Source: Streptomyces noursei (GTDB lineage Bacteria > Actinomycetota > Actinomycetes > Streptomycetales > Streptomycetaceae). Taken from it: DNA of 64,000 bases. The notes under the pieces are model-generated. The model was not told the origin of the DNA, made no database searches, and saw only the letters and a program-made list of their open reading frames with translations. Within the stretch, counting starts at the first letter, position 1. Every line of letters starts with the position of its first letter. Both the position numbers and the translations under genes were made by a program. This document shows positions 1 to 64,000 of this stretch, in pieces. The stretch is taken from assembly GCF_001646665.1 (NCBI RefSeq), contig NZ_LWBU01000035.1, positions 121,711 to 185,710 on the forward strand. The letters run 5' to 3'.

Positions 1-716
1 AGCTCCGCCGTGGCGATGTACGCGGGCGGCAGACCGGACAGGTCGGTGGCCCGTGCGGGTGCGGCGTACTGCGTGACGGGCCCCTCGCCCAGGTAGTGGC
101 GCCATCCGGCGGCGACCTTGTCGCGGTCCATCCAGGGGGTGTCCGTGAAGTGCCGCCGCGACCAGCTCTCCTGCCGGTCGTCGAGACCGGGCTGGTTGAG
201 CAGCTGGTACCGGATCGGCGGCCCCTGGTGGTCACGCGCGTACAGCGCCAGGGCCGCCGCGAGGCCGCCGCCCGCGCTGTGGCCCCCGACCGCGATCCGC
301 TCCGGGTCGACGCCCAGCTCGGCGGCGTGTTCCACCGTCCAGATGAGAGCGGCCCAGGCGTCCTCCAGTGCGGCCGGGTACCGGTTCTCCGGGGCCAGCC
401 GGTACGCCACGGAGACCACCACCGCGCCGGAGGCGTCGGCTATCCGGCCGGCCCAGGGGTGCTCGGTGTCCAGGTCCCCCATGACGAACCCGCCGCCGTG
501 CAGCCACACGACGGCCCCACGCGCCTGCCGCGGGCGGTAGACGCGCACCGCCACGTCGGGATCGGCGGGTACGGTGCGGTCCTCCACGACGAGCCGCGAG
601 GTGTCCGGCGGCGGCAGCCGGGCGGCCAGTGCGGCGAAGCTCGCGCGCACGTCGAGAGGGTCGGTCAGCCCGGTGACGGGGAACAGCGGTACGAACGCTT
701 CGAGTTCGGGATCCAT
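1..716 (-). CDS. alpha/beta hydrolase fold-3 (HSL-family) esterase, 3' end outside window
   Basis: Carboxylester hydrolase of the hormone-sensitive-lipase family, probably cytoplasmic, acting on small acyl or lactone esters. The frame reads through the left edge, so the C-terminus with the catalytic Asp and His is not in the window. Visible are the oxyanion-hole motif HGGG (residues about 73-76, in WLHGGGFVMG) and the nucleophile motif GHSAGG (Ser about 147), both diagnostic. The start used is ATG at 716 (MDPELEAF), with AGGATGGG upstream; an in-frame ATG at 725 is possible. The gene stands alone, with a DinB-like gene behind it on the same strand. Family is certain; substrate cannot be read from the sequence. 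Confidence 0.85.
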   Translation of the reverse strand, partial: MDPELEAFVPLFPVTGLTDPLDVRASFAALAARLPPPDTSRLVVEDRTVPADPDVAVRVYRPRQARGAVVWLHGGGFVMGDLDTEHPWAGRIADASGAVVVSVAYRLAPENRYPAALEDAWAALIWTVEHAAELGVDPERIAVGGHSAGGGLAAALALYARDHQGPPIRYQLLNQPGLDDRQESWSRRHFTDTPWMDRDKVAAGWRHYLGEGPVTQYAAPARATDLSGLPPAYIATAE

Positions 717-810
717 GACGCCCATCCTGTCGGCCGTCCCCGTACCGGATCATCCGCCAACTGTCGGGCATCGCACCCGGGTCACGCACCGATCGGCGCG
801 TCCGCCCCCG

Positions 811-1386
811 TCACTGGCCCACCCTTCCGTCGACGCACTCGCGCAGCAGGTCGGCGTGGCCGCAGTGACGCGCGTACTCCTCGACCCGGTGCACCAACAG
901 CTCCCGGAGCACGATCCGCTCCTTCCCCACGGACGCTCCCAGGTCCGGGAACGCGGCCAGCGCGGCGTCGGTGGCCGCCTGTTCGCGCTCCAGGTCGGCG
1001 TACGCGGCCTCGACCGCGGACTGTTCGGCGACGGCCTCGTCGAAGTCCGCGTCCCGCCTGCCGTAGAGCTTCGGGAGTGCCTCGGCGTCCGCGTCGGTGA
1101 CCCAGTTGCGCCAGTCCCGTTCGACCTCCGCGAGATGCCGCACAAGGCCGAGCAGGGACATCGTCGACGGCGGGACCGACCGGCGGGCCAGTTGCTCCGG
1201 GTCCAGGCCCTCGCACTTCATCCGCAGGGTCAGGCGGTAGTTCGTCAGGAAGTCGTGCAGCGTCGCGCGCTCGCCGTCCGGCGCGGGCTTGTCGTTGTTG
1301 CGGGGGTCGTCGTCGGGGTCCGCCCACATGTCGGGGTGAACGGTCGCCTCGGTCCATCGCGCGGGTTCGTCGGTCATGCGTTGCAT
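811..1386 (-). CDS. DinB-like (DUF664 / mycothiol-dependent enzyme superfamily) protein
   Basis: A 191-residue protein of the DinB/DUF664 four-helix-bundle group, seen as the conserved pattern LHDFLTNYR, GLDPEQLARRSVPPSTMSLLGLVRHLAEVERDWRN and a C-terminal HRVEEYARHCGHADLLREC. The His residues in HLAEVERDW and in EEYARHCGHADLLR are at the positions that bind a metal in this superfamily, which includes mycothiol S-transferases and maleylpyruvate isomerase; the exact reaction is unknown. Start at 1386 (MQRMTDEP) is chosen because a near-perfect Shine-Dalgarno GGAGGTGATC lies directly in front; the longer frame to 1404 lacks one. Same strand as the esterase, about 95 bp away, possibly co-transcribed. 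Confidence 0.85.
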   Translation of the reverse strand: MQRMTDEPARWTEATVHPDMWADPDDDPRNNDKPAPDGERATLHDFLTNYRLTLRMKCEGLDPEQLARRSVPPSTMSLLGLVRHLAEVERDWRNWVTDADAEALPKLYGRRDADFDEAVAEQSAVEAAYADLEREQAATDAALAAFPDLGASVGKERIVLRELLVHRVEEYARHCGHADLLRECVDGRVGQ

Positions 1387-1531
1387 GATCACCTCCGGCA
1401 CCACCCGCCCGCCAGTGGGTTGTCGCCCCGGACCGGTGCCGGTCGGTCCACCTCCTGGGACCCGGCCGGCGACGTCGACCCGTCCGGCTCCTGTTCCGGA
1501 GCCGGACGGGGTGTCCGGGCGGCCTTACGCG

Positions 1532-1900
1532 TCAGTCGTCGGGGAAGTCCCCGGCGAGCGCCGACGCGATACGAACGTGGGGCCGGGCCTCCTCGGTGCG
1601 CCCCTGGCGCTCCAGGGTGCGGCCCAGCATCATCCGGGCGTAGTGCTCGACCGGGTCGTGCTCCACGATGAACCGCAGCTCCGCCTCCGCCCGGCGCAGC
1701 TGAGCCGAGTGGTAGTAGGCGCGCGCCAGCAGCAGCCGCGGACCCGTCTGCTCGGGCACCTCCTCGACCAACCCGCCCAGCACGCGTGCGGCGGCCGTGT
1801 AGTCCTTGGCGTCGAAGAACAGCCGTGCCCGCTCCCAGCGCTCCGCCGGCGTCCCGTGGGTGTAGTACGTGTTGTCGGTGACGCCGTAGGTCATGTCCAT
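1532..1900 (-). CDS. small tetratricopeptide repeat protein
   Basis: A 122-residue soluble protein made almost wholly of TPR-like helical pairs: ERARLFFDAKDYTAAARVLGG, GPRLLLARAYYHSAQLRRAE and HYARMMLGRTLERQGRTEEA. Such proteins are protein-protein adaptors; no enzyme motif is present. ATG at 1900 is chosen because GGAGGTCACCC precedes it at ideal spacing; the frame extends to 2038 but that N-terminus is Pro/Arg-rich and not TPR-like. Divergent from the hydrolase at 2023, with about 120 bp of shared upstream region. Partner unknown. Confidence 0.85.
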   Translation of the reverse strand: MDMTYGVTDNTYYTHGTPAERWERARLFFDAKDYTAAARVLGGLVEEVPEQTGPRLLLARAYYHSAQLRRAEAELRFIVEHDPVEHYARMMLGRTLERQGRTEEARPHVRIASALAGDFPDD

Positions 1901-2022
1901 GGGTGACCTCCTCCGCCGCCGACAACCACGACCCGGGGCCGCGTATTCCACCGGGAAGGCGGACCCTGCGCCGAATGCGCCGCCCGGGCGGTGAACGGGC
2001 CCGGACGGGGGAGGGTGGAAGG

Positions 2023-2775
2023 ATGGAACAGTCGACACACGCCGGGCTCTTCACCCGCAGGTTCGGTCCTCCGCCGCGCGACGGCGCCCCCAATGTCGTG
2101 CTGGTGCACGGGCTGGGACTCTCGGGGCGGTACTTCGTTCCGCTCGCGCGACGGCTGGCCGCGGGCGGGACGACCGTGTTCGTCCCGGACCTGCCCGGCA
2201 ACGCACGGTCGCGGGCCGTCGTGCGCCGCGCCCCGCGCGTCGGTGAGCTCGCCGGCGCCCTGGAGCGCTGGCACCGGGGCCTCGCCCTGGGACCGAGCCT
2301 GCTGGTGGCCAATTCGGTCGGCTGCCAGGTGGTCGCGGCGTTCGCCGCCCGGCACCCGCGCCTGGTGCGCCGCGTCGTGATGGTGGGGCCGGCGCTCGAA
2401 CCGGGTGCCGGCGGCCTGCGGCAGTGCGGGCGGCTCCTGGCCGACGCGCCCCGCGAACCGCTCTCCCTGCTCGCGGTCGCGGCGGGCGACTATCTGGTGA
2501 CCGGCCCCGTCCGGTTCGCCGCGTCCTTCCGGCACGCGCTGCGCGACGCGGCCGAGTCGTTCGAGGGGCATTTGGCCCGGGTCGTCGCGCCGACCCTCGT
2601 GGTGCGCGGGGCGGGTGACACCATCGCCTCCCGGGAGTGGACCCGGCGTGTGGCACGTGCGGTCGGCGACGGGCGCGCGGCCGAGGTCCAGGGCGCCGCG
2701 CACGCGGCGCACTACAGCGCGCCCGGCGCCGTGGCCGCGCTGATCCAGCAGTTCACCGCAGGAGGGCAGACGTGA
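2023..2775 (+). CDS. alpha/beta hydrolase
   Basis: A 250-residue cytoplasmic alpha/beta-hydrolase: VVLVHGLGLSGRYF (oxyanion region), VPDLPGN, and a nucleophile elbow VANSVGCQ with Ser about 98. The elbow reads N-S-V-G rather than the usual G-x-S-x-G. VVRGAGDTIASREW carries the usual acid Asp region and GAAHAAHYSAP the catalytic His. Start ATG 2023 follows GGAGGG; in-frame upstream Met residues lack a ribosome site. The stop overlaps the GTG of the following membrane-protein gene (GTGA), so the two are translationally coupled. Hydrolyses an unknown ester, amide or C-C bond. Confidence 0.88.
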   Translation: MEQSTHAGLFTRRFGPPPRDGAPNVVLVHGLGLSGRYFVPLARRLAAGGTTVFVPDLPGNARSRAVVRRAPRVGELAGALERWHRGLALGPSLLVANSVGCQVVAAFAARHPRLVRRVVMVGPALEPGAGGLRQCGRLLADAPREPLSLLAVAAGDYLVTGPVRFAASFRHALRDAAESFEGHLARVVAPTLVVRGAGDTIASREWTRRVARAVGDGRAAEVQGAAHAAHYSAPGAVAALIQQFTAGGQT

Positions 2776-3281
2776 GACCGAGCAGGACGTCCGACGGTTC
2801 GCAATCGCCGGGGACGAACACGGAGCGTCCGTCGCCCTGGCTGCGCGTCCTGCCGGGTATCTCCCCCGAGCGGCGCGGATTCGTGCTGGCCTGGTGGGGG
2901 TTCGCCCTCACGTTCGGCGGGATGCGGCTGCTGACGTGGCTCATCCACATCGACGTGGCGGGGGTGGGTGACGTCCAGGCGGGCGGTGTCCACCTCCACC
3001 ATTACGTGTGGGGCATCCTGCTGTTGGTGGCGGTGGGCGCGGCCGGGCTGGTGGAGCGTTCGGCACGGGCCCGTGCGTGGATGGGACTCGCCTACGGGGT
3101 GGGGCTGGCGCTGGTGGTGGACGAGGCGGCTCTGCTGATCAGCCTGGAGGACGTGTACTGGGACACCGAGGGCGGCGTCAGCATCGCCCTGGCCATCGCG
3201 GTGATCGCTGTCGCGGGCGCCGTCCTCGCGGTGACCCGCGCGCGGCGGCGCGGCACCGGGAACGGCGACGACCACGGGTGA
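2772..3281 (+). CDS. conserved integral membrane protein
   Basis: A 169-residue membrane protein starting at GTG 2772, overlapping the preceding stop, with GGAGGG at 2761-2766 as ribosome site. About four hydrophobic segments: GFVLAWWGFALTFGGMRLL, HHYVWGILLLVAVGAAGLV, AWMGLAYGVGLALVVDEAAL and VSIALAIAVIAVAGAVLAV. The motif VHLHHYVWG followed by an acidic membrane-edge motif VVDEAALLISLEDVYW is notable: His and acidic residues inside or next to membrane helices hint at metal or proton chemistry, but I know no function for this family. Cotranscribed with the hydrolase. Confidence 0.82.
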   Translation: MRPSRTSDGSQSPGTNTERPSPWLRVLPGISPERRGFVLAWWGFALTFGGMRLLTWLIHIDVAGVGDVQAGGVHLHHYVWGILLLVAVGAAGLVERSARARAWMGLAYGVGLALVVDEAALLISLEDVYWDTEGGVSIALAIAVIAVAGAVLAVTRARRRGTGNGDDHG

Positions 3282-3335
3282 CCGGCACCGGACGGTGCCG
3301 AAGGCCGCCGGCCGAGCGGCCGCGGAAGCGCCGGG

Positions 3336-3364
3336 GGCCCTCCACCGCGGAGCGGTGGAGGGCC
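3336..3364. terminator. perfect 13-bp stem-loop terminator between convergent genes
   Basis: GGCCCTCCACCGC and its exact reverse complement separated by the 3-nt loop GGA. It lies 55 bp after the membrane-protein stop. There is no T-tract, as is usual for Streptomyces terminators. Confidence 0.7.
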
Positions 3365-3427
3365 GTGTCACGTCGCACCGGGGAGGGTGCGTCGCCCGCG
3401 CAGCGCTGCTCCGCATGACAGTGCACT

Positions 3428-3510
3428 GCCTTGCGTTGCTTCCGTTGCTTGCGCCGGGCGCGTTGGGTTGCGTTGCTTGCACCGCGCCGTGCCGCGTTGT
3501 GTTGCGTTGC
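3428..3510. repeat. imperfect GCGTTG/GCTTGC short tandem-like repeats
   Basis: The stretch between the terminator and the protease stop is built from many near-copies of GCGTTGC, TTGCTTGC and GCGTTG. It does not encode a protein and looks like slippage-generated simple sequence. Confidence 0.5.
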
Positions 3511-3548
3511 GCGGGCCGCGTGGCGTGGCGCGGGTGGGATGTGCGGCG

Positions 3549-4298
3549 TCAGACGCCGGCGATGCCCTGGATCCAGGAGCGGTACGCCGTCACGTTCGTG
3601 TACGCGGTGGTGGTCTGCCGGTCGCTGGTGGAGGCGACGCCCACCTGTACGCCGTTGGCCATCATGGGGCCGCCCGAGTCGCCGCCCGCCGTGATGCCGT
3701 TGCCGCGGCGGGCGCAGATGGCCGAGCCGTTGTACGCGTCGCGGCAGCCGCCGGTCACGACGACATCGGCGACCTTGAGGTACTGGGACTGGCAGTTCGC
3801 CTCCGAGCCGCACTGGTAGGTGGCGCCCCAGCCGTAGACCTGCACGGTCTGGTTCACCGACACGGAGCCCGGCTGGCCGAGGCGGGCGTAGGTGCCGGAC
3901 ACGGACCGGTCGAGGCGGACCAGCGACAGGTCGGAGGACGGGTGGCTGTGGACGCTGACCCCGTTGGCCACGGTGCCGCCGGTGGTCTGGTCGAGGCTGC
4001 CGATGCGGAACGACAGGCCGCCGCCCCCGACGCAGTGCTTGGCGGTGAGGATCCAGGTGGGGGCGATGATGGAGGCGCTGCAGGTCTGCCGGCCGTTCGA
4101 GAACAACCGGGCCGCCCAGGGAGCGTTGTTGGCGTAGCCGCCGCCGATGATCGGCTGGACGTCGGTGCCGGGAGCGATCGCGGGGGCACTGGGCGCAGGT
4201 GACGCCTGGGCAGCGGCGGTGGGGGCCGTTCCTAAGAGGGTCAGGGCCGCGATCGCGAGGGCAGGGGCCAGTCTGGCTATTCGCACGTTCGTCTCCAT
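3549..4298 (-). CDS. secreted trypsin-like serine protease (S1A, chymotrypsin fold)
   Basis: A 249-residue secreted endopeptidase similar to Streptomyces trypsin (SGT type). N-terminus: signal peptide RIARLAPALAIAALTLLG...AAAQA, then a short propeptide up to IIGGGYANNAPW where the mature enzyme would begin. Triad: His in TAKHCVG, Asp in SSDLSLVRLD, Ser in GGDSGGPMM. Cys pairs typical of S1A enzymes are present around the His (TCSASII...KHC), near CGSEANCQS, and flanking the Ser. ATG 4298 is the only start that gives a clean signal peptide; its ribosome site is poor (C/A-rich leader), so expression may be weak or controlled. Ends toward the opposing terminator at 3336-3364. Confidence 0.92.
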   Translation of the reverse strand: METNVRIARLAPALAIAALTLLGTAPTAAAQASPAPSAPAIAPGTDVQPIIGGGYANNAPWAARLFSNGRQTCSASIIAPTWILTAKHCVGGGGLSFRIGSLDQTTGGTVANGVSVHSHPSSDLSLVRLDRSVSGTYARLGQPGSVSVNQTVQVYGWGATYQCGSEANCQSQYLKVADVVVTGGCRDAYNGSAICARRGNGITAGGDSGGPMMANGVQVGVASTSDRQTTTAYTNVTAYRSWIQGIAGV

Positions 4299-4752
4299 TG
4301 TGTGGGGGTGTGAACGTCCTCGGTGAGGACCACAGCGCCGCATAGGTATGCGGCACGGGCGCACGGGAAGGCCGGGGTAAGCCTGTCGCGTGCATGCCAT
4401 TTCGGCTGTGGCGAATGTGACAGACGGTCCGTCGCCGCCGCAAGGGGCCGGGTTGCGAAAGTTTGCCGGTAGACCGCGCAGGGCGTCGATTCAGAGGGAT
4501 CCCTCCTGCTCGGCGTCGCTTCTCATGCCGAAACGGCTCCGGCGGGCACAGTCGGCCGAGGCGTGGGTGCGGCCGCCGACCGCAGGGCCGCCCACCCCGC
4601 CCTCCCACCCGCTTTTCCCCTTGGTCAACCACACAACTATCCGCGTAGATATGTGGCGAGAGACATGTGCAAGCGAAATCCTGTGGCCGTGGCGCCCGGA
4701 AACCGAAAATCACCGGTTCGTCACCCACGGGCGCCCGAGCCCTGAATGTCCG
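4299..4752. other. 454-bp intergenic region
   Basis: Holds the upstream region of the protease gene and an AT-richer stretch around 4620-4680. No convincing gene on either strand. A possible minus-strand TTGACC (complement of 4621-4626) has no matching -10 at the right distance, so no promoter is called. Confidence 0.4.
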
Positions 4753-5632
4753 TCAGCCTCCGCCCAGCCGTGCGCGCGTCTCCTGGCACTCGACGGCCGA
4801 CCGGAGCACCCCGGCGAGACCGTCGACCAGGCGGTCGTCCGTCACCTCCGGCCACGCGCTCGGTGGTGTCGTGGACGCCTCTCGTACTCGCGCGCGCATC
4901 GGCCGACCAGCCCACGTCGGCCCGTGTCTCCGGGCCCACTGCGGCCAGCAGGTCCTCCGCCGTGGCGGTGTCGACCCCGCGCAGCCGGGCGGAGCCCGCC
5001 TCGTCGCGCGGGCGCATCAGGTGCCACCAGTTCGGGGGCTGGGTGAACGGGGGGGCCGGCGGCCCGCCGTCCCCGGCGGAGGCCGAACACACCGTTGCCG
5101 GTGAGCGCCCAGGCCGCGACGACGGTGCCGAGCCCAGGCAGCGGTCACGCGACGACGCCTGGGCGTCGGGCATCCGCAGGGCGGGCAGCGCCCGGTAGGG
5201 GACGCCCTCGGCGCGCAGCCGCGCCCCGATGCCCGCGAGCAGTCCGGGCAGGCCCTCCACCGGCTGCCGCATGCCCCGGTAGCGCCGCGCGAAGCGGTCC
5301 AGCCAGGAGATGACGTCCTCCACGGCGACCACGGCGCCGGCGTCCCCGCCCGGGGAACCGGACTTCGCCGCGTCGTCCGCCCCGGTGAGGAGGGCGCCCG
5401 CGCCCGTCCCGCGCAGCAGCCTCAGCCGGCCCGCAGCAGCCTCCGCGAGCGCCACCCGCCCGCTCCCGGCGGGCGCGGCGGTCAGGGTGAGCAGTTCGCC
5501 GGGGGCGACCGCACCCTCGGACAGCAGCGCCGACAGGACCGGGGCCCATCCGTCCCAGACGTCCATGGTGGCGTCGTCCATGCCGCCGTGCGACAACAGG
5601 CCGCGCAGCAGCACCCGGTGTCCGGCGTCCAC
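4753..5632 (-). pseudogene. frameshifted conserved hypothetical gene
   Basis: Reads naturally from GTG 5632 (VDAGHRVLLRGLL, MDDATMDVWDGWAPVLSALL, GRLRLLRGTGAGALL, EDVISWLDRFARRYRGMRQP) to about 5150 and then changes frame several times: LGTVVAAWALTGNGVFGLRRG is in a second frame around 5080-5150, PFTQPPNWWHLMRPRDEAG is back in the first, and the plausible C-terminus PEVTDDRLVDGLAGVLRSAV...RLGGG, ending at 4753, is in the third. Each piece looks like real protein while the rest of each frame is Arg/Pro-rich filler. I infer a decayed gene or a stretch with base-call indels. No known domain recognised; WWHLMRPRDEAG could help identify intact relatives. Confidence 0.5.
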
Positions 5633-5789
5633 GGGCGCGGTGCCTCCGGCTCCACCCGCGGCCCGCCCCACCGCCCGCCCGAAGGGAAACCTCGCACCAC
5701 GCCCACCGGTGGCTGAACCGGGGCGGGAGTGACGAGCGGGTGCTAAATCAAGCGGGGTCACATCCCTTGCTGCGGATCGAGGCTCACGG

Positions 5790-7103
5790 ATGCACTCCAG
5801 GCGAAGATCACAAGCCCGTCCCGGCGCGCCGGGAACGCGCGTACTCGGCGCCCGTGCCCTGAGACCGCGCCCCATGGCCGCTGTGCTGACGGCCGGTGCG
5901 ATCGCCGTCGCCATGGCCGCCCCCGCCCCCGGGGTTCCCAGGGACCCGACCACCGTCGCGTCCGCCGGCGCCCGCGCTTCCCAGGACGCCCGGGAGACCC
6001 GGGAGACCCGGGACACACCTTTCACGCGGAAACTGACAGCGGATCTGCTGGCCCACATGCAGCGGCTGCGCGTTCCCGGCGCGATCGTGTCCGTGTCCAC
6101 ACCCGCGCGAGGCACCTGGACCACAGCGCTGGGCACCGCGGACCTGGCGACCGGGACGCCGATCACTACCCGCGACCACATGCGGGTCGGCAGCATCACC
6201 AAGACCTTCACCGGAACGGTGATCCTGCAACTCGTCCAGGAGGGCAGACTCGCCCTGGACAAACCCGTGGCGGCATACCGTCAAGGCGTACCGAACGGCA
6301 GGCGCATCACCATCCGCCAGCTCCTGCAGATGACCAGCGGCCTGTACAACTACGCCGAGGACCCCCGCTTCAACCGGCAACTCGACCAGCACCCGGAGCG
6401 CTACTGGTCCCCGCAGGAACTCCTCGACATCGCCTTCCGCCACCCCGTCTACTTCCCCCCGGGCACCGGATACCACTACTCCAACACCAACTACGTGCTG
6501 CTCGGCCTCATCGCCGAGCAGGTCACCGGCCGACCGCTCGCCCGCCTTCTCCGAGAACGCGTCTTCGAACCGGCCGGACTTGAGGAGACCAGTTTCGCCA
6601 ACGGTCGGTCGATCCCCCGTCCACACGCTCAGGGCTACATGTTCATCGACAACGTGGACAGCCTGACCGCCCCGGTCCTGACCGGCAAGGACGCGGCCTG
6701 GGCGGACTGGTCGGCTGGCAACCCCAGAAACGCCACGCACGACAACGCCTCATTGGCGTGGTCCGCTGGAGCGGCCGTCTCCACGGTGGACGACCTGCGT
6801 CGCTGGGCGAAGGCCCTCGCCACGGGAAGCCTGCTCAGCCCCGCAGTGCAACGCGAGAGACTGACCTTCGTGCCGACCTCCGACCTCCCCGGGGCACCGA
6901 CTTACGGCCTGGCCGTCGCGAACATCCTGGGATACATCGGCCACGACGGTGAGATCCCGGGCTACAACAGCTTCATGGGCTACGACCCGGCCACCCGCAC
7001 CACCATCGTGGTGCTCACCAACCTCAACCAGTCACCCGACGGCACGGCACCCGCCATCGAACTCACGAAGCAGATCATCGACCAACTCACGCCGCAGGAC
7101 TGA
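5790..7103 (+). CDS. secreted serine hydrolase, class C beta-lactamase / D-Ala-D-Ala carboxypeptidase family
   Basis: A 437-residue exported penicillin-recognising enzyme. N-terminus is basic, then hydrophobic (MAAVLTAGAIAVAMAAPAPG), a signal peptide. Active-site motifs: SITK (Ser135, Lys138), YSN (Tyr230-Asn232) and HDG (from His385, in the KTG position), the set of R61-like DD-peptidases and class C-related esterases. It could trim peptidoglycan stem peptides or hydrolyse esters; a true beta-lactamase role is less likely for this subgroup. ATG 5790 follows a modest GGATCGAGG site. Alone on its strand; followed by a decayed transposase. Confidence 0.9.
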   Translation: MHSRRRSQARPGAPGTRVLGARALRPRPMAAVLTAGAIAVAMAAPAPGVPRDPTTVASAGARASQDARETRETRDTPFTRKLTADLLAHMQRLRVPGAIVSVSTPARGTWTTALGTADLATGTPITTRDHMRVGSITKTFTGTVILQLVQEGRLALDKPVAAYRQGVPNGRRITIRQLLQMTSGLYNYAEDPRFNRQLDQHPERYWSPQELLDIAFRHPVYFPPGTGYHYSNTNYVLLGLIAEQVTGRPLARLLRERVFEPAGLEETSFANGRSIPRPHAQGYMFIDNVDSLTAPVLTGKDAAWADWSAGNPRNATHDNASLAWSAGAAVSTVDDLRRWAKALATGSLLSPAVQRERLTFVPTSDLPGAPTYGLAVANILGYIGHDGEIPGYNSFMGYDPATRTTIVVLTNLNQSPDGTAPAIELTKQIIDQLTPQD

Positions 7104-7133
7104 CCTGGGCGTACGGGGAGTTGTCTTCGAATG

Positions 7134-7430
7134 TCACGCCCACATCAGGAGTGAGGCGAGTGTGACAGCTGCCTGGTAGGACTCGGCGGTCTTGTCGTAG
7201 CGGGTCGCGATGCCGCGCCACTGCTTGAGGCGGTTGAAGTCACCGGCGAAAGCGAGTGTGCAGCGTGCGCCAGGGGCCGTACCGCTCGGGCACGTCCCGC
7301 CAGGCCGGGTACCCGTCCGGGACTTCACACGATCCCGATCCCGTTGAGTACGGCTCGATCGTCCAACCGCTTCCGCCCACGCAAGGACTCGGGCAACAGC
7401 GGACGGAGGAACTTCCACTCCACATCGGGG
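7134..7430 (-). pseudogene. IS5-family transposase remnant, catalytic core deleted
   Basis: Only the two ends of an IS5/DUF4096-type transposase remain. The N-terminal DNA-binding part reads DVEWKFLRPLLPESLRGRKR and LDDRAVLNGI from 7426, then hits a stop; after a frameshift PAWRDVPERYGPWRTLHTRFRR continues. This is joined straight to the C-terminal motif FNRLKQWRGIATRYDKTAES and YQAAVTLASLLMW, which ends at 7134. The DDE catalytic region that should lie between (over 100 residues) is missing, so the element is dead. No terminal inverted repeats or target duplications recognised. Confidence 0.8.
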
Positions 7431-8041
7431 GTGACGGTCGGCCCCGCCGGCGCTGCTCACAACGCCGCCGGATCGCTGGCAGCCGCGGCGGACGCGCCAG
7501 GAGGACGGGGTGAGGGACCCTTCTGATGCACCTCGCGGGCGCGGCTCCGGCCGCGTCCCGATGCCGTCGGCCGGCGCGTCGCCGCTGACGCCGAGGCATG
7601 GGTCGGCGGTGACGTCCACCAGGTCGTGGGGGGCCGCGTGGTACGGCCACCACCGCGTACCGGTCCCCTTGCGGGTGGACGGCTGGACAGGGTGCCGTCG
7701 TCGGTGACGGCTCCCGGCACGTGCCGAGCGTCCGGACGAAGGGGACCATCCCCGACCGCACATGGGGTACACGGCACGGATTCACACACCCCGCCGGGGC
7801 GAACGTTCCCAGCCGAAAGCGGCCCGTTCGCGCACCCCGCCCACCGGCCGGGTTCGCGCCTCCCTGGCGCGTCCCGGACCGCTGTTTCCGGCCGGGCCCC
7901 GGAGGGCGCCGGGCGTTTCGCCTGGAGGGCGGGAACACATTCCCGCCAACCGACGGAATGATCTCCCCTCATTTCCGCGCACCGCCGAGCAGGCCTTCCC
8001 GGCCGCCGCCGTGCGGGAATTCGGCCACGCGCAACGACATC
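7431..8041. other. intergenic DNA next to IS remnant, no supported gene
   Basis: All frames here give Arg/Pro/Gly-rich translations typical of random high-GC frames. No Shine-Dalgarno plus start plus natural protein was found. Probably debris from the IS insertion and loss, upstream of the RiPP locus. Confidence 0.5.
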
Positions 8042-8071
8042 TTGTGGCGCTCCTCCGGGCGTGATTAGGAT
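8042..8071 (+). promoter_or_regulatory. predicted housekeeping-type promoter of the RiPP locus
   Basis: TTGTGG at 8042-8047, an 18-bp spacer, and TAGGAT at 8066-8071, close to the vegetative consensus TTGACA-TANNNT. Transcription would start near 8078, giving a leader of about 55 nt before the GTG at 8134. It is the only strong promoter-like element seen ahead of the five collinear genes. Confidence 0.55.
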
Positions 8072-8133
8072 CCCGCTCGTTTCGCTTCCCCCACACTTCC
8101 TGCACGATTTCGCCAAATCGGTGAGGTGCTCCC

Positions 8134-9456
8134 GTGGAACGGTCCGCGTCAACCGCACCACCGTCCCACCCACGGCCGGGAACACGCGACTTCACGCTCC
8201 TGTGGTGGGCCAACGCCGCCGACGCCGTGGGCACCCAGGCCTCGGGAGCCGTCCTCCCCCTGCTCCTCCTCGGACTGGGTCACCCGCCCCAGGTGGTCGG
8301 CCTGGTCGCCGGCGTCTCCACCGCCATCGGGCTCCTCATCGGGCCCTTCGTCGCCGTGCCGGTCGACCGGGGCGCACGCAGGCGGGTGATGCTCGGGTCC
8401 GCCACCGTCTCCGCGCTCGCCATGGGGGGCGTGAGCCTGGCCCTGACCACCGGCCACCCGCCCCTCGGGCTGGTCCTCACCGCCGTCCTGGTCGAACGCT
8501 CGGCGACCGCCTGCTTCGAGGCGGCCGCCCGCGGCACGGTCGCCCTCGTCTGCCCGGCACCGGAACAGCCGCGGGCGATCGCGCGGCTGGCGGCGGCCGA
8601 CCAGGGAGCCCTGATCGTCGGCCCCGCGCTCGGCGGCGTGCTCTACCAGGTGGCCCGTGCGCTCCCGTTCCTCGCCGACGCCCTGTCCTACCTCGTCAGC
8701 GCCCTGTGCGTACGGGCGATGCGGGCGGACCTCGCGGCGCCGGCCGCACCGGCCTCCCCCACCGCGGCGGCACCGGCCGCACCGGCCTCCCCCACCGCGC
8801 CGACCGCGCGGGCCGAACTCCGCGTACGCCTCGGGGAGGTGCTGCGCGAGGGCGCGGCCGGGCTGCGGCTGGTGCGCTCCTCCGCGCCGCTGCGGCTGGT
8901 CCTGGTGTGGAGCGCCACGGTGAACGTCGTCGTGGTGACGCTCTACTTCGGCGCCGTGTTCGCCCTCCAGAGGGGTGGTCACGGCGGCGCCGCCCTCGGT
9001 GCGGTCCTGGCCGTGTCGGGTGCGGCGGGGCTGGCCGGCGCGCTTGCCGCGCCCCGGGTGGCGAAACGTTTCGGCGCCTCCCGGACGGTGACGGGTACGA
9101 CCTGGCTCCTGGTGCCGCTCACCGCCGCGCCGGCCGCGCTCGCCCCGGTGGCGGGGGCGTGGGCGTACGGAGCGCTGTTCGGCCTGGTCTGCCTGCTGAT
9201 GCCGATGGCCTCCGTGGTGCTCCAGGCCCGTGCCCTCCAGGTGACCGCACCGGCGTTGCAGGCGCGTACCGGTGCCGTCCTGGCCACCGCCACGACCGGC
9301 GGCGCGTCCCTGGCGCCCGTGCTCGCCGGGGTCCTCGCCGACCGGGTCTCCCCCGCCGCGCCCGCGGTCGCCTGCGGGGTGACGCTCACCCTGCTCGCGG
9401 TGCACACCTCCCGGCGCCCGCTGCGCGACGGGCGAGCCGCGGAGGTGGCCGGATGA
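8134..9456 (+). CDS. MFS transporter, predicted exporter of the RiPP product
   Basis: A 440-residue inner-membrane protein with about 12 hydrophobic segments and the loop-2/3 motif PVDRGARRRVMLGSA of major facilitator proteins; it resembles EntS-type (MFS_3) drug or siderophore exporters. The central cytoplasmic loop contains a duplicated Ala/Pro stretch (APAAPASPTA occurs twice in tandem, about 8740-8805). GTG 8134 is chosen because GGTGAGG lies 9-14 nt upstream and the protein then reads naturally. The stop overlaps the ATG of the peptidase gene (ATGA), so the two are coupled. Its position at the head of a precursor-peptide operon suggests export of the mature peptide, or self-resistance; that role is inferred. 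Confidence 0.88.
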   Translation: MERSASTAPPSHPRPGTRDFTLLWWANAADAVGTQASGAVLPLLLLGLGHPPQVVGLVAGVSTAIGLLIGPFVAVPVDRGARRRVMLGSATVSALAMGGVSLALTTGHPPLGLVLTAVLVERSATACFEAAARGTVALVCPAPEQPRAIARLAAADQGALIVGPALGGVLYQVARALPFLADALSYLVSALCVRAMRADLAAPAAPASPTAAAPAAPASPTAPTARAELRVRLGEVLREGAAGLRLVRSSAPLRLVLVWSATVNVVVVTLYFGAVFALQRGGHGGAALGAVLAVSGAAGLAGALAAPRVAKRFGASRTVTGTTWLLVPLTAAPAALAPVAGAWAYGALFGLVCLLMPMASVVLQARALQVTAPALQARTGAVLATATTGGASLAPVLAGVLADRVSPAAPAVACGVTLTLLAVHTSRRPLRDGRAAEVAG

Positions 9457-11339
9457 CCGGCGGCTACCAGGTGTACCGGGCGGCCCTGCCCGAGGTGTGC
9501 GCCGCCGACCCGGCCCGGATGGTCTTCACGGCCGATGCCGACGGCCGATGCGAGGTGTTCACCTGGGACGCCGTCTCCCGCCGCGCCCGGCAGGTCACCC
9601 GGCGGCCGCGCGGCACCCTGCACGGCGCCATCGACCGCGACGCGTACGTGTGGTGGTTCGACGAGGACGAACACGGGCACGGACAGTGGCGTTTCCAGCC
9701 CTTCGGCGGCGGTACGGACCTGCCCGGGCTGACCGGCGTCCCCGCCGGGCTCCCCCGCGGCCTCGCGGTGAGCGACCACGGCACGGTCGCCCTGGCCGTC
9801 GGCGACGGCGGCGCCACCACCGTCCACGTGGGTCCGCGCGGCGGCGCCGCCCGCACGGTCGTCCGCACCGGCGGCCACGCCACGCTCACCGGCATCACGC
9901 CCGGCGGAGGGCTGCTCGCCCTCGGCGGCGCCGACGGGGTCACCGTACTCACCTCCGAGGGCACCGTGCGCGCCGTCCTGCCCGGCGGCGAACGCTCCGG
10001 GCGCCTCTGGCCGCTGGGGTTCGCCCCGGCCGGGCCGGACGACGAACTGCTCCTCGTCCGTGAGCGCCACGACCGGTACGTCGTCGAGAGCTGGCGGCCC
10101 GGCACCGGGACCGTCACCCACGACTGGTGCGCCTTCGACACCGAGATCACCGCCCGCTGGGACGCCGACGGCCGTTCCGTACTGGTCCGGCAGGACCGCC
10201 ACGGCCGTTCGGCCCTGCACCGGGCCCGCCTCGACGACCGGACCCTCACCCCGGTCCCCACCCCGGCGGGCACCCTGCTGGACGCCGCCACCCGGCGCGG
10301 CGGCGACCTGCACTACCTGTGGACGGACACCGGACATCCGCCGAGGCTGCGCTCCTCGCGCGGGACGCCGCTCCCCCCGCTTCCCACCGTCGCCGGGCCC
10401 GTCCCCGGCACGCACCACGACCTGTGGACCCCCGGCCCCGACGGCCCGGTGCACACCCTGCTCAGCCTGCCCGTGCCCCCCACGGCGCCCGCCGCACCGC
10501 CCGGCTCCCCCACCGGCGCCGAGCCGCCCGCCGCCCCCGCGGTGTTCCTCGTCCACGGGGGGCCCGCCGACCACGACCGCGACGCCTACGACGGGGTCGT
10601 CCACTCCCTGGTCGCCTCCGGTTTCGCGGTCGCGCGCGTCAACTACCGCGGCTCCACCGGGTACGGGCCCCGCTGGCGGCGCGCGCAGGGGCGGGGCGTC
10701 GGCCTCGCCCAGGTCGACGACCTCGCCTCGGTACGGGCCGACCTGATCGCCCGCCGGCTGATCCGCCCCGGCGCCGTGGGGCTGTGGGGCACCTCCTGGG
10801 GCGGCTACCTGGTCCTGCTCGCCCTGGGCACCCGCCCGGACCTGTGGCAGGCGGGGGTGGCCGTCAAGCCGGTCGCCGACTGCGCCGCCGCCCACCGCAC
10901 GACGACCCCCGCCCTGCGCGCCCTGGACGAACGGCTCTTCGGCGGCACGCCCGACGAGGTGCCCGAGCGGTACGCGCGCAGCTCGCCGATCCGGTACGCG
11001 GCGGCGGTCCGCGCCCCGCTGCTGGTGGCCGCCGCGACCCGGGACGCCAAATGCCCGCCCGGCCAGGTCCGCGGCTACCTCGCCGCGCTGCGCGCCGCCG
11101 GGGTCCGCCACGAGGCGATGTGGCTCGACTCCGGTCACGACGGCTACGACGGCGGCGACCACGTCGCCGTACTGCGCCGTGCCGTGGTCTTCCTCGACCG
11201 GGAACTGCGCGGCCCGGCACGCCGCCCACAGACGCCCCGCTCCGCCCGGAGCGGGGAGCACCGCACCGCAGAACGACTCACGGAGAGGAGAAGGTCCCAT
11301 GCAGAAGGACATCATCCACAACGACCCGCTCGCGGGTGA
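9453..11339 (+). CDS. S9 prolyl-oligopeptidase-type peptidase, candidate RiPP leader peptidase
   Basis: A 628-residue cytoplasmic serine peptidase: N-terminal beta-propeller-like half (repeats of short blades such as DADGRCEVFTWDAVSRR and GITPGGGLLALGGADGVTVL) and a C-terminal alpha/beta-hydrolase half (VFLVHGGPADHDRDAY, NYRGSTGYGPRWRRA). Triad Ser448 in GTSWGGY, Asp531 in RDAKCP, His562 in SGHDGY. Starts at ATG 9453, overlapping the transporter stop. S9 enzymes cut short peptides, often after Pro, and family members process or cyclise other RiPPs, so trimming the adjacent 39-mer is the likely job (inference). The last 14 codons overlap the start of the precursor gene in another frame, and the final 40 or so residues after LDRELRG look non-conserved. 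Confidence 0.88.
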   Translation: MTGGYQVYRAALPEVCAADPARMVFTADADGRCEVFTWDAVSRRARQVTRRPRGTLHGAIDRDAYVWWFDEDEHGHGQWRFQPFGGGTDLPGLTGVPAGLPRGLAVSDHGTVALAVGDGGATTVHVGPRGGAARTVVRTGGHATLTGITPGGGLLALGGADGVTVLTSEGTVRAVLPGGERSGRLWPLGFAPAGPDDELLLVRERHDRYVVESWRPGTGTVTHDWCAFDTEITARWDADGRSVLVRQDRHGRSALHRARLDDRTLTPVPTPAGTLLDAATRRGGDLHYLWTDTGHPPRLRSSRGTPLPPLPTVAGPVPGTHHDLWTPGPDGPVHTLLSLPVPPTAPAAPPGSPTGAEPPAAPAVFLVHGGPADHDRDAYDGVVHSLVASGFAVARVNYRGSTGYGPRWRRAQGRGVGLAQVDDLASVRADLIARRLIRPGAVGLWGTSWGGYLVLLALGTRPDLWQAGVAVKPVADCAAAHRTTTPALRALDERLFGGTPDEVPERYARSSPIRYAAAVRAPLLVAAATRDAKCPPGQVRGYLAALRAAGVRHEAMWLDSGHDGYDGGDHVAVLRRAVVFLDRELRGPARRPQTPRSARSGEHRTAERLTERRRSHAEGHHPQRPARG

Positions 11340-11418
11340 CGAGGAGAACCGCAAGCCGAGCGTCGGCATCACCGTCACCGTCCCGTTCCGCAACGCCGAG
11401 GACGCGGAAGAGGACTGA
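11299..11418 (+). CDS. 39-residue RiPP precursor peptide (predicted)
   Basis: A short gene with its own strong ribosome site (GGAGAGGAGAAGG just before ATG 11299), lying between a peptidase gene and a radical SAM gene. The peptide begins MQKDIIHNDPLAGDEENRK (polar, acidic, leader-like), continues PSVGITVTVPFRN and ends with the acidic tail AEDAEED. The middle is Val/Thr-rich (V22, V26, V28, I24, T25, T27) with no Cys, so lanthionine or thiazole chemistry is excluded. Val and Thr are plausible targets for C-methylation by the next gene. Pro residues at 20 and 29 bracket a 9-mer that a Pro-cutting peptidase could release. Coding, not accidental: in-frame, well spaced, between operon partners; too short for routine gene callers. 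The modification site and mature form are inferred. Confidence 0.78.
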   Translation: MQKDIIHNDPLAGDEENRKPSVGITVTVPFRNAEDAEED

Positions 11419-11424
11419 CCCCCG

Positions 11425-11460
11425 CCGGCCGGCCCGGCGGTGCACCGCCGGGCCGGCCGG
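11425..11460 (+). terminator. perfect 36-nt palindrome between precursor and radical SAM gene
   Basis: Two exact 16-nt arms (left arm CCGGCCGGCCCGGCGG) around the centre TGCA, starting 7 nt after the precursor stop. As RNA it forms a very stable hairpin with no following T-tract. It probably acts as a partial terminator or 3' stabiliser so that more precursor than enzyme is made, a common arrangement for RiPP operons (inference). Confidence 0.7.
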
Positions 11461-11482
11461 TCCCCATTCCCGAGGAGCCGAC

Positions 11483-13399
11483 ATGCGTGTCCTGCTGGTC
11501 AACATGCCCTGGTCGCCCATCGACCTTCCGTCCCTCGCGCTGGGAATACTCAAACGGAGCGTGGACGAGCGCGTGCCCGGTGCCGAGGCCGAGGTTCTGC
11601 ACGCCAATCTCGAATTCACCGACTGGATCACCGCCCGTACCGAATTCAGCGGCGACGACTACGAGTACTACGCCCTGTCGTCCTATTTCATGGGCTGCGG
11701 CGACTGGGTCTTCTCCTCCGCCCTCTACGACGATCCCCACTGGCGCGAGGAGGAGTTCACCGCGGTGATGCGCGGGAAACTCAAGAAGTCGCGCATGGCC
11801 ATGACCCGCGCGCTGCACCGGGTGGTTCCCGAGTTCGTCGACGAGATCGCCGCCCGGATCGTGGAGTACGCGCCCGACGTCGTCGGGTTCACCTCCACCT
11901 TCCAGCAGAACACCGCGGCGCTCGCGGCCGCCCGCCGGGTCAAGCAGCTCGCCCCGCACATCGTCACCGTCATGGGCGGGGCCAACTGCGACGGCGCCCA
12001 GGGTGCCGCCGTGCACCGCAACTTCCCCTTCGTCGACCACGTCGTCCGCGGGGAGGGCGAGGCCGCGTTCCCGCAGCTGCTCACCGCTCTGGCCGCGGGC
12101 TCCGCCCTCTCGGAGGTGCCGGGGCTGTGCCACCGCGGCCCGGACGGGGAGAGCCGCGCCAATCCCATGGCCACCCGCCCGCTCCCGCCGGCCGCGATCC
12201 TGCCGCCCGACTACAGCGGCTACTTCGAGCGGCTGGCCGCCTCCGTCGCCCGCAACTGGGTCGAGCCCAAGCTGGTGGTCGAGGGCGCCCGCGGCTGCTG
12301 GTGGGGCGAGAAGCACCACTGCACCTTCTGCGGCCTCAACGGCTCGTTCATGCAGTTCCGTTCCAAGAGCCCGGACACCTTCTACGACGAGATCATGGAA
12401 CTGGCCCGCCGCCACCGGGTCCTGGACATGTACGTCGTCGACAACATCCTCGACATGGGGTACCTGACAACCGTCCTGCCCAGGATCATCGAGAGCGAGT
12501 ACGACCTGCGGCTGCACATCGAGATCAAGGCCAACATGCGCCGCCCGCAGCTCCGGACGCTCGCCGAGGCGGGCATGATCTACGTTCAGCCCGGCATCGA
12601 GTCGCTGAACCACCGGGTGCTGGACCTGATGGACAAGGGCGTCAGCGGCTGCCAGAACGTCCGGATGCTCCGGGACGGCGCGGAGACGGGCCTGTCCGTC
12701 GCCTGGAACTACCTCCACGGCTTCCCCGGCGAGACCGCGCGGGACTACGAACCGGTGATCGGCCAGATCCCGGCGCTGGAACACCTCGACCCGCCGGTCG
12801 ACCTGTCCGCGCGGATCGCGATCGAGCGCTTCAGCCCCTACTTCGAGCGTCCCGAACTCGGTTTCACCGGCCTGCGCCCGGAGGAGCACTACCGCTTCAC
12901 CTACGACCTGCCGGAGGAGGAGCTGTACGACCTGGCGTACGTCTTCGAGGCGCCGCCCCGCGGCATCGGCGAGCCCACCGTCACCGCGCTCAACGACGCG
13001 CTCGCCGCCTGGAAGAAGCACCACGCCGACGCCCGGCTCACCCACGCCGACCTGGGCGACCGGATCGTCCTGGTCTCCCGGCGGCGTGCCTTCGACTGGC
13101 GGACGATGGAGCTCACCGACCCGTTCGAGCGGGCCGTCTTCCGGCTCCTCGACCAGCCGCACACCCCCGCCGCCCTCACCAGGAAGGCCGCGCGCAAGGC
13201 GCCCGGCACGGCCGCGCCCGACGAGGCCGGTGTCCAGCGGCTCCTCGACACCTGGCTGGCCCTCGGGCTGGTCTTCACCGACGGCGGGCAGTACGTCCAC
13301 ATCGCCCCCGCCGCCGTCAACGAGGACCTGCTGCGGCTGGACTTCATGCGCCACACGTACGCGTCGGCCGGCACGCCCGCCGAACCCGCCCGCGTATGA
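11483..13399 (+). CDS. B12-binding radical SAM enzyme, RiPP C-methyltransferase (PoyC-like) family
   Basis: A 638-residue cytoplasmic enzyme. Residues 1 to about 210 form a cobalamin-binding Rossmann domain (MRVLLVNMPWSPIDLPSLAL, DVVGFTSTFQQN, VTVMGGANCDG, VVRGEGEAAFP). The radical SAM core follows with the iron-sulfur motif C272-x7-C280-x2-C283 in GCWWGEKHHCTFCGLNGSF, not the ordinary C-x3-C-x2-C; CWWGxKHHCTFCGLN is the hallmark of a RiPP-maturation family (TIGR03975 from memory) that includes PoyC, which methylates Val beta-carbons in polytheonamide. The C-terminal 170 residues form a separate helical/winged domain (FDWRTMELTDPFERAVFRLL, VQRLLDTWLALGLVFTDGG) that may hold the precursor. ATG 11483 follows GAGGAG. 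The substrate is probably the adjacent 39-mer. Confidence 0.92.
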   Translation: MRVLLVNMPWSPIDLPSLALGILKRSVDERVPGAEAEVLHANLEFTDWITARTEFSGDDYEYYALSSYFMGCGDWVFSSALYDDPHWREEEFTAVMRGKLKKSRMAMTRALHRVVPEFVDEIAARIVEYAPDVVGFTSTFQQNTAALAAARRVKQLAPHIVTVMGGANCDGAQGAAVHRNFPFVDHVVRGEGEAAFPQLLTALAAGSALSEVPGLCHRGPDGESRANPMATRPLPPAAILPPDYSGYFERLAASVARNWVEPKLVVEGARGCWWGEKHHCTFCGLNGSFMQFRSKSPDTFYDEIMELARRHRVLDMYVVDNILDMGYLTTVLPRIIESEYDLRLHIEIKANMRRPQLRTLAEAGMIYVQPGIESLNHRVLDLMDKGVSGCQNVRMLRDGAETGLSVAWNYLHGFPGETARDYEPVIGQIPALEHLDPPVDLSARIAIERFSPYFERPELGFTGLRPEEHYRFTYDLPEEELYDLAYVFEAPPRGIGEPTVTALNDALAAWKKHHADARLTHADLGDRIVLVSRRRAFDWRTMELTDPFERAVFRLLDQPHTPAALTRKAARKAPGTAAPDEAGVQRLLDTWLALGLVFTDGGQYVHIAPAAVNEDLLRLDFMRHTYASAGTPAEPARV

Positions 13400-13430
13400 C
13401 CCGACCGCGATCCGAGGAGGAACACCGCCC

Positions 13431-14093
13431 ATGAGCACCGCCGTCGGTCCGTCCGCCGTCCTGGCCTGGCGGGACTACGACCCCGAAGCCTGCGAGCTGC
13501 CCGGGATGTTCCTCGGCGAACTCGCCCTGCCCGGCCCGCCGGAAGGCGAGAGCGAGCGGCTGTGGCAGCTCGGCGCCCGCCGCGTGCGGCTGCCGGGCAC
13601 CGTCGACCTCTCGGGCACCCCGGACGCCGCCCGGGCCGCCATCGCCGTGGACGCACTGGGGCTGGTGCGCGACCTGACCGCCCGGGCCGTGCTGGTCGAG
13701 TGGGACCTGCGCCTCGACCCCGGGGCGGGCGAGCGCTGGCGGGTCCTCAGCCACCTCCAGCCGCCCCGGCGCATCGAGGGGCCGGCCGGGGCCGGCGAGG
13801 CGCTGCGCGAGTGGCGGCGCGGCCACTACCTGTGCAAGTGCCTGTGGCGCAAGGGCCCCGGATTCGTACAGATCCGCGACCGGCGCTGGGGCGAGCTGCG
13901 CCGCTTCACCGCCGACGAGCCGGAGTACGCGCGGGCCATCGAGGCCCTGGCGTACGGGGCGCCGGCGGGCGAGGTGCCGCGGGCCGTCCTGGACGACTTC
14001 CGTGGCGAGGACCTGGTCCTCGACGTCGGCCCGCTCGCCTGGTGGCTGCCGTACCGGATCAGCCGGTGGCTTCAGGAGTCGATGACGATCTGA
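13431..14093 (+). CDS. uncharacterised radical-SAM partner protein (DUF5825-like)
   Basis: A 220-residue soluble protein with no enzyme motif I can name. It begins by stating an alpha/beta layout (LAWRDYDPEACELPGMFLGE, RRVRLPGTVDLSG), and has a conserved-looking C-terminal half: HYLCKCLWRKGPGFVQIRD, RRWGELRRFTADEPEYARAI and VLDVGPLAWWLPYRISRWLQ. From memory such proteins (I believe DUF5825) recur next to this class of B12 radical SAM enzyme in actinobacteria; not checked. ATG 13431 has GAGGAGG 10 nt upstream, 31 bp after the enzyme stop, so it belongs to the same operon. Likely a precursor-binding or enzyme-partner subunit; alternatives are a second maturation enzyme or an immunity protein. 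Confidence 0.8.
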   Translation: MSTAVGPSAVLAWRDYDPEACELPGMFLGELALPGPPEGESERLWQLGARRVRLPGTVDLSGTPDAARAAIAVDALGLVRDLTARAVLVEWDLRLDPGAGERWRVLSHLQPPRRIEGPAGAGEALREWRRGHYLCKCLWRKGPGFVQIRDRRWGELRRFTADEPEYARAIEALAYGAPAGEVPRAVLDDFRGEDLVLDVGPLAWWLPYRISRWLQESMTI

Positions 14094-14119
14094 TCCGTAC
14101 GGTGAGCGCGTGGGCGCCC

Positions 14120-14311
14120 TCACACCGGCTGCCGTCCCCGCGGGTACGGCCGGCCCGGTGCGGGGGCGCCCCCGCGCCGTGCGGCCGGCCGGGGCCCGGC
14201 CGTGCCGCTCCCGCGCGCGTCACCCGCCGCGCTGAGGCGGGCGACGATGACGGCCAGCACGAGGAAGGCCGCGGCGAGGGTCAGCGTGGGAAGGGCACGG
14301 GCGACGTCCAT
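14120..14311 (-). CDS. small single-span membrane protein
   Basis: A 63-residue peptide with one clear hydrophobic span (LPTLTLAAAFLVLAVIVARL) followed by a basic/Pro-rich tail, which predicts N-out/C-in anchoring. ATG 14311 has GGAGCGGAG upstream. A SigB-type promoter (14359-14383) lies at the right distance, which supports expression. It is convergent with the RiPP operon end, about 26 bp away. Function unknown. Confidence 0.5.
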   Translation of the reverse strand: MDVARALPTLTLAAAFLVLAVIVARLSAAGDARGSGTAGPRPAARRGGAPAPGRPYPRGRQPV

Positions 14312-14358
14312 GGGCTCCGCTCCGGGAAAATCGGTCGATTGACTGGCTGCCTGCGCGG

Positions 14359-14383
14359 ATACCCGTGACGTCGACCCGGAAGC
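14359..14383 (-). promoter_or_regulatory. SigB-type promoter
   Basis: On the minus strand GCTT, 15 nt, GGGTAT. This fits the Streptomyces SigB consensus GNNT-N14-16-GGGTAC/T. The predicted start site is about 40 nt ahead of the small membrane-protein gene. Confidence 0.5.
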
Positions 14384-14564
14384 ATGCCGGTGCGCGCCCG
14401 TCCGCCTCCGGAGCCGAAAGGGACCCGGTACCGCGGGGTCCGGGACGGTGGCGGAGAGGGCGGGCCATCTGCCAGTCGCGTGAGACGGGCAGCCGGTGCG
14501 AGTAGACGACCGGCGACCGGGAAGGCGGACAATTCACGCCAGACGGACAGGTGGGAGGTCGAGC

Positions 14565-15002
14565 ATGGTCTCGGGACCGCTCAAGGACGACTGGAACGGA
14601 ATTCAGGGAGAGGTCGCCGAAGGCCTGAACGCGCACTTCGACGGTGATCTCGGCAACGTCACGGACGCACGGCTGGCCGCGGGGCTGTTCCTCGACACCG
14701 TCGCGGCCTGCGATCCACCGGCGGAGGCCGACAGCAGGGACGACATCCTGCTGGTGGTGACGGAACTGGCGGCCAACGCCATCCAGTACGCCCCCGGCCC
14801 GTTCACGCTGCGGGCGCGCCGCACCTTCGACGGGGTGCACGTGATGGTGCGGGACACCAATCCGGCACCGCCGAAACCGGTGCCCTCCAGGAGGGCCGGG
14901 AAGCCCGGAGGGCTGGGGTGGCACATCGTCCAGGCCCTCGGCACGGTCAACGTGCTGACCCAGCCCGACGGCAAGGAGGTGCACGTGTTCCTGCCCTGGT
15001 GA
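14565..15002 (+). CDS. HATPase-type anti-sigma factor-like kinase
   Basis: A 145-residue cytoplasmic protein with the GHKL ATPase fold of RsbW/SpoIIAB: N-box DDILLVVTELAANAIQYA, G1-type box VMVRDTNPAPPKPVPS and a late G-box KPGGLGWHIVQALG. These proteins bind a sigma factor or phosphorylate an STAS antagonist. ATG 14565 (MVSGPLKDDW) has GGAGG nine nt upstream; the longer in-frame start lacks one. Convergent with the PP2C-like gene 19 bp downstream, a frequent partner gene. Target not shown by sequence; may act as sensor of the SigB-type network here. Confidence 0.85.
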   Translation: MVSGPLKDDWNGIQGEVAEGLNAHFDGDLGNVTDARLAAGLFLDTVAACDPPAEADSRDDILLVVTELAANAIQYAPGPFTLRARRTFDGVHVMVRDTNPAPPKPVPSRRAGKPGGLGWHIVQALGTVNVLTQPDGKEVHVFLPW

Positions 15003-15020
15003 GCCGGCCGGCCCGCGGGG

Positions 15021-16187
15021 CTACTGGCGGCCGCGCCAGTCGAGGCAGACGACCAGGGCGTCGTCGTCCACGTCCGCGTCCCCGCGGTGTCCGGCGAGCT
15101 CCCGCAGCACCGCGTGCGGGACCTGGGAGGGCGGCAGGAGCCGGGTCGCGGTCATCGCCCGGCTGAGCGCCTTCTCGCCGTAGGGCTCACCGGCCGGGGA
15201 CGCCACGTCGTACACACCGTCGCTGAGGAAGAACAGGCGGTCACCGGGCTCCACCCGGAAGCGCTGGGCCGTGTACAGGGTGTCCTCGAACATGCCGAGC
15301 GGGAGCTGGGCCTCGAAGCCGACGGGTTCCGCCCGGCCGTGCCTCAGGCGCCACATCCTCGGCGACCCGGCGTCCACCACCTCGACCTCCCCGGTCGCGA
15401 GGGCGAACCGCAGCAGGAGGACGGAGAGGTGCGACACCCCGTGGTAGTGGCCGTGGACGGCCTGATCGGCGAGGCACGCCTGGTCGGCGAGCGACAGGCC
15501 GGCCCGGCGGGCGTTGCGCAGCGCGTTGATCGCCAGGCTGGTCAGCAGGGCGGCCTCGACGCCCTCCCCCATGCCGTTGGTGACGGTCAGCGTGAGGTGG
15601 TCGGCGGAGGACGACCAGTCGTAGTTGTCGCCGTGGATCGCGTAGGCCGGTTCGAGCTGTGCGCCGATCTCGTATTCGGGGCGCGAGGTGGAGAAGCCGG
15701 GCAGCAGCTGCCACTGCATCTCGGCGGCCAGGGTCAGCCTGCCGGTCCTGCGGGCCTGGAGGTACAGGTCGGTCTCACGCTCGGCGACGACGATCTCCCG
15801 GCCGAGGAGCTGGGCGACGGCCTGCAGCTCCTCACGGACCCGCCGGGTGGAGCGGTCGCCGGGCAGGCGCACGGAGAGGACGCCAATGCGGTCGCCCCGG
15901 ACGCTGACGGGGAAGTGGGCGGTGACGTCGGTGCCCGGGGTGTGCTTCTCGACGTGCGGCTGCTGGGACCCGAAAGCCCGTCCGGGGGCGCTGCCGTGCA
16001 CCGGGACGGGCTCGGTGGTGTACGGGAGGGCGCTGACGGGCTGGAGCGTGGTCATCGCGTAGTCGGCCATGAGCAGGTCGGCGGAGACGGCCGTGTAGTG
16101 GCCGGCGAGCACGTCCCGCACCGCTTCGAGGAGGGCGTGGGGCGGGGCGTCGCGCACTGCGCGCTCCACGGCCAGGAATCTGTCCAT
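15021..16187 (-). CDS. PP2C/SpoIIE-type phosphatase-like protein with GAF-like domain
   Basis: A 388-residue cytoplasmic protein: N-terminal GAF-like sensor (about 15-165, PVHGSAPGRAFGSQQPHV...FPVSVRGDRIGVLSV), a coiled linker, and a SpoIIE/PP2C domain (about 185-385). This class dephosphorylates STAS antagonists to free sigma factors. Motif 1, normally GGDWYD, reads IHGDNYDW; motif 2, normally VGDVxGHG, reads VTNGMGEG and lacks the metal-binding Asp; later motifs FLSDGVYDV and DVDDDALVV are intact. So it may be a weak or pseudo-phosphatase. ATG 16187, GGTGGTGAG ribosome site. Divergent from a MarR gene 137 bp away, with which it likely shares control. Confidence 0.85.
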   Translation of the reverse strand: MDRFLAVERAVRDAPPHALLEAVRDVLAGHYTAVSADLLMADYAMTTLQPVSALPYTTEPVPVHGSAPGRAFGSQQPHVEKHTPGTDVTAHFPVSVRGDRIGVLSVRLPGDRSTRRVREELQAVAQLLGREIVVAERETDLYLQARRTGRLTLAAEMQWQLLPGFSTSRPEYEIGAQLEPAYAIHGDNYDWSSSADHLTLTVTNGMGEGVEAALLTSLAINALRNARRAGLSLADQACLADQAVHGHYHGVSHLSVLLLRFALATGEVEVVDAGSPRMWRLRHGRAEPVGFEAQLPLGMFEDTLYTAQRFRVEPGDRLFFLSDGVYDVASPAGEPYGEKALSRAMTATRLLPPSQVPHAVLRELAGHRGDADVDDDALVVCLDWRGRQ

Positions 16188-16324
16188 CGATCACTCACCA
16201 CCTGGTCGGTTCGGTTCGGAGGAGAAGGGGGAGAGGGGGCGGGGGGAGGACCGGGGGGTGCCTCCCCTTTTTTCCTCCGTCGCCGTCACTGACAGGACGG
16301 GTACCGGGTGTCACAGTGGACACC

Positions 16325-16891
16325 ATGGGTGACGAGACGTGCGCGGGGCCCGGCCGGGACGCCGCCGCGCCCGCCGCCCGCGAGGTGATCGAACTGCTCG
16401 AAGTGCTCTGGAACACGGGCCGTGAGCTGACCTCACCGGCCCCGGTGTCGTCCTCGCAGCTCCGGGTGCTCTACATCCTCGACCGTGACCGGCCCGTCAA
16501 CCTGCGCGCTCTCGGTGAGGAGCTGGGATCGGCGCCCTCCTCCGCCAGCCGGATGTGCGACCGGCTCGACGCGCTCGGGTACATCGAACGCCCCGCCGGC
16601 ACCGCCGGCCGCAGGGAACGGGAGCTGCGCCTGTCCGCCCGCGGCCGCGAACACCTGGAGGATCTGCGTGCCCGGCGCGAGGCCGCACTCCTCGACGTTA
16701 TCGACGCCATGCCGCCCGCACAACGCGCCGCACTCGCCGCGGGCCTCGGCGGCTTCCGCCGGGCCGTGGAAGCGAGCGCGGCGGAGGAGGAGTGCCTCAG
16801 ATGGCGGGGCCGCCGTAGTAGCCACCGATCCGCCGGCGGTAGTCCGGGTCTCCCCGGTGCTCGTCCGGCCGGTACTCGGGAGCGTTCTTGA
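16325..16891 (+). CDS. MarR-family regulator, paralogue 1
   Basis: Winged-helix DNA-binding dimer (188 residues). Core: AREVIELLEVLWN (dimer helix), SSSQLRVLYILDRD, LRALGEELGSAPSSASRMCDRLDALGYIER (recognition helix and wing) and a C-terminal dimer helix LLDVIDAMPPAQRAALAAGL. Nearly identical in the core to the regulator at 24939. ATG 16325 chosen; GTG 16316 is possible and neither has a good ribosome site. The last 30 residues overlap the opposing PRC gene and look like read-through, so the true C-terminus may have been lost. A GGGTAC at 16299-16304 is a weak candidate SigB-type -10. Confidence 0.85.
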   Translation: MGDETCAGPGRDAAAPAAREVIELLEVLWNTGRELTSPAPVSSSQLRVLYILDRDRPVNLRALGEELGSAPSSASRMCDRLDALGYIERPAGTAGRRERELRLSARGREHLEDLRARREAALLDVIDAMPPAQRAALAAGLGGFRRAVEASAAEEECLRWRGRRSSHRSAGGSPGLPGARPAGTRERS

Positions 16892-17147
16892 TCTCGTCGC
16901 GCGTGCGGTCCACCCGGACCGTGAACGTCTCGAGGTCGATCTCCGTCACGGTGCCGGCCGGCAGCAGTACGCGCCTGCCGAGGATCCACGGTCCGGTGTC
17001 CACCACGAGGTGGGCGGACCCGGCCTCGACGGTGTGCTCGTCGACCTTGCCGATGCGGCCGTCGGTCGCCTCGACGTCGTAGCCCACGAGCTGGGCTTCG
17101 TCGATCCGGTCGACGACGGACGGGTACTCCCACAGATTTCCGGCCAT
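16797..17147 (-). CDS. PRC-barrel domain protein
   Basis: A 116-residue soluble protein with a PRC-barrel: LVGYDVEATDGRIGKVDEHT, HLVVDTGPWILGRRVLLPAG, VTEIDLETFTVRVDRTRDEI, and a Gly/Tyr-rich end (RIGGYYGGPAI). PRC-barrels bind RNA, proteins or quinones; general-stress PRC proteins are common in Streptomyces beside SigB-type genes. ATG 17147 (MAGNLWEYPSVVDRI). Overlaps the 3' end of the MarR gene by 95 bp on the opposite strand. Specific function unknown. Confidence 0.85.
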   Translation of the reverse strand: MAGNLWEYPSVVDRIDEAQLVGYDVEATDGRIGKVDEHTVEAGSAHLVVDTGPWILGRRVLLPAGTVTEIDLETFTVRVDRTRDEIKNAPEYRPDEHRGDPDYRRRIGGYYGGPAI

Positions 17148-17163
17148 GAGGCATCCTCGGTCC

Positions 17164-17183
17164 GGTCCCCCCCCGGGGGGACC
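17164..17183. promoter_or_regulatory. inverted repeat upstream of PRC gene
   Basis: GGTCCCCCC and its exact complement with a 2-nt spacer, 17 nt ahead of the PRC-barrel start. It could be an operator or an RNA hairpin in the 5' leader; the sequence does not decide. Confidence 0.35.
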
Positions 17184-17493
17184 TCATCAGTAGGGTTGCT
17201 TTCCTGGCCGCGCTTGTTCCCGGGCATCGCCCGCTCATGCATGGTGGTGGTCCCGGCACGGCGGCCGTCGTACGGCGCTCGCGGGCGGGTGGGAGGGCAC
17301 GATCCGGCCACGGCCGGCGCGGGGTGCGCGTTGGGTGCAATTGCCCTCCTGATGCCGCGTGAGTTAGCCTGCGGCGTATTTGTCGTACGGCAATGGTTTA
17401 AGTGTCGAAAGAATGGCATGGGGCCACCCGGTCCTCCGGGCGTGCGTCTGTTCGGTCTTTTCGTCGCGGCATCTGAGCGGAACGAGGTTGGTC

Positions 17494-22074
<4,581 letters not shown>

Positions 22075-22154
22075 GGCCCGCCCGCGGGCCCGCCCGGCCC
22101 GCGGCTCCTCACGAGTCCCAGCCGTCCGCCTCCGAACGAGGAGTCAGCACCACA

Positions 22155-24758
22155 ATGAGCACTCCGGAAGATCTCGGGCCGCCCGCCCAGGAGGGCGGGG
22201 CGCCGACGCCCGGGGCCGCCGTGTCCGGGTCCCTGTCCGGAGCCGCCGACGCGGCCGCGGACCCGGTGGCCCCCACCGGCGCGCCGGGGTCCGCCGTGGC
22301 CGTCCCCGCCGGGCGGGAGCCGGCCGACGGCGCCCTGCTCCCGGCCGGTGACGACGCCGACGGGGCGGTGGCGGCGGCCTCGTCGTCCTCCTCGCCGGAG
22401 ACGACCGGGGTCGGCCGGCTGGCCGCGACCGTGGAGCGGCTGCGCAGCGAGATCCGGGCCGCGCAGGCCGCCGCCGACGGTCGCGCGCTGATCGAGCTGG
22501 CCAAGGGCGTCCTGATCGAGCGGCTGCGGTGCGGCCCCACGGTGGCCGCCCAGCAACTGGCCGCGCTCGCCGACGAGTCGGGCGTCTCGCAGCTGGAACT
22601 GGCGGCGGACATCGTCAACCAGGCGGCGCGGGACCACGTCACCGAGGTCGCCACCGGCTTCGTCCGCCGGGCCGCGGGCGAGGAACCCGCCGCCGGGGAC
22701 GACGACACCGCGGACGGCGCGTCGGTCGGCGTGCGCCTGCGCACGGCCGAGAGCGGCGCGCTGGCGGCGGCGGGAGACACCCAGGCGGTCGCCGAGTCCC
22801 TCTTCGAGCACGCCCTGACCCCGCTGGGGGCCGTCGCCGTCGCCGTGTGGACGGCGGGTTCCGACGCGTCGCTGACGCTCGCCGGGCACGCCGGATTCCC
22901 CGCCGACGAGGCCGTCCGCTGGCGCTACGTACCGCCGGGCGTGTCCACCCTGGCCCGTCAGGCGCTGACCGAACGGCAGGCCGTGCGGGCGACGTCGCAG
23001 TCCACGCTGGGGCTGCCCTCCATCGGCTGGGCCCTCCACCCGGGCGGCGGCCGGGTCGCCGTCCCCGCGGGCACCGGGGGCCGCGTGCACGGCATCCTGG
23101 AGATCTGCTGGCCCGGGCCCCTGGAGCCCCAGCCGCCGCAGATCGAGCGGCAGATCGAGGCGCTGGCCGAGCTGTGCGCCCACACCCTGGAGGGCCGGCC
23201 GGGTTCCGCCCTCTCCCCCTCGGCGGACGCCCTGGCGACCACACCGGACCTGTCCGAGCTGGTCGACCTGGCGGAGGGCCTGTACGACCCGGCGCTGGTC
23301 CTCACCCCGTTCCTGGGGCCCGACGGCCGGCTCGCCGACTTCCGCATCCACCACGTCAACAGCCACTTCGTCGACCCGGCCGGCCGGCCGCGCAGCGCCG
23401 TGAACGGGGCGCTGCTGCTGGAGGCCTATCCCATGGCGATGGGGGTCAGCGAGCTGTTCGAGAAGATCGAGCGCGTCTACGCGACCGGCGAACCGTTCCG
23501 CTCCCGGCGCATGACCCTGACCGCCCTGGTCGACCAGGTGCCGCTCGACGCCGTGGCCGACATCAGCGTCAGCCGGCACGGCAGCAGCGTGCTGCTCATC
23601 TGGCGCGTCGAGGACGAGGCGGCGCGCCTGGCGAACCTCCTCCAGCACGCCCAGCGCCTCGGCAGGATCGGCGGCTTCGAGGAGAACGTCGCCACGGGCC
23701 AGATCGTCTGGAACGACCAGCTGTACGACCTCTACGGCCGCGCGTACACCGAACGGCCCGTGCCCCTGGAGGAGCTTGCCGCCCACGCGCACCCGGACGA
23801 CGCCGTGGCCATCGGCCGCTTCCTCCGCTCGGTGCTGCACCACCGGCGGGCGGCGTCGGCCGCGTTCCGGCTGCAGCGCTCCGACGGCGTCACCCGCCAC
23901 ATCCGCGTCATCGCCGAGCCGGTGCTCGACGCCGACCAGCGGCTGCTCGCGGTGCGCGGCGCGTACCAGGACATCTCGGCGCAGCACTGGACCGAGGTGG
24001 CGCTGGCGGCGACCCGCGACCAGCTCGCCCAGACCGAGCAGCAGGCCGCCGAGCGCAACCGGATGACCCTCCAGCTGCAGCACGCGATCATGCCGCCGAC
24101 CCAGGCGCCGCTGGACAGCCCGGGGTTGCAGATCGCCGTGCGGTACCGGCCGGCGGAGTCGGAGTCCATGGTGGGCGGCGACTGGTACGACGCCGTCGTC
24201 CTGCCGTCCAAGCAGGTCCTGCTGTGCGTGGGCGACGTGGCCGGACACGGCATCGAGGCCGCGACGAGCATGGTGGTGCTGCGCAACGCGATGCGCGGGC
24301 TGGCGGTCACCGGCGCGGGCCCGGGCCAGTTGCTGTCCTGGCTGAACCTGGTGGCGCACTACCTGACCGAGCCCGTCACGGCCACGGCCGTCTGCGGCCT
24401 GTACGACCCGGAGAAGGGCACCCTCCGGTGGGCGCGGGCGGGCCACCTGCCGCCCGTGCTGATCCGCGGTCAGAAGGCGACCACGCTCCGCACCGTCAGC
24501 GGCATCCTGCTGGGCGCGGTGTCGGAGACCTCCTACGAGGAGGAGGAGCTGCAGATGGCTCCGGGCGACACTCTGTTGATGTATACGGACGGCCTGGTGG
24601 AGCGCCGCGACGAGTCGGTCCAGGACTCCCTGGCGCAGCTGCTCACCAACGCCCGTATTCCGACCGCCACGCTCGAGCAGCGGCTCGACGGTCTGCTCAC
24701 GCACAGCAAGTCGGACACCGACGACGACACCTGTCTCATCGGTGTCCGCGTGGGATGA
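22155..24758 (+). CDS. PP2C/SpoIIE phosphatase with ANTAR-like, GAF and PAS domains
   Basis: An 867-residue cytoplasmic signalling phosphatase. An Ala/Ser-rich disordered N-terminus (to about 95) leads to a coiled ANTAR-like RNA-binding segment (RALIELAKGVLIERLRCGPT...LADIVNQAA), a GAF domain (about 195-360), a PAS-type domain (GRIGGFEENVATGQIVWNDQ) and a PP2C domain (about 640-865) with intact motifs GGDWYD, VGDVAGHGIEAA, YTDGLVERRD and DDDTCLIGV. It should dephosphorylate STAS antagonists to switch on stress sigma factors; candidate substrate the STAS protein at 29333. ATG 22155 follows GAGGAG 12 nt upstream, 80 bp after the hybrid kinase, so kinase and phosphatase are probably in one transcript. 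Confidence 0.92.
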   Translation: MSTPEDLGPPAQEGGAPTPGAAVSGSLSGAADAAADPVAPTGAPGSAVAVPAGREPADGALLPAGDDADGAVAAASSSSSPETTGVGRLAATVERLRSEIRAAQAAADGRALIELAKGVLIERLRCGPTVAAQQLAALADESGVSQLELAADIVNQAARDHVTEVATGFVRRAAGEEPAAGDDDTADGASVGVRLRTAESGALAAAGDTQAVAESLFEHALTPLGAVAVAVWTAGSDASLTLAGHAGFPADEAVRWRYVPPGVSTLARQALTERQAVRATSQSTLGLPSIGWALHPGGGRVAVPAGTGGRVHGILEICWPGPLEPQPPQIERQIEALAELCAHTLEGRPGSALSPSADALATTPDLSELVDLAEGLYDPALVLTPFLGPDGRLADFRIHHVNSHFVDPAGRPRSAVNGALLLEAYPMAMGVSELFEKIERVYATGEPFRSRRMTLTALVDQVPLDAVADISVSRHGSSVLLIWRVEDEAARLANLLQHAQRLGRIGGFEENVATGQIVWNDQLYDLYGRAYTERPVPLEELAAHAHPDDAVAIGRFLRSVLHHRRAASAAFRLQRSDGVTRHIRVIAEPVLDADQRLLAVRGAYQDISAQHWTEVALAATRDQLAQTEQQAAERNRMTLQLQHAIMPPTQAPLDSPGLQIAVRYRPAESESMVGGDWYDAVVLPSKQVLLCVGDVAGHGIEAATSMVVLRNAMRGLAVTGAGPGQLLSWLNLVAHYLTEPVTATAVCGLYDPEKGTLRWARAGHLPPVLIRGQKATTLRTVSGILLGAVSETSYEEEELQMAPGDTLLMYTDGLVERRDESVQDSLAQLLTNARIPTATLEQRLDGLLTHSKSDTDDDTCLIGVRVG

Positions 24759-24864
24759 CGGACGGCTCCGCGCGGCCCGTGCGGCCGCGCGGAGCCGTAC
24801 GGGCATGGGCATAGGGTGGCCCGGTGCTCGTGACGTCCCCGCCCGCGGCGGGGAGGTCGACGGT

Positions 24865-24942
24865 ATGAAGTTGTTGGTCAGCAGTGTCGAGGAGGGCCCG
24901 TGTCTCAGCGCCGTACCAGGCCGTTGCAGGGTCTCACGATGA
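24865..24942 (+). CDS. 25-codon upstream ORF overlapping a MarR start
   Basis: A short frame (MKLLVSSVEEGPCLSAVPGR...) with GGGGAGG nine nt in front. Its stop overlaps the ATG of the MarR gene at 24939 as ATGA, so translation of the small ORF could deliver ribosomes to the regulator. No family recognised; could be a coupling leader or chance. Confidence 0.35.
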   Translation: MKLLVSSVEEGPCLSAVPGRCRVSR

Positions 24943-25451
24943 ATGACGCACGTGTGGGGACGCCCGCGGGTGCCGACCGGAGCGCCGCCGCGCATGCCGC
25001 CCGCGAGGTGATAGAGCTGCTCGAAGTGCTCTGGAACAAGGGCCGCGACCTGACGTCACCGGCGCCGGTGTCGTCCTCGCAGCTGCGCGTGCTCTACATC
25101 CTCGACCGCGACCGGCCCATCAATCTGCGCACCCTCGGCGACGAGCTGGGCATGGCGCCGTCGTCCGTCAGCCGGATGTGCGACCGTCTCGACGCGCTCG
25201 GCTACGTGGAACGCTCCCCGAGCACCGCCAGCCGCCGGGAGCTCGACCTGCGGCTCTCCTCCCGCGGCCGCAAGTACCTCGAGGACCTGCGCGCCCGGCG
25301 GGAGACCGCGCTCGTCGAGGTCATCGACGCGATGCCGCCCGCCCAGCGCGCCGCGCTCGCCGCGGGCCTGAGCGGCTTCCGCCGTGCGGTCGAGGTGAGC
25401 GCCGCCGCCGAGCCGGACGGTGCGGGGAAGAGCTCCGCCGAGACCGCCTGA
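24939..25451 (+). CDS. MarR-family regulator, paralogue 2
   Basis: 170-residue winged-helix regulator, paralogous to the gene at 16325: shared AREVIELLEVLWN, TSPAPVSSSQLRVLYILDRD, APSS.SRMCDRLDALGY and EDLRARRE. The C-terminus here is not truncated or extended (ends GKSSAETA). ATG 24939 gives the same N-terminal length as the paralogue and is coupled to the upstream ORF; the alternative is GTG 24900, which has a good GGAGGG site but adds 13 residues. Downstream of the PP2C gene by about 180 bp; ends 38 bp from the convergent YihY gene. Likely represses or tunes this stress island; ligand unknown. Confidence 0.88.
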   Translation: MNDARVGTPAGADRSAAAHAAREVIELLEVLWNKGRDLTSPAPVSSSQLRVLYILDRDRPINLRTLGDELGMAPSSVSRMCDRLDALGYVERSPSTASRRELDLRLSSRGRKYLEDLRARRETALVEVIDAMPPAQRAALAAGLSGFRRAVEVSAAAEPDGAGKSSAETA

Positions 25452-25489
25452 CCGCGCCCCGTCGTCCTCCGCCTCCGCCGCCGCCTCCG

Positions 25490-26455
25490 TCAGCTCCCGG
25501 GCCCGGGGTCCGGGTGGACGGGCTCCGTGGCACCCGCCCGGGCCGCTTCGAGCTGGGCGGCGAACGCGATGCCCAGGAACAGCGCGGCGCCGGTGACGTT
25601 CGCCCACAGCAGCAGGGCGACGAACGCGCTCAGGGGCCCGTACACGGCGCCGAACGAGCCGCTGCCGTTGATGTAGAGGGCCAGCAGTCCGGTCGCGCCG
25701 ACCCAGAGCGTCAGGTGGACACCCGATCCGAAGATGAGCCAGGTGTACCCCGGCTGGTCGCGGCGCGGGGCCCAGCGGAAGATGACGGCCGACGCCAGCG
25801 CCGCGAGGACGATCCCGACGGGCAGGTGGATCCGGTCCCACCAGGTGATCAGCGAGGCCGGCCAGTGCAGTTCGCCGACCACGGCCCGGCCGATCTCCTC
25901 CCCGGCGACGATGGCGAGGAACCCGCCGCCGAGCGGGAGTCCCGCGCACAGGGCGAGGACCACTCCCCTGCCGTACTTCACGAGGAAGGGGCGGTCGCGC
26001 TCGATGCCGTAGATCCGGTTGCAGCCGCGCTCGATCTGGCCCATCGCCGACGCCAGGTTGACGACCGCGAAGCCCAGGCCCAGCCACATGGCCACGGCGC
26101 CGGCCAGGTCGCCGCCGGCGCTGCGCCGGGTGTCGGCGAGCACCTGGCGCACCACGTTCCCGCTGATGCCGGGCACGATCCGGGACAGTGCCGACTCGAT
26201 GGCCCGCCCGAAGCCCTCGGTGTGCATGGTGGTGGTGATGCCGACGAGGGCGATGGTGAACGGCACTATGCCGAGGACCACCTGGTACCCGAGGCTCCGG
26301 GCGAAGCTGAACCCGTCCGCGTACCGGAAGCGGGTGAAGGAGTCGACGAGCAGTTTGCGGCCGCCGTAGCGGCGCAGGGCGGTGAACGCCTCGTCGCCCG
26401 AGAGCTCCTCGCCGAGCATGTCCCGGGTCTGTGGTACGTGTACGGCCGTTCCCAT
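25490..26455 (-). CDS. YihY/BrkB-family inner membrane protein
   Basis: A 321-residue multi-span membrane protein of the YihY (formerly ribonuclease BN) / BrkB family. Spans include SLGYQVVLGIVPFTIALVGI, AVAMWLGLGFAVVNLASAM, GVVLALCAGLPLGGGFLAIV, IVLAALASAVIFRW, GVHLTLWVGATGLLALYIN and ALLLWANVTGAALFLGIAF. The FRYADGFSFARSLGYQ start of span 1 and the YGPLSAFVALLLW region are typical. The molecular function of the family is unsettled. ATG 26455 with GGAAGG upstream. Same direction as sigB; a strong hairpin lies between them, so it is expressed by read-through or its own weak promoter. Fits an envelope stress response. Confidence 0.88.
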   Translation of the reverse strand: MGTAVHVPQTRDMLGEELSGDEAFTALRRYGGRKLLVDSFTRFRYADGFSFARSLGYQVVLGIVPFTIALVGITTTMHTEGFGRAIESALSRIVPGISGNVVRQVLADTRRSAGGDLAGAVAMWLGLGFAVVNLASAMGQIERGCNRIYGIERDRPFLVKYGRGVVLALCAGLPLGGGFLAIVAGEEIGRAVVGELHWPASLITWWDRIHLPVGIVLAALASAVIFRWAPRRDQPGYTWLIFGSGVHLTLWVGATGLLALYINGSGSFGAVYGPLSAFVALLLWANVTGAALFLGIAFAAQLEAARAGATEPVHPDPGPGS

Positions 26456-26485
26456 GGCGCCCTTCCGCTGGCCTCCGTCGCACGG

Positions 26486-26516
26486 GCGGGCCGGCACCGG
26501 TGGGGTGCCGGCCCGC
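26486..26516 (-). terminator. 13-bp perfect stem-loop after sigma factor gene
   Basis: Stem built on GGGCCGGCACC with a 5-nt loop GGTGG, 9 nt beyond the sigma factor stop and 31 nt before the YihY start. Attenuates transcription from the sigma gene into the membrane-protein gene. Confidence 0.7.
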
Positions 26517-26524
26517 GACGCGCC

Positions 26525-27379
26525 TCAGTCGGTGGCGAGCATGCCCTCGCGCAGCCGCGCCAGCATGCGGGTGAGCAGCCGCGAGACGTGCATCTGGGAG
26601 ACGCCGAGCTGCTCGCCGATCTCCGCCTGGGTCAGCTCCTCGACGAAGCGGAGGTGCAGGATGCGGCGGTCACGGTCGTCGAGCCGGCCGATGAGGGGGG
26701 CGAGGGACTGGAAGTTCTCGACGAGTTCCATGCCCGGGTCCTCGGCGCCCAGGAAGTCGGCCAGCGCGGTCTCGTCGTCGTCGGCGTTGGTGATCGCGGC
26801 GTCGAGGGAGGTGGAGTTGTAGCCGTTGGAGGCCAGGCGGGCCTCGATGACCTCGTCCTCGGAGAGGCTCATCAGGGTGGCGAGTTCGCTGACCTTGGGA
26901 GCGCGGCCGAGCCGGGTGCTCAGTTCCTCGGTCGCCTTCGCCAGCTCGACGCGCGCCTCCTGGAGGCGTCGCGGCACGTGGACGGCCCACGAGGTGTCGC
27001 GGAAGAAGCGCTTGATCTCGCCGACGATGTACGGCACGGCGAACGTCGGGAACTCGACCTCGCGGGAGAGCTCGAACCGGTCGATGGCCTTGATCAGGCC
27101 GATCATGCCGACCTGGACGATGTCCTCCATCTGGTCGCCGCGGCCGCGGAACCGGCCGGCGGCGTAGCGGACGAGCGACATGTTCATCTCGATGAGGGTG
27201 TTCCGGGCGTACTGGTGCTCCGGGGTGCCCTCCTCCAGGACGGCCAGCTTGTCGAAGAACAATCTCGACAGGGCACGCGCGTCCTTGGGGGCGAGACTCT
27301 CCGGGGCGTTCACCTCCGGAAGGTCCGTGACTCCGGTCCGGGTCCCGGTCTCCGCCTCCGTGGCCACAGCAGTCGTCAT
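26525..27379 (-). CDS. RNA polymerase sigma factor, SigB/SigF/SigG (group 3) family
   Basis: A 284-residue stress-type sigma factor. Region 2: HQYARNTLIEMNMSLVRYAA, GDQMEDIVQVGMIGLIKAID and VEFPTFAVPYIVGEIKRFFR; region 3: VHVPRRLQEARVELAKATEE...LGRAPKVSELA; region 4 helix-turn-helix: LTQAEIGEQLGVSQMHVSRL. No region 1.1, as expected for this group. Start taken at ATG 27379 (MTTAVATEAETG), with GGAGGGG ten nt upstream. Preceded by a SigB-type promoter, so it is probably autoregulated. Close to Streptomyces SigB (osmotic/oxidative stress) or one of its paralogues SigF, G, H-N; which one cannot be told. Controlled by HATPase anti-sigma and STAS antagonists such as those encoded nearby. Confidence 0.92.
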   Translation of the reverse strand: MTTAVATEAETGTRTGVTDLPEVNAPESLAPKDARALSRLFFDKLAVLEEGTPEHQYARNTLIEMNMSLVRYAAGRFRGRGDQMEDIVQVGMIGLIKAIDRFELSREVEFPTFAVPYIVGEIKRFFRDTSWAVHVPRRLQEARVELAKATEELSTRLGRAPKVSELATLMSLSEDEVIEARLASNGYNSTSLDAAITNADDDETALADFLGAEDPGMELVENFQSLAPLIGRLDDRDRRILHLRFVEELTQAEIGEQLGVSQMHVSRLLTRMLARLREGMLATD

Positions 27380-27443
27380 CGCCCTGTCCCCTCCCATGTG
27401 CGTACACATCTCATTGATCATCCGGCAAGCCGGTGATCAGCGC

Positions 27444-27468
27444 GTACCCCGATCCGCGCTGCTCATGC
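27444..27468 (-). promoter_or_regulatory. SigB-type promoter of the sigma factor gene
   Basis: On the minus strand GCAT, exactly 15 nt, GGGTAC, matching GNNT-N14-16-GGGTAC/T. The start site would be near 27435, some 55 nt before the ATG. Points to autoactivation. Confidence 0.65.
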
Positions 27469-27498
27469 ACACCAATTTCACATTCGGTCGGGCGGCCG

Positions 27499-28710
27499 TC
27501 AGAGGAACCGCCGGATGGGGCTGACCGCCGCCTCCAGGGCGCGGTGGAACATGGGGCGCCTCCGCCACCGGCCGGGGGTGAGGGGCTCGCTGACGGCGAG
27601 GTCCGCGTCGAAGTCCGTGTCGAGGGTGGCGGTGAACGACTCGTCGAGCACGGCGAGCATCACCTCCTCGTCGTGGTCCATGGAGCGCCGGTTGAAGTTG
27701 GTGGACCCGATGAGGGACGCCACCCCGTCCACGGTGATGATTTTGGCGTGCATCATGGTGGGCCGGTACTGGCGGATGTCGACGCCGGCTTCGAGCAGGG
27801 CGCTGTAGTGGCGCTGCCCGGCCAGCTGGCTGGCCCGCTGGTCGGTGTGCTCGCCCGGCAGCAGGATCTGCACCGAGACCCCGCGCCTGGCGGTGGCGCA
27901 GAGCAGGTCGACGAAGTACTGGTCGGGGGCGAAGTAGGCGGTCGCCAGGCGGAAGCGCCGCTGGGCGGAGGTGAGCATGACGCGGATGAGCGTCTGCATG
28001 TCCTGCCAGCCGATGCTGGCGGAGCCGCGCACCACCTGCACGACCGCGTCGCCGTGCTGGGCGTGTTCGGTGAAGCGGTCCCGGTCGTCGTACAGCTCCG
28101 CGTGGCACTCCGCCCAGTTCTGGGCGAAGGCCGCGGCTATGCCGTCGACGGCCGGACCGCGCACCTGGACGTGGGTGTCGCGCCACTCGCCGGGGTTGCG
28201 GGCGTCGCCGCACCACTCCTCCGCGATGCCGACGCCGCCCGTGAAGGCGGTGTGCTCGTCGACGACGAGGACCTTGCGGTGGCAGCGGTGGTTCTGCTTG
28301 AGGGGGGAGAGCCACAGCGGCTTGCGGAACCAGGCGACGTGGACGCCGGCCGCCTCCATGTCGTCGAGCAGGCCGGTCTCGATGCGCCGGGCGCCGAAGC
28401 CGTCGAGCAGCAGCCGTACGCGTACTCCGGCGCGGGCCCGGTCGGCGAGGGCCCCGGCGAACTCCCGGGCTATCTCGCCGCGCCAGTAGACGAAGGTCAT
28501 CATGTCGATGGTGTGCTCCGCGGCACGGATGGCGTCCAGCATGGCGGGGAAGATCTCGTCGCCGTTGCGGAGGCGCAGGAGCTGGTTGCCCTCGGTGGCG
28601 GCGGCTCCGATGAGGCGTTCCAGACGCCGGCGCAGCCGCTGCTTCTGCTCCTCGACGCCGTGCGCCGGTGCGGCCGGGTCGGCGGATCTTACGGGGTCGG
28701 TGACGGTCAT
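27499..28710 (-). CDS. phospholipase D-like / cardiolipin synthase
   Basis: A 403-residue PLD-superfamily enzyme with two HKD motifs: HRKVLVVD (first) and HAKIITVD (second), each followed by the usual GG.GIAEEW and GSTNFNRRS segments. ATMDMMTFVYWRGEIAREF-type N-terminus without clear membrane spans suggests a peripheral cardiolipin synthase C/ClsB type or a secreted-like nuclease/phospholipase; cardiolipin synthesis fits an envelope stress region best. ATG 28710 with AGGAGG; the frame upstream is filler. Transcribed toward sigB, roughly 120 bp ahead of it, so the two may overlap in control. Substrate specificity not resolved. Confidence 0.88.
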   Translation of the reverse strand: MTVTDPVRSADPAAPAHGVEEQKQRLRRRLERLIGAAATEGNQLLRLRNGDEIFPAMLDAIRAAEHTIDMMTFVYWRGEIAREFAGALADRARAGVRVRLLLDGFGARRIETGLLDDMEAAGVHVAWFRKPLWLSPLKQNHRCHRKVLVVDEHTAFTGGVGIAEEWCGDARNPGEWRDTHVQVRGPAVDGIAAAFAQNWAECHAELYDDRDRFTEHAQHGDAVVQVVRGSASIGWQDMQTLIRVMLTSAQRRFRLATAYFAPDQYFVDLLCATARRGVSVQILLPGEHTDQRASQLAGQRHYSALLEAGVDIRQYRPTMMHAKIITVDGVASLIGSTNFNRRSMDHDEEVMLAVLDESFTATLDTDFDADLAVSEPLTPGRWRRRPMFHRALEAAVSPIRRFL

Positions 28711-29332
28711 GACGCCTCCTGGGGTTCTCCGGGTCCCCGGCCGCGCCGGCGGCCGTGGGCCCGCGTCGGTGCGGACGATGCTCCGCATTCCCTGGCCGGG
28801 CCGTTCCACGCCGGGAGGTGACCGGCGCCTCGTGGCGCGGCCGGCGGATGCCGGGCGCCGGTGCCGTCCCCGGCCACCCGGCGCGGCGGGTTCCGGGCGG
28901 GTGGCAGGCGGGCACCGCGCGGAGCCGTGGCGGGCGTGCCGGTGCGACGCACCGCCCGGCGCGGCGGTTTCCGGCACCGCCGGGTCGGGTGGGCGGACAT
29001 GGTCCCGGCCTCGCCCGGCGGGCGTGGTGTTGCTGTCGCACGGCGGTCGGCATGGGATCGCCACGTCAGGGCCGTACCACGCGGCGCGGGACGGGCCGGG
29101 TGGGCGCGTGCGCGACGCCGGGGACCATCACGACCACCCCGTACGGGAGGAGGACGCTGCCCGGGGTGACCGCCTCGCCAGGGGGCCGGTACGACGGCGA
29201 GGCGAACACCGGCACGCCACGGGGGCCGGGGTGACGGCGCCGGTCACCACGGCGCCGTACCGTCGAGGGCCGACGGGCAGGGCTGGGCGGAGGGCCGACG
29301 GGCGGGGCCGCGGGTGGCTCCCCCGCCCCGGT
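28711..29332. other. 622-bp gap without a supported gene
   Basis: Frames are Arg/Pro/Gly-rich. A 13-bp direct repeat (AGGGCCGACGGGC) occurs twice near 29266-29310. A short hydrolase-like phrase (GVVLLSHGGRHG around 29020-29055, plus strand) is not followed by any recognisable domain. No promoter could be assigned. Confidence 0.4.
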
Positions 29333-29686
29333 TCAGGCCGCCAGCGCGTCGCCCACCGTGGGATAGAGGGGAATCGCCTCACCGAGGCCGACGAGTTCGA
29401 TGACTCTGAGCACCGACGGCTGGGGGTTGGCCAGCCGCACCCATCCGCCGCCTGCCCGGCTGCCGCGCTGGGCGCGGAGGAAGGCGTTGACCCCGGAGGA
29501 GTCCATGAAAGTCAGCTCGGACAGGTCGAGCAGCAGGCGGTGCACGTCCTGCTCGCGCAGGGACCCGACCGCTTCCTCCAGCAGGCCCACGCCGTCGTGG
29601 TCCAGCTCACCGCCGATGGCCACGACGCCGACACCGACGCCGGCCGGACGAACCTCGACGCGCACCCGTACCCCGGACTGGTCCAT
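29333..29686 (-). CDS. STAS-domain anti-sigma factor antagonist
   Basis: A 117-residue RsbV/SpoIIAA-type protein: VVAIGGELDHDGVGLLEEAV, LLLDLSELTFMDSSGVNAFL (phosphoacceptor Ser in MDSSGV) and RVIELVGLGEAIPLYP. When unphosphorylated it binds an anti-sigma kinase and releases the sigma factor; phosphatases at 22155 (intact) or 15021 (altered) would reactivate it. ATG 29686, GGAGGAAG ribosome site. Lies 87 bp downstream of a HATPase gene on the same strand, with a SigB-type promoter in that interval, so it can be expressed with or without it. Confidence 0.92.
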   Translation of the reverse strand: MDQSGVRVRVEVRPAGVGVGVVAIGGELDHDGVGLLEEAVGSLREQDVHRLLLDLSELTFMDSSGVNAFLRAQRGSRAGGGWVRLANPQPSVLRVIELVGLGEAIPLYPTVGDALAA

Positions 29687-29728
29687 TCCCGCTTCCTCCT
29701 CAAGCCTGTGCTCGGTACCCGCGCGGCG

Positions 29729-29753
29729 GTACCCGGTCTGACGCGTTCCAACC
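29729..29753 (-). promoter_or_regulatory. SigB-type promoter of the STAS gene
   Basis: On the minus strand GGTT, exactly 15 nt, GGGTAC; a second GGGTAC lies at 29715-29720. Situated 43-67 nt upstream of the STAS start, directly after the HATPase stop. Confidence 0.6.
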
Positions 29754-29773
29754 GTCCGGCGACATGATCGCCC

Positions 29774-30259
29774 TCAGTCCACCACGAGGCACGCCCGCAC
29801 ACGCTTCCCGGAGGATGTCGGCTCCACGTGCACGCTGCGGCACAGCGCGAGGACGATCTCCAGCCCGTGCTGCCCCACCCTTCCCGGGTCCGGCGCGTGT
29901 GCCACGGGGGCCTCCCCGTCCCCGTCGGACACGGAGATCTCCAGCGTCCCGGCCGCCAGGCGGAGGTCGACCCGGCAGGGGCCGGCGGCGTGCCTGACGG
30001 CGTTGGTGACCAACTCGCTGACCACGAGCCGGGCGTCCTCCACGGCCCGCCGCCGGACGCCCCTGCCGCGGCGGACCTCCGCCAGCAGGAAGGCGGCGGT
30101 GAAGTCCCTGGCCGATCCGATGACGTCCTGGAGGTCGGTGTACGTCTTCGAGGCGGAGCGGCCCGGGGCCGGCCCGGGGGACCCCGTCCGCCCGGAGGAC
30201 CGTCCGGCTCCGCGCTCCGGTCTCTCGGCCTCGAGGGAGGCCGTCTTGTCACCGCTCAT
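29774..30259 (-). CDS. HATPase-type anti-sigma factor / kinase
   Basis: A 161-residue RsbW-type GHKL protein: flexible N-terminus, then DVIGSARDFTAAFLLAEV, N-box AVEDARLVVSELVTNAVRHA, G1 VSDGDGEAPVAHAP and GRVGQHGLEIVLALCRS. The lysine/arginine-poor 2-layer fold is that of anti-sigma kinases; the neighbouring STAS gene is its natural antagonist. It may bind the SigB-family factor encoded at 26525. ATG 30259; upstream region contains no clear SigB promoter. Second such protein in the window (the other at 14565). Confidence 0.88.
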   Translation of the reverse strand: MSGDKTASLEAERPERGAGRSSGRTGSPGPAPGRSASKTYTDLQDVIGSARDFTAAFLLAEVRRGRGVRRRAVEDARLVVSELVTNAVRHAAGPCRVDLRLAAGTLEISVSDGDGEAPVAHAPDPGRVGQHGLEIVLALCRSVHVEPTSSGKRVRACLVVD

Positions 30260-30392
30260 CCACGCTCCCCCCTCACCCGCTCCGGTCTTCCTCCCGCTGC
30301 CTTTCCCCGCTTTGCCCGTCCCGAATCCGGCCGGGACACCGGCGCACGGTCACCTGCGCGCGGGGACACGGGCGCCGGGGCCGCCGGAGCGG

Positions 30393-30986
30393 TCAGCCGG
30401 ACACGGGCGACGGTCCCGGCGTCCGTGCCGCCAGCTCCAGCAGCTCGTCGACCGACCACTGGTCGTACGCGTGCTCGCCGTACTTGACGGCCAGCACGGT
30501 GCCGTCGGGGGCGAGGAGGAAGTCCGCCGGGAGGCCCAGCCGGCCCTCGGGCTGACGCGGGGACGGCAGCCCTTCCCGCCCGCGCACCAGCATCACCGTG
30601 CTGCGCAGGAGCGCCCGCAGCACGTGCGGCCACACGCGGGGGTCGAGCAGCGCCCGGCGCGCGGACCCGACGCCGAACTCCGCGTACAGGCGCTTGCCCG
30701 GATCGGCGACGACGGCGAACGGCAGGTCGGCCGCGTACTCGCGCAGTTGACCGGCCGGTGAGTGGAAGACCACGACCTCGCGGACGCCGGCCGCCTCGAT
30801 CTCGTCGTGCCGGCGCACCACGGACCGCAGGTGCAGGTTGCAGACCGGGCAGCCGGCGAAGCGCCGGAACTGGAGGTGGACCAGCCGGTCACCGGCGGGG
30901 ACGGTGACCGGCGGACCGCAGACGGGGGCGAGGGGGCGGGAGCCGACGACGGAGCCGGGGGTCAACTGCCTTCGGGAGGTGCGCAT
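30393..30986 (-). CDS. redoxin-family (AhpC/TSA-like) peroxiredoxin
   Basis: A 197-residue cytoplasmic thioredoxin-fold protein: HLQFRRFAGCPVCNLHLRSV with a CxxC in the peroxidatic position, VVFHSPAGQLREYAADLPFAVV, then PADFLLAPDGTVLAVKYG. Peroxiredoxin-like or thiol oxidoreductase. ATG 30986 chosen (AAGGGA upstream); the longer frame to 31079 runs through the operator region. Divergent from a TetR gene, with two operator-like palindromes between them, so it is very likely the TetR target. Confidence 0.88.
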   Translation of the reverse strand: MRTSRRQLTPGSVVGSRPLAPVCGPPVTVPAGDRLVHLQFRRFAGCPVCNLHLRSVVRRHDEIEAAGVREVVVFHSPAGQLREYAADLPFAVVADPGKRLYAEFGVGSARRALLDPRVWPHVLRALLRSTVMLVRGREGLPSPRQPEGRLGLPADFLLAPDGTVLAVKYGEHAYDQWSVDELLELAARTPGPSPVSG

Positions 30987-31000
30987 GCGGGTTCCCTTCG

Positions 31001-31046
31001 TAGGCGTACGGCATACGCCTACCAGCGTAGGTGTATGTCGTACGCT
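31001..31046. promoter_or_regulatory. two operator-like palindromes in the redoxin-tetR intergenic region
   Basis: Site 1, 31001-31021: TAGGCGTA, 5 nt, TACGCCTA (perfect arms). Site 2, 31024-31046: AGCGTA, 11 nt, TACGCT. Both share GCGTA...TACGC arms. Site 2 ends 10 nt before the tetR start and site 1 lies 15 nt before the redoxin start, consistent with TetR repressing both genes. Confidence 0.65.
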
Positions 31047-31056
31047 GTCAACCGTC

Positions 31057-31671
31057 ATGCCACGTCCCCGTTCCCTCACGCCCCGTCAACTGGCCGCCGC
31101 GGCCCTCGCCGTCATCGACCGCGAAGGGCTCGCCGGACTGTCGATGCGCGCGGTCGCGCAGGAGCTCGGCCTGAGCACCATGGCGCTCTACCGCTACGTC
31201 GACGACCGCGAGGAACTCGAACGCCTCGTCGTCGACCTCGTGCTGGACGACGTCGACCCCACGCCTCCCCCACCGCACGCGCCCTGGCCCGAGCGGGTCG
31301 AGACCATGGTGCGGCGCCTGCGCGACACCATGAGCGCCCACCCGGCGACCGTCCCGCTGACCCTGGTCCACCGGCACCGCTCCCCCGGCGGGCTCCGCTG
31401 GTCGGAGACGGTTCTCGGCATCCTCACGGAGGCGGGTCTCACGGGTGAGCGGCGCGTCGTCGCCCTGCGCGGGCTGCTCGGTTACGTCATCGGCGCCATC
31501 CAGCTGGAACACCTCGGGCCGCTGTCCGGCGACGGCACGACCGCCATCGGGGAGCTGCCGCCGGACGAGTTCCCGCACATGGCCGAGACGGCCCGGCACG
31601 CCCGGAACGTCGATCCGGACCAGGAGTTCTTCGGCGGACTCGCCCTGCTGCTGCGCGGCCTGCGCGACTGA
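31057..31671 (+). CDS. TetR-family repressor
   Basis: A 204-residue dimeric regulator: helix-turn-helix AAALAVIDREGLAGLSMRAV...LGLSTMALYRYVDDREELER, followed by an all-helical ligand-binding domain of the TetR_C (tetracycline-type) subgroup. ATG 31057 is 10 nt from the palindrome, so binding would block its own start. Target is the divergent redoxin gene and itself. Inducer unknown; a thiol- or oxidant-related compound is plausible from the partner. Confidence 0.9.
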   Translation: MPRPRSLTPRQLAAAALAVIDREGLAGLSMRAVAQELGLSTMALYRYVDDREELERLVVDLVLDDVDPTPPPPHAPWPERVETMVRRLRDTMSAHPATVPLTLVHRHRSPGGLRWSETVLGILTEAGLTGERRVVALRGLLGYVIGAIQLEHLGPLSGDGTTAIGELPPDEFPHMAETARHARNVDPDQEFFGGLALLLRGLRD

Positions 31672-31679
31672 CCCACCGG

Positions 31680-31940
31680 ATGACCACCCGTCCACCACCG
31701 CGCCCCGGCGGCGGTGCGCGGGTCGGCTTCTTCCTGGAGGCCGTGCGCCGGCGGGGCACGCCCTCGATCCGCGAGCCGCACCTGTGCAGCGAGTTGACCT
31801 GGGTCCCGCTCGCCGCGCTGCCGGACGACATGGTGGCCTTCTGCCGCGCCGGACTCGACGCGTACCGCAGGGGCGTGCCCATGGCGGCGCACTTCCAGCA
31901 CCCCGGCGACCCGATCGCCCACTCCGTACGGTTACCCGCC
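31680..31940 (+). pseudogene. truncated NUDIX hydrolase (C-terminal part only)
   Basis: Reads RVGFFLEAVRRRGTPSIREP, HLCSELTWVPLAALPDDMVA and YRRGVPMAAHFQHPGDPIAH, the C-terminal half of a Streptomyces NUDIX protein. The Nudix box and start of the domain are absent, and the frame stays open into filler to 32129, under the opposing gene. A relic; 9 bp behind tetR. Confidence 0.65.
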
Positions 31941-32010
31941 CGGACCGGCCGGACCGGCCGCATGACGGGCGCGGGGGCGGCTCTCCGGTGCCGCCCCCCG
32001 CGTACGGGGC

Positions 32011-32469
32011 TCAGCCCACCGCCCTCCGCACGAGCGCGCCGATCCTCGCCTCGTCGGCGGCGGTCAGCTCCTTCAGGGCGTACGAGGCGGGCCACATGGC
32101 ACCGTCGTCGAGGGCCGCCAGGTCGCTGAACCCGAACGTCGCGTACCGCGTCCGGAACTTCTGCGCGCTCTGGAAGAAGCAGACGACCTTGCCGCCCTTG
32201 GCGTAGGCGGGCATCCCGTACCAGAGCTTGGGCGCGAGTTCGGGTGCGCTCTCCTTGACCACGGCGTGCAGGCGCTCGGCCATGACGCGGTCGGTCTCCT
32301 GCATCTCGGCGATCTTCGCCAGTACGGCGGCCTCGTCCTCCGCCGCCTTGTCGGCGCGTGATCCGCGGCGTGCGGACGCCTTGAGTTCCCGGGCGCGTGC
32401 CTTGATGGCGTCGCGCTCCTCGTCGGTGAGGACCTCGGACGTCCCGGCGGGCTTCTGGGCGACCTTCAT
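32011..32469 (-). CDS. DUF1801 family protein (YdhG/iron-chaperone-like)
   Basis: A 152-residue soluble protein of the DUF1801 fold: [40 protein letters not shown] and [20 protein letters not shown]. The N-terminal third is charged and helical ([20 protein letters not shown]). The family is often called iron chaperone-like but its role is unproven. ATG 32469 with GAAGGA upstream. Alone in its transcript, opposite the NUDIX fragment. Confidence 0.85.
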
Positions 32470-32534
32470 GACGGGTTCCTTCGCTGTGGGTGGTGGGTTC
32501 CCGGCCCGGGGCTCGGGGCGCAGGAAGCGGATTC

Positions 32535-32580
32535 GGGGGGTGGCGGCGGGGTGGGGGCCCGGGGGGGCGGGGGCCGGGGG
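32535..32580 (+). other. G-rich tract, potential G-quadruplex
   Basis: Contains runs of 6, 4, 5, 7, 5 and 5 G residues separated by 1-6 bases, between two minus-strand genes. On the template for these genes it could fold or stall polymerase; no other role visible. Confidence 0.35.
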
Positions 32581-32583
32581 CCG

Positions 32584-33039
32584 TCAGCCCCAGGCGCCGG
32601 CGATCTGGCGGGTGGTGGCGTTGAGCCGGTTGAACAGGTTGGTGACGCCGACCATCAGCACGAGCGACGCCAGCTGCTTCTCGTCGAAGTGGGTGGCGGC
32701 CGCGTCCCAGACCTCGTCGTCCACCGCGTCCGGCCGGTCGGCCAGCCGCGTCGCGGCCTCCGCCAGCGCCAGGGCGGCCCGCTCCGGGGCCGTGAAGTAG
32801 GGGGTCTCGCGCCACGCGGCGACCGTCGCCAGCCGCTCGTCGCTCACCCCGGCCTTGCGGGCGGTCCTGGCGCCGCCGTCGACGCAGGCGCTGCACCCGT
32901 TGATCTGGCTGACCCGCAGGTGCACCAGTTCGAGCGTCTGTGCCTCCACGCCCCCGGACCGGGCAGCCTTGAGCAGCTGCTGGATGGGCTGCATGGTGTC
33001 GGGCAGCACCATGGCGGGGTTCTTCATTCGGGACTGCAT
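32584..33039 (-). CDS. carboxymuconolactone decarboxylase / AhpD-like protein
   Basis: A 151-residue AhpD-fold protein: LVHLRVSQINGCSACVDGGA with the CxxC redox pair and downstream His-free helix (ARTARKAGV), then FTAPERAALALAEAATRLAD and LASLVLMVGVTNLFNRLNAT. Members act as alkylhydroperoxidases or as CMD-like decarboxylases; the CxxC favours thiol redox activity. ATG 33039 (MQSRMKNPAM) with AAGGAG; 33027 is the alternative. Divergent from the NB-ARC regulator, 187 bp away, a possible target. Confidence 0.88.
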   Translation of the reverse strand: MQSRMKNPAMVLPDTMQPIQQLLKAARSGGVEAQTLELVHLRVSQINGCSACVDGGARTARKAGVSDERLATVAAWRETPYFTAPERAALALAEAATRLADRPDAVDDEVWDAAATHFDEKQLASLVLMVGVTNLFNRLNATTRQIAGAWG

Positions 33040-33226
33040 CGTTTCCGCTCCTTCTTCCGGTGGTCGCCCCGTCCTCGCGGGGTGTGGCTCCATCACAGCC
33101 CGAACGGCCCGCCACCACCACGGCCGTGGGACACCGTGGGACACCTGAACCAGCCTTGACCAGGGACGACTTGGCCCAGCAGACTGCAGCGGCAGTGGGA
33201 CGGGGAGTCCGTGGAACGGGGGAACG

Positions 33227-35722
33227 ATGGGTGTGCAGGAGAGGACGGCCGCGGCCGATCCGCAGGAGGAGCTGGCGGCGCGGCTGCGGCGGCTCCAGGA
33301 GCTGTCCGGGCTGGGCGTGCGGGCGCTGGCGAAGGACACCGGCCTCAGCTCCTCGTCGCTGTCGCGCTACCTGAACGGCCGGACCGTGCCGCCGTGGCCC
33401 GCGGTGGTCGCGCTCTGCCGCCGTGTGAAGCGCGACCCGCGACCCCTGCGCCCCTTGTGGGAGCGGTCGTCGAACCCGCTGCCGGCGCCGCCGAAGGCGG
33501 GCCGCCAGGTGCAGCCGCGGCCCCGCAACGACCTGCCGCGCGACGTACCGGACTTCACCGGGAGGCAGGAGCAACTGGACGCCCTGCTGGCCGCGGTGGA
33601 CAGCCACCGGATCGTCGCCGTCGACGGGATGGCGGGCGTCGGCAAGACGTGCCTGGCGGTGCACGCGGCCCACCGGCTCACGGGCCGTTTCCCGGACGCC
33701 CAGCTCTACGTGGACCTGCACGGGTTCACCGAGGGCCGGCCGCCGCTCGATCCGGACTCCGCCCTGCGCATGCTGCTGGGCGCGCTGGGCGTCCCGTCCG
33801 AGCGGGTGCCGCAGGACGGCATCGAGCAGCTGGCCGCGTGCTGGCGGTCCGAACTGGCCCGCCGCCGGGCCGTCGTGGTCCTCGACAACGCCGCCGACGC
33901 CGAACAGGTCCGCCCGCTGCTGCCCGGTGCCGGCTCCTCCGTCGCCCTGATCACCAGCCGCAACCGGCTGCTGGGCCTGGAGGAGGTGCCGCCGGTCTCG
34001 CTCGACGTGCTGAGCCCTCGGGAGAGCGCGGAGCTGCTGGCCCGGGCCAGCGGCGACCCCGGCGGCCCGGACGGCAGGCTCGCCCGGGACCCCGGGGCGG
34101 CCGCCGAGGTGCTGCGGCTCTGCGGCCACCTGCCGCTGGCCCTGCGGCTGGCCGCGGCGCGGCTGAGGCACCGGCCGGGGTGGACCGTGGGCATCCTCGT
34201 CGAGCGGATGGCCGAGGGCGCCGACGAGTTCGACACCGCCTTCGCCATGTCCGTGCGGCAGCTGCCCCGGGACCAGGCCCGCCTGTTCCGGATGCTGGGC
34301 CTGCTGCCGGGGGCGGCCTTCGACGTGTACGTGGCCGCGGCGCTGGCGGGCGTACCGCTGCGCGGCGCACGGGCGATGCTGGAGGACCTGCACGACGCGC
34401 ACCTGGTCCAGCAGCCGGTGGCCGGCCGTTACCGGCTGCACGACCTGGTGCACCAGCACGCCCGGCGGGCCGGTGCCGAACAGGACCCGCCAGCCGAGCG
34501 GGAGCGGGCGCTGCGCCGGGTGCTCGACTACTACGTCCACGCGGCGGCCGCCGCCGACGCCGCGATGCCGTTCCCCTCGGCAGGGCGGGCGGCCTCCGCG
34601 GGCCGGCCCCCGGCCGAACTGCCGCGTTTCCCGGACAAGGCCGCGGCCTTCGACTGGCTCGTCGCGGAGTACGGCAACCTGATGGCCGCCTTCGAGACGG
34701 CGGCGGCGACCGGGGCGGACGTGCACGTGTGCGAGCTGCCCCGCTTCCTGCGGGCGTACTTCGCACGGCGCTGCGGCACGACGCACCTGAACGTGCTCTT
34801 CGAGCGGTCGCTCGCCGCCGCCGAGCGGCTGGGTGATCCGCTCCGGCTGGCCGAGGCGCACAGCGACCTGGGCTTCGCGCGCTACAACGCGGGCCGGATG
34901 GCGGAGGCCGCCGCCGCCTACGAGGAGGCCGGGCGGCGGGTGTCCGGTACCGGGGACGTACGGGCCGGGGCGGAACTGGCCCTGCGCCGCGGCTACCTGC
35001 GGTGGGACGAGGGGCTCGTGGAGGAGCCGCTGGCGCTGTTCCGGCTCGCGGTGCGGCGGTACGAGGAGGCCGGCCACCCGATGGAGGCGGCCCACGCGGC
35101 GGTCGCGGAGGCGTGGGCCCTGCTGCAGCTGGGGCACCGCGAGGAGGCGGCGCGGCGGGCCCGGGAGGTGCTGGCCGTCCCGCACGACGACCCCGCGTGG
35201 CCGCCCGCCCTCACCGCCAGGATCACCCTCGGCGTGGCCCTCGCCCCCGACGAGCCCGACGAGGCGACGGAGCACCTGCGCCGGGCGCTGGCGCTGGCCC
35301 GTGAGGACGGGCACCTGAACAACCAGGCGTGGACGCTGAACTGCCTGGGCGTGGCGCTGCGGCGGATGGGGCGGTACGAGGAGGCGCTGGCCAGCCACCG
35401 GGAGGCCTTCGCGCTCCTGGACGAGCTGTTCGAGGAGCACTGGAAGATCCGCTTCCTCAACGGGTATGCGGAGACCTGCCGGCTCGCGGGGCTGCCCGAG
35501 GAGGCCCTGCGGCTGCACCGGGAAGCCCTCGAGCTGGCCCCGCAGCTGGGCCACCGGCACGAGGAGGGGCTGGCCCACGAGGGGATCGCGGCCGTGCTCG
35601 ACACGACCGATCCGGTGGCGGCCGCCGAGCACCGCGCGGCCGCCGGGAGGATCGAGGCCCTGCGCGACTCCGGCCCCGTCCCCGGGCCCCGCACCGAACC
35701 CGTCGCCGCACCCGTCCGCTGA
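33227..35722 (+). CDS. XRE/NB-ARC/TPR transcriptional regulator (AfsR-like, no SARP domain)
   Basis: An 831-residue STAND regulator. N-terminal helix-turn-helix (about 12-70, LRRLQELSGLGVRALAKDTG...SSLSRYLNG), NB-ARC ATPase with Walker A GMAGVGKT (about 134-141), Walker B AVVVLDNAADA and sensor ITSRNRLLG, winged-helix linker (GRYRLHDLVHQHARR) and a C-terminal array of TPRs (from about 525). Oligomerises on ATP and binds DNA with the HTH; commonly pathway-specific switches in Streptomyces. ATG 33227, GGGGGAAC site. Divergent from the AhpD-like gene; its regulon is not visible here. Confidence 0.92.
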   Translation: MGVQERTAAADPQEELAARLRRLQELSGLGVRALAKDTGLSSSSLSRYLNGRTVPPWPAVVALCRRVKRDPRPLRPLWERSSNPLPAPPKAGRQVQPRPRNDLPRDVPDFTGRQEQLDALLAAVDSHRIVAVDGMAGVGKTCLAVHAAHRLTGRFPDAQLYVDLHGFTEGRPPLDPDSALRMLLGALGVPSERVPQDGIEQLAACWRSELARRRAVVVLDNAADAEQVRPLLPGAGSSVALITSRNRLLGLEEVPPVSLDVLSPRESAELLARASGDPGGPDGRLARDPGAAAEVLRLCGHLPLALRLAAARLRHRPGWTVGILVERMAEGADEFDTAFAMSVRQLPRDQARLFRMLGLLPGAAFDVYVAAALAGVPLRGARAMLEDLHDAHLVQQPVAGRYRLHDLVHQHARRAGAEQDPPAERERALRRVLDYYVHAAAAADAAMPFPSAGRAASAGRPPAELPRFPDKAAAFDWLVAEYGNLMAAFETAAATGADVHVCELPRFLRAYFARRCGTTHLNVLFERSLAAAERLGDPLRLAEAHSDLGFARYNAGRMAEAAAAYEEAGRRVSGTGDVRAGAELALRRGYLRWDEGLVEEPLALFRLAVRRYEEAGHPMEAAHAAVAEAWALLQLGHREEAARRAREVLAVPHDDPAWPPALTARITLGVALAPDEPDEATEHLRRALALAREDGHLNNQAWTLNCLGVALRRMGRYEEALASHREAFALLDELFEEHWKIRFLNGYAETCRLAGLPEEALRLHREALELAPQLGHRHEEGLAHEGIAAVLDTTDPVAAAEHRAAAGRIEALRDSGPVPGPRTEPVAAPVR

Positions 35723-35806
35723 ACGTCCCGGGACACGGGGCACGGGACACGGGGGCACGGGGCGGCGCGGGGCCGGGTCCGCGGCGTGCCGGGCGTGGTG
35801 GCCGGA

Positions 35807-36229
35807 TCAGAGGCCGAAGACCTCCGGGGCGTCGGCCAGGGCCGTGAACCGCTCGCGCGGATCGGGGACGAGCCGGCGCCGCTCCAGGTCCATCAGGCCG
35901 CCGACGCCGGACACTTCGGCGGCCACCGTCCCGTCCGCCGTCAGGATCGTCTGCTCGATGCGGAACGTCTTGCCCTCTCCCCAGAGGAAGGCGCAGGTCA
36001 CCTCCACCTCGTCGCCCGCGCGCAGCTCGCGGCGGTAACGGACCGTCACCTCCAGGGCGACGGGGCCGAGGTTCCGCTCCAGCAGGTCCTGCTGCCGGAT
36101 GCCGGCCTTCTGCAGCATCGACCAGCGGGCGTGCTCCGCGTACTGGAGGTAGACGGCCTGGTTGAGGTGTCCCTGGGTGTCGGTCTCGTACCCGCGCACC
36201 ACGACGGGGACGGAAAAGGGCTCTGCCAC
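35807..36229 (-). CDS. hot-dog fold acyl-CoA thioesterase
   Basis: A 140-residue 4HBT-type thioesterase: VVVRGYETDTQGHLNQAVYL with the active-site Asp/Asn-His segment, LQYAEHARWSMLQKAGI and LERNLGPVALEVTVRYRREL, RAGDEVEVTC. Tetrameric hot-dog enzyme hydrolysing acyl-CoA; chain length not predictable. Start 36229 (MAEPFSVPVVV) has GGAGCAGCG-like region upstream. Stand-alone; shares the minus-strand direction with the membrane protein at 36311. Confidence 0.88.
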   Translation of the reverse strand: MAEPFSVPVVVRGYETDTQGHLNQAVYLQYAEHARWSMLQKAGIRQQDLLERNLGPVALEVTVRYRRELRAGDEVEVTCAFLWGEGKTFRIEQTILTADGTVAAEVSGVGGLMDLERRRLVPDPRERFTALADAPEVFGL

Positions 36230-36310
36230 GCTGCTCCTCTCGACGCCGGCGCATCGACCGCGCGCCCGCTCACCGGACGACCGCCCCGCCGGGGCGGGGC
36301 GTGATCGATC

Positions 36311-37189
36311 CTAGGGAGTGTCCGCAAAGTATCGGCGTCCGCCCGGAGGGCGGGGGTGCGCGTCGCGGTGGCGGGGCGCGCTCCGCAGGGGCGGCCGGGT
36401 CAGGGTGATCTGCCGTACGAGCTGGTGGAAGCAGGCCAGCGCGGCCACGGCGGGCAGGGCCGCGGCCGCCGCGTCGAGCGGGGTGCGCGGCGCCTGGGCG
36501 ACGCAGAGCGCCGTCGCGATCGCCGAGAACAGCAGGACGGCGGCCCAGGAGTGAAGGGCGCGGCGGCGGTGGAACGCCGCTCTGATGATGGACAGGGACG
36601 CGACCAGCCAGGGTCCGTAGACCAGGAGGGGCCACCACCGGACCACCCCGGCGGGCGTTCCGGACCCGGCGGCGCTCCGCAGCAGGGGCGCGTAGGCGAC
36701 CATGCCGCCGTACACGCCGACCATGGAGACGACGACGGCGGTGAGCGCGGCGATGAGGAGGCTGCCGGTGCGCAGCAGGGAGAGGGCGCGCCTCCTCGGG
36801 GCGGCCCGGCGGTGGTTCCGCGGGGGCCGGTGCGCCGGCGGGGCACCGGCGGTGCCGTGGTGGCGTCCCGCCGCGGGTGGGCCCTCTGCGGGTGGGCCCT
36901 CGGCGGACGACTTCGGGGCGGGCGCTTCAGGGACGGGGACGGGGGTGCCGCCGGGGACGGCGGGGGGCGGGGTCCACGGCTCGTGGGCCGGGGCGGACTC
37001 GCCCAGGAGGGTGGCCAGTTCCTCGTCCCAGGAGAGGGACGGCGCGTCGGACGAGGGGGTCGGCCAGAGGCCGGCCCCCTCGTTCTCGTGGTCGTGAACC
37101 AGGGGGCCGGGCATCTCACGCATCACGGACCCGTTCGCCGTCTTCTCCGGAAGGGGACGCCGACCGTGCGGCGGTGTCGAATCCGTCAT
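36311..37189 (-). CDS. DUF2637-type membrane protein (Spd/ SpdB-like)
   Basis: A 292-residue protein: an acidic, Pro-rich cytoplasmic N-terminus (residues 1-140, with repeats such as EGPPAEGPP), then four hydrophobic segments: LLIAALTAVVVSMVGVYGGM, WPLLVYGPWLVASLSIIRAA, WAAVLLFSAIATALCVAQ and DAAAAALPAVAALACFHQLV. The pattern of four spans after a long tail is that of DUF2637 proteins, which include plasmid-spreading proteins and chromosomal relatives in Streptomyces. Role in a chromosome is unclear. ATG 37189, weak ribosome site. Single-gene transcript. Confidence 0.78.
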   Translation of the reverse strand: MTDSTPPHGRRPLPEKTANGSVMREMPGPLVHDHENEGAGLWPTPSSDAPSLSWDEELATLLGESAPAHEPWTPPPAVPGGTPVPVPEAPAPKSSAEGPPAEGPPAAGRHHGTAGAPPAHRPPRNHRRAAPRRRALSLLRTGSLLIAALTAVVVSMVGVYGGMVAYAPLLRSAAGSGTPAGVVRWWPLLVYGPWLVASLSIIRAAFHRRRALHSWAAVLLFSAIATALCVAQAPRTPLDAAAAALPAVAALACFHQLVRQITLTRPPLRSAPRHRDAHPRPPGGRRYFADTP

Positions 37190-37546
37190 GAATTCCGCTC
37201 ATGCCGCCGTGACCCGGTGTGGTGCTTTCCCCCACGGCCGCGGCGGAATGTCGGGGCGTGCGTGCCCGCGTGCCCGGCCGGGCGGTTCCGGCGGGGTCGC
37301 ACCCGCCGTGCCCGGCCGGATCACGGGGCGGCGAGACACTCCCCTGTACGGTGGTCATATTCCCCTTAACGCAACGGATCTTGGTCCAGATGCGCATCAT
37401 CAGGGTGACAACACTGGGGCATTCGGGTGTCCCGCGGGCGGTTTATCGCTCATATGGCGTGTAGGAGACATCGCAGTGACTCCTTCCCTTTCCCCTCGTG
37501 CGCAAGAGGAAATACCGAACTCCGGCGGAGAAAGGAAAGGAACCGC
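37190..37546. other. 357-bp intergenic region
   Basis: Upstream region of the DUF2637 gene and downstream region of the flavoprotein operon. An AT-richer island lies at 37355-37450. No promoter with both elements, no long hairpin and no small gene were found. Confidence 0.4.
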
Positions 37547-40270
37547 TCAGGCGCCGCCGCGGGCCGCGTACGCGCGGACGTCGGCGTCCGTGTCGTCCGT
37601 GGCACCCGCCAGTGCGCTGCGGGCCCGCTCGTCCGTACGGTGCCGCAGCAGGGCGAGGACCGCGGCCTTGCGCACATCGGCGTGGGTGTCGTCGAGCGCC
37701 TCGGCCAGGGCCGGGACCGCCACGGCGGGGTCGGCCGCGCCGAGGGCGGTCGCGGCGCCGGCCCGGGCGCGCCAGGCCCCGTCGGTGAGGGCGGCGAGTG
37801 CCGTCCGCGCCGGCCCGGCCGGGCAGCCGGTCGTGCCCAGCGCCTCGAAGGCGGCCCCCCGCACGAGGGGGTCGGCGTCGGCCACCAGCAGTGCCAGTGT
37901 GTCGAGCAGGAGGGCGCCGTCCCCAGGGGGTGCCGCCACCGCGGCGAGGCCCTTCGCGGTGGCGACGCGCACCTCGCGGTCGGCGTCGCGGGCGGCCGTG
38001 GCCAGGGCCCCGACGGCGTCGACCGAGACCAGGGCACGGACCGTCTCCACGCGTACGGCCCGGTCCGGGTCGGCGAGCCGGGGGGCGAACAGGTCGGCGT
38101 CGCCCAGGCGCAGTGCGCGCAGGAGGGCCGGTGCGGCCGCGCGGACCACGGGGTCGGCCGAGGAGAGCGCGGCGACCAGGCCGTCGCGCAGCTCCGGGTC
38201 AGGAGGCAGGGTCTCGACCAGTTCGCGCAGCGAGTCCGCGGCAGCGGCCCGGACGCCCGCGTCGTCGTCCGCGAGCGCCCGGGCGAGCGCGGCGCCCGTA
38301 CCGTCCGGCGTGGTCTCGGTGAGCGTGGCCACGGCGGCACGGCGCACGGCCGGGTCCGGGTCCGCCAGGTAGGGCAGGAGCGGGGCGAGGCCCGGGGTGT
38401 CCTCGGCCAGGGCCAGCAGCTCCAGGATGCGCGGGGACGCGGTCGCGGCCCGGGCACGGTCGCGTACGGGCGCGGCGCCCCGGGCGACGGCCGGCGCGGC
38501 CTCGCGCGGCCCGGCGGTCGCGACCTGTTCCAGCGCCACCTCGCCCAAGTGCCGGGAGGGCCCGCCGACCGGGGCGTACTCGTCGACCGGCACCAGGTAG
38601 GGCGCGACCGGCCGGGCGGTGAACTCCATGGCGCCGGACGCCGACTTGCGCAGGTCCAGGTGGTGCAGCCAGGTCTCGTCGTCGCGCCGGGGGTGGTCGG
38701 TGCGCTCGTGGTACAGGCCCCAGCGCGACTCGGTCCTGGCCAGCGACGCGCGGGCCGCCATCTCGGCGCAGTCCCGGATGAAGGTCACCTCGGCGCAGCG
38801 CATCAGCTCGTGCGGGGTGGTCGCGCCCATGCCGGCGATCTCGCCGCGCATCCGCTCGAAGTGCTCGACGGCGAGCGACAGCCGGGCCCCGGACTTGGGC
38901 GGGGCCACGTAGTCGTTCACGAACCGGCGCAGCTTGTACTCGACCTGAGGCTGCGGCGGGCCGTCGGGGTTGCGCAGCGGCCGGTAGATCAGCTCGTGGG
39001 CCTCGCGCAGTTGCGCGGCCGGGAGTTCGCCCTCGTACGCCCGGTACCGCGAGGCGTCCTCGCCGGCCAGGTCCCCGAAGACGAAGGCGCCGATCATGTA
39101 GTTGTGCGGGACGCAGGCCAGGTCCCCGGCGGCGTACAGCCGGGGGACGGTGGTGCGGGCGTGGTCGTCGACGCGGACGCCGGAGGCGGAGTGGCCGCCG
39201 CACAGGCCGATTTCGGAGATGTGCATCTCGATGTCGTGGGTGCGGTAGTCGTGGCCGCGGTTCGCGTGGAAGGTTCCCCGGGTGGGGCGTTCGGTGGTGT
39301 GCAGGATGCCTTCGAGGGCGGCCACCGACTCCTCGGGGAGGTGGCTGAGCTTGAGGTAGACCGGGCCGCGGTCGGAGGCGAGCTCCTCGGCGAACTCGGC
39401 CATCATCGCGCCCGACCAGTAGTCCGAGTCCACGAACCGCTCGCCGTGCCGGTTGACCTGGTAGCCGCCGAACGGGTTGGCGACGTAGGCGCAGGCGGGG
39501 CCGTTGTAGTCCTTGATGAGCGGGTTGATCTGGAAGCACTCGATGCCGGTGAGCTCGGCGCCCGCGTGGTACGCCATGGCGTAGCCGTCGCCGGCGTTGG
39601 TGGGGTTCTCGTACGTGCCGTACAGGTAGCCGGACGCGGGCAGCCCGAGCCGGCCGGCCGCCCCGGTGGCGAGGATCACCGCGCCCGCCCGTACGGTCAC
39701 GAAGGCGCCGGTGCGGGTGTGGAACCCGGCGGCGCCGATCGCCCGGCCGTCGTCGCCGGTCAGGACGCGCACCGGCATCACCCGGTTCTCGATGCGGATG
39801 CGTTCGCGCATCTCGCGGCGGCGCAGCCGCCGGTAGAGGACCTTCTTGACGTCCTTGCCCTCCGGCATGGGCAGGACGTAGGAGCCGGAGCGGTGGACCT
39901 GGCGGACGGCGTAGTCGCCGTGCTCGTCCTTCTCGAACTTCACCCCGTACGACTCCAGTCGCCGCACCATCGCGAAGCCGCGGGTGGCGGTCTGCCGGAC
40001 GGTGGACTGGTCGACGACGCCGTCGTTGGCGCGGGTGATCTCGGCGACGTAGTCGTCGGGTTCGGCCCGTCCCGGGATGACGGCGTTGTTGACACCGTCC
40101 ATGCCCATGGCGAGCGCACCGGAGTGCCGGACGTGCGCCTTCTCCAGGAGCAGGACGTCCGCGCCGTGCTCCGCGGCGGTCAGCGCCGCCATCGTCCCGG
40201 CCGTACCGCCTCCGATGACGAGGACGTCGCAGGAGAGCTCCTCGGCGGCCGTGAGGGAGGGGATGTCCAT
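37547..40270 (-). CDS. AprA/fumarate-reductase-like flavoprotein fused to HEAT repeats
   Basis: A 907-residue cytoplasmic protein. Residues 1 to about 590 form an FAD oxidoreductase of the succinate dehydrogenase/fumarate reductase/APS reductase alpha family: CDVLVIGGGTAGTMAALTAA (FAD), VRHSGALAMGMDGVNNAVIP, AVILATGAAGRLGLP, PRLYAAGDLACVPHNYMIGA. From about 620 to the end there are some eight HEAT-like repeats (VRRAAVATLTETTPDGTGAAL, VRAAAPALLRALRLG, VRKAAVLALLRH). APS reductase alpha plus an adjacent AprB-like ferredoxin suggest AMP-dependent sulfite/APS or related sulfur redox chemistry, with HEAT as a docking arm; the substrate is inferred. ATG 40270, GAGAGG site, 12 nt after the ATPase gene. 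Confidence 0.88.
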   Translation of the reverse strand: MDIPSLTAAEELSCDVLVIGGGTAGTMAALTAAEHGADVLLLEKAHVRHSGALAMGMDGVNNAVIPGRAEPDDYVAEITRANDGVVDQSTVRQTATRGFAMVRRLESYGVKFEKDEHGDYAVRQVHRSGSYVLPMPEGKDVKKVLYRRLRRREMRERIRIENRVMPVRVLTGDDGRAIGAAGFHTRTGAFVTVRAGAVILATGAAGRLGLPASGYLYGTYENPTNAGDGYAMAYHAGAELTGIECFQINPLIKDYNGPACAYVANPFGGYQVNRHGERFVDSDYWSGAMMAEFAEELASDRGPVYLKLSHLPEESVAALEGILHTTERPTRGTFHANRGHDYRTHDIEMHISEIGLCGGHSASGVRVDDHARTTVPRLYAAGDLACVPHNYMIGAFVFGDLAGEDASRYRAYEGELPAAQLREAHELIYRPLRNPDGPPQPQVEYKLRRFVNDYVAPPKSGARLSLAVEHFERMRGEIAGMGATTPHELMRCAEVTFIRDCAEMAARASLARTESRWGLYHERTDHPRRDDETWLHHLDLRKSASGAMEFTARPVAPYLVPVDEYAPVGGPSRHLGEVALEQVATAGPREAAPAVARGAAPVRDRARAATASPRILELLALAEDTPGLAPLLPYLADPDPAVRRAAVATLTETTPDGTGAALARALADDDAGVRAAAADSLRELVETLPPDPELRDGLVAALSSADPVVRAAAPALLRALRLGDADLFAPRLADPDRAVRVETVRALVSVDAVGALATAARDADREVRVATAKGLAAVAAPPGDGALLLDTLALLVADADPLVRGAAFEALGTTGCPAGPARTALAALTDGAWRARAGAATALGAADPAVAVPALAEALDDTHADVRKAAVLALLRHRTDERARSALAGATDDTDADVRAYAARGGA

Positions 40271-40282
40271 GGTGCGTGCCTC

Positions 40283-41257
40283 TCAGGTGCTGAGCGATGC
40301 GAGGACCGCGCGGCGCAGGGCACCGGTGGCGGGCTCGCTGGGGTCGTGGCGTTCGCGGGGGCGCGGTACGGGCAGGACGCGGCCGGTGCCGAGCAGCGCG
40401 ACCCGGTCGCCGAGGAAGACGGCCTCGTCGACGTCGTGCGTGACGAAGACGACGGTCGCTCCGGTGCCCCGCAGCACGTCGATGAGCAACTGCTGCATCT
40501 CGGCCCGGGTCCGGGCGTCGAGGGCGCCGAACGGCTCGTCCATGAGCACCGCGCGCGGACCGCCGGCCAGGGCGCGGGCGAGCTGGACGCGCTGGCGCTG
40601 GCCGCCGGAGATGCGGTGGGGGTGGGCGCGGGCGTGCCCGGCGAGGCCGACGCGCTCCAGCCACTCCTCGGCGGCCGCCCGCCGTTCGGCGCGCCGTACG
40701 CCCCGGACGGCCAGGGGCAGTTCGACGTTGGCGCGCACGGTGCGCCAGGGCAGCAGGGCGTCCTCCTGGAACACCAGCGCCCGGTCGGCGCCGGGGCCGG
40801 TGACGGGGGTCCCGTCCTGGGTGACGTCGCCGCCCAGGACGGGGAGCAGCCCGGCGAGCGTGCGCAGCAGCGTCGACTTGCCGCATCCGGAGGGGCCGAC
40901 GACGGTGAGGATCTCACCGGGTTCGACGTCGAGGTCGATGCCGTCGACGACGGCGGCCCCGGCGTGGCCGAGCACCGCCCCGCGCAGCGTGAGGCGGGCG
41001 CCGCGGGTGCCGCGGGCCGGTGGGTGGCCGGTGCCGCCGGTGGTGGTGGCGGGGACCGTGGTGCCGGTGGTGGCGGAACCCGTGGTGCCGGTGTTGCTGG
41101 TGTCCGCGATGTTGGTGCTGGTGCTGGTGCTGGTGCTGGTGGGGCTGGTGTCCGTGGTGTCGGTGCCTGGGGTGTCGGTGCCGGTGCCGGTGCCGGTGGG
41201 GCTGGTGCCCGTGATGTTGGTGTCCGTGGTGCCGGTGCTGCCCGTGGTACCGGTCAT
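40283..41257 (-). CDS. ABC transporter ATPase (SsuB/TauB/NrtD type) with Thr-rich N-terminal tail
   Basis: A 324-residue nucleotide-binding subunit. ABC domain from about 80: Walker A GPSGCGKST, Q-loop VFQEDALLPWR, signature SGGQRQRVQLARAL, Walker B VLMDEPFGALD, switch His in FVTHDVDEAV. The first 75 residues are almost only T, G, S and P in short repeats (TSTSTSTST), very unusual for an ATPase. ATG 41257 overlaps the permease stop (ATGA). Energises the permease at 41254. The tail could be a true extension, but the ABC domain could also start further in; no good internal ATG and ribosome site were found. Confidence 0.9.
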   Translation of the reverse strand: MTGTTGSTGTTDTNITGTSPTGTGTGTDTPGTDTTDTSPTSTSTSTSTNIADTSNTGTTGSATTGTTVPATTTGGTGHPPARGTRGARLTLRGAVLGHAGAAVVDGIDLDVEPGEILTVVGPSGCGKSTLLRTLAGLLPVLGGDVTQDGTPVTGPGADRALVFQEDALLPWRTVRANVELPLAVRGVRRAERRAAAEEWLERVGLAGHARAHPHRISGGQRQRVQLARALAGGPRAVLMDEPFGALDARTRAEMQQLLIDVLRGTGATVVFVTHDVDEAVFLGDRVALLGTGRVLPVPRPRERHDPSEPATGALRRAVLASLST

Positions 41258-42150
41258 GACGCGGTTTCCTCTCGTACGGGAACACGGGCCGGCGCGGGGC
41301 CGGCCGCTCGTCCGCGCGGTCCGGGGCCGTCCGGTCCCGGCGCGGTGCCCCGGCGGGCCCGCCGGGCGGGGGGCGGCGGCTCGTGGACCGCGGACCGCGG
41401 CAGCCACCGGGTCAGCCGGCGCCCGAGGACCTCCACGGCCGTCGAGGTCAGCCAACCGAGCAGGCCGATGGTCACCATCCCGACGAACACCCCGGGGTAG
41501 TCCACGACCGTGTAGTCCTGCCACGTGCGGTACCCGACCCCGTACTCGCCGGAGATCATCTCGGCGGAGATCACGCAGATCCAGGACACGCCGATGCCGA
41601 CCGACAGCCCGCCGAGCACGCCCGGCAGCGCTCCGGGCAGCACCACCGACCCGAGGACGCGCCACCGGCCGCCGCCCATGGTGCGCACCGCCTCCTCCCA
41701 GACCGGCGGGAGCGCGCGCACCGCGTGCCGGGTGGACACCAGGACGGGGAAGAACGCCGCCGTGAAGGTGATGAAGACGATTCCCTGCTCGTTGCTCGGG
41801 AACAGCAGGATCGCCACCGGCACCAGGGCGATGGCCGGGATGGGCCGGAGGACTTCGAGGACCGGGCCCACCAGGTCGGCCACGAGCCGGGAGCGGGCGA
41901 TCGCCGTGCCGACGGCCACACCGGCGACCGCCGCCAGGAGGAAGCCGGTGACGATGCGGGTGAGGCTGTCGGCGAGGTCCTGCCAGTACGCGTCGCCGGC
42001 GGCCCGCCGCGCGAAGGTGCGGGCGACGTCGGTCACGGTCGGGAACTGCTCGAACCGCAGCCACAGGTTGACGTCGTACGTGGTCAGCACCTGCCACAGG
42101 GCCAGCGCGCCGGCCAGGGACAGCGCCCTCAGCGCACGGCGCCCGGTCAC
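41254..42150 (-). CDS. ABC transporter permease (SsuC/TauC type)
   Basis: A 298-residue integral membrane permease with six predicted spans and the EAA loop (EEAVRTMGGGRWRVLGSVVLPGA). Segments include IVTGFLLAAVAGVAVGTAI and VFVGMVTIGLLGWLTS. GTG 42150 overlaps the binding-protein stop (GTGA), so the operon is tightly coupled. C-terminal 50 residues are Pro/Arg-rich and cytoplasmic. Works with the ATPase at 40283 and lipoprotein at 42147; substrate probably sulfonate, sulfate ester or a related oxyanion. Confidence 0.9.
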   Translation of the reverse strand: MTGRRALRALSLAGALALWQVLTTYDVNLWLRFEQFPTVTDVARTFARRAAGDAYWQDLADSLTRIVTGFLLAAVAGVAVGTAIARSRLVADLVGPVLEVLRPIPAIALVPVAILLFPSNEQGIVFITFTAAFFPVLVSTRHAVRALPPVWEEAVRTMGGGRWRVLGSVVLPGALPGVLGGLSVGIGVSWICVISAEMISGEYGVGYRTWQDYTVVDYPGVFVGMVTIGLLGWLTSTAVEVLGRRLTRWLPRSAVHEPPPPARRARRGTAPGPDGPGPRGRAAGPAPARVPVREETAS

Positions 42151-43508
42151 GACGCGCCCCGCCGGCCCAGCGCCTGGGCGTACGGAACGGTCCGCGCCCC
42201 GGGGTGGGCGGCCGTGTACGCGGCGGCCCCGGCGGCGGTGACGAACGGCAGCAGCCGCGGCCCGTCCGCCACCCACACCGCCTTGTCGGCGAACCACAGG
42301 GTGCCGGTCGAGGTGTCGGGGACGTACGCGGCGCGCACGGCGGTGCCGGCGGCGTTCACGGCGGCCAGCAGTTCGGCCGGGGTGCGGAACGAGCGGGTGC
42401 CGCCGTCCTTCAGCCACAGCTCGGCGCGGGCGGCGGGTGCCTTGGCGGCGACGGCCTTTGCGTACGCGTCGCCGTAGGCCTTCTTGACGTACCGGTCGTC
42501 GACGAACGCGTCGACGTCGACGTCGCCGACCAGTTTCGCCGACTTCAGCACCGGTACGTCCTTCTTCAGGGCGTCCACGAGGGCCGGCTTGAGGGTGGGG
42601 TCGAAGGTGGCGATGCCGTGGGCGCCGTTGTAGAGGTAGACGACCTCGGGCGGCAGGCCGGTGGCGCGGGCGACCGATTCGGCCGCCGCCAAGGGCTTGT
42701 CGTGGAGGTGGTCGGTGGCCCGGATCTGGGCCCGCAGGAACGCCTCCAGCACGGCGGGCCGCTCCTTGGCGAACTCCTCGCGCACGGTGACGCCGTGGAA
42801 GGTGGGCAGGTTCAGCTCGGCGCCGTCGTACAGGGCCTTCGCGCGGCCCTGGTGGGCGAGGAGGCCGGGCCAGGCGACGAACTGCGAGAGCGCGTCGGCG
42901 CTGCCGGCCTGGAGGGCCGAGGCGCCCACGGAGGGCTGCTGGTTGAGCTTGCGGACGTCCTTCTCCGGGTCGATGCCGGCCCGCTGGAGGGCCCGTACGA
43001 GCGTCCCGTCGGCCGCCGAGCCCACGGACGTCGACACCTTCCGGCCGCGCAGGTCGCGCAGGCTGCGCAGGGGAGAGTCCGGTGCGGTGACGATGGTGTT
43101 GAGGCCGCCGCGGAGGTTGTAGCCGGTGACGGAGACGAGCCGGGTGGGCCGGTCGAGCTGTTCGCCGCGCGCCGCGTTGATCAGCAGGGGGAAGTCCCCC
43201 ATGGAGCCGATGTCGATCCGGCCGGCGGTCATCTGGGCGGTGATCGGCGCCCCGGTGGCGTAGTCCTGCCACCGCACCTTGTACGTGACGCCGTCCCGGG
43301 CGCCGCGCTTGGCGAGTTCCTGCTCGAAGTAGCCCAGTTCGCGCAGCAGGGTGCCGGCGGTGACGGTGTTGATGGTCCGGGACTGGTAGCCGACGGTGAC
43401 GATGACGGTACGGGAGTCGCCGGCGTCGGCGTCGCCGCCGCATCCGGTGACGAGGGCGGCGGTCAGGAGAGTGGCGAGGGCGGCGGTGGGAAGCCCTGTG
43501 CGGTTCAT
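42147..43508 (-). CDS. NMT1/SsuA-type substrate-binding lipoprotein with NosL-like tail
   Basis: A 453-residue exported lipoprotein: signal peptide with lipobox LVTGC, then an NMT1/SsuA-like bilobal domain (VTVGYQSRTINTVTAGTLLR, MTAGRIDIGSMGDFPLLIN, RDLRGRKVSTSVGSAADGTL). Beyond about residue 340 comes an extra 110-residue domain: ARAELWLKDGGTRSFRTPAE, VPDTSTGTLWFADKAVWVA, LLPFVTAAGAAAYTAAHPGA, a pattern like NosL/DUF-type copper proteins (xPFxxxxAAxAFxxxHGG) but without their Cys/Met ligands visible. Longer than the usual 330-residue SBP. Binds the substrate at the membrane face. ATG 43508. Confidence 0.87.
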   Translation of the reverse strand: MNRTGLPTAALATLLTAALVTGCGGDADAGDSRTVIVTVGYQSRTINTVTAGTLLRELGYFEQELAKRGARDGVTYKVRWQDYATGAPITAQMTAGRIDIGSMGDFPLLINAARGEQLDRPTRLVSVTGYNLRGGLNTIVTAPDSPLRSLRDLRGRKVSTSVGSAADGTLVRALQRAGIDPEKDVRKLNQQPSVGASALQAGSADALSQFVAWPGLLAHQGRAKALYDGAELNLPTFHGVTVREEFAKERPAVLEAFLRAQIRATDHLHDKPLAAAESVARATGLPPEVVYLYNGAHGIATFDPTLKPALVDALKKDVPVLKSAKLVGDVDVDAFVDDRYVKKAYGDAYAKAVAAKAPAARAELWLKDGGTRSFRTPAELLAAVNAAGTAVRAAYVPDTSTGTLWFADKAVWVADGPRLLPFVTAAGAAAYTAAHPGARTVPYAQALGRRGAS

Positions 43509-43521
43509 GGGGGACGGCCTT

Positions 43522-43749
43522 TCAGCGGAGCAGGTAGGGCATGTTGACCTCGACGGCGCCGGTGGGGCACCGGGCGGCGCACGGGCCGCAGTACCAGCAC
43601 TCGTCGACGTGCATGTAGGCCTTGCCGCTGTCGGGGTTGATCGCGAGCGAGTCGAGCGGGCACATGTCGACGCAGAGGGTGCAGCCGTCGATGCACTTCG
43701 ACTCGTCGATGGTCACGGGCACGTCGGCACGCTGGGGCGCCAGGGGCAT
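43522..43749 (-). CDS. AprB-like 2[4Fe-4S] ferredoxin
   Basis: A 75-residue electron-transfer protein with two Cys clusters: CIDGCTLCVDMCPLDSLAIN and CWYCGPCAARCPTGAVEVN. The second motif with its aromatic Trp-Tyr and C-terminal VNMPYLLR resemble AprB, the beta subunit of APS reductase. It would feed electrons to the flavoprotein at 37547, which has the AprA-like features. ATG 43749 with GGAGAC upstream. Begins the structural operon after the GntR gene. Confidence 0.9.
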   Translation of the reverse strand: MPLAPQRADVPVTIDESKCIDGCTLCVDMCPLDSLAINPDSGKAYMHVDECWYCGPCAARCPTGAVEVNMPYLLR

Positions 43750-43791
43750 GGCTGTCTCCAGGGAGGGGCGGGTCGGGGAGGCGGGGAGGGT

Positions 43792-44562
43792 TCAGCGGGA
43801 GCGGTGCAGCAGCCCGCTCATGGTGATGCGGTCACCGCGGAACCGGATGAACTCCAGGTCCACGGGCCGCCCGTCGCACAGGTGGGTGAGGCGTTCCAGC
43901 ATGAGGACGGCGGCGCCGCGCGGGGCTTCCAGCACGGCGGCGGAGTGGGCGTCGGCGTTGACGGCCTCAAGGGTGATGTCGGCCGATCCGAGGGCCTGTC
44001 CGGTGAGTCGTTCCAGGAGCCGGAACACGTCGTTGTGTTCCAGGTCGCAGTCGAGCAGGCCCGCGCCGACGTCCATCGGGATGTACGTCAGGTCGAGCGA
44101 CAGCGGCAGTCCGTTCAGCCTGCGCAGCCGCTCGACGCACAGGACCTCGGAGCGTTCGGGCAGGGCCAGCCGCCGGGCGACCGGCACGGGCGCCGGGACC
44201 GGTCCGGCCGTCCGCACCTCGTTGGTCACCACGCCGTGCTCGTGCAGGGTCTCGGCGAGCCCCTGGAGCCGGTCGAGACCGTGCGGGTACTTCTCGGCCA
44301 CCAGCACGGTCCCGACGCCCGGCTGCCGTTCGACGAGTCCTTCGGTGCGGAGCAGGTCGAGCGCCTGGCGCACGGTGTTGCGGGACACGCCGTAGTCGGC
44401 TCCGATCCGGCCCTCCAGCGGCAGGACGCCGCCGGGGAAGCCGGTGGTGCGCGCCTGGTGCCGCAGCAGGTCGGCGAGCTGCCGCGCCCGGTCGGCGCGC
44501 AGTCGTCGCCGGCGGGCGGCGGCGACGGGGGCCGCGTGTTCACGGGTGCGTTCGGCGGGCAT
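43792..44562 (-). CDS. GntR/HutC-family regulator with UTRA domain
   Basis: A 256-residue regulator: winged helix (LRHQARTTGFPGGVLPLEGR...YGVSRNTVRQALDLLRTEGL) and a UTRA ligand-binding domain (YIPMDVGAGLLDCDLEHNDVF, ADITLEAVNADAHSAAVLEA). UTRA proteins sense small metabolites such as sulfonates or sugars. ATG 44562 lacks a clear ribosome site; leaderless or weak start is possible. First gene of the minus-strand sulfur operon and divergent from the ATP-grasp gene at 44751; so it probably controls both. Confidence 0.88.
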   Translation of the reverse strand: MPAERTREHAAPVAAARRRRLRADRARQLADLLRHQARTTGFPGGVLPLEGRIGADYGVSRNTVRQALDLLRTEGLVERQPGVGTVLVAEKYPHGLDRLQGLAETLHEHGVVTNEVRTAGPVPAPVPVARRLALPERSEVLCVERLRRLNGLPLSLDLTYIPMDVGAGLLDCDLEHNDVFRLLERLTGQALGSADITLEAVNADAHSAAVLEAPRGAAVLMLERLTHLCDGRPVDLEFIRFRGDRITMSGLLHRSR

Positions 44563-44750
44563 GGCCGGACCATACCGACGCCGGGCGCTCCATGGTGTTG
44601 CCACAGTATTGCGCCACTTCCGAAACCCGGAACACGGCTTTGACCTGCACTTTTACGAAGGGTGGCGAAAGATCTGCCACAAGTGGCGCGCGGTTTCCCG
44701 CCGGAAACCGCGTGGACCGCCCCGCGGTGACGGTGGCAGGGTCGTCGACC
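44563..44750. promoter_or_regulatory. divergent promoter region between gntR and the ATP-grasp gene
   Basis: 188 bp, AT-richer than average. Holds a short perfect palindrome GCCAC-AA-GTGGC at 44676-44687, and a TTGACC at 44640-44645 without a clear -10. A related half site, TTGCCACAGTATTGCGCCAC, lies at 44598-44617. These could be GntR operators; not proven. Confidence 0.35.
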
Positions 44751-45560
44751 ATGAACGACCACGGAGTCCTCGCCCTGTCCCCGCAGCGCACCTCGACGGG
44801 TGCGCTGCTGTCGGCCGCGGCCGTGCGGCGGGGCATGCGGGTGGAGGCGCTCCCGTCCCGGGGCTCCGCGGACGTGCTCGCACCCTGGTCCTCCGCGGGC
44901 GTCCACTACTACGGGGGGCCGAACTTCGCCGCCGGAGTGGTGGACGAGCTGGGGGTGGGGCTGCTGGAACCCGCGGACGACTGGCCGGCGGCGCTGCCGG
45001 AGGCGTACACCCTCCGCGGGGTCGTCGCGGCGACGCTGGGCGAGGCACGGCTGCTGACCCGCCCCGCGTTCGTGAAGCCGCCGAGCGACAAGAGCTTCCC
45101 GGCGGCGGTGTACGCCGACGGCGGCCGGCTCCCCCGCGACGTGCCCGGGCTGTCGGGGGACACTCCGGTGCTGATCAGCGACGTGGTCACCTGGGAGGCG
45201 GAGTTCCGGCTGTTCGTCCTGGACGGGGAGGTGCGCACGGGGTCGCAGTACGCCACCTTCGGCAGGCTCGACGCGGTGCCGCTCGACGGGCACCGGCACC
45301 GCGCCGCCGTCCTGGGCTTCGCGGCGGAGCTGCTGGGGGCGTACGGGGACACCCTGCCCGGGGCCGTGGTCGTGGACGTGGGGCTGGTGACGGCCTCCCG
45401 GCCGGGGGACGCGGAGGGCTGGGCGGTGGTCGAGGCGAACATGGCGTGGTTCAGCAACTGTTACGCCGCCGACCCGGACCGGGCACTGGACGTGGTCCTG
45501 CGTTCCGCGGGCCCGCGCGACCGCCTCGCGCCGCGGGACCGCCCCTTCGTCCGGACCTGA
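44751..45560 (+). CDS. ATP-grasp domain protein (DUF4343-like)
   Basis: A 269-residue protein with ATP-grasp features: AFVKPPSDKSFPAAVY (nucleotide-binding strand), VTWEAEFRLFVLDGEVRTGS, YATFGRLDAVPLDGHRHRAAV and a C-terminal VVVDVGLVTA...VVEANMAWFSNCYA with the metal-binding E/N. ATP-grasp enzymes ligate carboxylates to amines or thiols. ATG 44751, AGGG site. Function here unknown; it stands between two sulfur operons and may be controlled by the GntR protein. Confidence 0.82.
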   Translation: MNDHGVLALSPQRTSTGALLSAAAVRRGMRVEALPSRGSADVLAPWSSAGVHYYGGPNFAAGVVDELGVGLLEPADDWPAALPEAYTLRGVVAATLGEARLLTRPAFVKPPSDKSFPAAVYADGGRLPRDVPGLSGDTPVLISDVVTWEAEFRLFVLDGEVRTGSQYATFGRLDAVPLDGHRHRAAVLGFAAELLGAYGDTLPGAVVVDVGLVTASRPGDAEGWAVVEANMAWFSNCYAADPDRALDVVLRSAGPRDRLAPRDRPFVRT

Positions 45561-45766
45561 CGGGTCTGTGCCCCGGTTTTGGGCGCGGGCAGGGGGGCGG
45601 TGAGCAGGGGGATGGGCCCGGTCCTGTCCTCGGCAGGGGGCCGGCGGACAGGGGGATGCCCGGGGGCGCATTGTGAACGGCGCGCTGCGGGCACATGGCG
45701 GTGAATGCCGAACGTGAGACGGCGCCGTTGCCCGCATTGACGTGCCCGATGCCCGCTGCGAGCCTC

Positions 45767-45865
45767 ATGGACGTGAGCCAGTCAGCGAACTTCTCCGCGC
45801 GGCGCCACGTCGACCTCCGACGATGCGCAGGCACCCTCTGTGCGTTCGACCTCTGCGGCTGTTAG
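45767..45865 (+). CDS. Cys-rich HVDL-type leader peptide, sulfur-responsive attenuator
   Basis: A 32-residue peptide: MDVSQSANFSARRHVDLRRC, then AGTLCAFDLCGC and stop. RRHVDLxR followed by Cys near the end is the signature of a group of actinobacterial leader peptides found ahead of sulfur-metabolism genes. Four Cys codons lie in the last 13 positions, where a lack of Cys-tRNA would stall ribosomes. It precedes the binding protein gene by about 300 nt. ATG 45767; an in-frame ATG at 45749 is possible. Confidence 0.75.
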   Translation: MDVSQSANFSARRHVDLRRCAGTLCAFDLCGC

Positions 45866-45935
45866 GCGCATCGGGGGCCTGAGTGCCCCTGCCCGCCCGG
45901 ACCGTCCGGTCCCTCACCGCCCGCGTGCGGCCGCA

Positions 45936-45957
45936 CCGCCGGCACCCTGACCGGCGG
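45936..45957 (+). promoter_or_regulatory. leader hairpin, candidate attenuator stem
   Basis: CCGCCGG, 8 nt, CCGGCGG in the 303-nt untranslated leader between the Cys peptide and the transporter genes. A second shorter stem (GGACC/GGTCC) lies at 45899-45912. Candidates for the attenuation switch; which stems compete is not resolved. Confidence 0.4.
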
Positions 45958-46168
45958 GCGGCACACGGGCGTCACCCTCTTCCCTCCCCGTCCGCTCCCT
46001 CCCCCGGGGTCGGGCAGCGGAGCCGCGCTCCGGTGCGTGCCCCCGTGCGTGCCGCCTCACTCCCTCTCCGACGAGCCGCCCCGCGAGCCACCCACGGGCC
46101 CGTCGCGCCCGGCTTTCCGTCCCGCACCGTCACCCCGGTTTCCCGAAGCCTCTGAACAGGACGTTCCC

Positions 46169-47227
46169 ATGAGCACGCTGTCCCCGGTCAACCGACGCCA
46201 TTTCCTCACCCTGCTCGGCCTCTCGGCGGTCACGGTCGGCTGCGGCACGGCCCTCGGCGGCGGCCCCTCCTCCGGGGGCGGGACCCGGACCCTCCGCTAC
46301 CAGGGCTGGACCGGCCAGGTCACCCCGGCCGAACTGGCGGAGGACCTGGGCTATCTGGAGGACGTCGCACTGGAGTGGGTGGGCAACACCATCAGCGGCC
46401 CCCAGGACATCCAGTCGGCGGCCACGGGGCAGACCGACTTCGGCGGCGCCTTCAACGGCGCGGTGGTGAAACTCGCCGCCAGCGGCGCACCCATCAAGTC
46501 GGTCATCAGCTACTACGGCTCCGACGAGCACGCGTACAGCGGCTACTACGTGCGGGCGGACAGCCCGATCCGTACCGCCCGGGACCTGATCGGCAAGAAG
46601 GTCGGCATGAACACCCTCGGTGCGCACTCCGAGGCCATGCTGGACATCTACCTCCAGCGCGGCGGCCTGTCGCGCGCCGATGCCGACAAGGTGGAGGCGC
46701 TGGTCGTCCCACCGGTCAACACGGAGCAGGCCCTGCGGCAGCGGCAGATCGACGTCGCCGTGCTCAGCGGCATACTCCGGGACAAGGCCCTGGCGGGGGG
46801 AGGTCTGCGGCCCCTGTTCACCGACCACGCGCTCCTCGGGTCGTTCAGCGCCGGGACGTACGTCATGACCGAGCGCTTCCTGCGGCAGAACCCCGGCACG
46901 GTACGGACGTTCGTCACCGGTGTCGGCCGGGCGCTCGACTGGTCGCGCAGCACGCCGCGCCAGGCGGTGATCGCCCGGATGACGGAGATCGTGCGCAAGC
47001 GCCGGCGCAACGAGGACGCCGACGCCCTGCGGTACTGGCGGTCGTACGGAGTGGCCGAACCCGGCGGGCGCATCGCGGGCAAGGAACTCGACCTGTGGAT
47101 CGACTGGCTGGCGGACCGCGGGGACATCGACCGCGGCAAGGTGCGGCTCGACGCCCTCTTCACCAACGAACACAACGCCTCCGCGACCGCGAAGACGGCC
47201 GCGACGGCGACGGCGAGCGGGAGGTAG
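46169..47227 (+). CDS. Tat-exported SsuA/TauA-type substrate-binding lipoprotein
   Basis: A 352-residue lipoprotein: twin-arginine signal NRRHFLTLLGLSAVTVGC with lipobox Cys. Mature part: TLRYQGWTGQVTPAELAEDL, QSAATGQTDFGGAFNGAVVK, VKLAASGAPIKSVISYYG, DLIGKKVGMNTLGAHSEAML. The SBP2/NMT1 fold binds sulfonates, taurine or similar anions. ATG 46169, AGGA site. First structural gene of the plus-strand operon after the Cys leader peptide, 8 nt before the ATPase gene. Supplies the permease at 48107. Confidence 0.92.
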   Translation: MSTLSPVNRRHFLTLLGLSAVTVGCGTALGGGPSSGGGTRTLRYQGWTGQVTPAELAEDLGYLEDVALEWVGNTISGPQDIQSAATGQTDFGGAFNGAVVKLAASGAPIKSVISYYGSDEHAYSGYYVRADSPIRTARDLIGKKVGMNTLGAHSEAMLDIYLQRGGLSRADADKVEALVVPPVNTEQALRQRQIDVAVLSGILRDKALAGGGLRPLFTDHALLGSFSAGTYVMTERFLRQNPGTVRTFVTGVGRALDWSRSTPRQAVIARMTEIVRKRRRNEDADALRYWRSYGVAEPGGRIAGKELDLWIDWLADRGDIDRGKVRLDALFTNEHNASATAKTAATATASGR

Positions 47228-47234
47228 AGGGACC

Positions 47235-48110
47235 ATGCCCGAACACAACACCGCGCACACCACGCACACCACGCACACCACGCACACCACGCACACCGCC
47301 AGGATCGTGTTCCGGGGTGTGCGGAAGGACTTCCCCGTCAAGGCCGAGGACGGTACGCGGACGGCGGTCACCGCCCTGGACGGCATCGACCTGACGGTGG
47401 GGGCCGGTGAGTTCCTGGTCGTCGTGGGCCCCAGCGGGTGCGGCAAGTCGACCCTGCTGGACCTGCTCGGCGGCCTGTCCCGGCCCACCGCGGGCAGCAT
47501 CCTGCTGGACGGCTCACCGATCACCGGTCCGGGGCTCGACCGGGGCATCGTCTTCCAGCAGTACGCCCTGCTCCCCTGGCGCACCGCCCAGGGCAACGTC
47601 GAGTTCGGGCTGGAGGCCACCGGCGTGCCCCGGCGCGAACGCGCGCCCCGGGCACGGGAGTTCCTGGACCTCGTGGGCCTGAGCGGCTTCGAGGGGCGCC
47701 ATCCGCACGAGCTGTCGGGCGGTATGCGCCAGCGGGTCGCGATCGCCCGCAGCCTGGCGTACGACCCCGGCGTCCTCCTCATGGACGAACCGTTCGCGGC
47801 GCTGGACGCCCAGACCAGGGAGTCGCTCCAGGACGAGCTGCTGCGCATCTGGCAGCGCACCGGCAAGACGATCGTGTTCATCACCCACGGCATCGACGAA
47901 GCCGTCCACCTGGGGCAGCGGGTGGCGGTGATGACCTCCCGGCCCGGCCGTATCAAGGAGGTCGTCCCCATCGACCTGCCGCCCCCGACGAGCGTCGACG
48001 ATCCGCGCTCCAGTCCGGAGTTCGCGCGTTACCGGCACCGCATCTGGTCCCTGCTGCGCGACGAGGTGTCCAGGGCCCAGCAGGAGGAGAGGCAGGGAGT
48101 CGCCCCATGA
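47235..48110 (+). CDS. ABC transporter ATPase (SsuB/TauB type)
   Basis: A 291-residue subunit with Walker A GPSGCGKST, Q-loop FQQYALLPWR, signature SGGMRQRVAIARSL, Walker B LLMDEPFAALDAQ and H-loop ITHGIDEAVHLG. The N-terminus is a run of His-Thr-Thr (MPEHNTAHTTHTTHTTHTTH) encoded by a 9-bp tandem repeat, absent from usual family members; the domain proper starts near residue 24. ATG 47235 with AGAGGG. ATGA overlap with the permease gene. Confidence 0.93.
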   Translation: MPEHNTAHTTHTTHTTHTTHTARIVFRGVRKDFPVKAEDGTRTAVTALDGIDLTVGAGEFLVVVGPSGCGKSTLLDLLGGLSRPTAGSILLDGSPITGPGLDRGIVFQQYALLPWRTAQGNVEFGLEATGVPRRERAPRAREFLDLVGLSGFEGRHPHELSGGMRQRVAIARSLAYDPGVLLMDEPFAALDAQTRESLQDELLRIWQRTGKTIVFITHGIDEAVHLGQRVAVMTSRPGRIKEVVPIDLPPPTSVDDPRSSPEFARYRHRIWSLLRDEVSRAQQEERQGVAP

Positions 48111-49123
48111 GTTCCGTGACCGACATCGCCGACGGTCCCGCCGGTACGACCGGCACCGCGACCGACACCGCGCCCACCCCCGGTGGCGCCGGGCCCGGTA
48201 CCACCGCCACCACCGCCACCACCGGTCCCGCCGCCACCACCGGTCCCGCCGGGGCGGGTCGCGAGGACACCGCCCCGCACCAGCCGGCGCCGGGCCCGCG
48301 CAAGGCCGCACCGGCCCGGCCGCGCGCGAGGAGGCTGCGGCCCGCCGTCCGCCGCGCGCTGTACGGGCTGGTCCGGGCCGGCACGCGGTCCGTCGCGATC
48401 GTGGCCCTGCTCCTGCTGTGGGAGAGCGCGCCGCGTCTGGCGCTGGTCGACCGCACGTTCCTGCCTCCGTTCAGCGAGGTCGCCGTGGCGTGGTGGGGGC
48501 TGGCCGCCGACGGCCGGCTCGCCGACGACACGCTGGCGAGTCTGACCCGTTCCCTCACCGGGTTCGGGATCGCGGTGGCCGTCGCCGTGCCCCTGGGGCT
48601 GCTGATCGGCTGGTACCGGCGGGTGGCCGACCTCCTGGGGCCGCTGCTGGAGGTGTTCCGCAACACCGCCGCCCTGGCCCTGCTGCCGGTGTTCGTCCTG
48701 CTCCTGGGTATCGGCGAGACGTCCAAGATCTCGATCGTCGTGTACGCCTGCACCTGGCCGGTGCTGTTGAGCACCATCAGCGCCGTCCGGTCCGTGGACC
48801 CGACGCTGCTGCGGCTGGCGCGGTCGCTGGACCTGCCGCCGGTGCGGCTGTTCCAGAAGGTGATCCTCCCGGCCTCCGTGCCGTCGGTGTTCACCGGCAT
48901 CAGGCTGGCCGGCGCCGTGTCCATCCTGGTCCTGGTCGCGGCGGAGATGATCGGCGCCAAGGCCGGGCTCGGCCACCTGATCAACGCCTCCCAGTACAAC
49001 TTCGCCATTCCGCAGATGTACGCCGGGATCATCACGATCTCCGCCATCGGCGTCGCCTTCAACCAGCTCCTCGTCACCCTGGAGCGCCGGCTCAGCTCGT
49101 GGCGGGTGCCGGCCGGCGGCTGA
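48107..49123 (+). CDS. ABC transporter permease (SsuC/TauC type)
   Basis: A 338-residue membrane permease. Residues 1-80 are a Thr/Ala/Gly/Pro-rich, apparently disordered tail (TTATTATTGPAATTGPAG); six spans follow, e.g. SVAIVALLLLWESAPRLALV, FGIAVAVAVPLGLLIGWY and AGIITISAIGVAFNQLLV. EAA-type loop LRLARSLDLPPVRLFQKVIL. ATG 48107 overlaps the ATPase stop. With 46169 and 47235 it imports an organosulfur compound or similar anion. Confidence 0.92.
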   Translation: MSSVTDIADGPAGTTGTATDTAPTPGGAGPGTTATTATTGPAATTGPAGAGREDTAPHQPAPGPRKAAPARPRARRLRPAVRRALYGLVRAGTRSVAIVALLLLWESAPRLALVDRTFLPPFSEVAVAWWGLAADGRLADDTLASLTRSLTGFGIAVAVAVPLGLLIGWYRRVADLLGPLLEVFRNTAALALLPVFVLLLGIGETSKISIVVYACTWPVLLSTISAVRSVDPTLLRLARSLDLPPVRLFQKVILPASVPSVFTGIRLAGAVSILVLVAAEMIGAKAGLGHLINASQYNFAIPQMYAGIITISAIGVAFNQLLVTLERRLSSWRVPAGG

Positions 49124-49240
49124 CCCGCCCGCCTCCGCCTCCCGCCCGTCCACCGGTCCGGCCGGCTGCCGCCGCGCCCGGCCCACGCCCTGCCCCCTGC
49201 CCCGCCCCACCCCCGCCCTCAGCACCCGAAGGACTCCACC

Positions 49241-50575
49241 GTGCCCGCCTCCCCACCCCGCCGACTGCACCTGAACGCCTTCCTCATGAACGCCGGCCAC
49301 CACGACGCCGCCTGGCGGCACCCCGCGACCACGCCGGAACGGGTCACCGACCCGGCGTACTTCGTGGAACTGGCCAGGACCGCCGAACGCGGCCTGCTGG
49401 ACTCGGTGTTCCTCGCCGACGGGCTGGCCCTGTGGGGCAACGTCCGCCACAACGCGCTGGGCGGCTTCGAGCCGCTGACGCTGCTGGCGGCGCTGGCCAC
49501 CGCCACCCGGCGCATCGGGCTCATCGCCACCGTCTCGACCACGTTCAACGAGCCGTACTCCACGGCCCGGGCGTTCGCCTCCCTCGACCACCTCAGCGGC
49601 GGCCGGGCGGGCTGGAACATCGTCACCTCCGGATCGGTGGACGAGGCCAGGAACTTCGGCCGCGACGAGCACCTGGAGCACGGCCTGCGCTACGAGCGGG
49701 CGCGGGAGTTCGTCGACGTCGCCGTGAAGCTGTGGGACAGCTGGGACGACGACGCGATCGTCCTGGACCGGGCGGCCGGGATCTACGCGGACACCGACCG
49801 GGTCCGGCCCATCGACCACCGCGGCGAGCACTTCCGGGTGCGCGGGCCGCTGAACGTGCCCCGGTCACCGCAGGGGCACCCGCTGCTGGTCCAGGCGGGG
49901 TCGTCGGAGGACGGCAGGGAGTTCGCGGCCCGGCACGCGGAGGCGGTGTTCACCGCGCAGCAGACCCTGTCCGACGCCCAGGCGTTCGCCAAGGACCTCC
50001 GGAGCCGGCTGGCACGGTACGGCAGGACCGAAGACCAGGTGCGGATCCTGCCCGGGATCTGCCCCGTCATCGGCTCCACCGAGGCGGAGGCCCGCGCGCT
50101 CGAACAGGAGCTCACCGACCTCCAGGTGCCCGAGTACGGCCTGGCGCAGCTGTCCGGGATGCTGGGCACCGACCTGACGGGCCTGCCGCTGGACGGTCCG
50201 CTGCCCGAGCTGCCCGACGAGCGGGACATCAACGGCAACCGGAGCCGTTTCACGCTCGTGGCGGAGCTGGCCCGGCGGGACGGCCTCACCCTGCGGGAGC
50301 TGATCGCCCGGCTGGGCGGGGGGCGCGGTCACCGCGTGGTGGCGGGCACGCCCGAGCAGATCGCCGACGAGCTCCAGGAGTGGTTCACCGCCGGCGCGGC
50401 GGACGGTTTCAACATCATGCCGCCCTACCTGCCCGGCGGCCTCGACCACTTCGTCGACCAGGTCGTCCCCGTCCTGCAGGCACGCGGCCTGTTCCGCACC
50501 GAGTACACCGGGCGCACCTTGCGCGACCACTACGGACTGGCCAGGCCGGCCGGCCGCCGCGGCGCCCACGCCTGA
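49241..50575 (+). CDS. FMN-dependent monooxygenase, NtaA/SnaA/DszA (LLM) family
   Basis: A 444-residue bacterial luciferase-like TIM barrel: RLHLNAFLMNAGHHDAAWRH, VELARTAERGLLDSVFLADG, VSTTFNEPYSTARAFASLDH, LSGGRAGWNIVTSGSVDEAR and QGHPLLVQAGSSEDGREFAA. NtaA/SnaA group enzymes use reduced FMN from a separate reductase to oxidise sulfur compounds or nitriloacetate. Next to a sulfonate-type ABC transporter, desulfonation is likely. GTG 49241 with GAAGG. No flavin reductase gene in the operon, so it must borrow one. Roughly 117 bp after the permease. Confidence 0.92.
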   Translation: MPASPPRRLHLNAFLMNAGHHDAAWRHPATTPERVTDPAYFVELARTAERGLLDSVFLADGLALWGNVRHNALGGFEPLTLLAALATATRRIGLIATVSTTFNEPYSTARAFASLDHLSGGRAGWNIVTSGSVDEARNFGRDEHLEHGLRYERAREFVDVAVKLWDSWDDDAIVLDRAAGIYADTDRVRPIDHRGEHFRVRGPLNVPRSPQGHPLLVQAGSSEDGREFAARHAEAVFTAQQTLSDAQAFAKDLRSRLARYGRTEDQVRILPGICPVIGSTEAEARALEQELTDLQVPEYGLAQLSGMLGTDLTGLPLDGPLPELPDERDINGNRSRFTLVAELARRDGLTLRELIARLGGGRGHRVVAGTPEQIADELQEWFTAGAADGFNIMPPYLPGGLDHFVDQVVPVLQARGLFRTEYTGRTLRDHYGLARPAGRRGAHA

Positions 50576-50638
50576 CCCGGGGCCACGGCCGGCCCCGCCC
50601 GCCACTCCCCCGCTCCGCACCACCGACCCACCCCCCCG

Positions 50639-50728
50639 CCCACCCACACCCACACCCACACCCACACGACCCCACACCCACCCGACCCACCCGACCCACC
50701 CGACCCACCCGAGCCATTCGAGCCATTC
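50639..50728. repeat. short tandem repeats (CACCCA-type and CCGACCCAC 9-mers)
   Basis: About 4-5 ACACCC-type hexamers then four copies of CCGACCCAC, then GAGCCATTC twice, filling the gap before the dioxygenase gene. Simple-sequence DNA, likely slippage; no spacers, so not a CRISPR. Confidence 0.75.
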
Positions 50729-50747
50729 GACGAAAGGACCGCGGTCC

Positions 50748-51680
50748 ATGACCACCACGACCCCCACCGCCTCCCCCGCACCGGCCACCCCGGACGGCCT
50801 CGACATCCGCCGGATCGGCGGGCGCATCGGCGCCGAGGTGCACGGCCTCGACCTGGCCGGCGACATCGCCCCCGAGACCGTCCACGCGGTCGGCGCCGCG
50901 CTCCTGGAGCACAAGGCCCTGGTGTTCCGGGGCCAGCACCTCGACGACGCCGGTCAGCTCCGCTTCGCGTCCCTCTTCGGGGAACTGACCACCGCCCACC
51001 CCACGGTGCCGTCGGTCGACGGGCAGCCGAACATCCTGCCCGTCGACGGTGACGAGGGCATCCGGGCCAACCACTGGCACACGGACGTCACCTTCGTCCG
51101 TACTCCCCCGAAGGCGTCCACGCTGAGGGCCCTGGTCGTCCCGCCGTACGGCGGGAACACGCTGATCGCCAACACGGCGGCCGCGTACCGGGACCTCCCC
51201 GAGCCGCTGCGGGAGCTCGCCGACCGGCTGTGGGCGGTCCACACCAACGCCCACGACTACGCGGAGCCGCGGAGCGAGAAGGCGGCCGAGCACCGCAGGC
51301 AGTTCGTGTCCCGCCGCTACCGCACCGCCCACCCGGTGGTCCGTGTCCACCCGGAGAGCGGGGAACGCGCCCTGTTCATCGGCGGGTTCGCGCAGAGCCT
51401 CGTCGGTTTCGGCCCGTCGGAGTCGCGTGACCTGCTGCGGCTTCTCCAGTCCTACGTGACCCGGCCGGAGAACGTCGTGCGCATCGCCTGGAACCCGGGC
51501 GACCTGGTGCTGTTCGACAACCGCATCACCCAGCACTACGCCCCCGACGACTACGGCGACCTGCCGCGCCTGCTGCACCGTGTCACCGTCGCCGGGGACG
51601 TTCCGGCCGGGGTCGACGGCGGCCGCAGCCGCGCGGTGGAGGGCGACGACGCCGCCCACTACACGCCCTCGGCGGCCTGA
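50748..51680 (+). CDS. TauD/AtsK-type Fe(II)/2-oxoglutarate dioxygenase
   Basis: A 310-residue dioxygenase: IGAEVHGLDLAGDIAPETV, LVFRGQHLDDAGQLRFASLF, metal ligands His and Asp in NHWHTDVTFVRTPP, distal His in DNRITQHYAPDDY and the 2-oxoglutarate Arg in HRVTVAGDVP. Releases sulfite from taurine or alkyl sulfate esters. Last gene of the sulfur operon, GAAAGGACC ribosome site; 172 bp after the monooxygenase. The operon thus has two different C-S or S-O cleaving enzymes. Specific substrate not determined. Confidence 0.93.
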   Translation: MTTTTPTASPAPATPDGLDIRRIGGRIGAEVHGLDLAGDIAPETVHAVGAALLEHKALVFRGQHLDDAGQLRFASLFGELTTAHPTVPSVDGQPNILPVDGDEGIRANHWHTDVTFVRTPPKASTLRALVVPPYGGNTLIANTAAAYRDLPEPLRELADRLWAVHTNAHDYAEPRSEKAAEHRRQFVSRRYRTAHPVVRVHPESGERALFIGGFAQSLVGFGPSESRDLLRLLQSYVTRPENVVRIAWNPGDLVLFDNRITQHYAPDDYGDLPRLLHRVTVAGDVPAGVDGGRSRAVEGDDAAHYTPSAA

Positions 51681-51752
51681 CCGGCCCCGCCGGCGGCCGG
51701 GGCACGGAAAAACGCGTGGAGCCCCGGCCGTCCGGCTGGTTAGGGTCGGACG

Positions 51753-52109
51753 ATGAGCGAACGCACCTTCCGCATCACCGTCCGTGGCGTCTTCGACGGA
51801 CTGGACGCCGGCCAGCGGGCCGACCTCCTGGCGGACGCCGCCGAGCACGACGTCCTGCACGCGGCCTTCACGCCGGAGGGGCACCTGAGCTACGACGTGG
51901 CCGCCCGGCCCGCGTTCACCTTCCGCTTCCTGGACTCCGGGGAGGCCGAGGAGGACGTCCTGGCCGCGACGGAGCGCGCCGAGGAGGCGGCCAGGGCGTG
52001 GCTGGACGGACGCGGGTACGGCTACAAGAACCTGAGGTCCCAGGCGGAGGACCTGTCGTACGCGCCGATGGGCGCCCGGCAGCGGCGCGCCGCCCGGAAG
52101 AGCGCCTGA
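51753..52109 (+). CDS. DUF6204-like small protein
   Basis: A 118-residue soluble protein (FRITVRGVFDGLDAGQRADL, SYDVAARPAFTFRFLDSGE, ARAWLDGRGYGYKNLRSQAE, DLSYAPMGARQRRAARK). I believe it matches DUF6204, an actinobacterial family of unknown role. ATG 51753, with GGTCGGACG region upstream. Ends 34 bp before a strong terminator. Confidence 0.78.
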   Translation: MSERTFRITVRGVFDGLDAGQRADLLADAAEHDVLHAAFTPEGHLSYDVAARPAFTFRFLDSGEAEEDVLAATERAEEAARAWLDGRGYGYKNLRSQAEDLSYAPMGARQRRAARKSA

Positions 52110-52143
52110 CCGTCGCGCCGGCGGCGGTCCGCCGCCCGACGGC

Positions 52144-52192
52144 CGCGGGGGCGGCGACCGGAGCCGACAGGCATCCGGTCGCCGCCCCCGCG
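52144..52192. terminator. 19-bp perfect stem-loop, bidirectional terminator
   Basis: Arms 52144-52162 and 52174-52192 pair without mismatch around an 11-nt loop, between the DUF6204 stop and the convergent GAPDH stop. Serves both genes. Confidence 0.85.
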
Positions 52193-52208
52193 TCGTCCGT
52201 CGTGCGGG

Positions 52209-53654
52209 TCAGACCGCGGGCGCCGGGAAGGTCGGGTACTCCACCCCGGAGACGTGCTGGACGACCCGGATGACCTGGCAGGAGTAGCCGAACTCGTTGT
52301 CGTACCAGAGGTAGAGGATGGCGTTGTCACCGTCGACCTTGGTCGCGCCGGCGTCGACGATCGAGGCGTGGCGCGAGCCGACGAAGTCCATGGAGACCGC
52401 GTCGGGGGCCGTAGTGAAGTCGATCTGGCGCTTGAGCGGCGAGTGCAGCGAGACGTCGCGCAGGTACTCCAGGACCTCGTCGCGGGTGGTCTCACGGCCC
52501 AGGCGCAGGCTCAGGATGGCGATCGAGACGTCCGGGACGGGGACGCGGATCGAGCTGCCGGTGATCGGCGCCTTGAGGTCGGGCAGCGCCTTGGCGACGG
52601 CGGAGGCCGCACCGGTCTCGGTGATGACCATGTTGAGCGGCGCGGAGCGGCCGCGACGGTCGGCCTTGTGGTAGTTGTCCAGCAGGTTCTGGTCGTTGGT
52701 GAACGAGTGGACGGTCTCCACGTGACCGCGCAGGACGCCGTACTCGTCGTCCATCGCCTTCAGCGGCGGGACGATGGCGTTGGTGGTGCAGGAGGCGCAG
52801 GACAGGACCCGCTCGTCCGGCTTGATGGTGTCGTGGTTGACGCCGTGGACGATGTTGGGCACGTCGCCCTTGCCCGGGGCGGTCAGGACGACCTTGTCGA
52901 TGCCGGGGCGCAGGTGCTTCGACAGGCCCGCGCGGTCGCGCCACTTGCCGGTGTTGTCGATGAGGATCGCGTCCTTGATGCCGTACGCGGTGTAGTCGAC
53001 CTCGGACGGGTCGTTCGCGTAGATCACCTTGATCGCGTTGCCGTTGGCGACGATCGTGCTGGTCGCCTCGTCGACGGTGATGGTGCCCTGGAACTGGCCG
53101 TGGATCGAGTCGCGGCGCAGCAGCGAGGCGCGCTTGACCAGGTCCTGCTCGCCGCCCCCGCGCACGACGATGGCGCGCAGGCGCAGGCCGTTGCCGGAAC
53201 CGGCCTTCTCGATGAGGAGGCGGGCGACGAGGCGGCCGATGCGGCCGAAGCCGTACAGGACGACGTCGCGTCCCTCGCGGCGCTCGATCTTGTTGGCACC
53301 CGTGGCGCCGGCGACGGCCTCCGCGGTGAACTCGTCCACCGACAGACCGCGGTCGTCGGTCTTGTAGGTGGCGGCGAGCATGCCGATGTCGATCTGGGAA
53401 GGGCCGAGATCCAGCCCGGTGAGGGCCTGCAGGAACGGCAGGGTCTCGGTGACCGAGAGCTCCTCGCCGGCGATCTGCCGGGCGAACCGGTGGGTCTTGA
53501 GGATGCTGACCACCGACTTGTTCACCAGGGAGCGGCTGTGGAGCAGGACGGTGACGTCGCGCTCCCGGTGCAGCTTCCCGATGATCGGGATCATCGACTC
53601 CGCGATCTCCTCGCGGTTCTTCCAGTTGGTGAACGAGTCGTCGTTGACAGTCAC
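52209..53654 (-). CDS. gap: glyceraldehyde-3-phosphate dehydrogenase, long form
   Basis: A 481-residue NAD(P)-dependent GAPDH with a 125-residue N-terminal extension (DSFTNWKNREEIAESMIPII, SVVSILKTHRFARQIAGEEL). Catalytic core from about 128: Rossmann YGFGRIGRLVARLLIEK, catalytic Cys289 in SCASCTTNAI, and WYDNEFGYSCQVI at the C-terminus. A second, long-type GAPDH is common in Streptomyces and is distinct from the glycolytic gap; it may act in gluconeogenesis. GTG 53654 with AAAG only; start could be elsewhere, but the protein reads naturally from here. Isolated gene. Confidence 0.92.
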   Translation of the reverse strand: MTVNDDSFTNWKNREEIAESMIPIIGKLHRERDVTVLLHSRSLVNKSVVSILKTHRFARQIAGEELSVTETLPFLQALTGLDLGPSQIDIGMLAATYKTDDRGLSVDEFTAEAVAGATGANKIERREGRDVVLYGFGRIGRLVARLLIEKAGSGNGLRLRAIVVRGGGEQDLVKRASLLRRDSIHGQFQGTITVDEATSTIVANGNAIKVIYANDPSEVDYTAYGIKDAILIDNTGKWRDRAGLSKHLRPGIDKVVLTAPGKGDVPNIVHGVNHDTIKPDERVLSCASCTTNAIVPPLKAMDDEYGVLRGHVETVHSFTNDQNLLDNYHKADRRGRSAPLNMVITETGAASAVAKALPDLKAPITGSSIRVPVPDVSIAILSLRLGRETTRDEVLEYLRDVSLHSPLKRQIDFTTAPDAVSMDFVGSRHASIVDAGATKVDGDNAILYLWYDNEFGYSCQVIRVVQHVSGVEYPTFPAPAV

Positions 53655-53927
53655 AGGTTTATCTTTCGAGCTAGGCGGCGCTCATATGCTAACCCCATGC
53701 TCTTTTGATCTCTCACTGGGTCCCGCACCGGGGCCCGGCGGGGGTGGCATCAGGGCCCGGACGAGGGTGACAGGCCGCCTGTTCATCAGCCTTCATCCAC
53801 TTTTGTCCACGCCGCGGCCGGACGGTCCCCCGGACGGGATCCCCTCCGGGCCGCCCACCGGGCCGTCCACCGGGCCGCCCGCCGGTTCGGCGGGGGCGGC
53901 CACGCGCCCCCGCCGGACCGTGCCGGG

Positions 53928-55661
53928 TTACGGCGCCATCTCGTAGGCGCCGGACAGCGCCTCGACGCGCTGCCAGACCCGGGCCGAGCGCTCCTCGTCG
54001 ACGACCGGGCGGCGCACCGCGCCGAGCGCCCACTCCTGCTGCCGCTCGGTGGCGGAGTCCTTGCCGTGCAGCTCGACGGCGTGGGCGGAGAAGTCGCGCA
54101 CCAGGACGGCGAACAGCTCGTCGAGGACGTCCTGGTCGAGGCCGGTCAGGCGGGCCTGCTCCAGGATCAGCTGGCCGTGGACGACCAGCGCGAACAGCTG
54201 TCCTACGGCGAGGAGCAGGTCGAGGTCGCGGCTCTGCCGCTCGTCCGGCGCGGCGGTGGTGACGAACTCGCACAGGGCGTCGGCCTGCTCCCGGAACCGG
54301 GCGACGTTCGGCACGTCGGCGTACGCGTCGAAGGCCGGGCGCCAGTCGTGGAACCGTACGGAGCCGAGGCCGCGCGCGGGGCCCTGCCGGAAGAGGAACG
54401 CGTCGTCCGCCGCGTCGAGGCGGGTGGGGACGGGCTCGTAGGCGGCCGGGTCCAGCAGGTGGTTGCGCATGAACTTCAGGATCAGCGCGAGGTTGACGTG
54501 GACCGTGCCCTCCAGCTTGGGCAGGCCCCGGATCTCGATGGCGGCCTGGGCGAAGTAGTTGTCCTTCTCGAAGCCCTTGGCGGCGATGACGTCCCACATG
54601 AGGTCGATGACCTTCTCGCCCTCCGTGGTCACCTTCATCTTCGTCATCGGGTTGAACAGCAGGTAGCGGCGGTCGTCGGGCCCGGCGGAGCGGAAGTAGT
54701 CGACGGCGCGGTCGCTGAAGAGCTTCATGCCGACGAGGCGGACGTAGGCGTCGGTCAGCTCACGGCGCACGTGCGGGAAGGCGGTGACGGGCCGGCCGTA
54801 GAGGATCCGGTTGTGCGCGTGGGTGACGGCCTCGTACATCGCGTGCTCGCAGATGCCGATGGAGGCGGTGCACAGGTTGAACTTGCCGACGTTCACGGTG
54901 TTGAGGGCGGCGTCGAACGCGGCCCGGCCGGTGTGCAGCACGTCCCCGGCGGCCACGGGGTAGTCCTCCAGGCGGAACTCGCTGACGTACTTGGAGGAGT
55001 CGACGACGTTCTTCACCAGGTGGTAGGCCGGGTGGCGGCTGTCGGCGGCGAAGAAGACGTACCCGTCGGGGCCCTCGACGTCGGTGCGGCGGCCGAAGAC
55101 GGACACGAGACCGGCGGCGTTGCCGTTGCCGATGTAGTACTTGGAGCCGGTGGCCCGGAAGCCGCCCTCGCCGTCGGGCTCCAGCAGCATGTCGGTGGAG
55201 TAGATGTCGGCGCCGTGCGTCTTCTCGGAGAGCCCGAAGGCGAACACCTCGCCCTGGGCGAGCAGTTCGGCGGCCCGGTCGCGGGCGGCGGCGTTGTCGC
55301 TCTGCCAGACCGGCCCGAGGCCGAGGATGGTGACCTGCCAGGCGTACCAGTAGTCGAGCCCGTAGAAGCCGAAGATCTCGTTGAGGGCGGCGATGCGGGC
55401 GGTGTCCCAGCGCTTGGCGCCCTGGTCGCCGGAGTCCTCGCCGGCGGCGGACGCGGGGGTGAGGAAGGTCGCGAAGAGGCCCTCCTTGGCGGAGAAGGCC
55501 AGGAAGTCGGCGAGCCACGCGCGGGAGCGGTAGTCCTCGATGAGCCTGCGCTTGCCGCGCTCCTCGAACCAGTCGACGGTGGCGCGCAGCAGCCTGCGGG
55601 TCTCCGGGTCGAAGTGCGCGGGGTCGTAGGTGCGCGGGTTGAACAGCAGCGGGTCGGCCAT
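53928..55661 (-). CDS. acyl-CoA dehydrogenase family protein
   Basis: A 577-residue flavoprotein of the acyl-CoA dehydrogenase superfamily, larger than the 380-residue short-chain enzymes: FGLSEKTHGADIYSTDMLLE (substrate/FAD loop), ATGSKYYIGNGNAAGLVSVF, CTASIGICEHAMYEAVTHAH, and a C-terminal extension (LALILKFMRNHLLDPAAYEP and further). ATG 55661 with GGAAAGG. Convergent with nothing; upstream is a PadR gene on the same strand, likely its regulator. Oxidises an acyl-CoA to the enoyl-CoA; chain length unknown. Confidence 0.9.
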   Translation of the reverse strand: MADPLLFNPRTYDPAHFDPETRRLLRATVDWFEERGKRRLIEDYRSRAWLADFLAFSAKEGLFATFLTPASAAGEDSGDQGAKRWDTARIAALNEIFGFYGLDYWYAWQVTILGLGPVWQSDNAAARDRAAELLAQGEVFAFGLSEKTHGADIYSTDMLLEPDGEGGFRATGSKYYIGNGNAAGLVSVFGRRTDVEGPDGYVFFAADSRHPAYHLVKNVVDSSKYVSEFRLEDYPVAAGDVLHTGRAAFDAALNTVNVGKFNLCTASIGICEHAMYEAVTHAHNRILYGRPVTAFPHVRRELTDAYVRLVGMKLFSDRAVDYFRSAGPDDRRYLLFNPMTKMKVTTEGEKVIDLMWDVIAAKGFEKDNYFAQAAIEIRGLPKLEGTVHVNLALILKFMRNHLLDPAAYEPVPTRLDAADDAFLFRQGPARGLGSVRFHDWRPAFDAYADVPNVARFREQADALCEFVTTAAPDERQSRDLDLLLAVGQLFALVVHGQLILEQARLTGLDQDVLDELFAVLVRDFSAHAVELHGKDSATERQQEWALGAVRRPVVDEERSARVWQRVEALSGAYEMAP

Positions 55662-55795
55662 GGGGTGTCCGCCTTTCCGGGAGGGTCGGTGGTATCGGTG
55701 CATGAGGGTCGGTGGGGACGAAGAGGGGCAAGGGGGGGCGAGGGTGGTCGGGTGACGCGGCCGGGGGTGACCGGTCGCCCGCCTCCGGAGCCCCG

Positions 55796-56362
55796 TCAGC
55801 GGGCGGTGCCGAGCCTGCGGAGCGTGGCGAGCACGTCGTCGAGCCAGGCGAGCGTCATCCGCTCGTACGCGATGCCGCCGCGCAGCACCACGTGCTGGAG
55901 CTCCCGCCCCGCGTCGGGCGGGCCGGAGGCGTGCGGGGCGCCGGGGCCGGTGAAGTCGCGCACCTCGCCCGCGAGGTAGTGGGCGAGGCGCTCGCCGTGG
56001 ACCTGCCGGTACCGCTCGACCTCGCGGATCAGCGCGGCCGGGTCGTCGAAGGCGGCCCCGCGGATCTTCACGGCGAGGTCGTGGCGGACGCTCTCCGGTT
56101 CGATCGGCTCGTGCAGCCACGCGGAGAGCGCGGCTCGGCCGGCGGCCGCCACGGAGTACTCCTTCTTGTCCGGGCGGCCCTGCTGCGGCACCTCGCGGAC
56201 GTCGATCCAGCCGTCGCCCTCCATGCGCTTGAGCACGCGGTAGATCTGCTGATGGGTGGCGGTCCAGAAGTAGCCGATGGACCGCTCGAAGCGCCGGGCC
56301 AGCTCGTAGCCGGAGCCCGGCCGTTCCAGCAGGGACACGAGGATCGCGTGGTCGAGCGCCAT
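55796..56362 (-). CDS. PadR-family transcriptional regulator
   Basis: A 188-residue winged-helix regulator: LDHAILVSLLERPGSGYELA, THQQIYRVLKRMEGDGWIDV, and a longer C-terminal helix pair (VRHDLAVKIRGAAFDDPAAL). ATG 56362, with a palindrome 14 nt upstream that fits PadR control of its own gene and probably of the acyl-CoA dehydrogenase gene that follows. Divergent from the membrane transferase at 56559. Confidence 0.92.
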   Translation of the reverse strand: MALDHAILVSLLERPGSGYELARRFERSIGYFWTATHQQIYRVLKRMEGDGWIDVREVPQQGRPDKKEYSVAAAGRAALSAWLHEPIEPESVRHDLAVKIRGAAFDDPAALIREVERYRQVHGERLAHYLAGEVRDFTGPGAPHASGPPDAGRELQHVVLRGGIAYERMTLAWLDDVLATLRRLGTAR

Positions 56363-56375
56363 GCCCCGATCCTCT

Positions 56376-56393
56376 TATGCAACTCGTTGCATA
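56376..56393. promoter_or_regulatory. PadR operator-like palindrome
   Basis: TATGCAAC, 2 nt, GTTGCATA: perfect arms. The ATGCAAC...GTTGCAT form matches PadR-type sites. Lies right at the PadR start region and 166 bp from the divergent gene. Confidence 0.75.
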
Positions 56394-56558
56394 GACAAGC
56401 GCCTCCGCCCGGGTGAGACGCGGCTCACCCGCCCCGGTGGGCACGGTCCGCGGCCCGGCCTTGAACGGCGGGGGCCCGCGGGCCGTACCCTCCACGGCGG
56501 CCCCTGCCCGCGGGCCGGGTCCGCCGTGCCGCTGTGATCCGTACGGAAGGACCTCCGG

Positions 56559-58241
56559 GTGTCGATCGGGACGTCTCGTCTGCTGCCGCGCGCAAGGACC
56601 GCGCCCTCCGCGGAGGGGCGCCGGGCGGGGGCGCGGGCCGTGGCCGCACGGGCCGGCACGGGGCTCGCCGCCGTGCTCGTGATGGCCGCCCTGCTGCTGC
56701 CGGACCGGGTGGAGCGGCTCACACCGGGCACGTTCACCCGCATACCGGTGGAGGCGATAGCCGGGGTCGCCCTGCTGCTGGTGCTGCCCGCGCGGGCCAG
56801 GCGGGTGGTGGCGGCGCTCGCGGGGGCCGGCCTGGGCCTGGTGACCCTGCTGAACGTCCTCGACATGGGTTTCCGTTCCGTGCTCGTCCGGCCCTTCGAC
56901 CCCGTGCTCGACTGGGTCCTGTTCGACGACGCCGAGTCGTTCCTCAGCGACTCCATGGGCCCGGCCGTCGCGACCGCCGCGGTGATCGGGGCCGGGGTCC
57001 TCGTCGTCGCCCTGCTGGTCTCCATGGCCCTCTCGGTCGTCCGGCTGTCCCGCGTCGTGGTCCGGCACCGCGCCGTGGCGACCCCGGCGGTCCTGGTGTC
57101 GGGGACGGTGTGGGTCCTGTGCGCGGCGCTCGGCGTCCAGGTCTCCGGCGCGGCGGTCGCCTCCCGCGGCGCGGCCGACGTCGTGAGCGGCCGGGTGCAG
57201 CAGGTGCGCGACGGGATGGCGGACCGGGAGGCGTTCGCCGCGGAGGCCGCCGTCGACGCGTTCCGTGACACGCCCGCCGACCGGCTGCTGACCGGACTGC
57301 GCGGCAAGGACGTGCTGTTCGTCTTCATCGAGAGCTACGGCCGCAGCGCGGTCCAGGACCCGGAACTGGCGCCGCGGATCGGCGCGGTCCTCGACGACGG
57401 GTCGCGCCGGCTGGGCGCCGCGGGGTTCTCGTCCCGGAGCGCCTTCCTCACCTCCCCCACGACGGGCGGCGGCAGCTGGCTGGCCCACTCCACCTTCGCG
57501 TCGGGCCTGTGGATCGACAACCAGCGGCGCTACCGGGACCTGACGTCCAGCGACCGTCTGACGCTCACCAGCGCCTTCCGCCGCGCGGGCGCGTGGCGGA
57601 CGGTCGGCATCATGCCGGGCGTCACCCGGGCCTGGCCGGAGGGGCGGTTCTACGGACTGGACAACGTCTACGACTCCAGGACCCTCGGGTACCACGGCCC
57701 CAAGTTCAGCTGGACGCCCGTGCCCGACCAGTTCAGCCTGGCGGCCTTCGAGCGTCTGGAGCACGGCAGGCCGGGCCGCGGCCCGCTGATGGCGGAGATC
57801 ATCCTCACCTCCAGCCACAACCCGTGGGCACCGGTGCCCACCATGCTGCCGTGGGACGGTCTCGGTGACGGCTCCGTCTACGAGTCCGTCAAGGAGGCCG
57901 GCAAGGACCCCGAGGAGGTCTGGGAGGACCCCGACCAGGTGCGCACCGAGTACGGGCGCGCCGTCGAGTACTCGCTCGACAGCCTCTTCTCGTACGTGGA
58001 GAAGTACGGCGACGACGACACCGTGGTCGTCTTCCTCGGTGACCACCAGCCCGTCCCGACCGTCACGCGCGACCGCCTGGGCCGTGACGTGCCGGTGACG
58101 ATCGTGGCCCGTGACCCCGCGGTACTGGAGCGGATCTCCGACTGGGGCTGGCAGAACGGGCCGAAGCCCGGCCCCGACGCCCCGGTCTGGCGCATGGACG
58201 CCTTCCGCGACCGCTTCCTGACCGCCTACGGCCCGCGCTGA
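56559..58241 (+). CDS. membrane sulfatase/alkaline-phosphatase-fold transferase (LTA synthase-like)
   Basis: A 560-residue protein with four or five N-terminal membrane spans (GLAAVLVMAALLLPDRVERL, AIAGVALLLVLPARARRVVA, AAVIGAGVLVVALLVSMALS, AVLVSGTVWVLCAALGVQ), then an outside catalytic domain of the sulfatase/phosphoglycerol-transferase superfamily: DVLFVFIESYGRSAVQDP (metal, nucleophile region), GGGSWLAHSTFASGLWIDN (nucleophile Thr/Ser), MPGVTRAWPEG, and VVVFLGDHQPVPTVTRDR (metal). Resembles LTA synthase and mdoB-like enzymes, acting on cell envelope polymers. GTG 56559 with GAAGGACC. Divergent from the PadR gene. Confidence 0.82.
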   Translation: MSIGTSRLLPRARTAPSAEGRRAGARAVAARAGTGLAAVLVMAALLLPDRVERLTPGTFTRIPVEAIAGVALLLVLPARARRVVAALAGAGLGLVTLLNVLDMGFRSVLVRPFDPVLDWVLFDDAESFLSDSMGPAVATAAVIGAGVLVVALLVSMALSVVRLSRVVVRHRAVATPAVLVSGTVWVLCAALGVQVSGAAVASRGAADVVSGRVQQVRDGMADREAFAAEAAVDAFRDTPADRLLTGLRGKDVLFVFIESYGRSAVQDPELAPRIGAVLDDGSRRLGAAGFSSRSAFLTSPTTGGGSWLAHSTFASGLWIDNQRRYRDLTSSDRLTLTSAFRRAGAWRTVGIMPGVTRAWPEGRFYGLDNVYDSRTLGYHGPKFSWTPVPDQFSLAAFERLEHGRPGRGPLMAEIILTSSHNPWAPVPTMLPWDGLGDGSVYESVKEAGKDPEEVWEDPDQVRTEYGRAVEYSLDSLFSYVEKYGDDDTVVVFLGDHQPVPTVTRDRLGRDVPVTIVARDPAVLERISDWGWQNGPKPGPDAPVWRMDAFRDRFLTAYGPR

Positions 58242-58365
58242 GCCGGTACGGCGGGCCCGGCGCGGCGGGTACGGCGCGGCGGGTACGGCGCATCGGGCGC
58301 GGCGCACCGGGCCGCCGTACCGCCCCGGTGACGGCGGGTCCGCGGGCCCTGCCAGGATGCGGATC

Positions 58366-59400
58366 ATGAGGGAGACGGGGGACGTACGCATCGGTGTCGT
58401 GGCGCTCGGCACGGTCGAGGAGCCCGGCACGGTCCGGGCGGTTTTCGGCGGGCGGCTGTACGTACGCACGGGGAACCGCGCGGAGGTGCACGACCGGGAG
58501 CCCTACCTCGCCGGCGTACGGGAGCCGGTCGGCTCCTGCGAACTGCCGCCCGGTGCGCGGGCGGAACCGGCGCCCGACGGCGGCTTCGTCGTCGCCGAGT
58601 CCGAGCGCGTCCGTGCGCTGGCGGATGACGGAACGGTCCGCTGGGAACGCGGGCACGACACCTGGCACGGGGGCCACCGGCCGCCCCGGGCGCCCGGCGC
58701 CCCGGCGGCGGACCCGCGCGGGCGCTTCGTCGCGGCCGCCGTACCCACGCCGCTGCCCGCCGACGAGGTCGCGCGGCGGGGGTACGGGCGGGACCGGCTG
58801 CTGCTCCTGGACGCGGCGACCGGGGACGTCCTGGACGAGCAGCCGGTCGCGGCGGTCTCCGGTGCCCTCGCCCTGGAGTGGCGCGAGGACGGGGGGCTGC
58901 TCGGGGCGTCGTTCTGGACGGCCTGGTACGGCTGGGCGAGCCACTGGGCGGAAGCGTCGCGGCGGGGCCTGCGGACCGTCGGCGGCGGGCCGGACCGCCA
59001 TGGACTGGCGGGGTTCGTCCCCCGGACGTCGCGGCTCGTGACGTTCCGGCGCGCCGAGCACATGAGCCTGGACGACGACCGGTACGAGCTGGCCCTGCAC
59101 GAGGCGGCGGCTCCGCGCCCGACGGCGGTGCTCGACCTGAACGACCTGTCGTGGGACCCGGAGAACGACGACTTCGAGCAGGTGCACCCGCTGGACGAGG
59201 CGCACCTGCTGGTGACGGGCGATCACGTACCCCGGCACGGCCCGCTGGGGCCGGCGCACTGGCTCCTGGCGGCGGACTCGCTGCGGCCGCTGGGGCGGTT
59301 GCGCTACCCCCGGCCGGTCGGGGACGTCGTCACCGCGTTCGGCGACGGGACCTGGCTCACCCGTGAGGACGGCCGGCTCCACCACTGGGGGCTCGCCTGA
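58366..59400 (+). CDS. conserved hypothetical beta-propeller-like protein
   Basis: A 344-residue protein without signal peptide or spans. Repeated blade-like strands (VRAVFGGRLYVRTGNRAEV, GGFVVAESERVRALADDGTV, RLLLLDAATGDVLDEQPVA, EAHLLVTGDHVPRHGPLGPA) suggest a WD40/PQQ-like propeller, but the repeats are degenerate. ATG 58366 with AGGA; ATG 58357 is possible. No function recognised. It is 124 bp downstream of the transferase and could be co-expressed. Confidence 0.75.
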   Translation: MRETGDVRIGVVALGTVEEPGTVRAVFGGRLYVRTGNRAEVHDREPYLAGVREPVGSCELPPGARAEPAPDGGFVVAESERVRALADDGTVRWERGHDTWHGGHRPPRAPGAPAADPRGRFVAAAVPTPLPADEVARRGYGRDRLLLLDAATGDVLDEQPVAAVSGALALEWREDGGLLGASFWTAWYGWASHWAEASRRGLRTVGGGPDRHGLAGFVPRTSRLVTFRRAEHMSLDDDRYELALHEAAAPRPTAVLDLNDLSWDPENDDFEQVHPLDEAHLLVTGDHVPRHGPLGPAHWLLAADSLRPLGRLRYPRPVGDVVTAFGDGTWLTREDGRLHHWGLA

Positions 59401-59452
59401 CGTCCGTACGCCCCTGTCCGGGCCGGACGGCCGCGGCTTCCGGCCGTACGCC

Positions 59453-60277
59453 TCAGGTCCGCGACGCCCCGACGCCGCCCAGCCGCAGCGGCCGCCGCAC
59501 CGCGCGACCCGCCGGGCGGACCCGCCACAGCCACCGGACGTCCCGGGCGAACGACCACACGAGCAGCGCCAGCGCGGCCGCCACCACCGCGGACGCCGGT
59601 ACCCGCGGCAGGACACCGGCTCCGGCCACCAGCAGGACGACGCCCTGCACCGCGGCCACCGTCTTGCGGGCCATGCTCGGCGGCAACGGCCCGTCGAGCC
59701 ACGGCAGGACGCGGGCCGCCGCGACGAACACGTACCTCATGGCGCCGATCGCGAGGACCCACGCACCCGCCTCCAGCGCCACCTGGACGCTGAGGACCAG
59801 GATGAGGAAGGCGTCGACCTCCATGTCGAAGCGCGCCCCGAACGGGGACGCCGTCCCGGTGCGGCGGGCCACCCGGCCGTCGACCGCGTCCAGCACCAGT
59901 GCCACGGCGGTGAGCGCGGCCAGCGCCGCCACCGGCGGCCGGCCCGTGAACACGTCCGCGACCAGCGCCGTCACACCCCCCACCAGCGTCGTCCGGGCCA
60001 GCGTGACGGCGTTGGCGGGCCCGAAGGGCAGGGGGCCCGGCCACGACCGGAACAGGGCGCGGGTGAGCACCCCCCAGGTGGCGACCGTGAACACCAGCCC
60101 CGTGAGCCACCCGGCGGGGCCCAGCCCCGTCACCGTACCGAGCAGGAGCAGCAGTACGAGCTGGGCGGCCGCGCCGAGGGCGGGCTCGAGACGCAGCGGA
60201 CGCGCGTCCGGACGTGCGCCCGGCCGGGCGTCCGGACGTGCGCCCGGGTCTGCATCGGTGATGTCGCGCACGGACAA
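59453..60277 (-). CDS. CDP-alcohol phosphatidyltransferase family membrane protein
   Basis: A 274-residue enzyme with six or so spans and the CDP-alcohol motif in VDGRVARRTGTASPFGARFD and MEVD (D-G-x2-A-R-x8-G-x3-D-x3-D). Transfers a phosphatidyl or phospho-alcohol group between CDP-linked and acceptor alcohols. TTG 60277 start is chosen since GGAGGG lies 6 nt in front; GTG 60271 is the alternative. Divergent from the dehydrogenase operon and probably functionally linked to it. Product lipid not predictable. Confidence 0.88.
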   Translation of the reverse strand: MSVRDITDADPGARPDARPGARPDARPLRLEPALGAAAQLVLLLLLGTVTGLGPAGWLTGLVFTVATWGVLTRALFRSWPGPLPFGPANAVTLARTTLVGGVTALVADVFTGRPPVAALAALTAVALVLDAVDGRVARRTGTASPFGARFDMEVDAFLILVLSVQVALEAGAWVLAIGAMRYVFVAAARVLPWLDGPLPPSMARKTVAAVQGVVLLVAGAGVLPRVPASAVVAAALALLVWSFARDVRWLWRVRPAGRAVRRPLRLGGVGASRT

Positions 60278-60384
60278 GGAACACCCTCCGGACCTGTGAC
60301 AGAGTCAGTGGCCGCCGTCCACCGTGTGCGGCCTCGTCACCTTCCAAACGTGCACCGACACCCCAGCGTTCAACAGGAGAACCC

Positions 60385-61365
60385 GTGAAGCGCACCGCGC
60401 GCGCCTTCTGGCTGCGCTCCCCCGGCCACGGCGGCATCAGCGACGTGACCCTGCCGGAACCGGGCGACGACGACGTCGTCGTCCGCACCCTCTTCTCGGG
60501 GGTGAGCCGCGGGACGGAGAGCCTGGTCTTCCGCGGCGGCGTACCGGAGAGCCAGTACGGCGCCATGCGGGCGCCGTTCCAGGACGGCGAGTTCCCCGGA
60601 CCGGTCAAGTACGGGTACCTGAACGTCGGTCTGGTCGAGGAGGGTCCCACGCACCTGGCCGGCCGCACCGTCTTCTGCCTGTACCCGCACCAGACGCGGT
60701 ACGTGGTCCCCGCCGGTGCGGTGACGCCGGTGCCCGACGGCGTGCCCGCCGCACGGGCGGTACTGGCCGGGACGGTGGAGACCGCGGTGAACGCCCTGTG
60801 GGACGCCGCACCGCTGGTCGGCGACCGGATAGCCGTCGTGGGGGCGGGGATGATCGGCTGCTCGGTGGCGGCCCTGCTCGCCCGCTACCCCGGGGTGCGC
60901 GTCCAGCTGGTCGACGCCGACCCCGCCCGCGCCTCGGTGGCCGCCGCGCTCGGCGTGGACTTCGCGCTGCCGGGCGACGCCCTGGACGGCTGCGACCTCG
61001 CCGTCCACGCCAGCGCCACCGAGGCCGGTCTCGTCCGCTCGCTGGAACTGCTCGCGCCGGAGGGCACGGTGCTGGAACTGAGCTGGTACGGGGACCGGAA
61101 GGTCAGCCTGCCGCTGGGCGAGGCGTTCCACTCCGGCCGGCTCGTCGTCCGCGGCAGCCAGGTGGGCCGGGTGTCGCAGGCCCGCCGCTCCCGGCGGACG
61201 TTCGCCGACCGGCTGGCGCTCTCGCTCGACCTGCTCGCCGACCCCGTCTTCGACGCCCTGGTCAGCGGCGAGTGCGCCTTCGACGAACTGCCGTCGGTGC
61301 TGCGCGCCGTCGCCGGGGGTGAGCTGCCCGGACTCTGCCACCGGGTGCGCTACGAAGGGGCCTGA
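60385..61365 (+). CDS. MDR-family zinc-type alcohol dehydrogenase (Zn sites altered)
   Basis: A 326-residue oxidoreductase: [20 protein letters not shown] (GroES-like start), [40 protein letters not shown] and the NAD(P) motif [16 protein letters not shown]. The structural zinc loop is missing, as in many MDR oxidoreductases, so it may be zinc-free. GTG 60385, AGGAG. First gene of an operon with pterin synthase, glycosyltransferase and methyltransferase. Confidence 0.88.
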
Positions 61366-61444
61366 ACGCACGGCCGTCACCGGCCGTATCAACACCGGGG
61401 GGCCGCAGACGGGCCCCGCAGGACGGACCGGGAGGTCACAGCCG

Positions 61445-61843
61445 TTGTTCAGTGTCACAGTCCGCGAGCACCTCATGATCGCCCACAGCTTCCGCGGCGA
61501 GGTCTTCGGACCCGCGCAGCGTCTGCACGGGGCGACGTACCTGGTGGACGCCACCTTCCGCCGTGCCGAGCTGGACGCCGACAACATCGTCGTCGACATC
61601 GGCCTCGCCACGAAGGAGCTGGCAGGCGTGGTGGCCGCGTACAACTACCGCAACCTCGACGAGGAACCGGACTTCGCGGGCGTCAACACCTCGACCGAGT
61701 ACCTGGCGAAGGTCGTCGCCGACCGGCTGGCCGAACGCGTCCACGCCGGCGCCCTCGGCGAGGGGGCGCGCGGGCTGGCCGGCATCACGGTCACCCTGCA
61801 CGAGTCGCACATCGCGTGGGCGAGTTACGAGCGGGCCCTGTGA
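61445..61843 (+). CDS. 6-pyruvoyl/6-carboxy-tetrahydropterin synthase family protein
   Basis: A 132-residue enzyme of the PTPS/QueD T-fold: [79 protein letters not shown]. Zn-binding His at AHS, but the usual HGHNY motif is changed to RLHGATY. Makes a pterin from dihydroneopterin triphosphate or a close relative. TTG 61445 chosen because GGAGG lies 10 nt upstream and FSVTVREH gives the family N-terminus. GTGA overlap with the next gene. Confidence 0.85.
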
Positions 61844-63012
61844 GCGACGACCACGACACGGCCGGCGCGGCGCCGCCGGACCGCACGGTGCGGGTGGTGA
61901 TGCCGGCCGGCGTCGACGACCCGGCCGCGCCGAGCGGCGGCAACGTCTACGACCGCCGGGTGTGCCGGGACCTGCCCGCCGTCGGCTGGCAGGTGCGCGA
62001 GCACCTGGTGGCCGGCGACTGGCCCCGGCCCGCCCCGGCCGCGCGCGAGGAGCTGGCGCGGATCCTCGCGGAGCCGGCGGACGGCTCCCTGCTGCTGATC
62101 GACGGGCTGGTGGCCTGCGCCGCGCCCGACGTCGTCGTGCCCGAGGCGGACCGGCTGCGCCTGGCCGTGCTGGTGCACCTGCCGCTGGGGGACGAGACCG
62201 GGCTCCCCCGCGACCGGGCCGCGGTCCTGGACGCCGCCGAGCGCCGTACGCTGCGCGCGGCGGCGGCGATCGTGGCCACCAGCCGCTGGGCGGCGGGCCG
62301 GCTCGTGGAGCACCACGGGCTCGCCCCGGACCGCGTCCACGTCGCCGCGCCCGGCGCGGACATCGGCCCGCTGGCACCGGGCAGCGCGACCGCGCCCGGT
62401 GCCCTCCGGGACACCGCTCGGGGCACCGGCGGCGACCCGCGGCTGCTGTGCGTGGCCTCGGTGACCCCGCGCAAGGGGCAGTACGAGCTGGTGGAGGCCC
62501 TCGCGACCGTCGCCGACCTGCCGTGGAGCTGCTCCCTGGTGGGCGGGCTGGTCCAGGATCCCGGGTACGTCGACCGGCTGCGCGCCCTCGTCACCCGGCA
62601 CGGTCTGGACGACCGCGTGCACCTCGCGGGCCCGCGCGGGGGGCCGGAGCTGAACGCCAGCTACGCGGGCGCCGACCTGCTGGTGCTCGCCTCGCACGCC
62701 GAGACGTACGGGATGGCCGTGACGGAGGCGCTGGCGCGGGGCGTTCCCGTGCTGGCGACGGCCGTCGGCGGGCTCCCCGAGGCGGTCGGGAACGCCCCGG
62801 ACGGCAGCGTGCCGGGCGCCCTCGTACCGCCGCACGACCCGGCCGCGCTCGCCACGGCGCTGCGCCGCTGGCTGAGCGAGCCCGGCGAACGGCACCGCGC
62901 GAAGGTCGCCGCGCGCCGGCGGCGTACCGCGCTGGCCGGCTGGGAGATGACCACCCGGAGCCTGGCCAAGGCTCTGGAACAGCTCCGGCTGGAACCCAGG
63001 GAGGCCGCGTGA
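61840..63012 (+). CDS. GT4-family glycosyltransferase
   Basis: A 390-residue GT-B enzyme: N-terminal [20 protein letters not shown], acceptor domain with [19 protein letters not shown], and C-terminal donor domain [40 protein letters not shown] (E-x7-E region), GGLPEAVG. Transfers a sugar from a nucleotide sugar; no signal or span. Overlaps the pterin synthase stop by GTGA. The likely acceptor is the pterin or lipid made by neighbours (inference). Confidence 0.9.
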
Positions 63013-63875
63013 GCGTGACCGACAGACCCCGATTCGCCCCCGACTGGCTGGCGCTCCGGGAGCCCGCCGACGCCGCCGCCCGCGCCGTCGGACTCCTCGA
63101 CCCGCTCCGCGAGCACCTGGGCCTCGACCGGCCGCGGCAGCAACCCGTGCTGGTGGTACGGGACCTGGGCTGCGGCAGCGGCTCGATGGGCCGGTGGCTG
63201 GCGCCCCGGCTGCGCGGCCCGCAGCACTGGGTGCTGCACGACCACGACGCCGAGCTGCTCGAACTGGCCGCCGCGCGCATGCCGCGCACCGGCGCCGACG
63301 GCGGCCGCGTCACGGTGTCGACCCGGCAGGGGGACATCGGCCGCCTCACCGCGGCGGAGCTCTCCGGTACGGGGCTGGTGACCGCGTCGGCACTCCTGGA
63401 CCTGCTCACGCACGAGGAGGTGGACGCGCTGGCCGCGGCCTGCGCGGGCGCCGGGTGCCCCGTGCTGCTGGCGCTGTCGGTGGCCGGCCGGGTCGAACTG
63501 ACCCCGTCCGACCCGCTGGACGGGGCCATCGGAGGAGCGTTCAACGACCATCAGCGCCGCCTGGACCACGGCCGCCGGCTGCTGGGGCCGGACGCCGTCG
63601 CGGCGGCCCGACAGGTGTTCGCGGCGCGTGGCATGGACGTGCTGGTGGGGTCCAGTCCGTGGCGGCTGGGCGCCGGTGATTCCGCGCTGACGGCGGAGTG
63701 GCTCCGTGGCTGGGTGGGTGCCGCCCGGGAACAGCGCCCGGACCTCGCGCCGCGCGCCACGGCGTACCTCCGGCGCCGTATGGAGGCCTGCGAGGCCGGC
63801 GAGTTGCGCGTGGTGGTGCACCACAGCGACGTGCTGGCCCTCCCGGCCGCCGCGTCGGCGGAGGCCGCCGCGTGA
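63009..63875 (+). CDS. SAM-dependent methyltransferase
   Basis: A 288-residue Rossmann methyltransferase with the SAM motif VRDLGCGSGSMGRWLAPRL (motif I) and VLHDHDAELLELAAARMPRT. The rest is variable. GTG 63009 overlaps the preceding stop. Adds a methyl to an unknown O, N or C; probably part of the same product pathway as the pterin synthase and glycosyltransferase. Confidence 0.88.
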   Translation: MSVTDRPRFAPDWLALREPADAAARAVGLLDPLREHLGLDRPRQQPVLVVRDLGCGSGSMGRWLAPRLRGPQHWVLHDHDAELLELAAARMPRTGADGGRVTVSTRQGDIGRLTAAELSGTGLVTASALLDLLTHEEVDALAAACAGAGCPVLLALSVAGRVELTPSDPLDGAIGGAFNDHQRRLDHGRRLLGPDAVAAARQVFAARGMDVLVGSSPWRLGAGDSALTAEWLRGWVGAAREQRPDLAPRATAYLRRRMEACEAGELRVVVHHSDVLALPAAASAEAAA

Positions 63876-64000
63876 CCGCCGGGGCGGCGCGCCCCTCCAA
63901 GGCCCGCCGCCTGCTGGCCCGCAGCCGGGCGGCGCTCGCCCGTGCGGTACGCGGCCGGCCGGCCCCCTCTCCCGGAACGGCCCCGGCGGCGCGGCCGCCC
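63872..64000 (+). CDS. start of next operon gene (cut by window end)
   Basis: GTG 63872 overlaps the methyltransferase stop (GTGA), and 43 codons are visible (VTAGAARPSKARRLLARSRA...), Arg/Ala/Pro-rich with no span yet. Continues the operon. In related Streptomyces clusters a multi-span membrane protein (UPF0104/lysylphosphatidylglycerol-synthase-like) often follows; that is from memory and cannot be checked here. Confidence 0.6.
   Translation, partial: MTAGAARPSKARRLLARSRAALARAVRGRPAPSPGTAPAARPP

What the first reader, a model, noticed from the sequence alone, without database searches (positions are those of the whole stretch)
8042..14093. Compact five-gene RiPP locus with a B12 radical SAM C-methyltransferase and no described product
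Seen: MFS exporter, prolyl-oligopeptidase, a 39-codon peptide gene, a cobalamin radical SAM protein with C-x7-C-x2-C, and a partner protein of unknown function, coupled or closely spaced and headed by one promoter. Known: this radical SAM family (PoyC, TIGR03975-type) methylates unactivated carbons in ribosomal peptides, and S9 peptidases process leaders. Inferred: a C-methylated, Cys-free peptide with a Val/Thr-rich core. I know no characterised product of this gene set (rSAM + partner + S9 + MFS).
Basis: partly seen in the sequence, partly recalled or inferred. Interest (0 to 1): 0.93.

Follow-up and report, generated by a model that had tools for sequence, protein, structure and literature searches.

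The report
Clavusporin-type methylated peptide operon
Five adjacent genes match, in the same order, a set carried by Streptomyces clavuligerus and dozens of other Streptomyces, and are predicted to make a carbon-methylated peptide of the recently described clavusporin kind, so this is likely a new copy of a known system, not an unknown one.

Summary
In detail: MFS exporter (8134-9456), S9 peptidase (9453-11339), 39-codon precursor (11299-11418), B12 radical SAM enzyme of family TIGR03975 (11483-13399) and a partner (13431-14093) lie on one strand. The partner is not anonymous: it is DUF5825 (PF19142, 255 bits). The claim 'no described product' fails. [quoted passage not shown] The same five genes in the same order lie on an S. 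clavuligerus plasmid (precursor 36 of 39 identical, rSAM 91%). In 295 genomes of the genus the precursor occurs in 40, all among the 70 with DUF5825. The clavusporin paper itself is not held, so its precursor and producer were not seen.

The parts
8042..8071 (+). promoter-like block TTGTGG - 18 nt - TAGGAT heading the gene set
   Evidence: read; aligned block in 16 of 18 chosen loci, the window included; below the strict consensus scan
8134..9456 (+). MFS transporter, 440 aa, predicted exporter of the peptide
   Evidence: PF07690 71.8 bits; beside the rSAM in 74 of 80 loci
9453..11339 (+). S9-family serine peptidase, 628 aa, predicted leader protease; 4-nt overlap with the MFS gene
   Evidence: PF00326 121.5 bits; GTSWGG nucleophile motif; 78 of 80 loci; nearest solved structure acylaminoacyl peptidase
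11299..11418 (+). precursor peptide, 39 aa: predicted leader 1-20 (MQKDIIHNDPLAGDEENRKP), predicted core SVGITVTVP + acidic tail FRNAEDAEED
   Evidence: translation; 78 precursors in register; 36 of 39 identical in S. clavuligerus; no Pfam or NCBIfam match
11424..11461 (+). 17-bp GC-rich hairpin just after the precursor stop codon, no U run; predicted attenuator or mRNA stabiliser
   Evidence: -45.3 kcal/mol, z -4.76; in 72 of 78 loci against 0 of 76 after the rSAM stop and 6 of 312 places inside rSAM; covariation
11483..13399 (+). cobalamin-binding radical SAM enzyme, predicted peptide C-methyltransferase, 638 aa
   Evidence: TIGR03975 617.9 bits; PF02310 and PF04055; C-x7-C-x2-C
13431..14093 (+). 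DUF5825 partner protein, 220 aa; residues 135-201 modelled as an RRE-like (leader-binding) domain

Best explanation
The locus is a five-gene set of the same make-up and order as the S. clavuligerus one, likely one operon, and likely makes a clavusporin-type peptide. The DUF5825 protein is predicted to hold the leader (conserved KD[IV]I.NDPL) and present the core to the B12 radical SAM enzyme, which would add methyl groups to unactivated carbons of the Val/Ile/Thr stretch (VGITVTV, residues 22-28). The S9 peptidase would then cut, most likely after Pro20, and the MFS protein would export the amphiphile, a hydrophobic methylated head with an acidic tail, which by analogy with clavusporins would act as a surfactant in colony development. 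A hairpin after the precursor gene probably keeps precursor transcript in excess over the enzymes. Shown here: the genes, their order, their co-occurrence, the conserved precursor and the hairpin. Inferred: co-transcription, every biochemical step, the cleavage site and the role.
For: Families: TIGR03975, PF19142, PF00326, PF07690. A homologous B12-rSAM + DUF5825 pair C-methylates residues in clavusporin biosynthesis (PMC12257519, passages); POP-family MpcP removes the clavusporin leader (PMC12951456, passage); [quoted passage not shown] An S. clavuligerus plasmid carries MFS / S9 / precursor / rSAM / DUF5825 in this order with 69 / 76 / 92 (36 of 39) / 91 / 77% identity. Co-occurrence: 40 of 40 precursor genomes are among the 70 DUF5825 genomes of 295, Fisher p 1.2e-30. 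Flanking genes are not part of it: the PP2C, ATPase and MarR genes lie at the matching place in 1 of 80 loci (L052), the upstream beta-lactamase-like gene in none. Pro20 in 76 of 78, Ile/Val pattern in the 74 of the main type. Nearest solved rSAM is TokK, a sequential B12-rSAM methyltransferase (recalled).
Confidence: 0.86

Rival explanations
1. The same enzyme set makes a C-methylated peptide whose job is not surface activity but signalling or antibiosis; the family resemblance to clavusporins is in chemistry only.
For: The core is strongly conserved within the main type (only Ile/Val at four positions, Pro29 in 74 of 74), which also fits a signal with a fixed receptor; an MFS exporter is present.
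Against: The precursor is 36 of 39 identical to that of S. clavuligerus and has the hydrophobic-head, acidic-tail build expected of a surfactant (tail net charge -4).
Confidence: 0.1
2. The B12 radical SAM enzyme does something other than methylation to the peptide, such as a ring closure or carbon-carbon cross-link.
For: A B12-rSAM in the pbs cluster is proposed to cross-link ortho-tyrosines, with no obvious role for cobalamin (PMC12257519, passages); TIGR03975 names a subfamily, not a tested enzyme.
Against: The peptide has one aromatic residue after the leader and no Cys; the homologous B12-rSAM + DUF5825 pair is reported to C-methylate.
Confidence: 0.05
3. The 39-codon frame is a chance ORF and the true substrate lies elsewhere.
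For: It has no Pfam or NCBIfam match and is not annotated in the S. clavuligerus record shown; only 9 protein clusters are found with a 42-aa relative as query.
Against: 78 homologues in register, with K3, D4, N8, P10, L11, R18 invariant in the 74 of the main type, a ribosome-binding site, and full co-occurrence with DUF5825.
Confidence: 0.01

Closest known systems
[quoted passage not shown] known to me only through citing passages, its title and recall)
   Same: B12-rSAM + DUF5825 pair, POP-family S9 leader protease; by inference the same five-gene order as in S. clavuligerus
   Different: The published precursor and product were not seen, so differences cannot be listed. If S. clavuligerus is the producer, this copy's predicted core reads SVGITVTVP where that one has SVGITITVP.
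S. clavuligerus plasmid gene set (NZ_CP065235.1, WP_003958122.1 to WP_003958126.1; L113)
   Same: Same five genes, order and strand; same hairpin after the precursor
   Different: Protein identities 69-91%; precursor differs at three sites, one each in leader, core and acidic tail
Proteusin C-methyltransferases (PoyB/PoyC, recalled)
   Same: B12-rSAM enzymes that methylate unactivated carbons of ribosomal peptides (recalled)
   Different: Proteusin precursors have long nitrile-hydratase-like leaders (recalled); this precursor is 39 aa with no Pfam match
RRE-dependent RiPP systems (lasso B1 protein TbiB1, 5v1u; rSAM CteB, 5why)
   Same: Predicted fold of DUF5825 residues 135-201
   Different: No sequence similarity found to a PqqD/RRE profile

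Membership tests
clavusporin-type gene set | B12-binding radical SAM peptide C-methyltransferase | tested here: met
   TIGR03975 617.9 bits, cut-off 281.85; PF02310 + PF04055; activity not tested
clavusporin-type gene set | DUF5825 partner next to the rSAM gene | tested here: met
   PF19142 255.4 bits, 31 nt downstream
clavusporin-type gene set | prolyl-oligopeptidase-family (PF00326) leader protease | tested here: met
   PF00326 121.5 bits; specificity not tested; nearest solved relatives are acylaminoacyl peptidases
clavusporin-type gene set | precursor homologous to the published clavusporin precursor | tested here: inconclusive
   36 of 39 identical to the S. clavuligerus frame, but the paper is not held and the producer is inferred from the name
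clavusporin-type gene set | product with multiple C-methyl groups that lowers surface tension and aids development | not testable with these tools
   needs MS and physiology
TIGR03975 (rSAM_ocin_1) | score over the curated cut-off along the whole model | tested here: met
   profile positions 1-605 of 606
TIGR03975 (rSAM_ocin_1) | C-x7-C-x2-C cluster motif (recalled as typical) | tested here: met
   CWWGEKHHCTFC at residue 272
RRE (PqqD-like) domain in DUF5825 | three-stranded sheet plus helices, matched to solved RREs | tested here: inconclusive
RRE (PqqD-like) domain in DUF5825 | profile similarity to PqqD/RRE sequences | tested here: inconclusive
   hhalign score 9.64 lies within 20 column-shuffled controls, 7.4-13.3; no PqqD match for 73 members up to E 5
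proteusin | nitrile-hydratase-like leader in the precursor (recalled) | tested here: not met
   39-aa precursor with no Pfam match

The most novel reading that the evidence does not exclude
DUF5825 is a dedicated leader-docking partner with an RRE domain for a whole radiation of B12 radical SAM peptide methyltransferases, of which clavusporins are only the first: a leader motif like [QE]K.[VI][VI]..[DN]P is kept in most branches while cores and protease/exporter genes are swapped (MEK[TV]VV..[DN]PQ with short beta-branched ends, sometimes two precursors; MEIKK[VI]VVRE...RRPAILEKRPTR; MKKRTIQLEKRTDHS...), and in the clavusporin branch a covarying hairpin after the precursor gene sets the precursor-to-enzyme ratio.
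Probability: 0.5. Interest if true: 0.62.

Novelty: new member of a known kind. Interest (0 to 1): 0.4.

Why it matters
It removes a claim of novelty and replaces it with a testable assignment: about 14% of the genomes sampled in this genus (40 of 295) carry this precursor, and it is easily missed by annotation (absent from the S. clavuligerus record shown), so clavusporin-type peptides may be common in Streptomyces. The predicted leader-binding domain gives DUF5825, still named a domain of unknown function, a concrete role to test, and the other candidate precursors paired with DUF5825 point to unexplored C-methylated peptides.

Tried and rejected

My own errors: searches failed for wrong frames; (protein 3), and the precursor TTA count read the precursor one base late (11300 for 11299); families were repeated correctly. 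One search used a structure two columns out of register; one search is the correct count. Row 1 of alignment A1 (the window) was typed one base late, and but for that shift it repeats the hairpin of L034, so A1 holds 69 distinct hairpins, not 70. Note 3 says 17 of 18 promoters; the alignment shows 16 of 18. The hairpins in A1 were picked for stems of 12 bp or more (72 of 78), which favours pairing; the counts do not depend on that pick. The genus searches each report 295 genomes; that they are the same 295 I take from the matching handles.

Full report
What is there. The five genes stand as described on the + strand: MFS 8134-9456, S9 peptidase 9453-11339, precursor 11299-11418, rSAM 11483-13399, partner 13431-14093. 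Spacing is tight: 4-nt overlap, 41-nt overlap, 64 nt and 31 nt. The rSAM scores 617.9 bits to TIGR03975 (cut-off 281.85), with B12-binding and radical SAM domains and a C-x7-C-x2-C motif at residue 272. The partner is DUF5825, PF19142, 255.4 bits. The S9 protein matches PF00326 and carries GTSWGG; its nearest solved relatives are acylaminoacyl peptidases. The precursor matches no Pfam or NCBIfam family.

Is it more than chance? A scan of named genomes gave 525 relatives of the rSAM, of which the best 80 were kept. Of these 80, 78 have the S9 gene, 77 the precursor, 77 DUF5825 and 74 the MFS gene at the same relative place; the misses but two (MFS in L048 and L085) are at contig edges or in N runs. 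The flanking genes of the window are not part of the unit. In 295 genomes of the window's genus, DUF5825 is in 70 (69 over the cut-off) and the precursor in 40, all 40 among those 70; in one of the 40 (G139) the two lie on different contigs. In 200 genomes of the family, DUF5825 is in 45, in 7 of 17 genera.

The precursor. I read 78 precursors (76 of the 80 named loci, S. clavuligerus and the window; 59 distinct). In the 74 of the main type K3, D4, N8, P10, L11, R18, P29 and R31 never vary; P20 is kept in 72; positions 22, 24, 26 and 28 are only Ile or Val; T25 and T27 are kept in 69 and 68. In the seven that I checked for charge the tail is acidic, net -2 to -5. Four relatives with 71-73% identical rSAM have GVGVV[VI]YLRSAEE instead. 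So the leader is probably 1-20 and the core probably starts at 21. Cleavage after Pro20 is inferred.

What is known. [quoted passage not shown] PMC12951456 (passages read) states that the POP-family MpcP removes the clavusporin leader. [quoted passage not shown] the paper is not held. In the held library 'clavusporin' occurs in three papers and DUF5825 only in that JACS paper and its preprint. The S. clavuligerus plasmid record that I opened has the same five genes in the same order, with identities of 69% (MFS), 76% (S9), 91% (rSAM) and 77% (DUF5825), and 36 of 39 in the precursor. I therefore assign the window locus to the clavusporin kind, with the caveat that the published precursor was not seen.

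A hairpin after the precursor gene. Between the precursor stop and the rSAM start lies a 17-bp GC-rich hairpin, 11424-11461 (-45.3 kcal/mol for the stretch 11420-11482, z -4.76). A stem of at least 12 pairs (G-U and one mismatch allowed) beginning within 14 nt of the stop is present in 72 of 78 loci, against 0 of 76 after the rSAM stop and 6 of 312 places inside the rSAM gene. On the aligned hairpins (70 rows, 69 distinct), 98.5% of 863 cells pair over 13 pairs, 10 pairs show changes on both sides, and 72 cells have such changes against 14.2 in shuffles (RNAalifold). The rows were picked for having a stem, which favours the first figure. There is no U run. I infer an attenuator or 3'-end stabiliser that keeps precursor mRNA in excess; this is not shown.

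Beyond this branch. I fetched 20 loci with more distant DUF5825 genes, plus one plasmid, 21 in all. Each has an rSAM of this type beside DUF5825 (38-74% identical). Only L140 has the MFS-S9-precursor arrangement; others carry different candidate precursors: MEK[TV]VV..[DN]PQ with a short beta-branched C-terminus (L124, L125, L136, L114; two in L125 and L114), MEIKK[VI]VVRE...RRPAILEKRPTR (L127, L128, L129; a variant in L131), MKKRTIQLEKRTDHS (L139, two), MKKDVIKGDKL...GVTVRIP (L138). These are candidates picked by length and ribosome-binding site, not proven precursors; in L121, L122, L123, L130, L132, L133, L134 and L137 no candidate was found, and L126 and L135 gave only implausible ones.

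Verdict. This is a well-supported new copy of the clavusporin kind with three modest additions: the covarying hairpin, the possible RRE domain in DUF5825 and the map of other candidate precursor types.

Noticed in passing
window 11424-11461 and the same place in 72 of 78 loci: Covarying GC-rich hairpin without a U run right after the precursor stop codon.
   Followed up: yes
L114, L124, L125, L136: DUF5825 + rSAM pairs with candidate precursors MEK[TV]VV..[DN]PQ and short beta-branched C-termini, two candidates in L114 and L125, no S9 gene in the precursor-rSAM-DUF5825 unit.
   Followed up: partly
L127, L128, L129, L131: DUF5825 + rSAM pairs with candidate precursors MEIKK[VI]VVRE...RRPAILEKRPTR (L131 a variant) that lack any Val/Thr-rich core at the C-terminus; product kind unknown.
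   Followed up: no
L139: DUF5825 + rSAM pair with two near-identical candidate precursors MKKRTIQLEKRTDHS[ST]GADRGRWLVHGGNE.
   Followed up: no
L122, L123, L126, L133, L135; part of one at the edge of L134: A second, distant B12-rSAM-like gene lies within about 5 kb of the DUF5825 + rSAM pair (24-28% identity to the window's rSAM; 38% over a short piece in L134).
   Followed up: no
L113 (S. clavuligerus NZ_CP065235.1) 6681-6800: The precursor gene is not annotated in the record as distributed; the protein accession numbers skip one between the S9 and rSAM genes.
   Followed up: partly
window 14496-16187: ATPase-like (14496-15002, +) and PP2C-like phosphatase (15021-16187, -) genes (my reading, no family search) follow the gene set; at this place they are shared, among 80 loci, only with L052, S. 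lavendofoliae (86 and 89%).
   Followed up: no
genome G000:C279:421806-422669: A second, weak TIGR03975-like match (56.6 bits, under the cut-off) in the window's genome.
   Followed up: no
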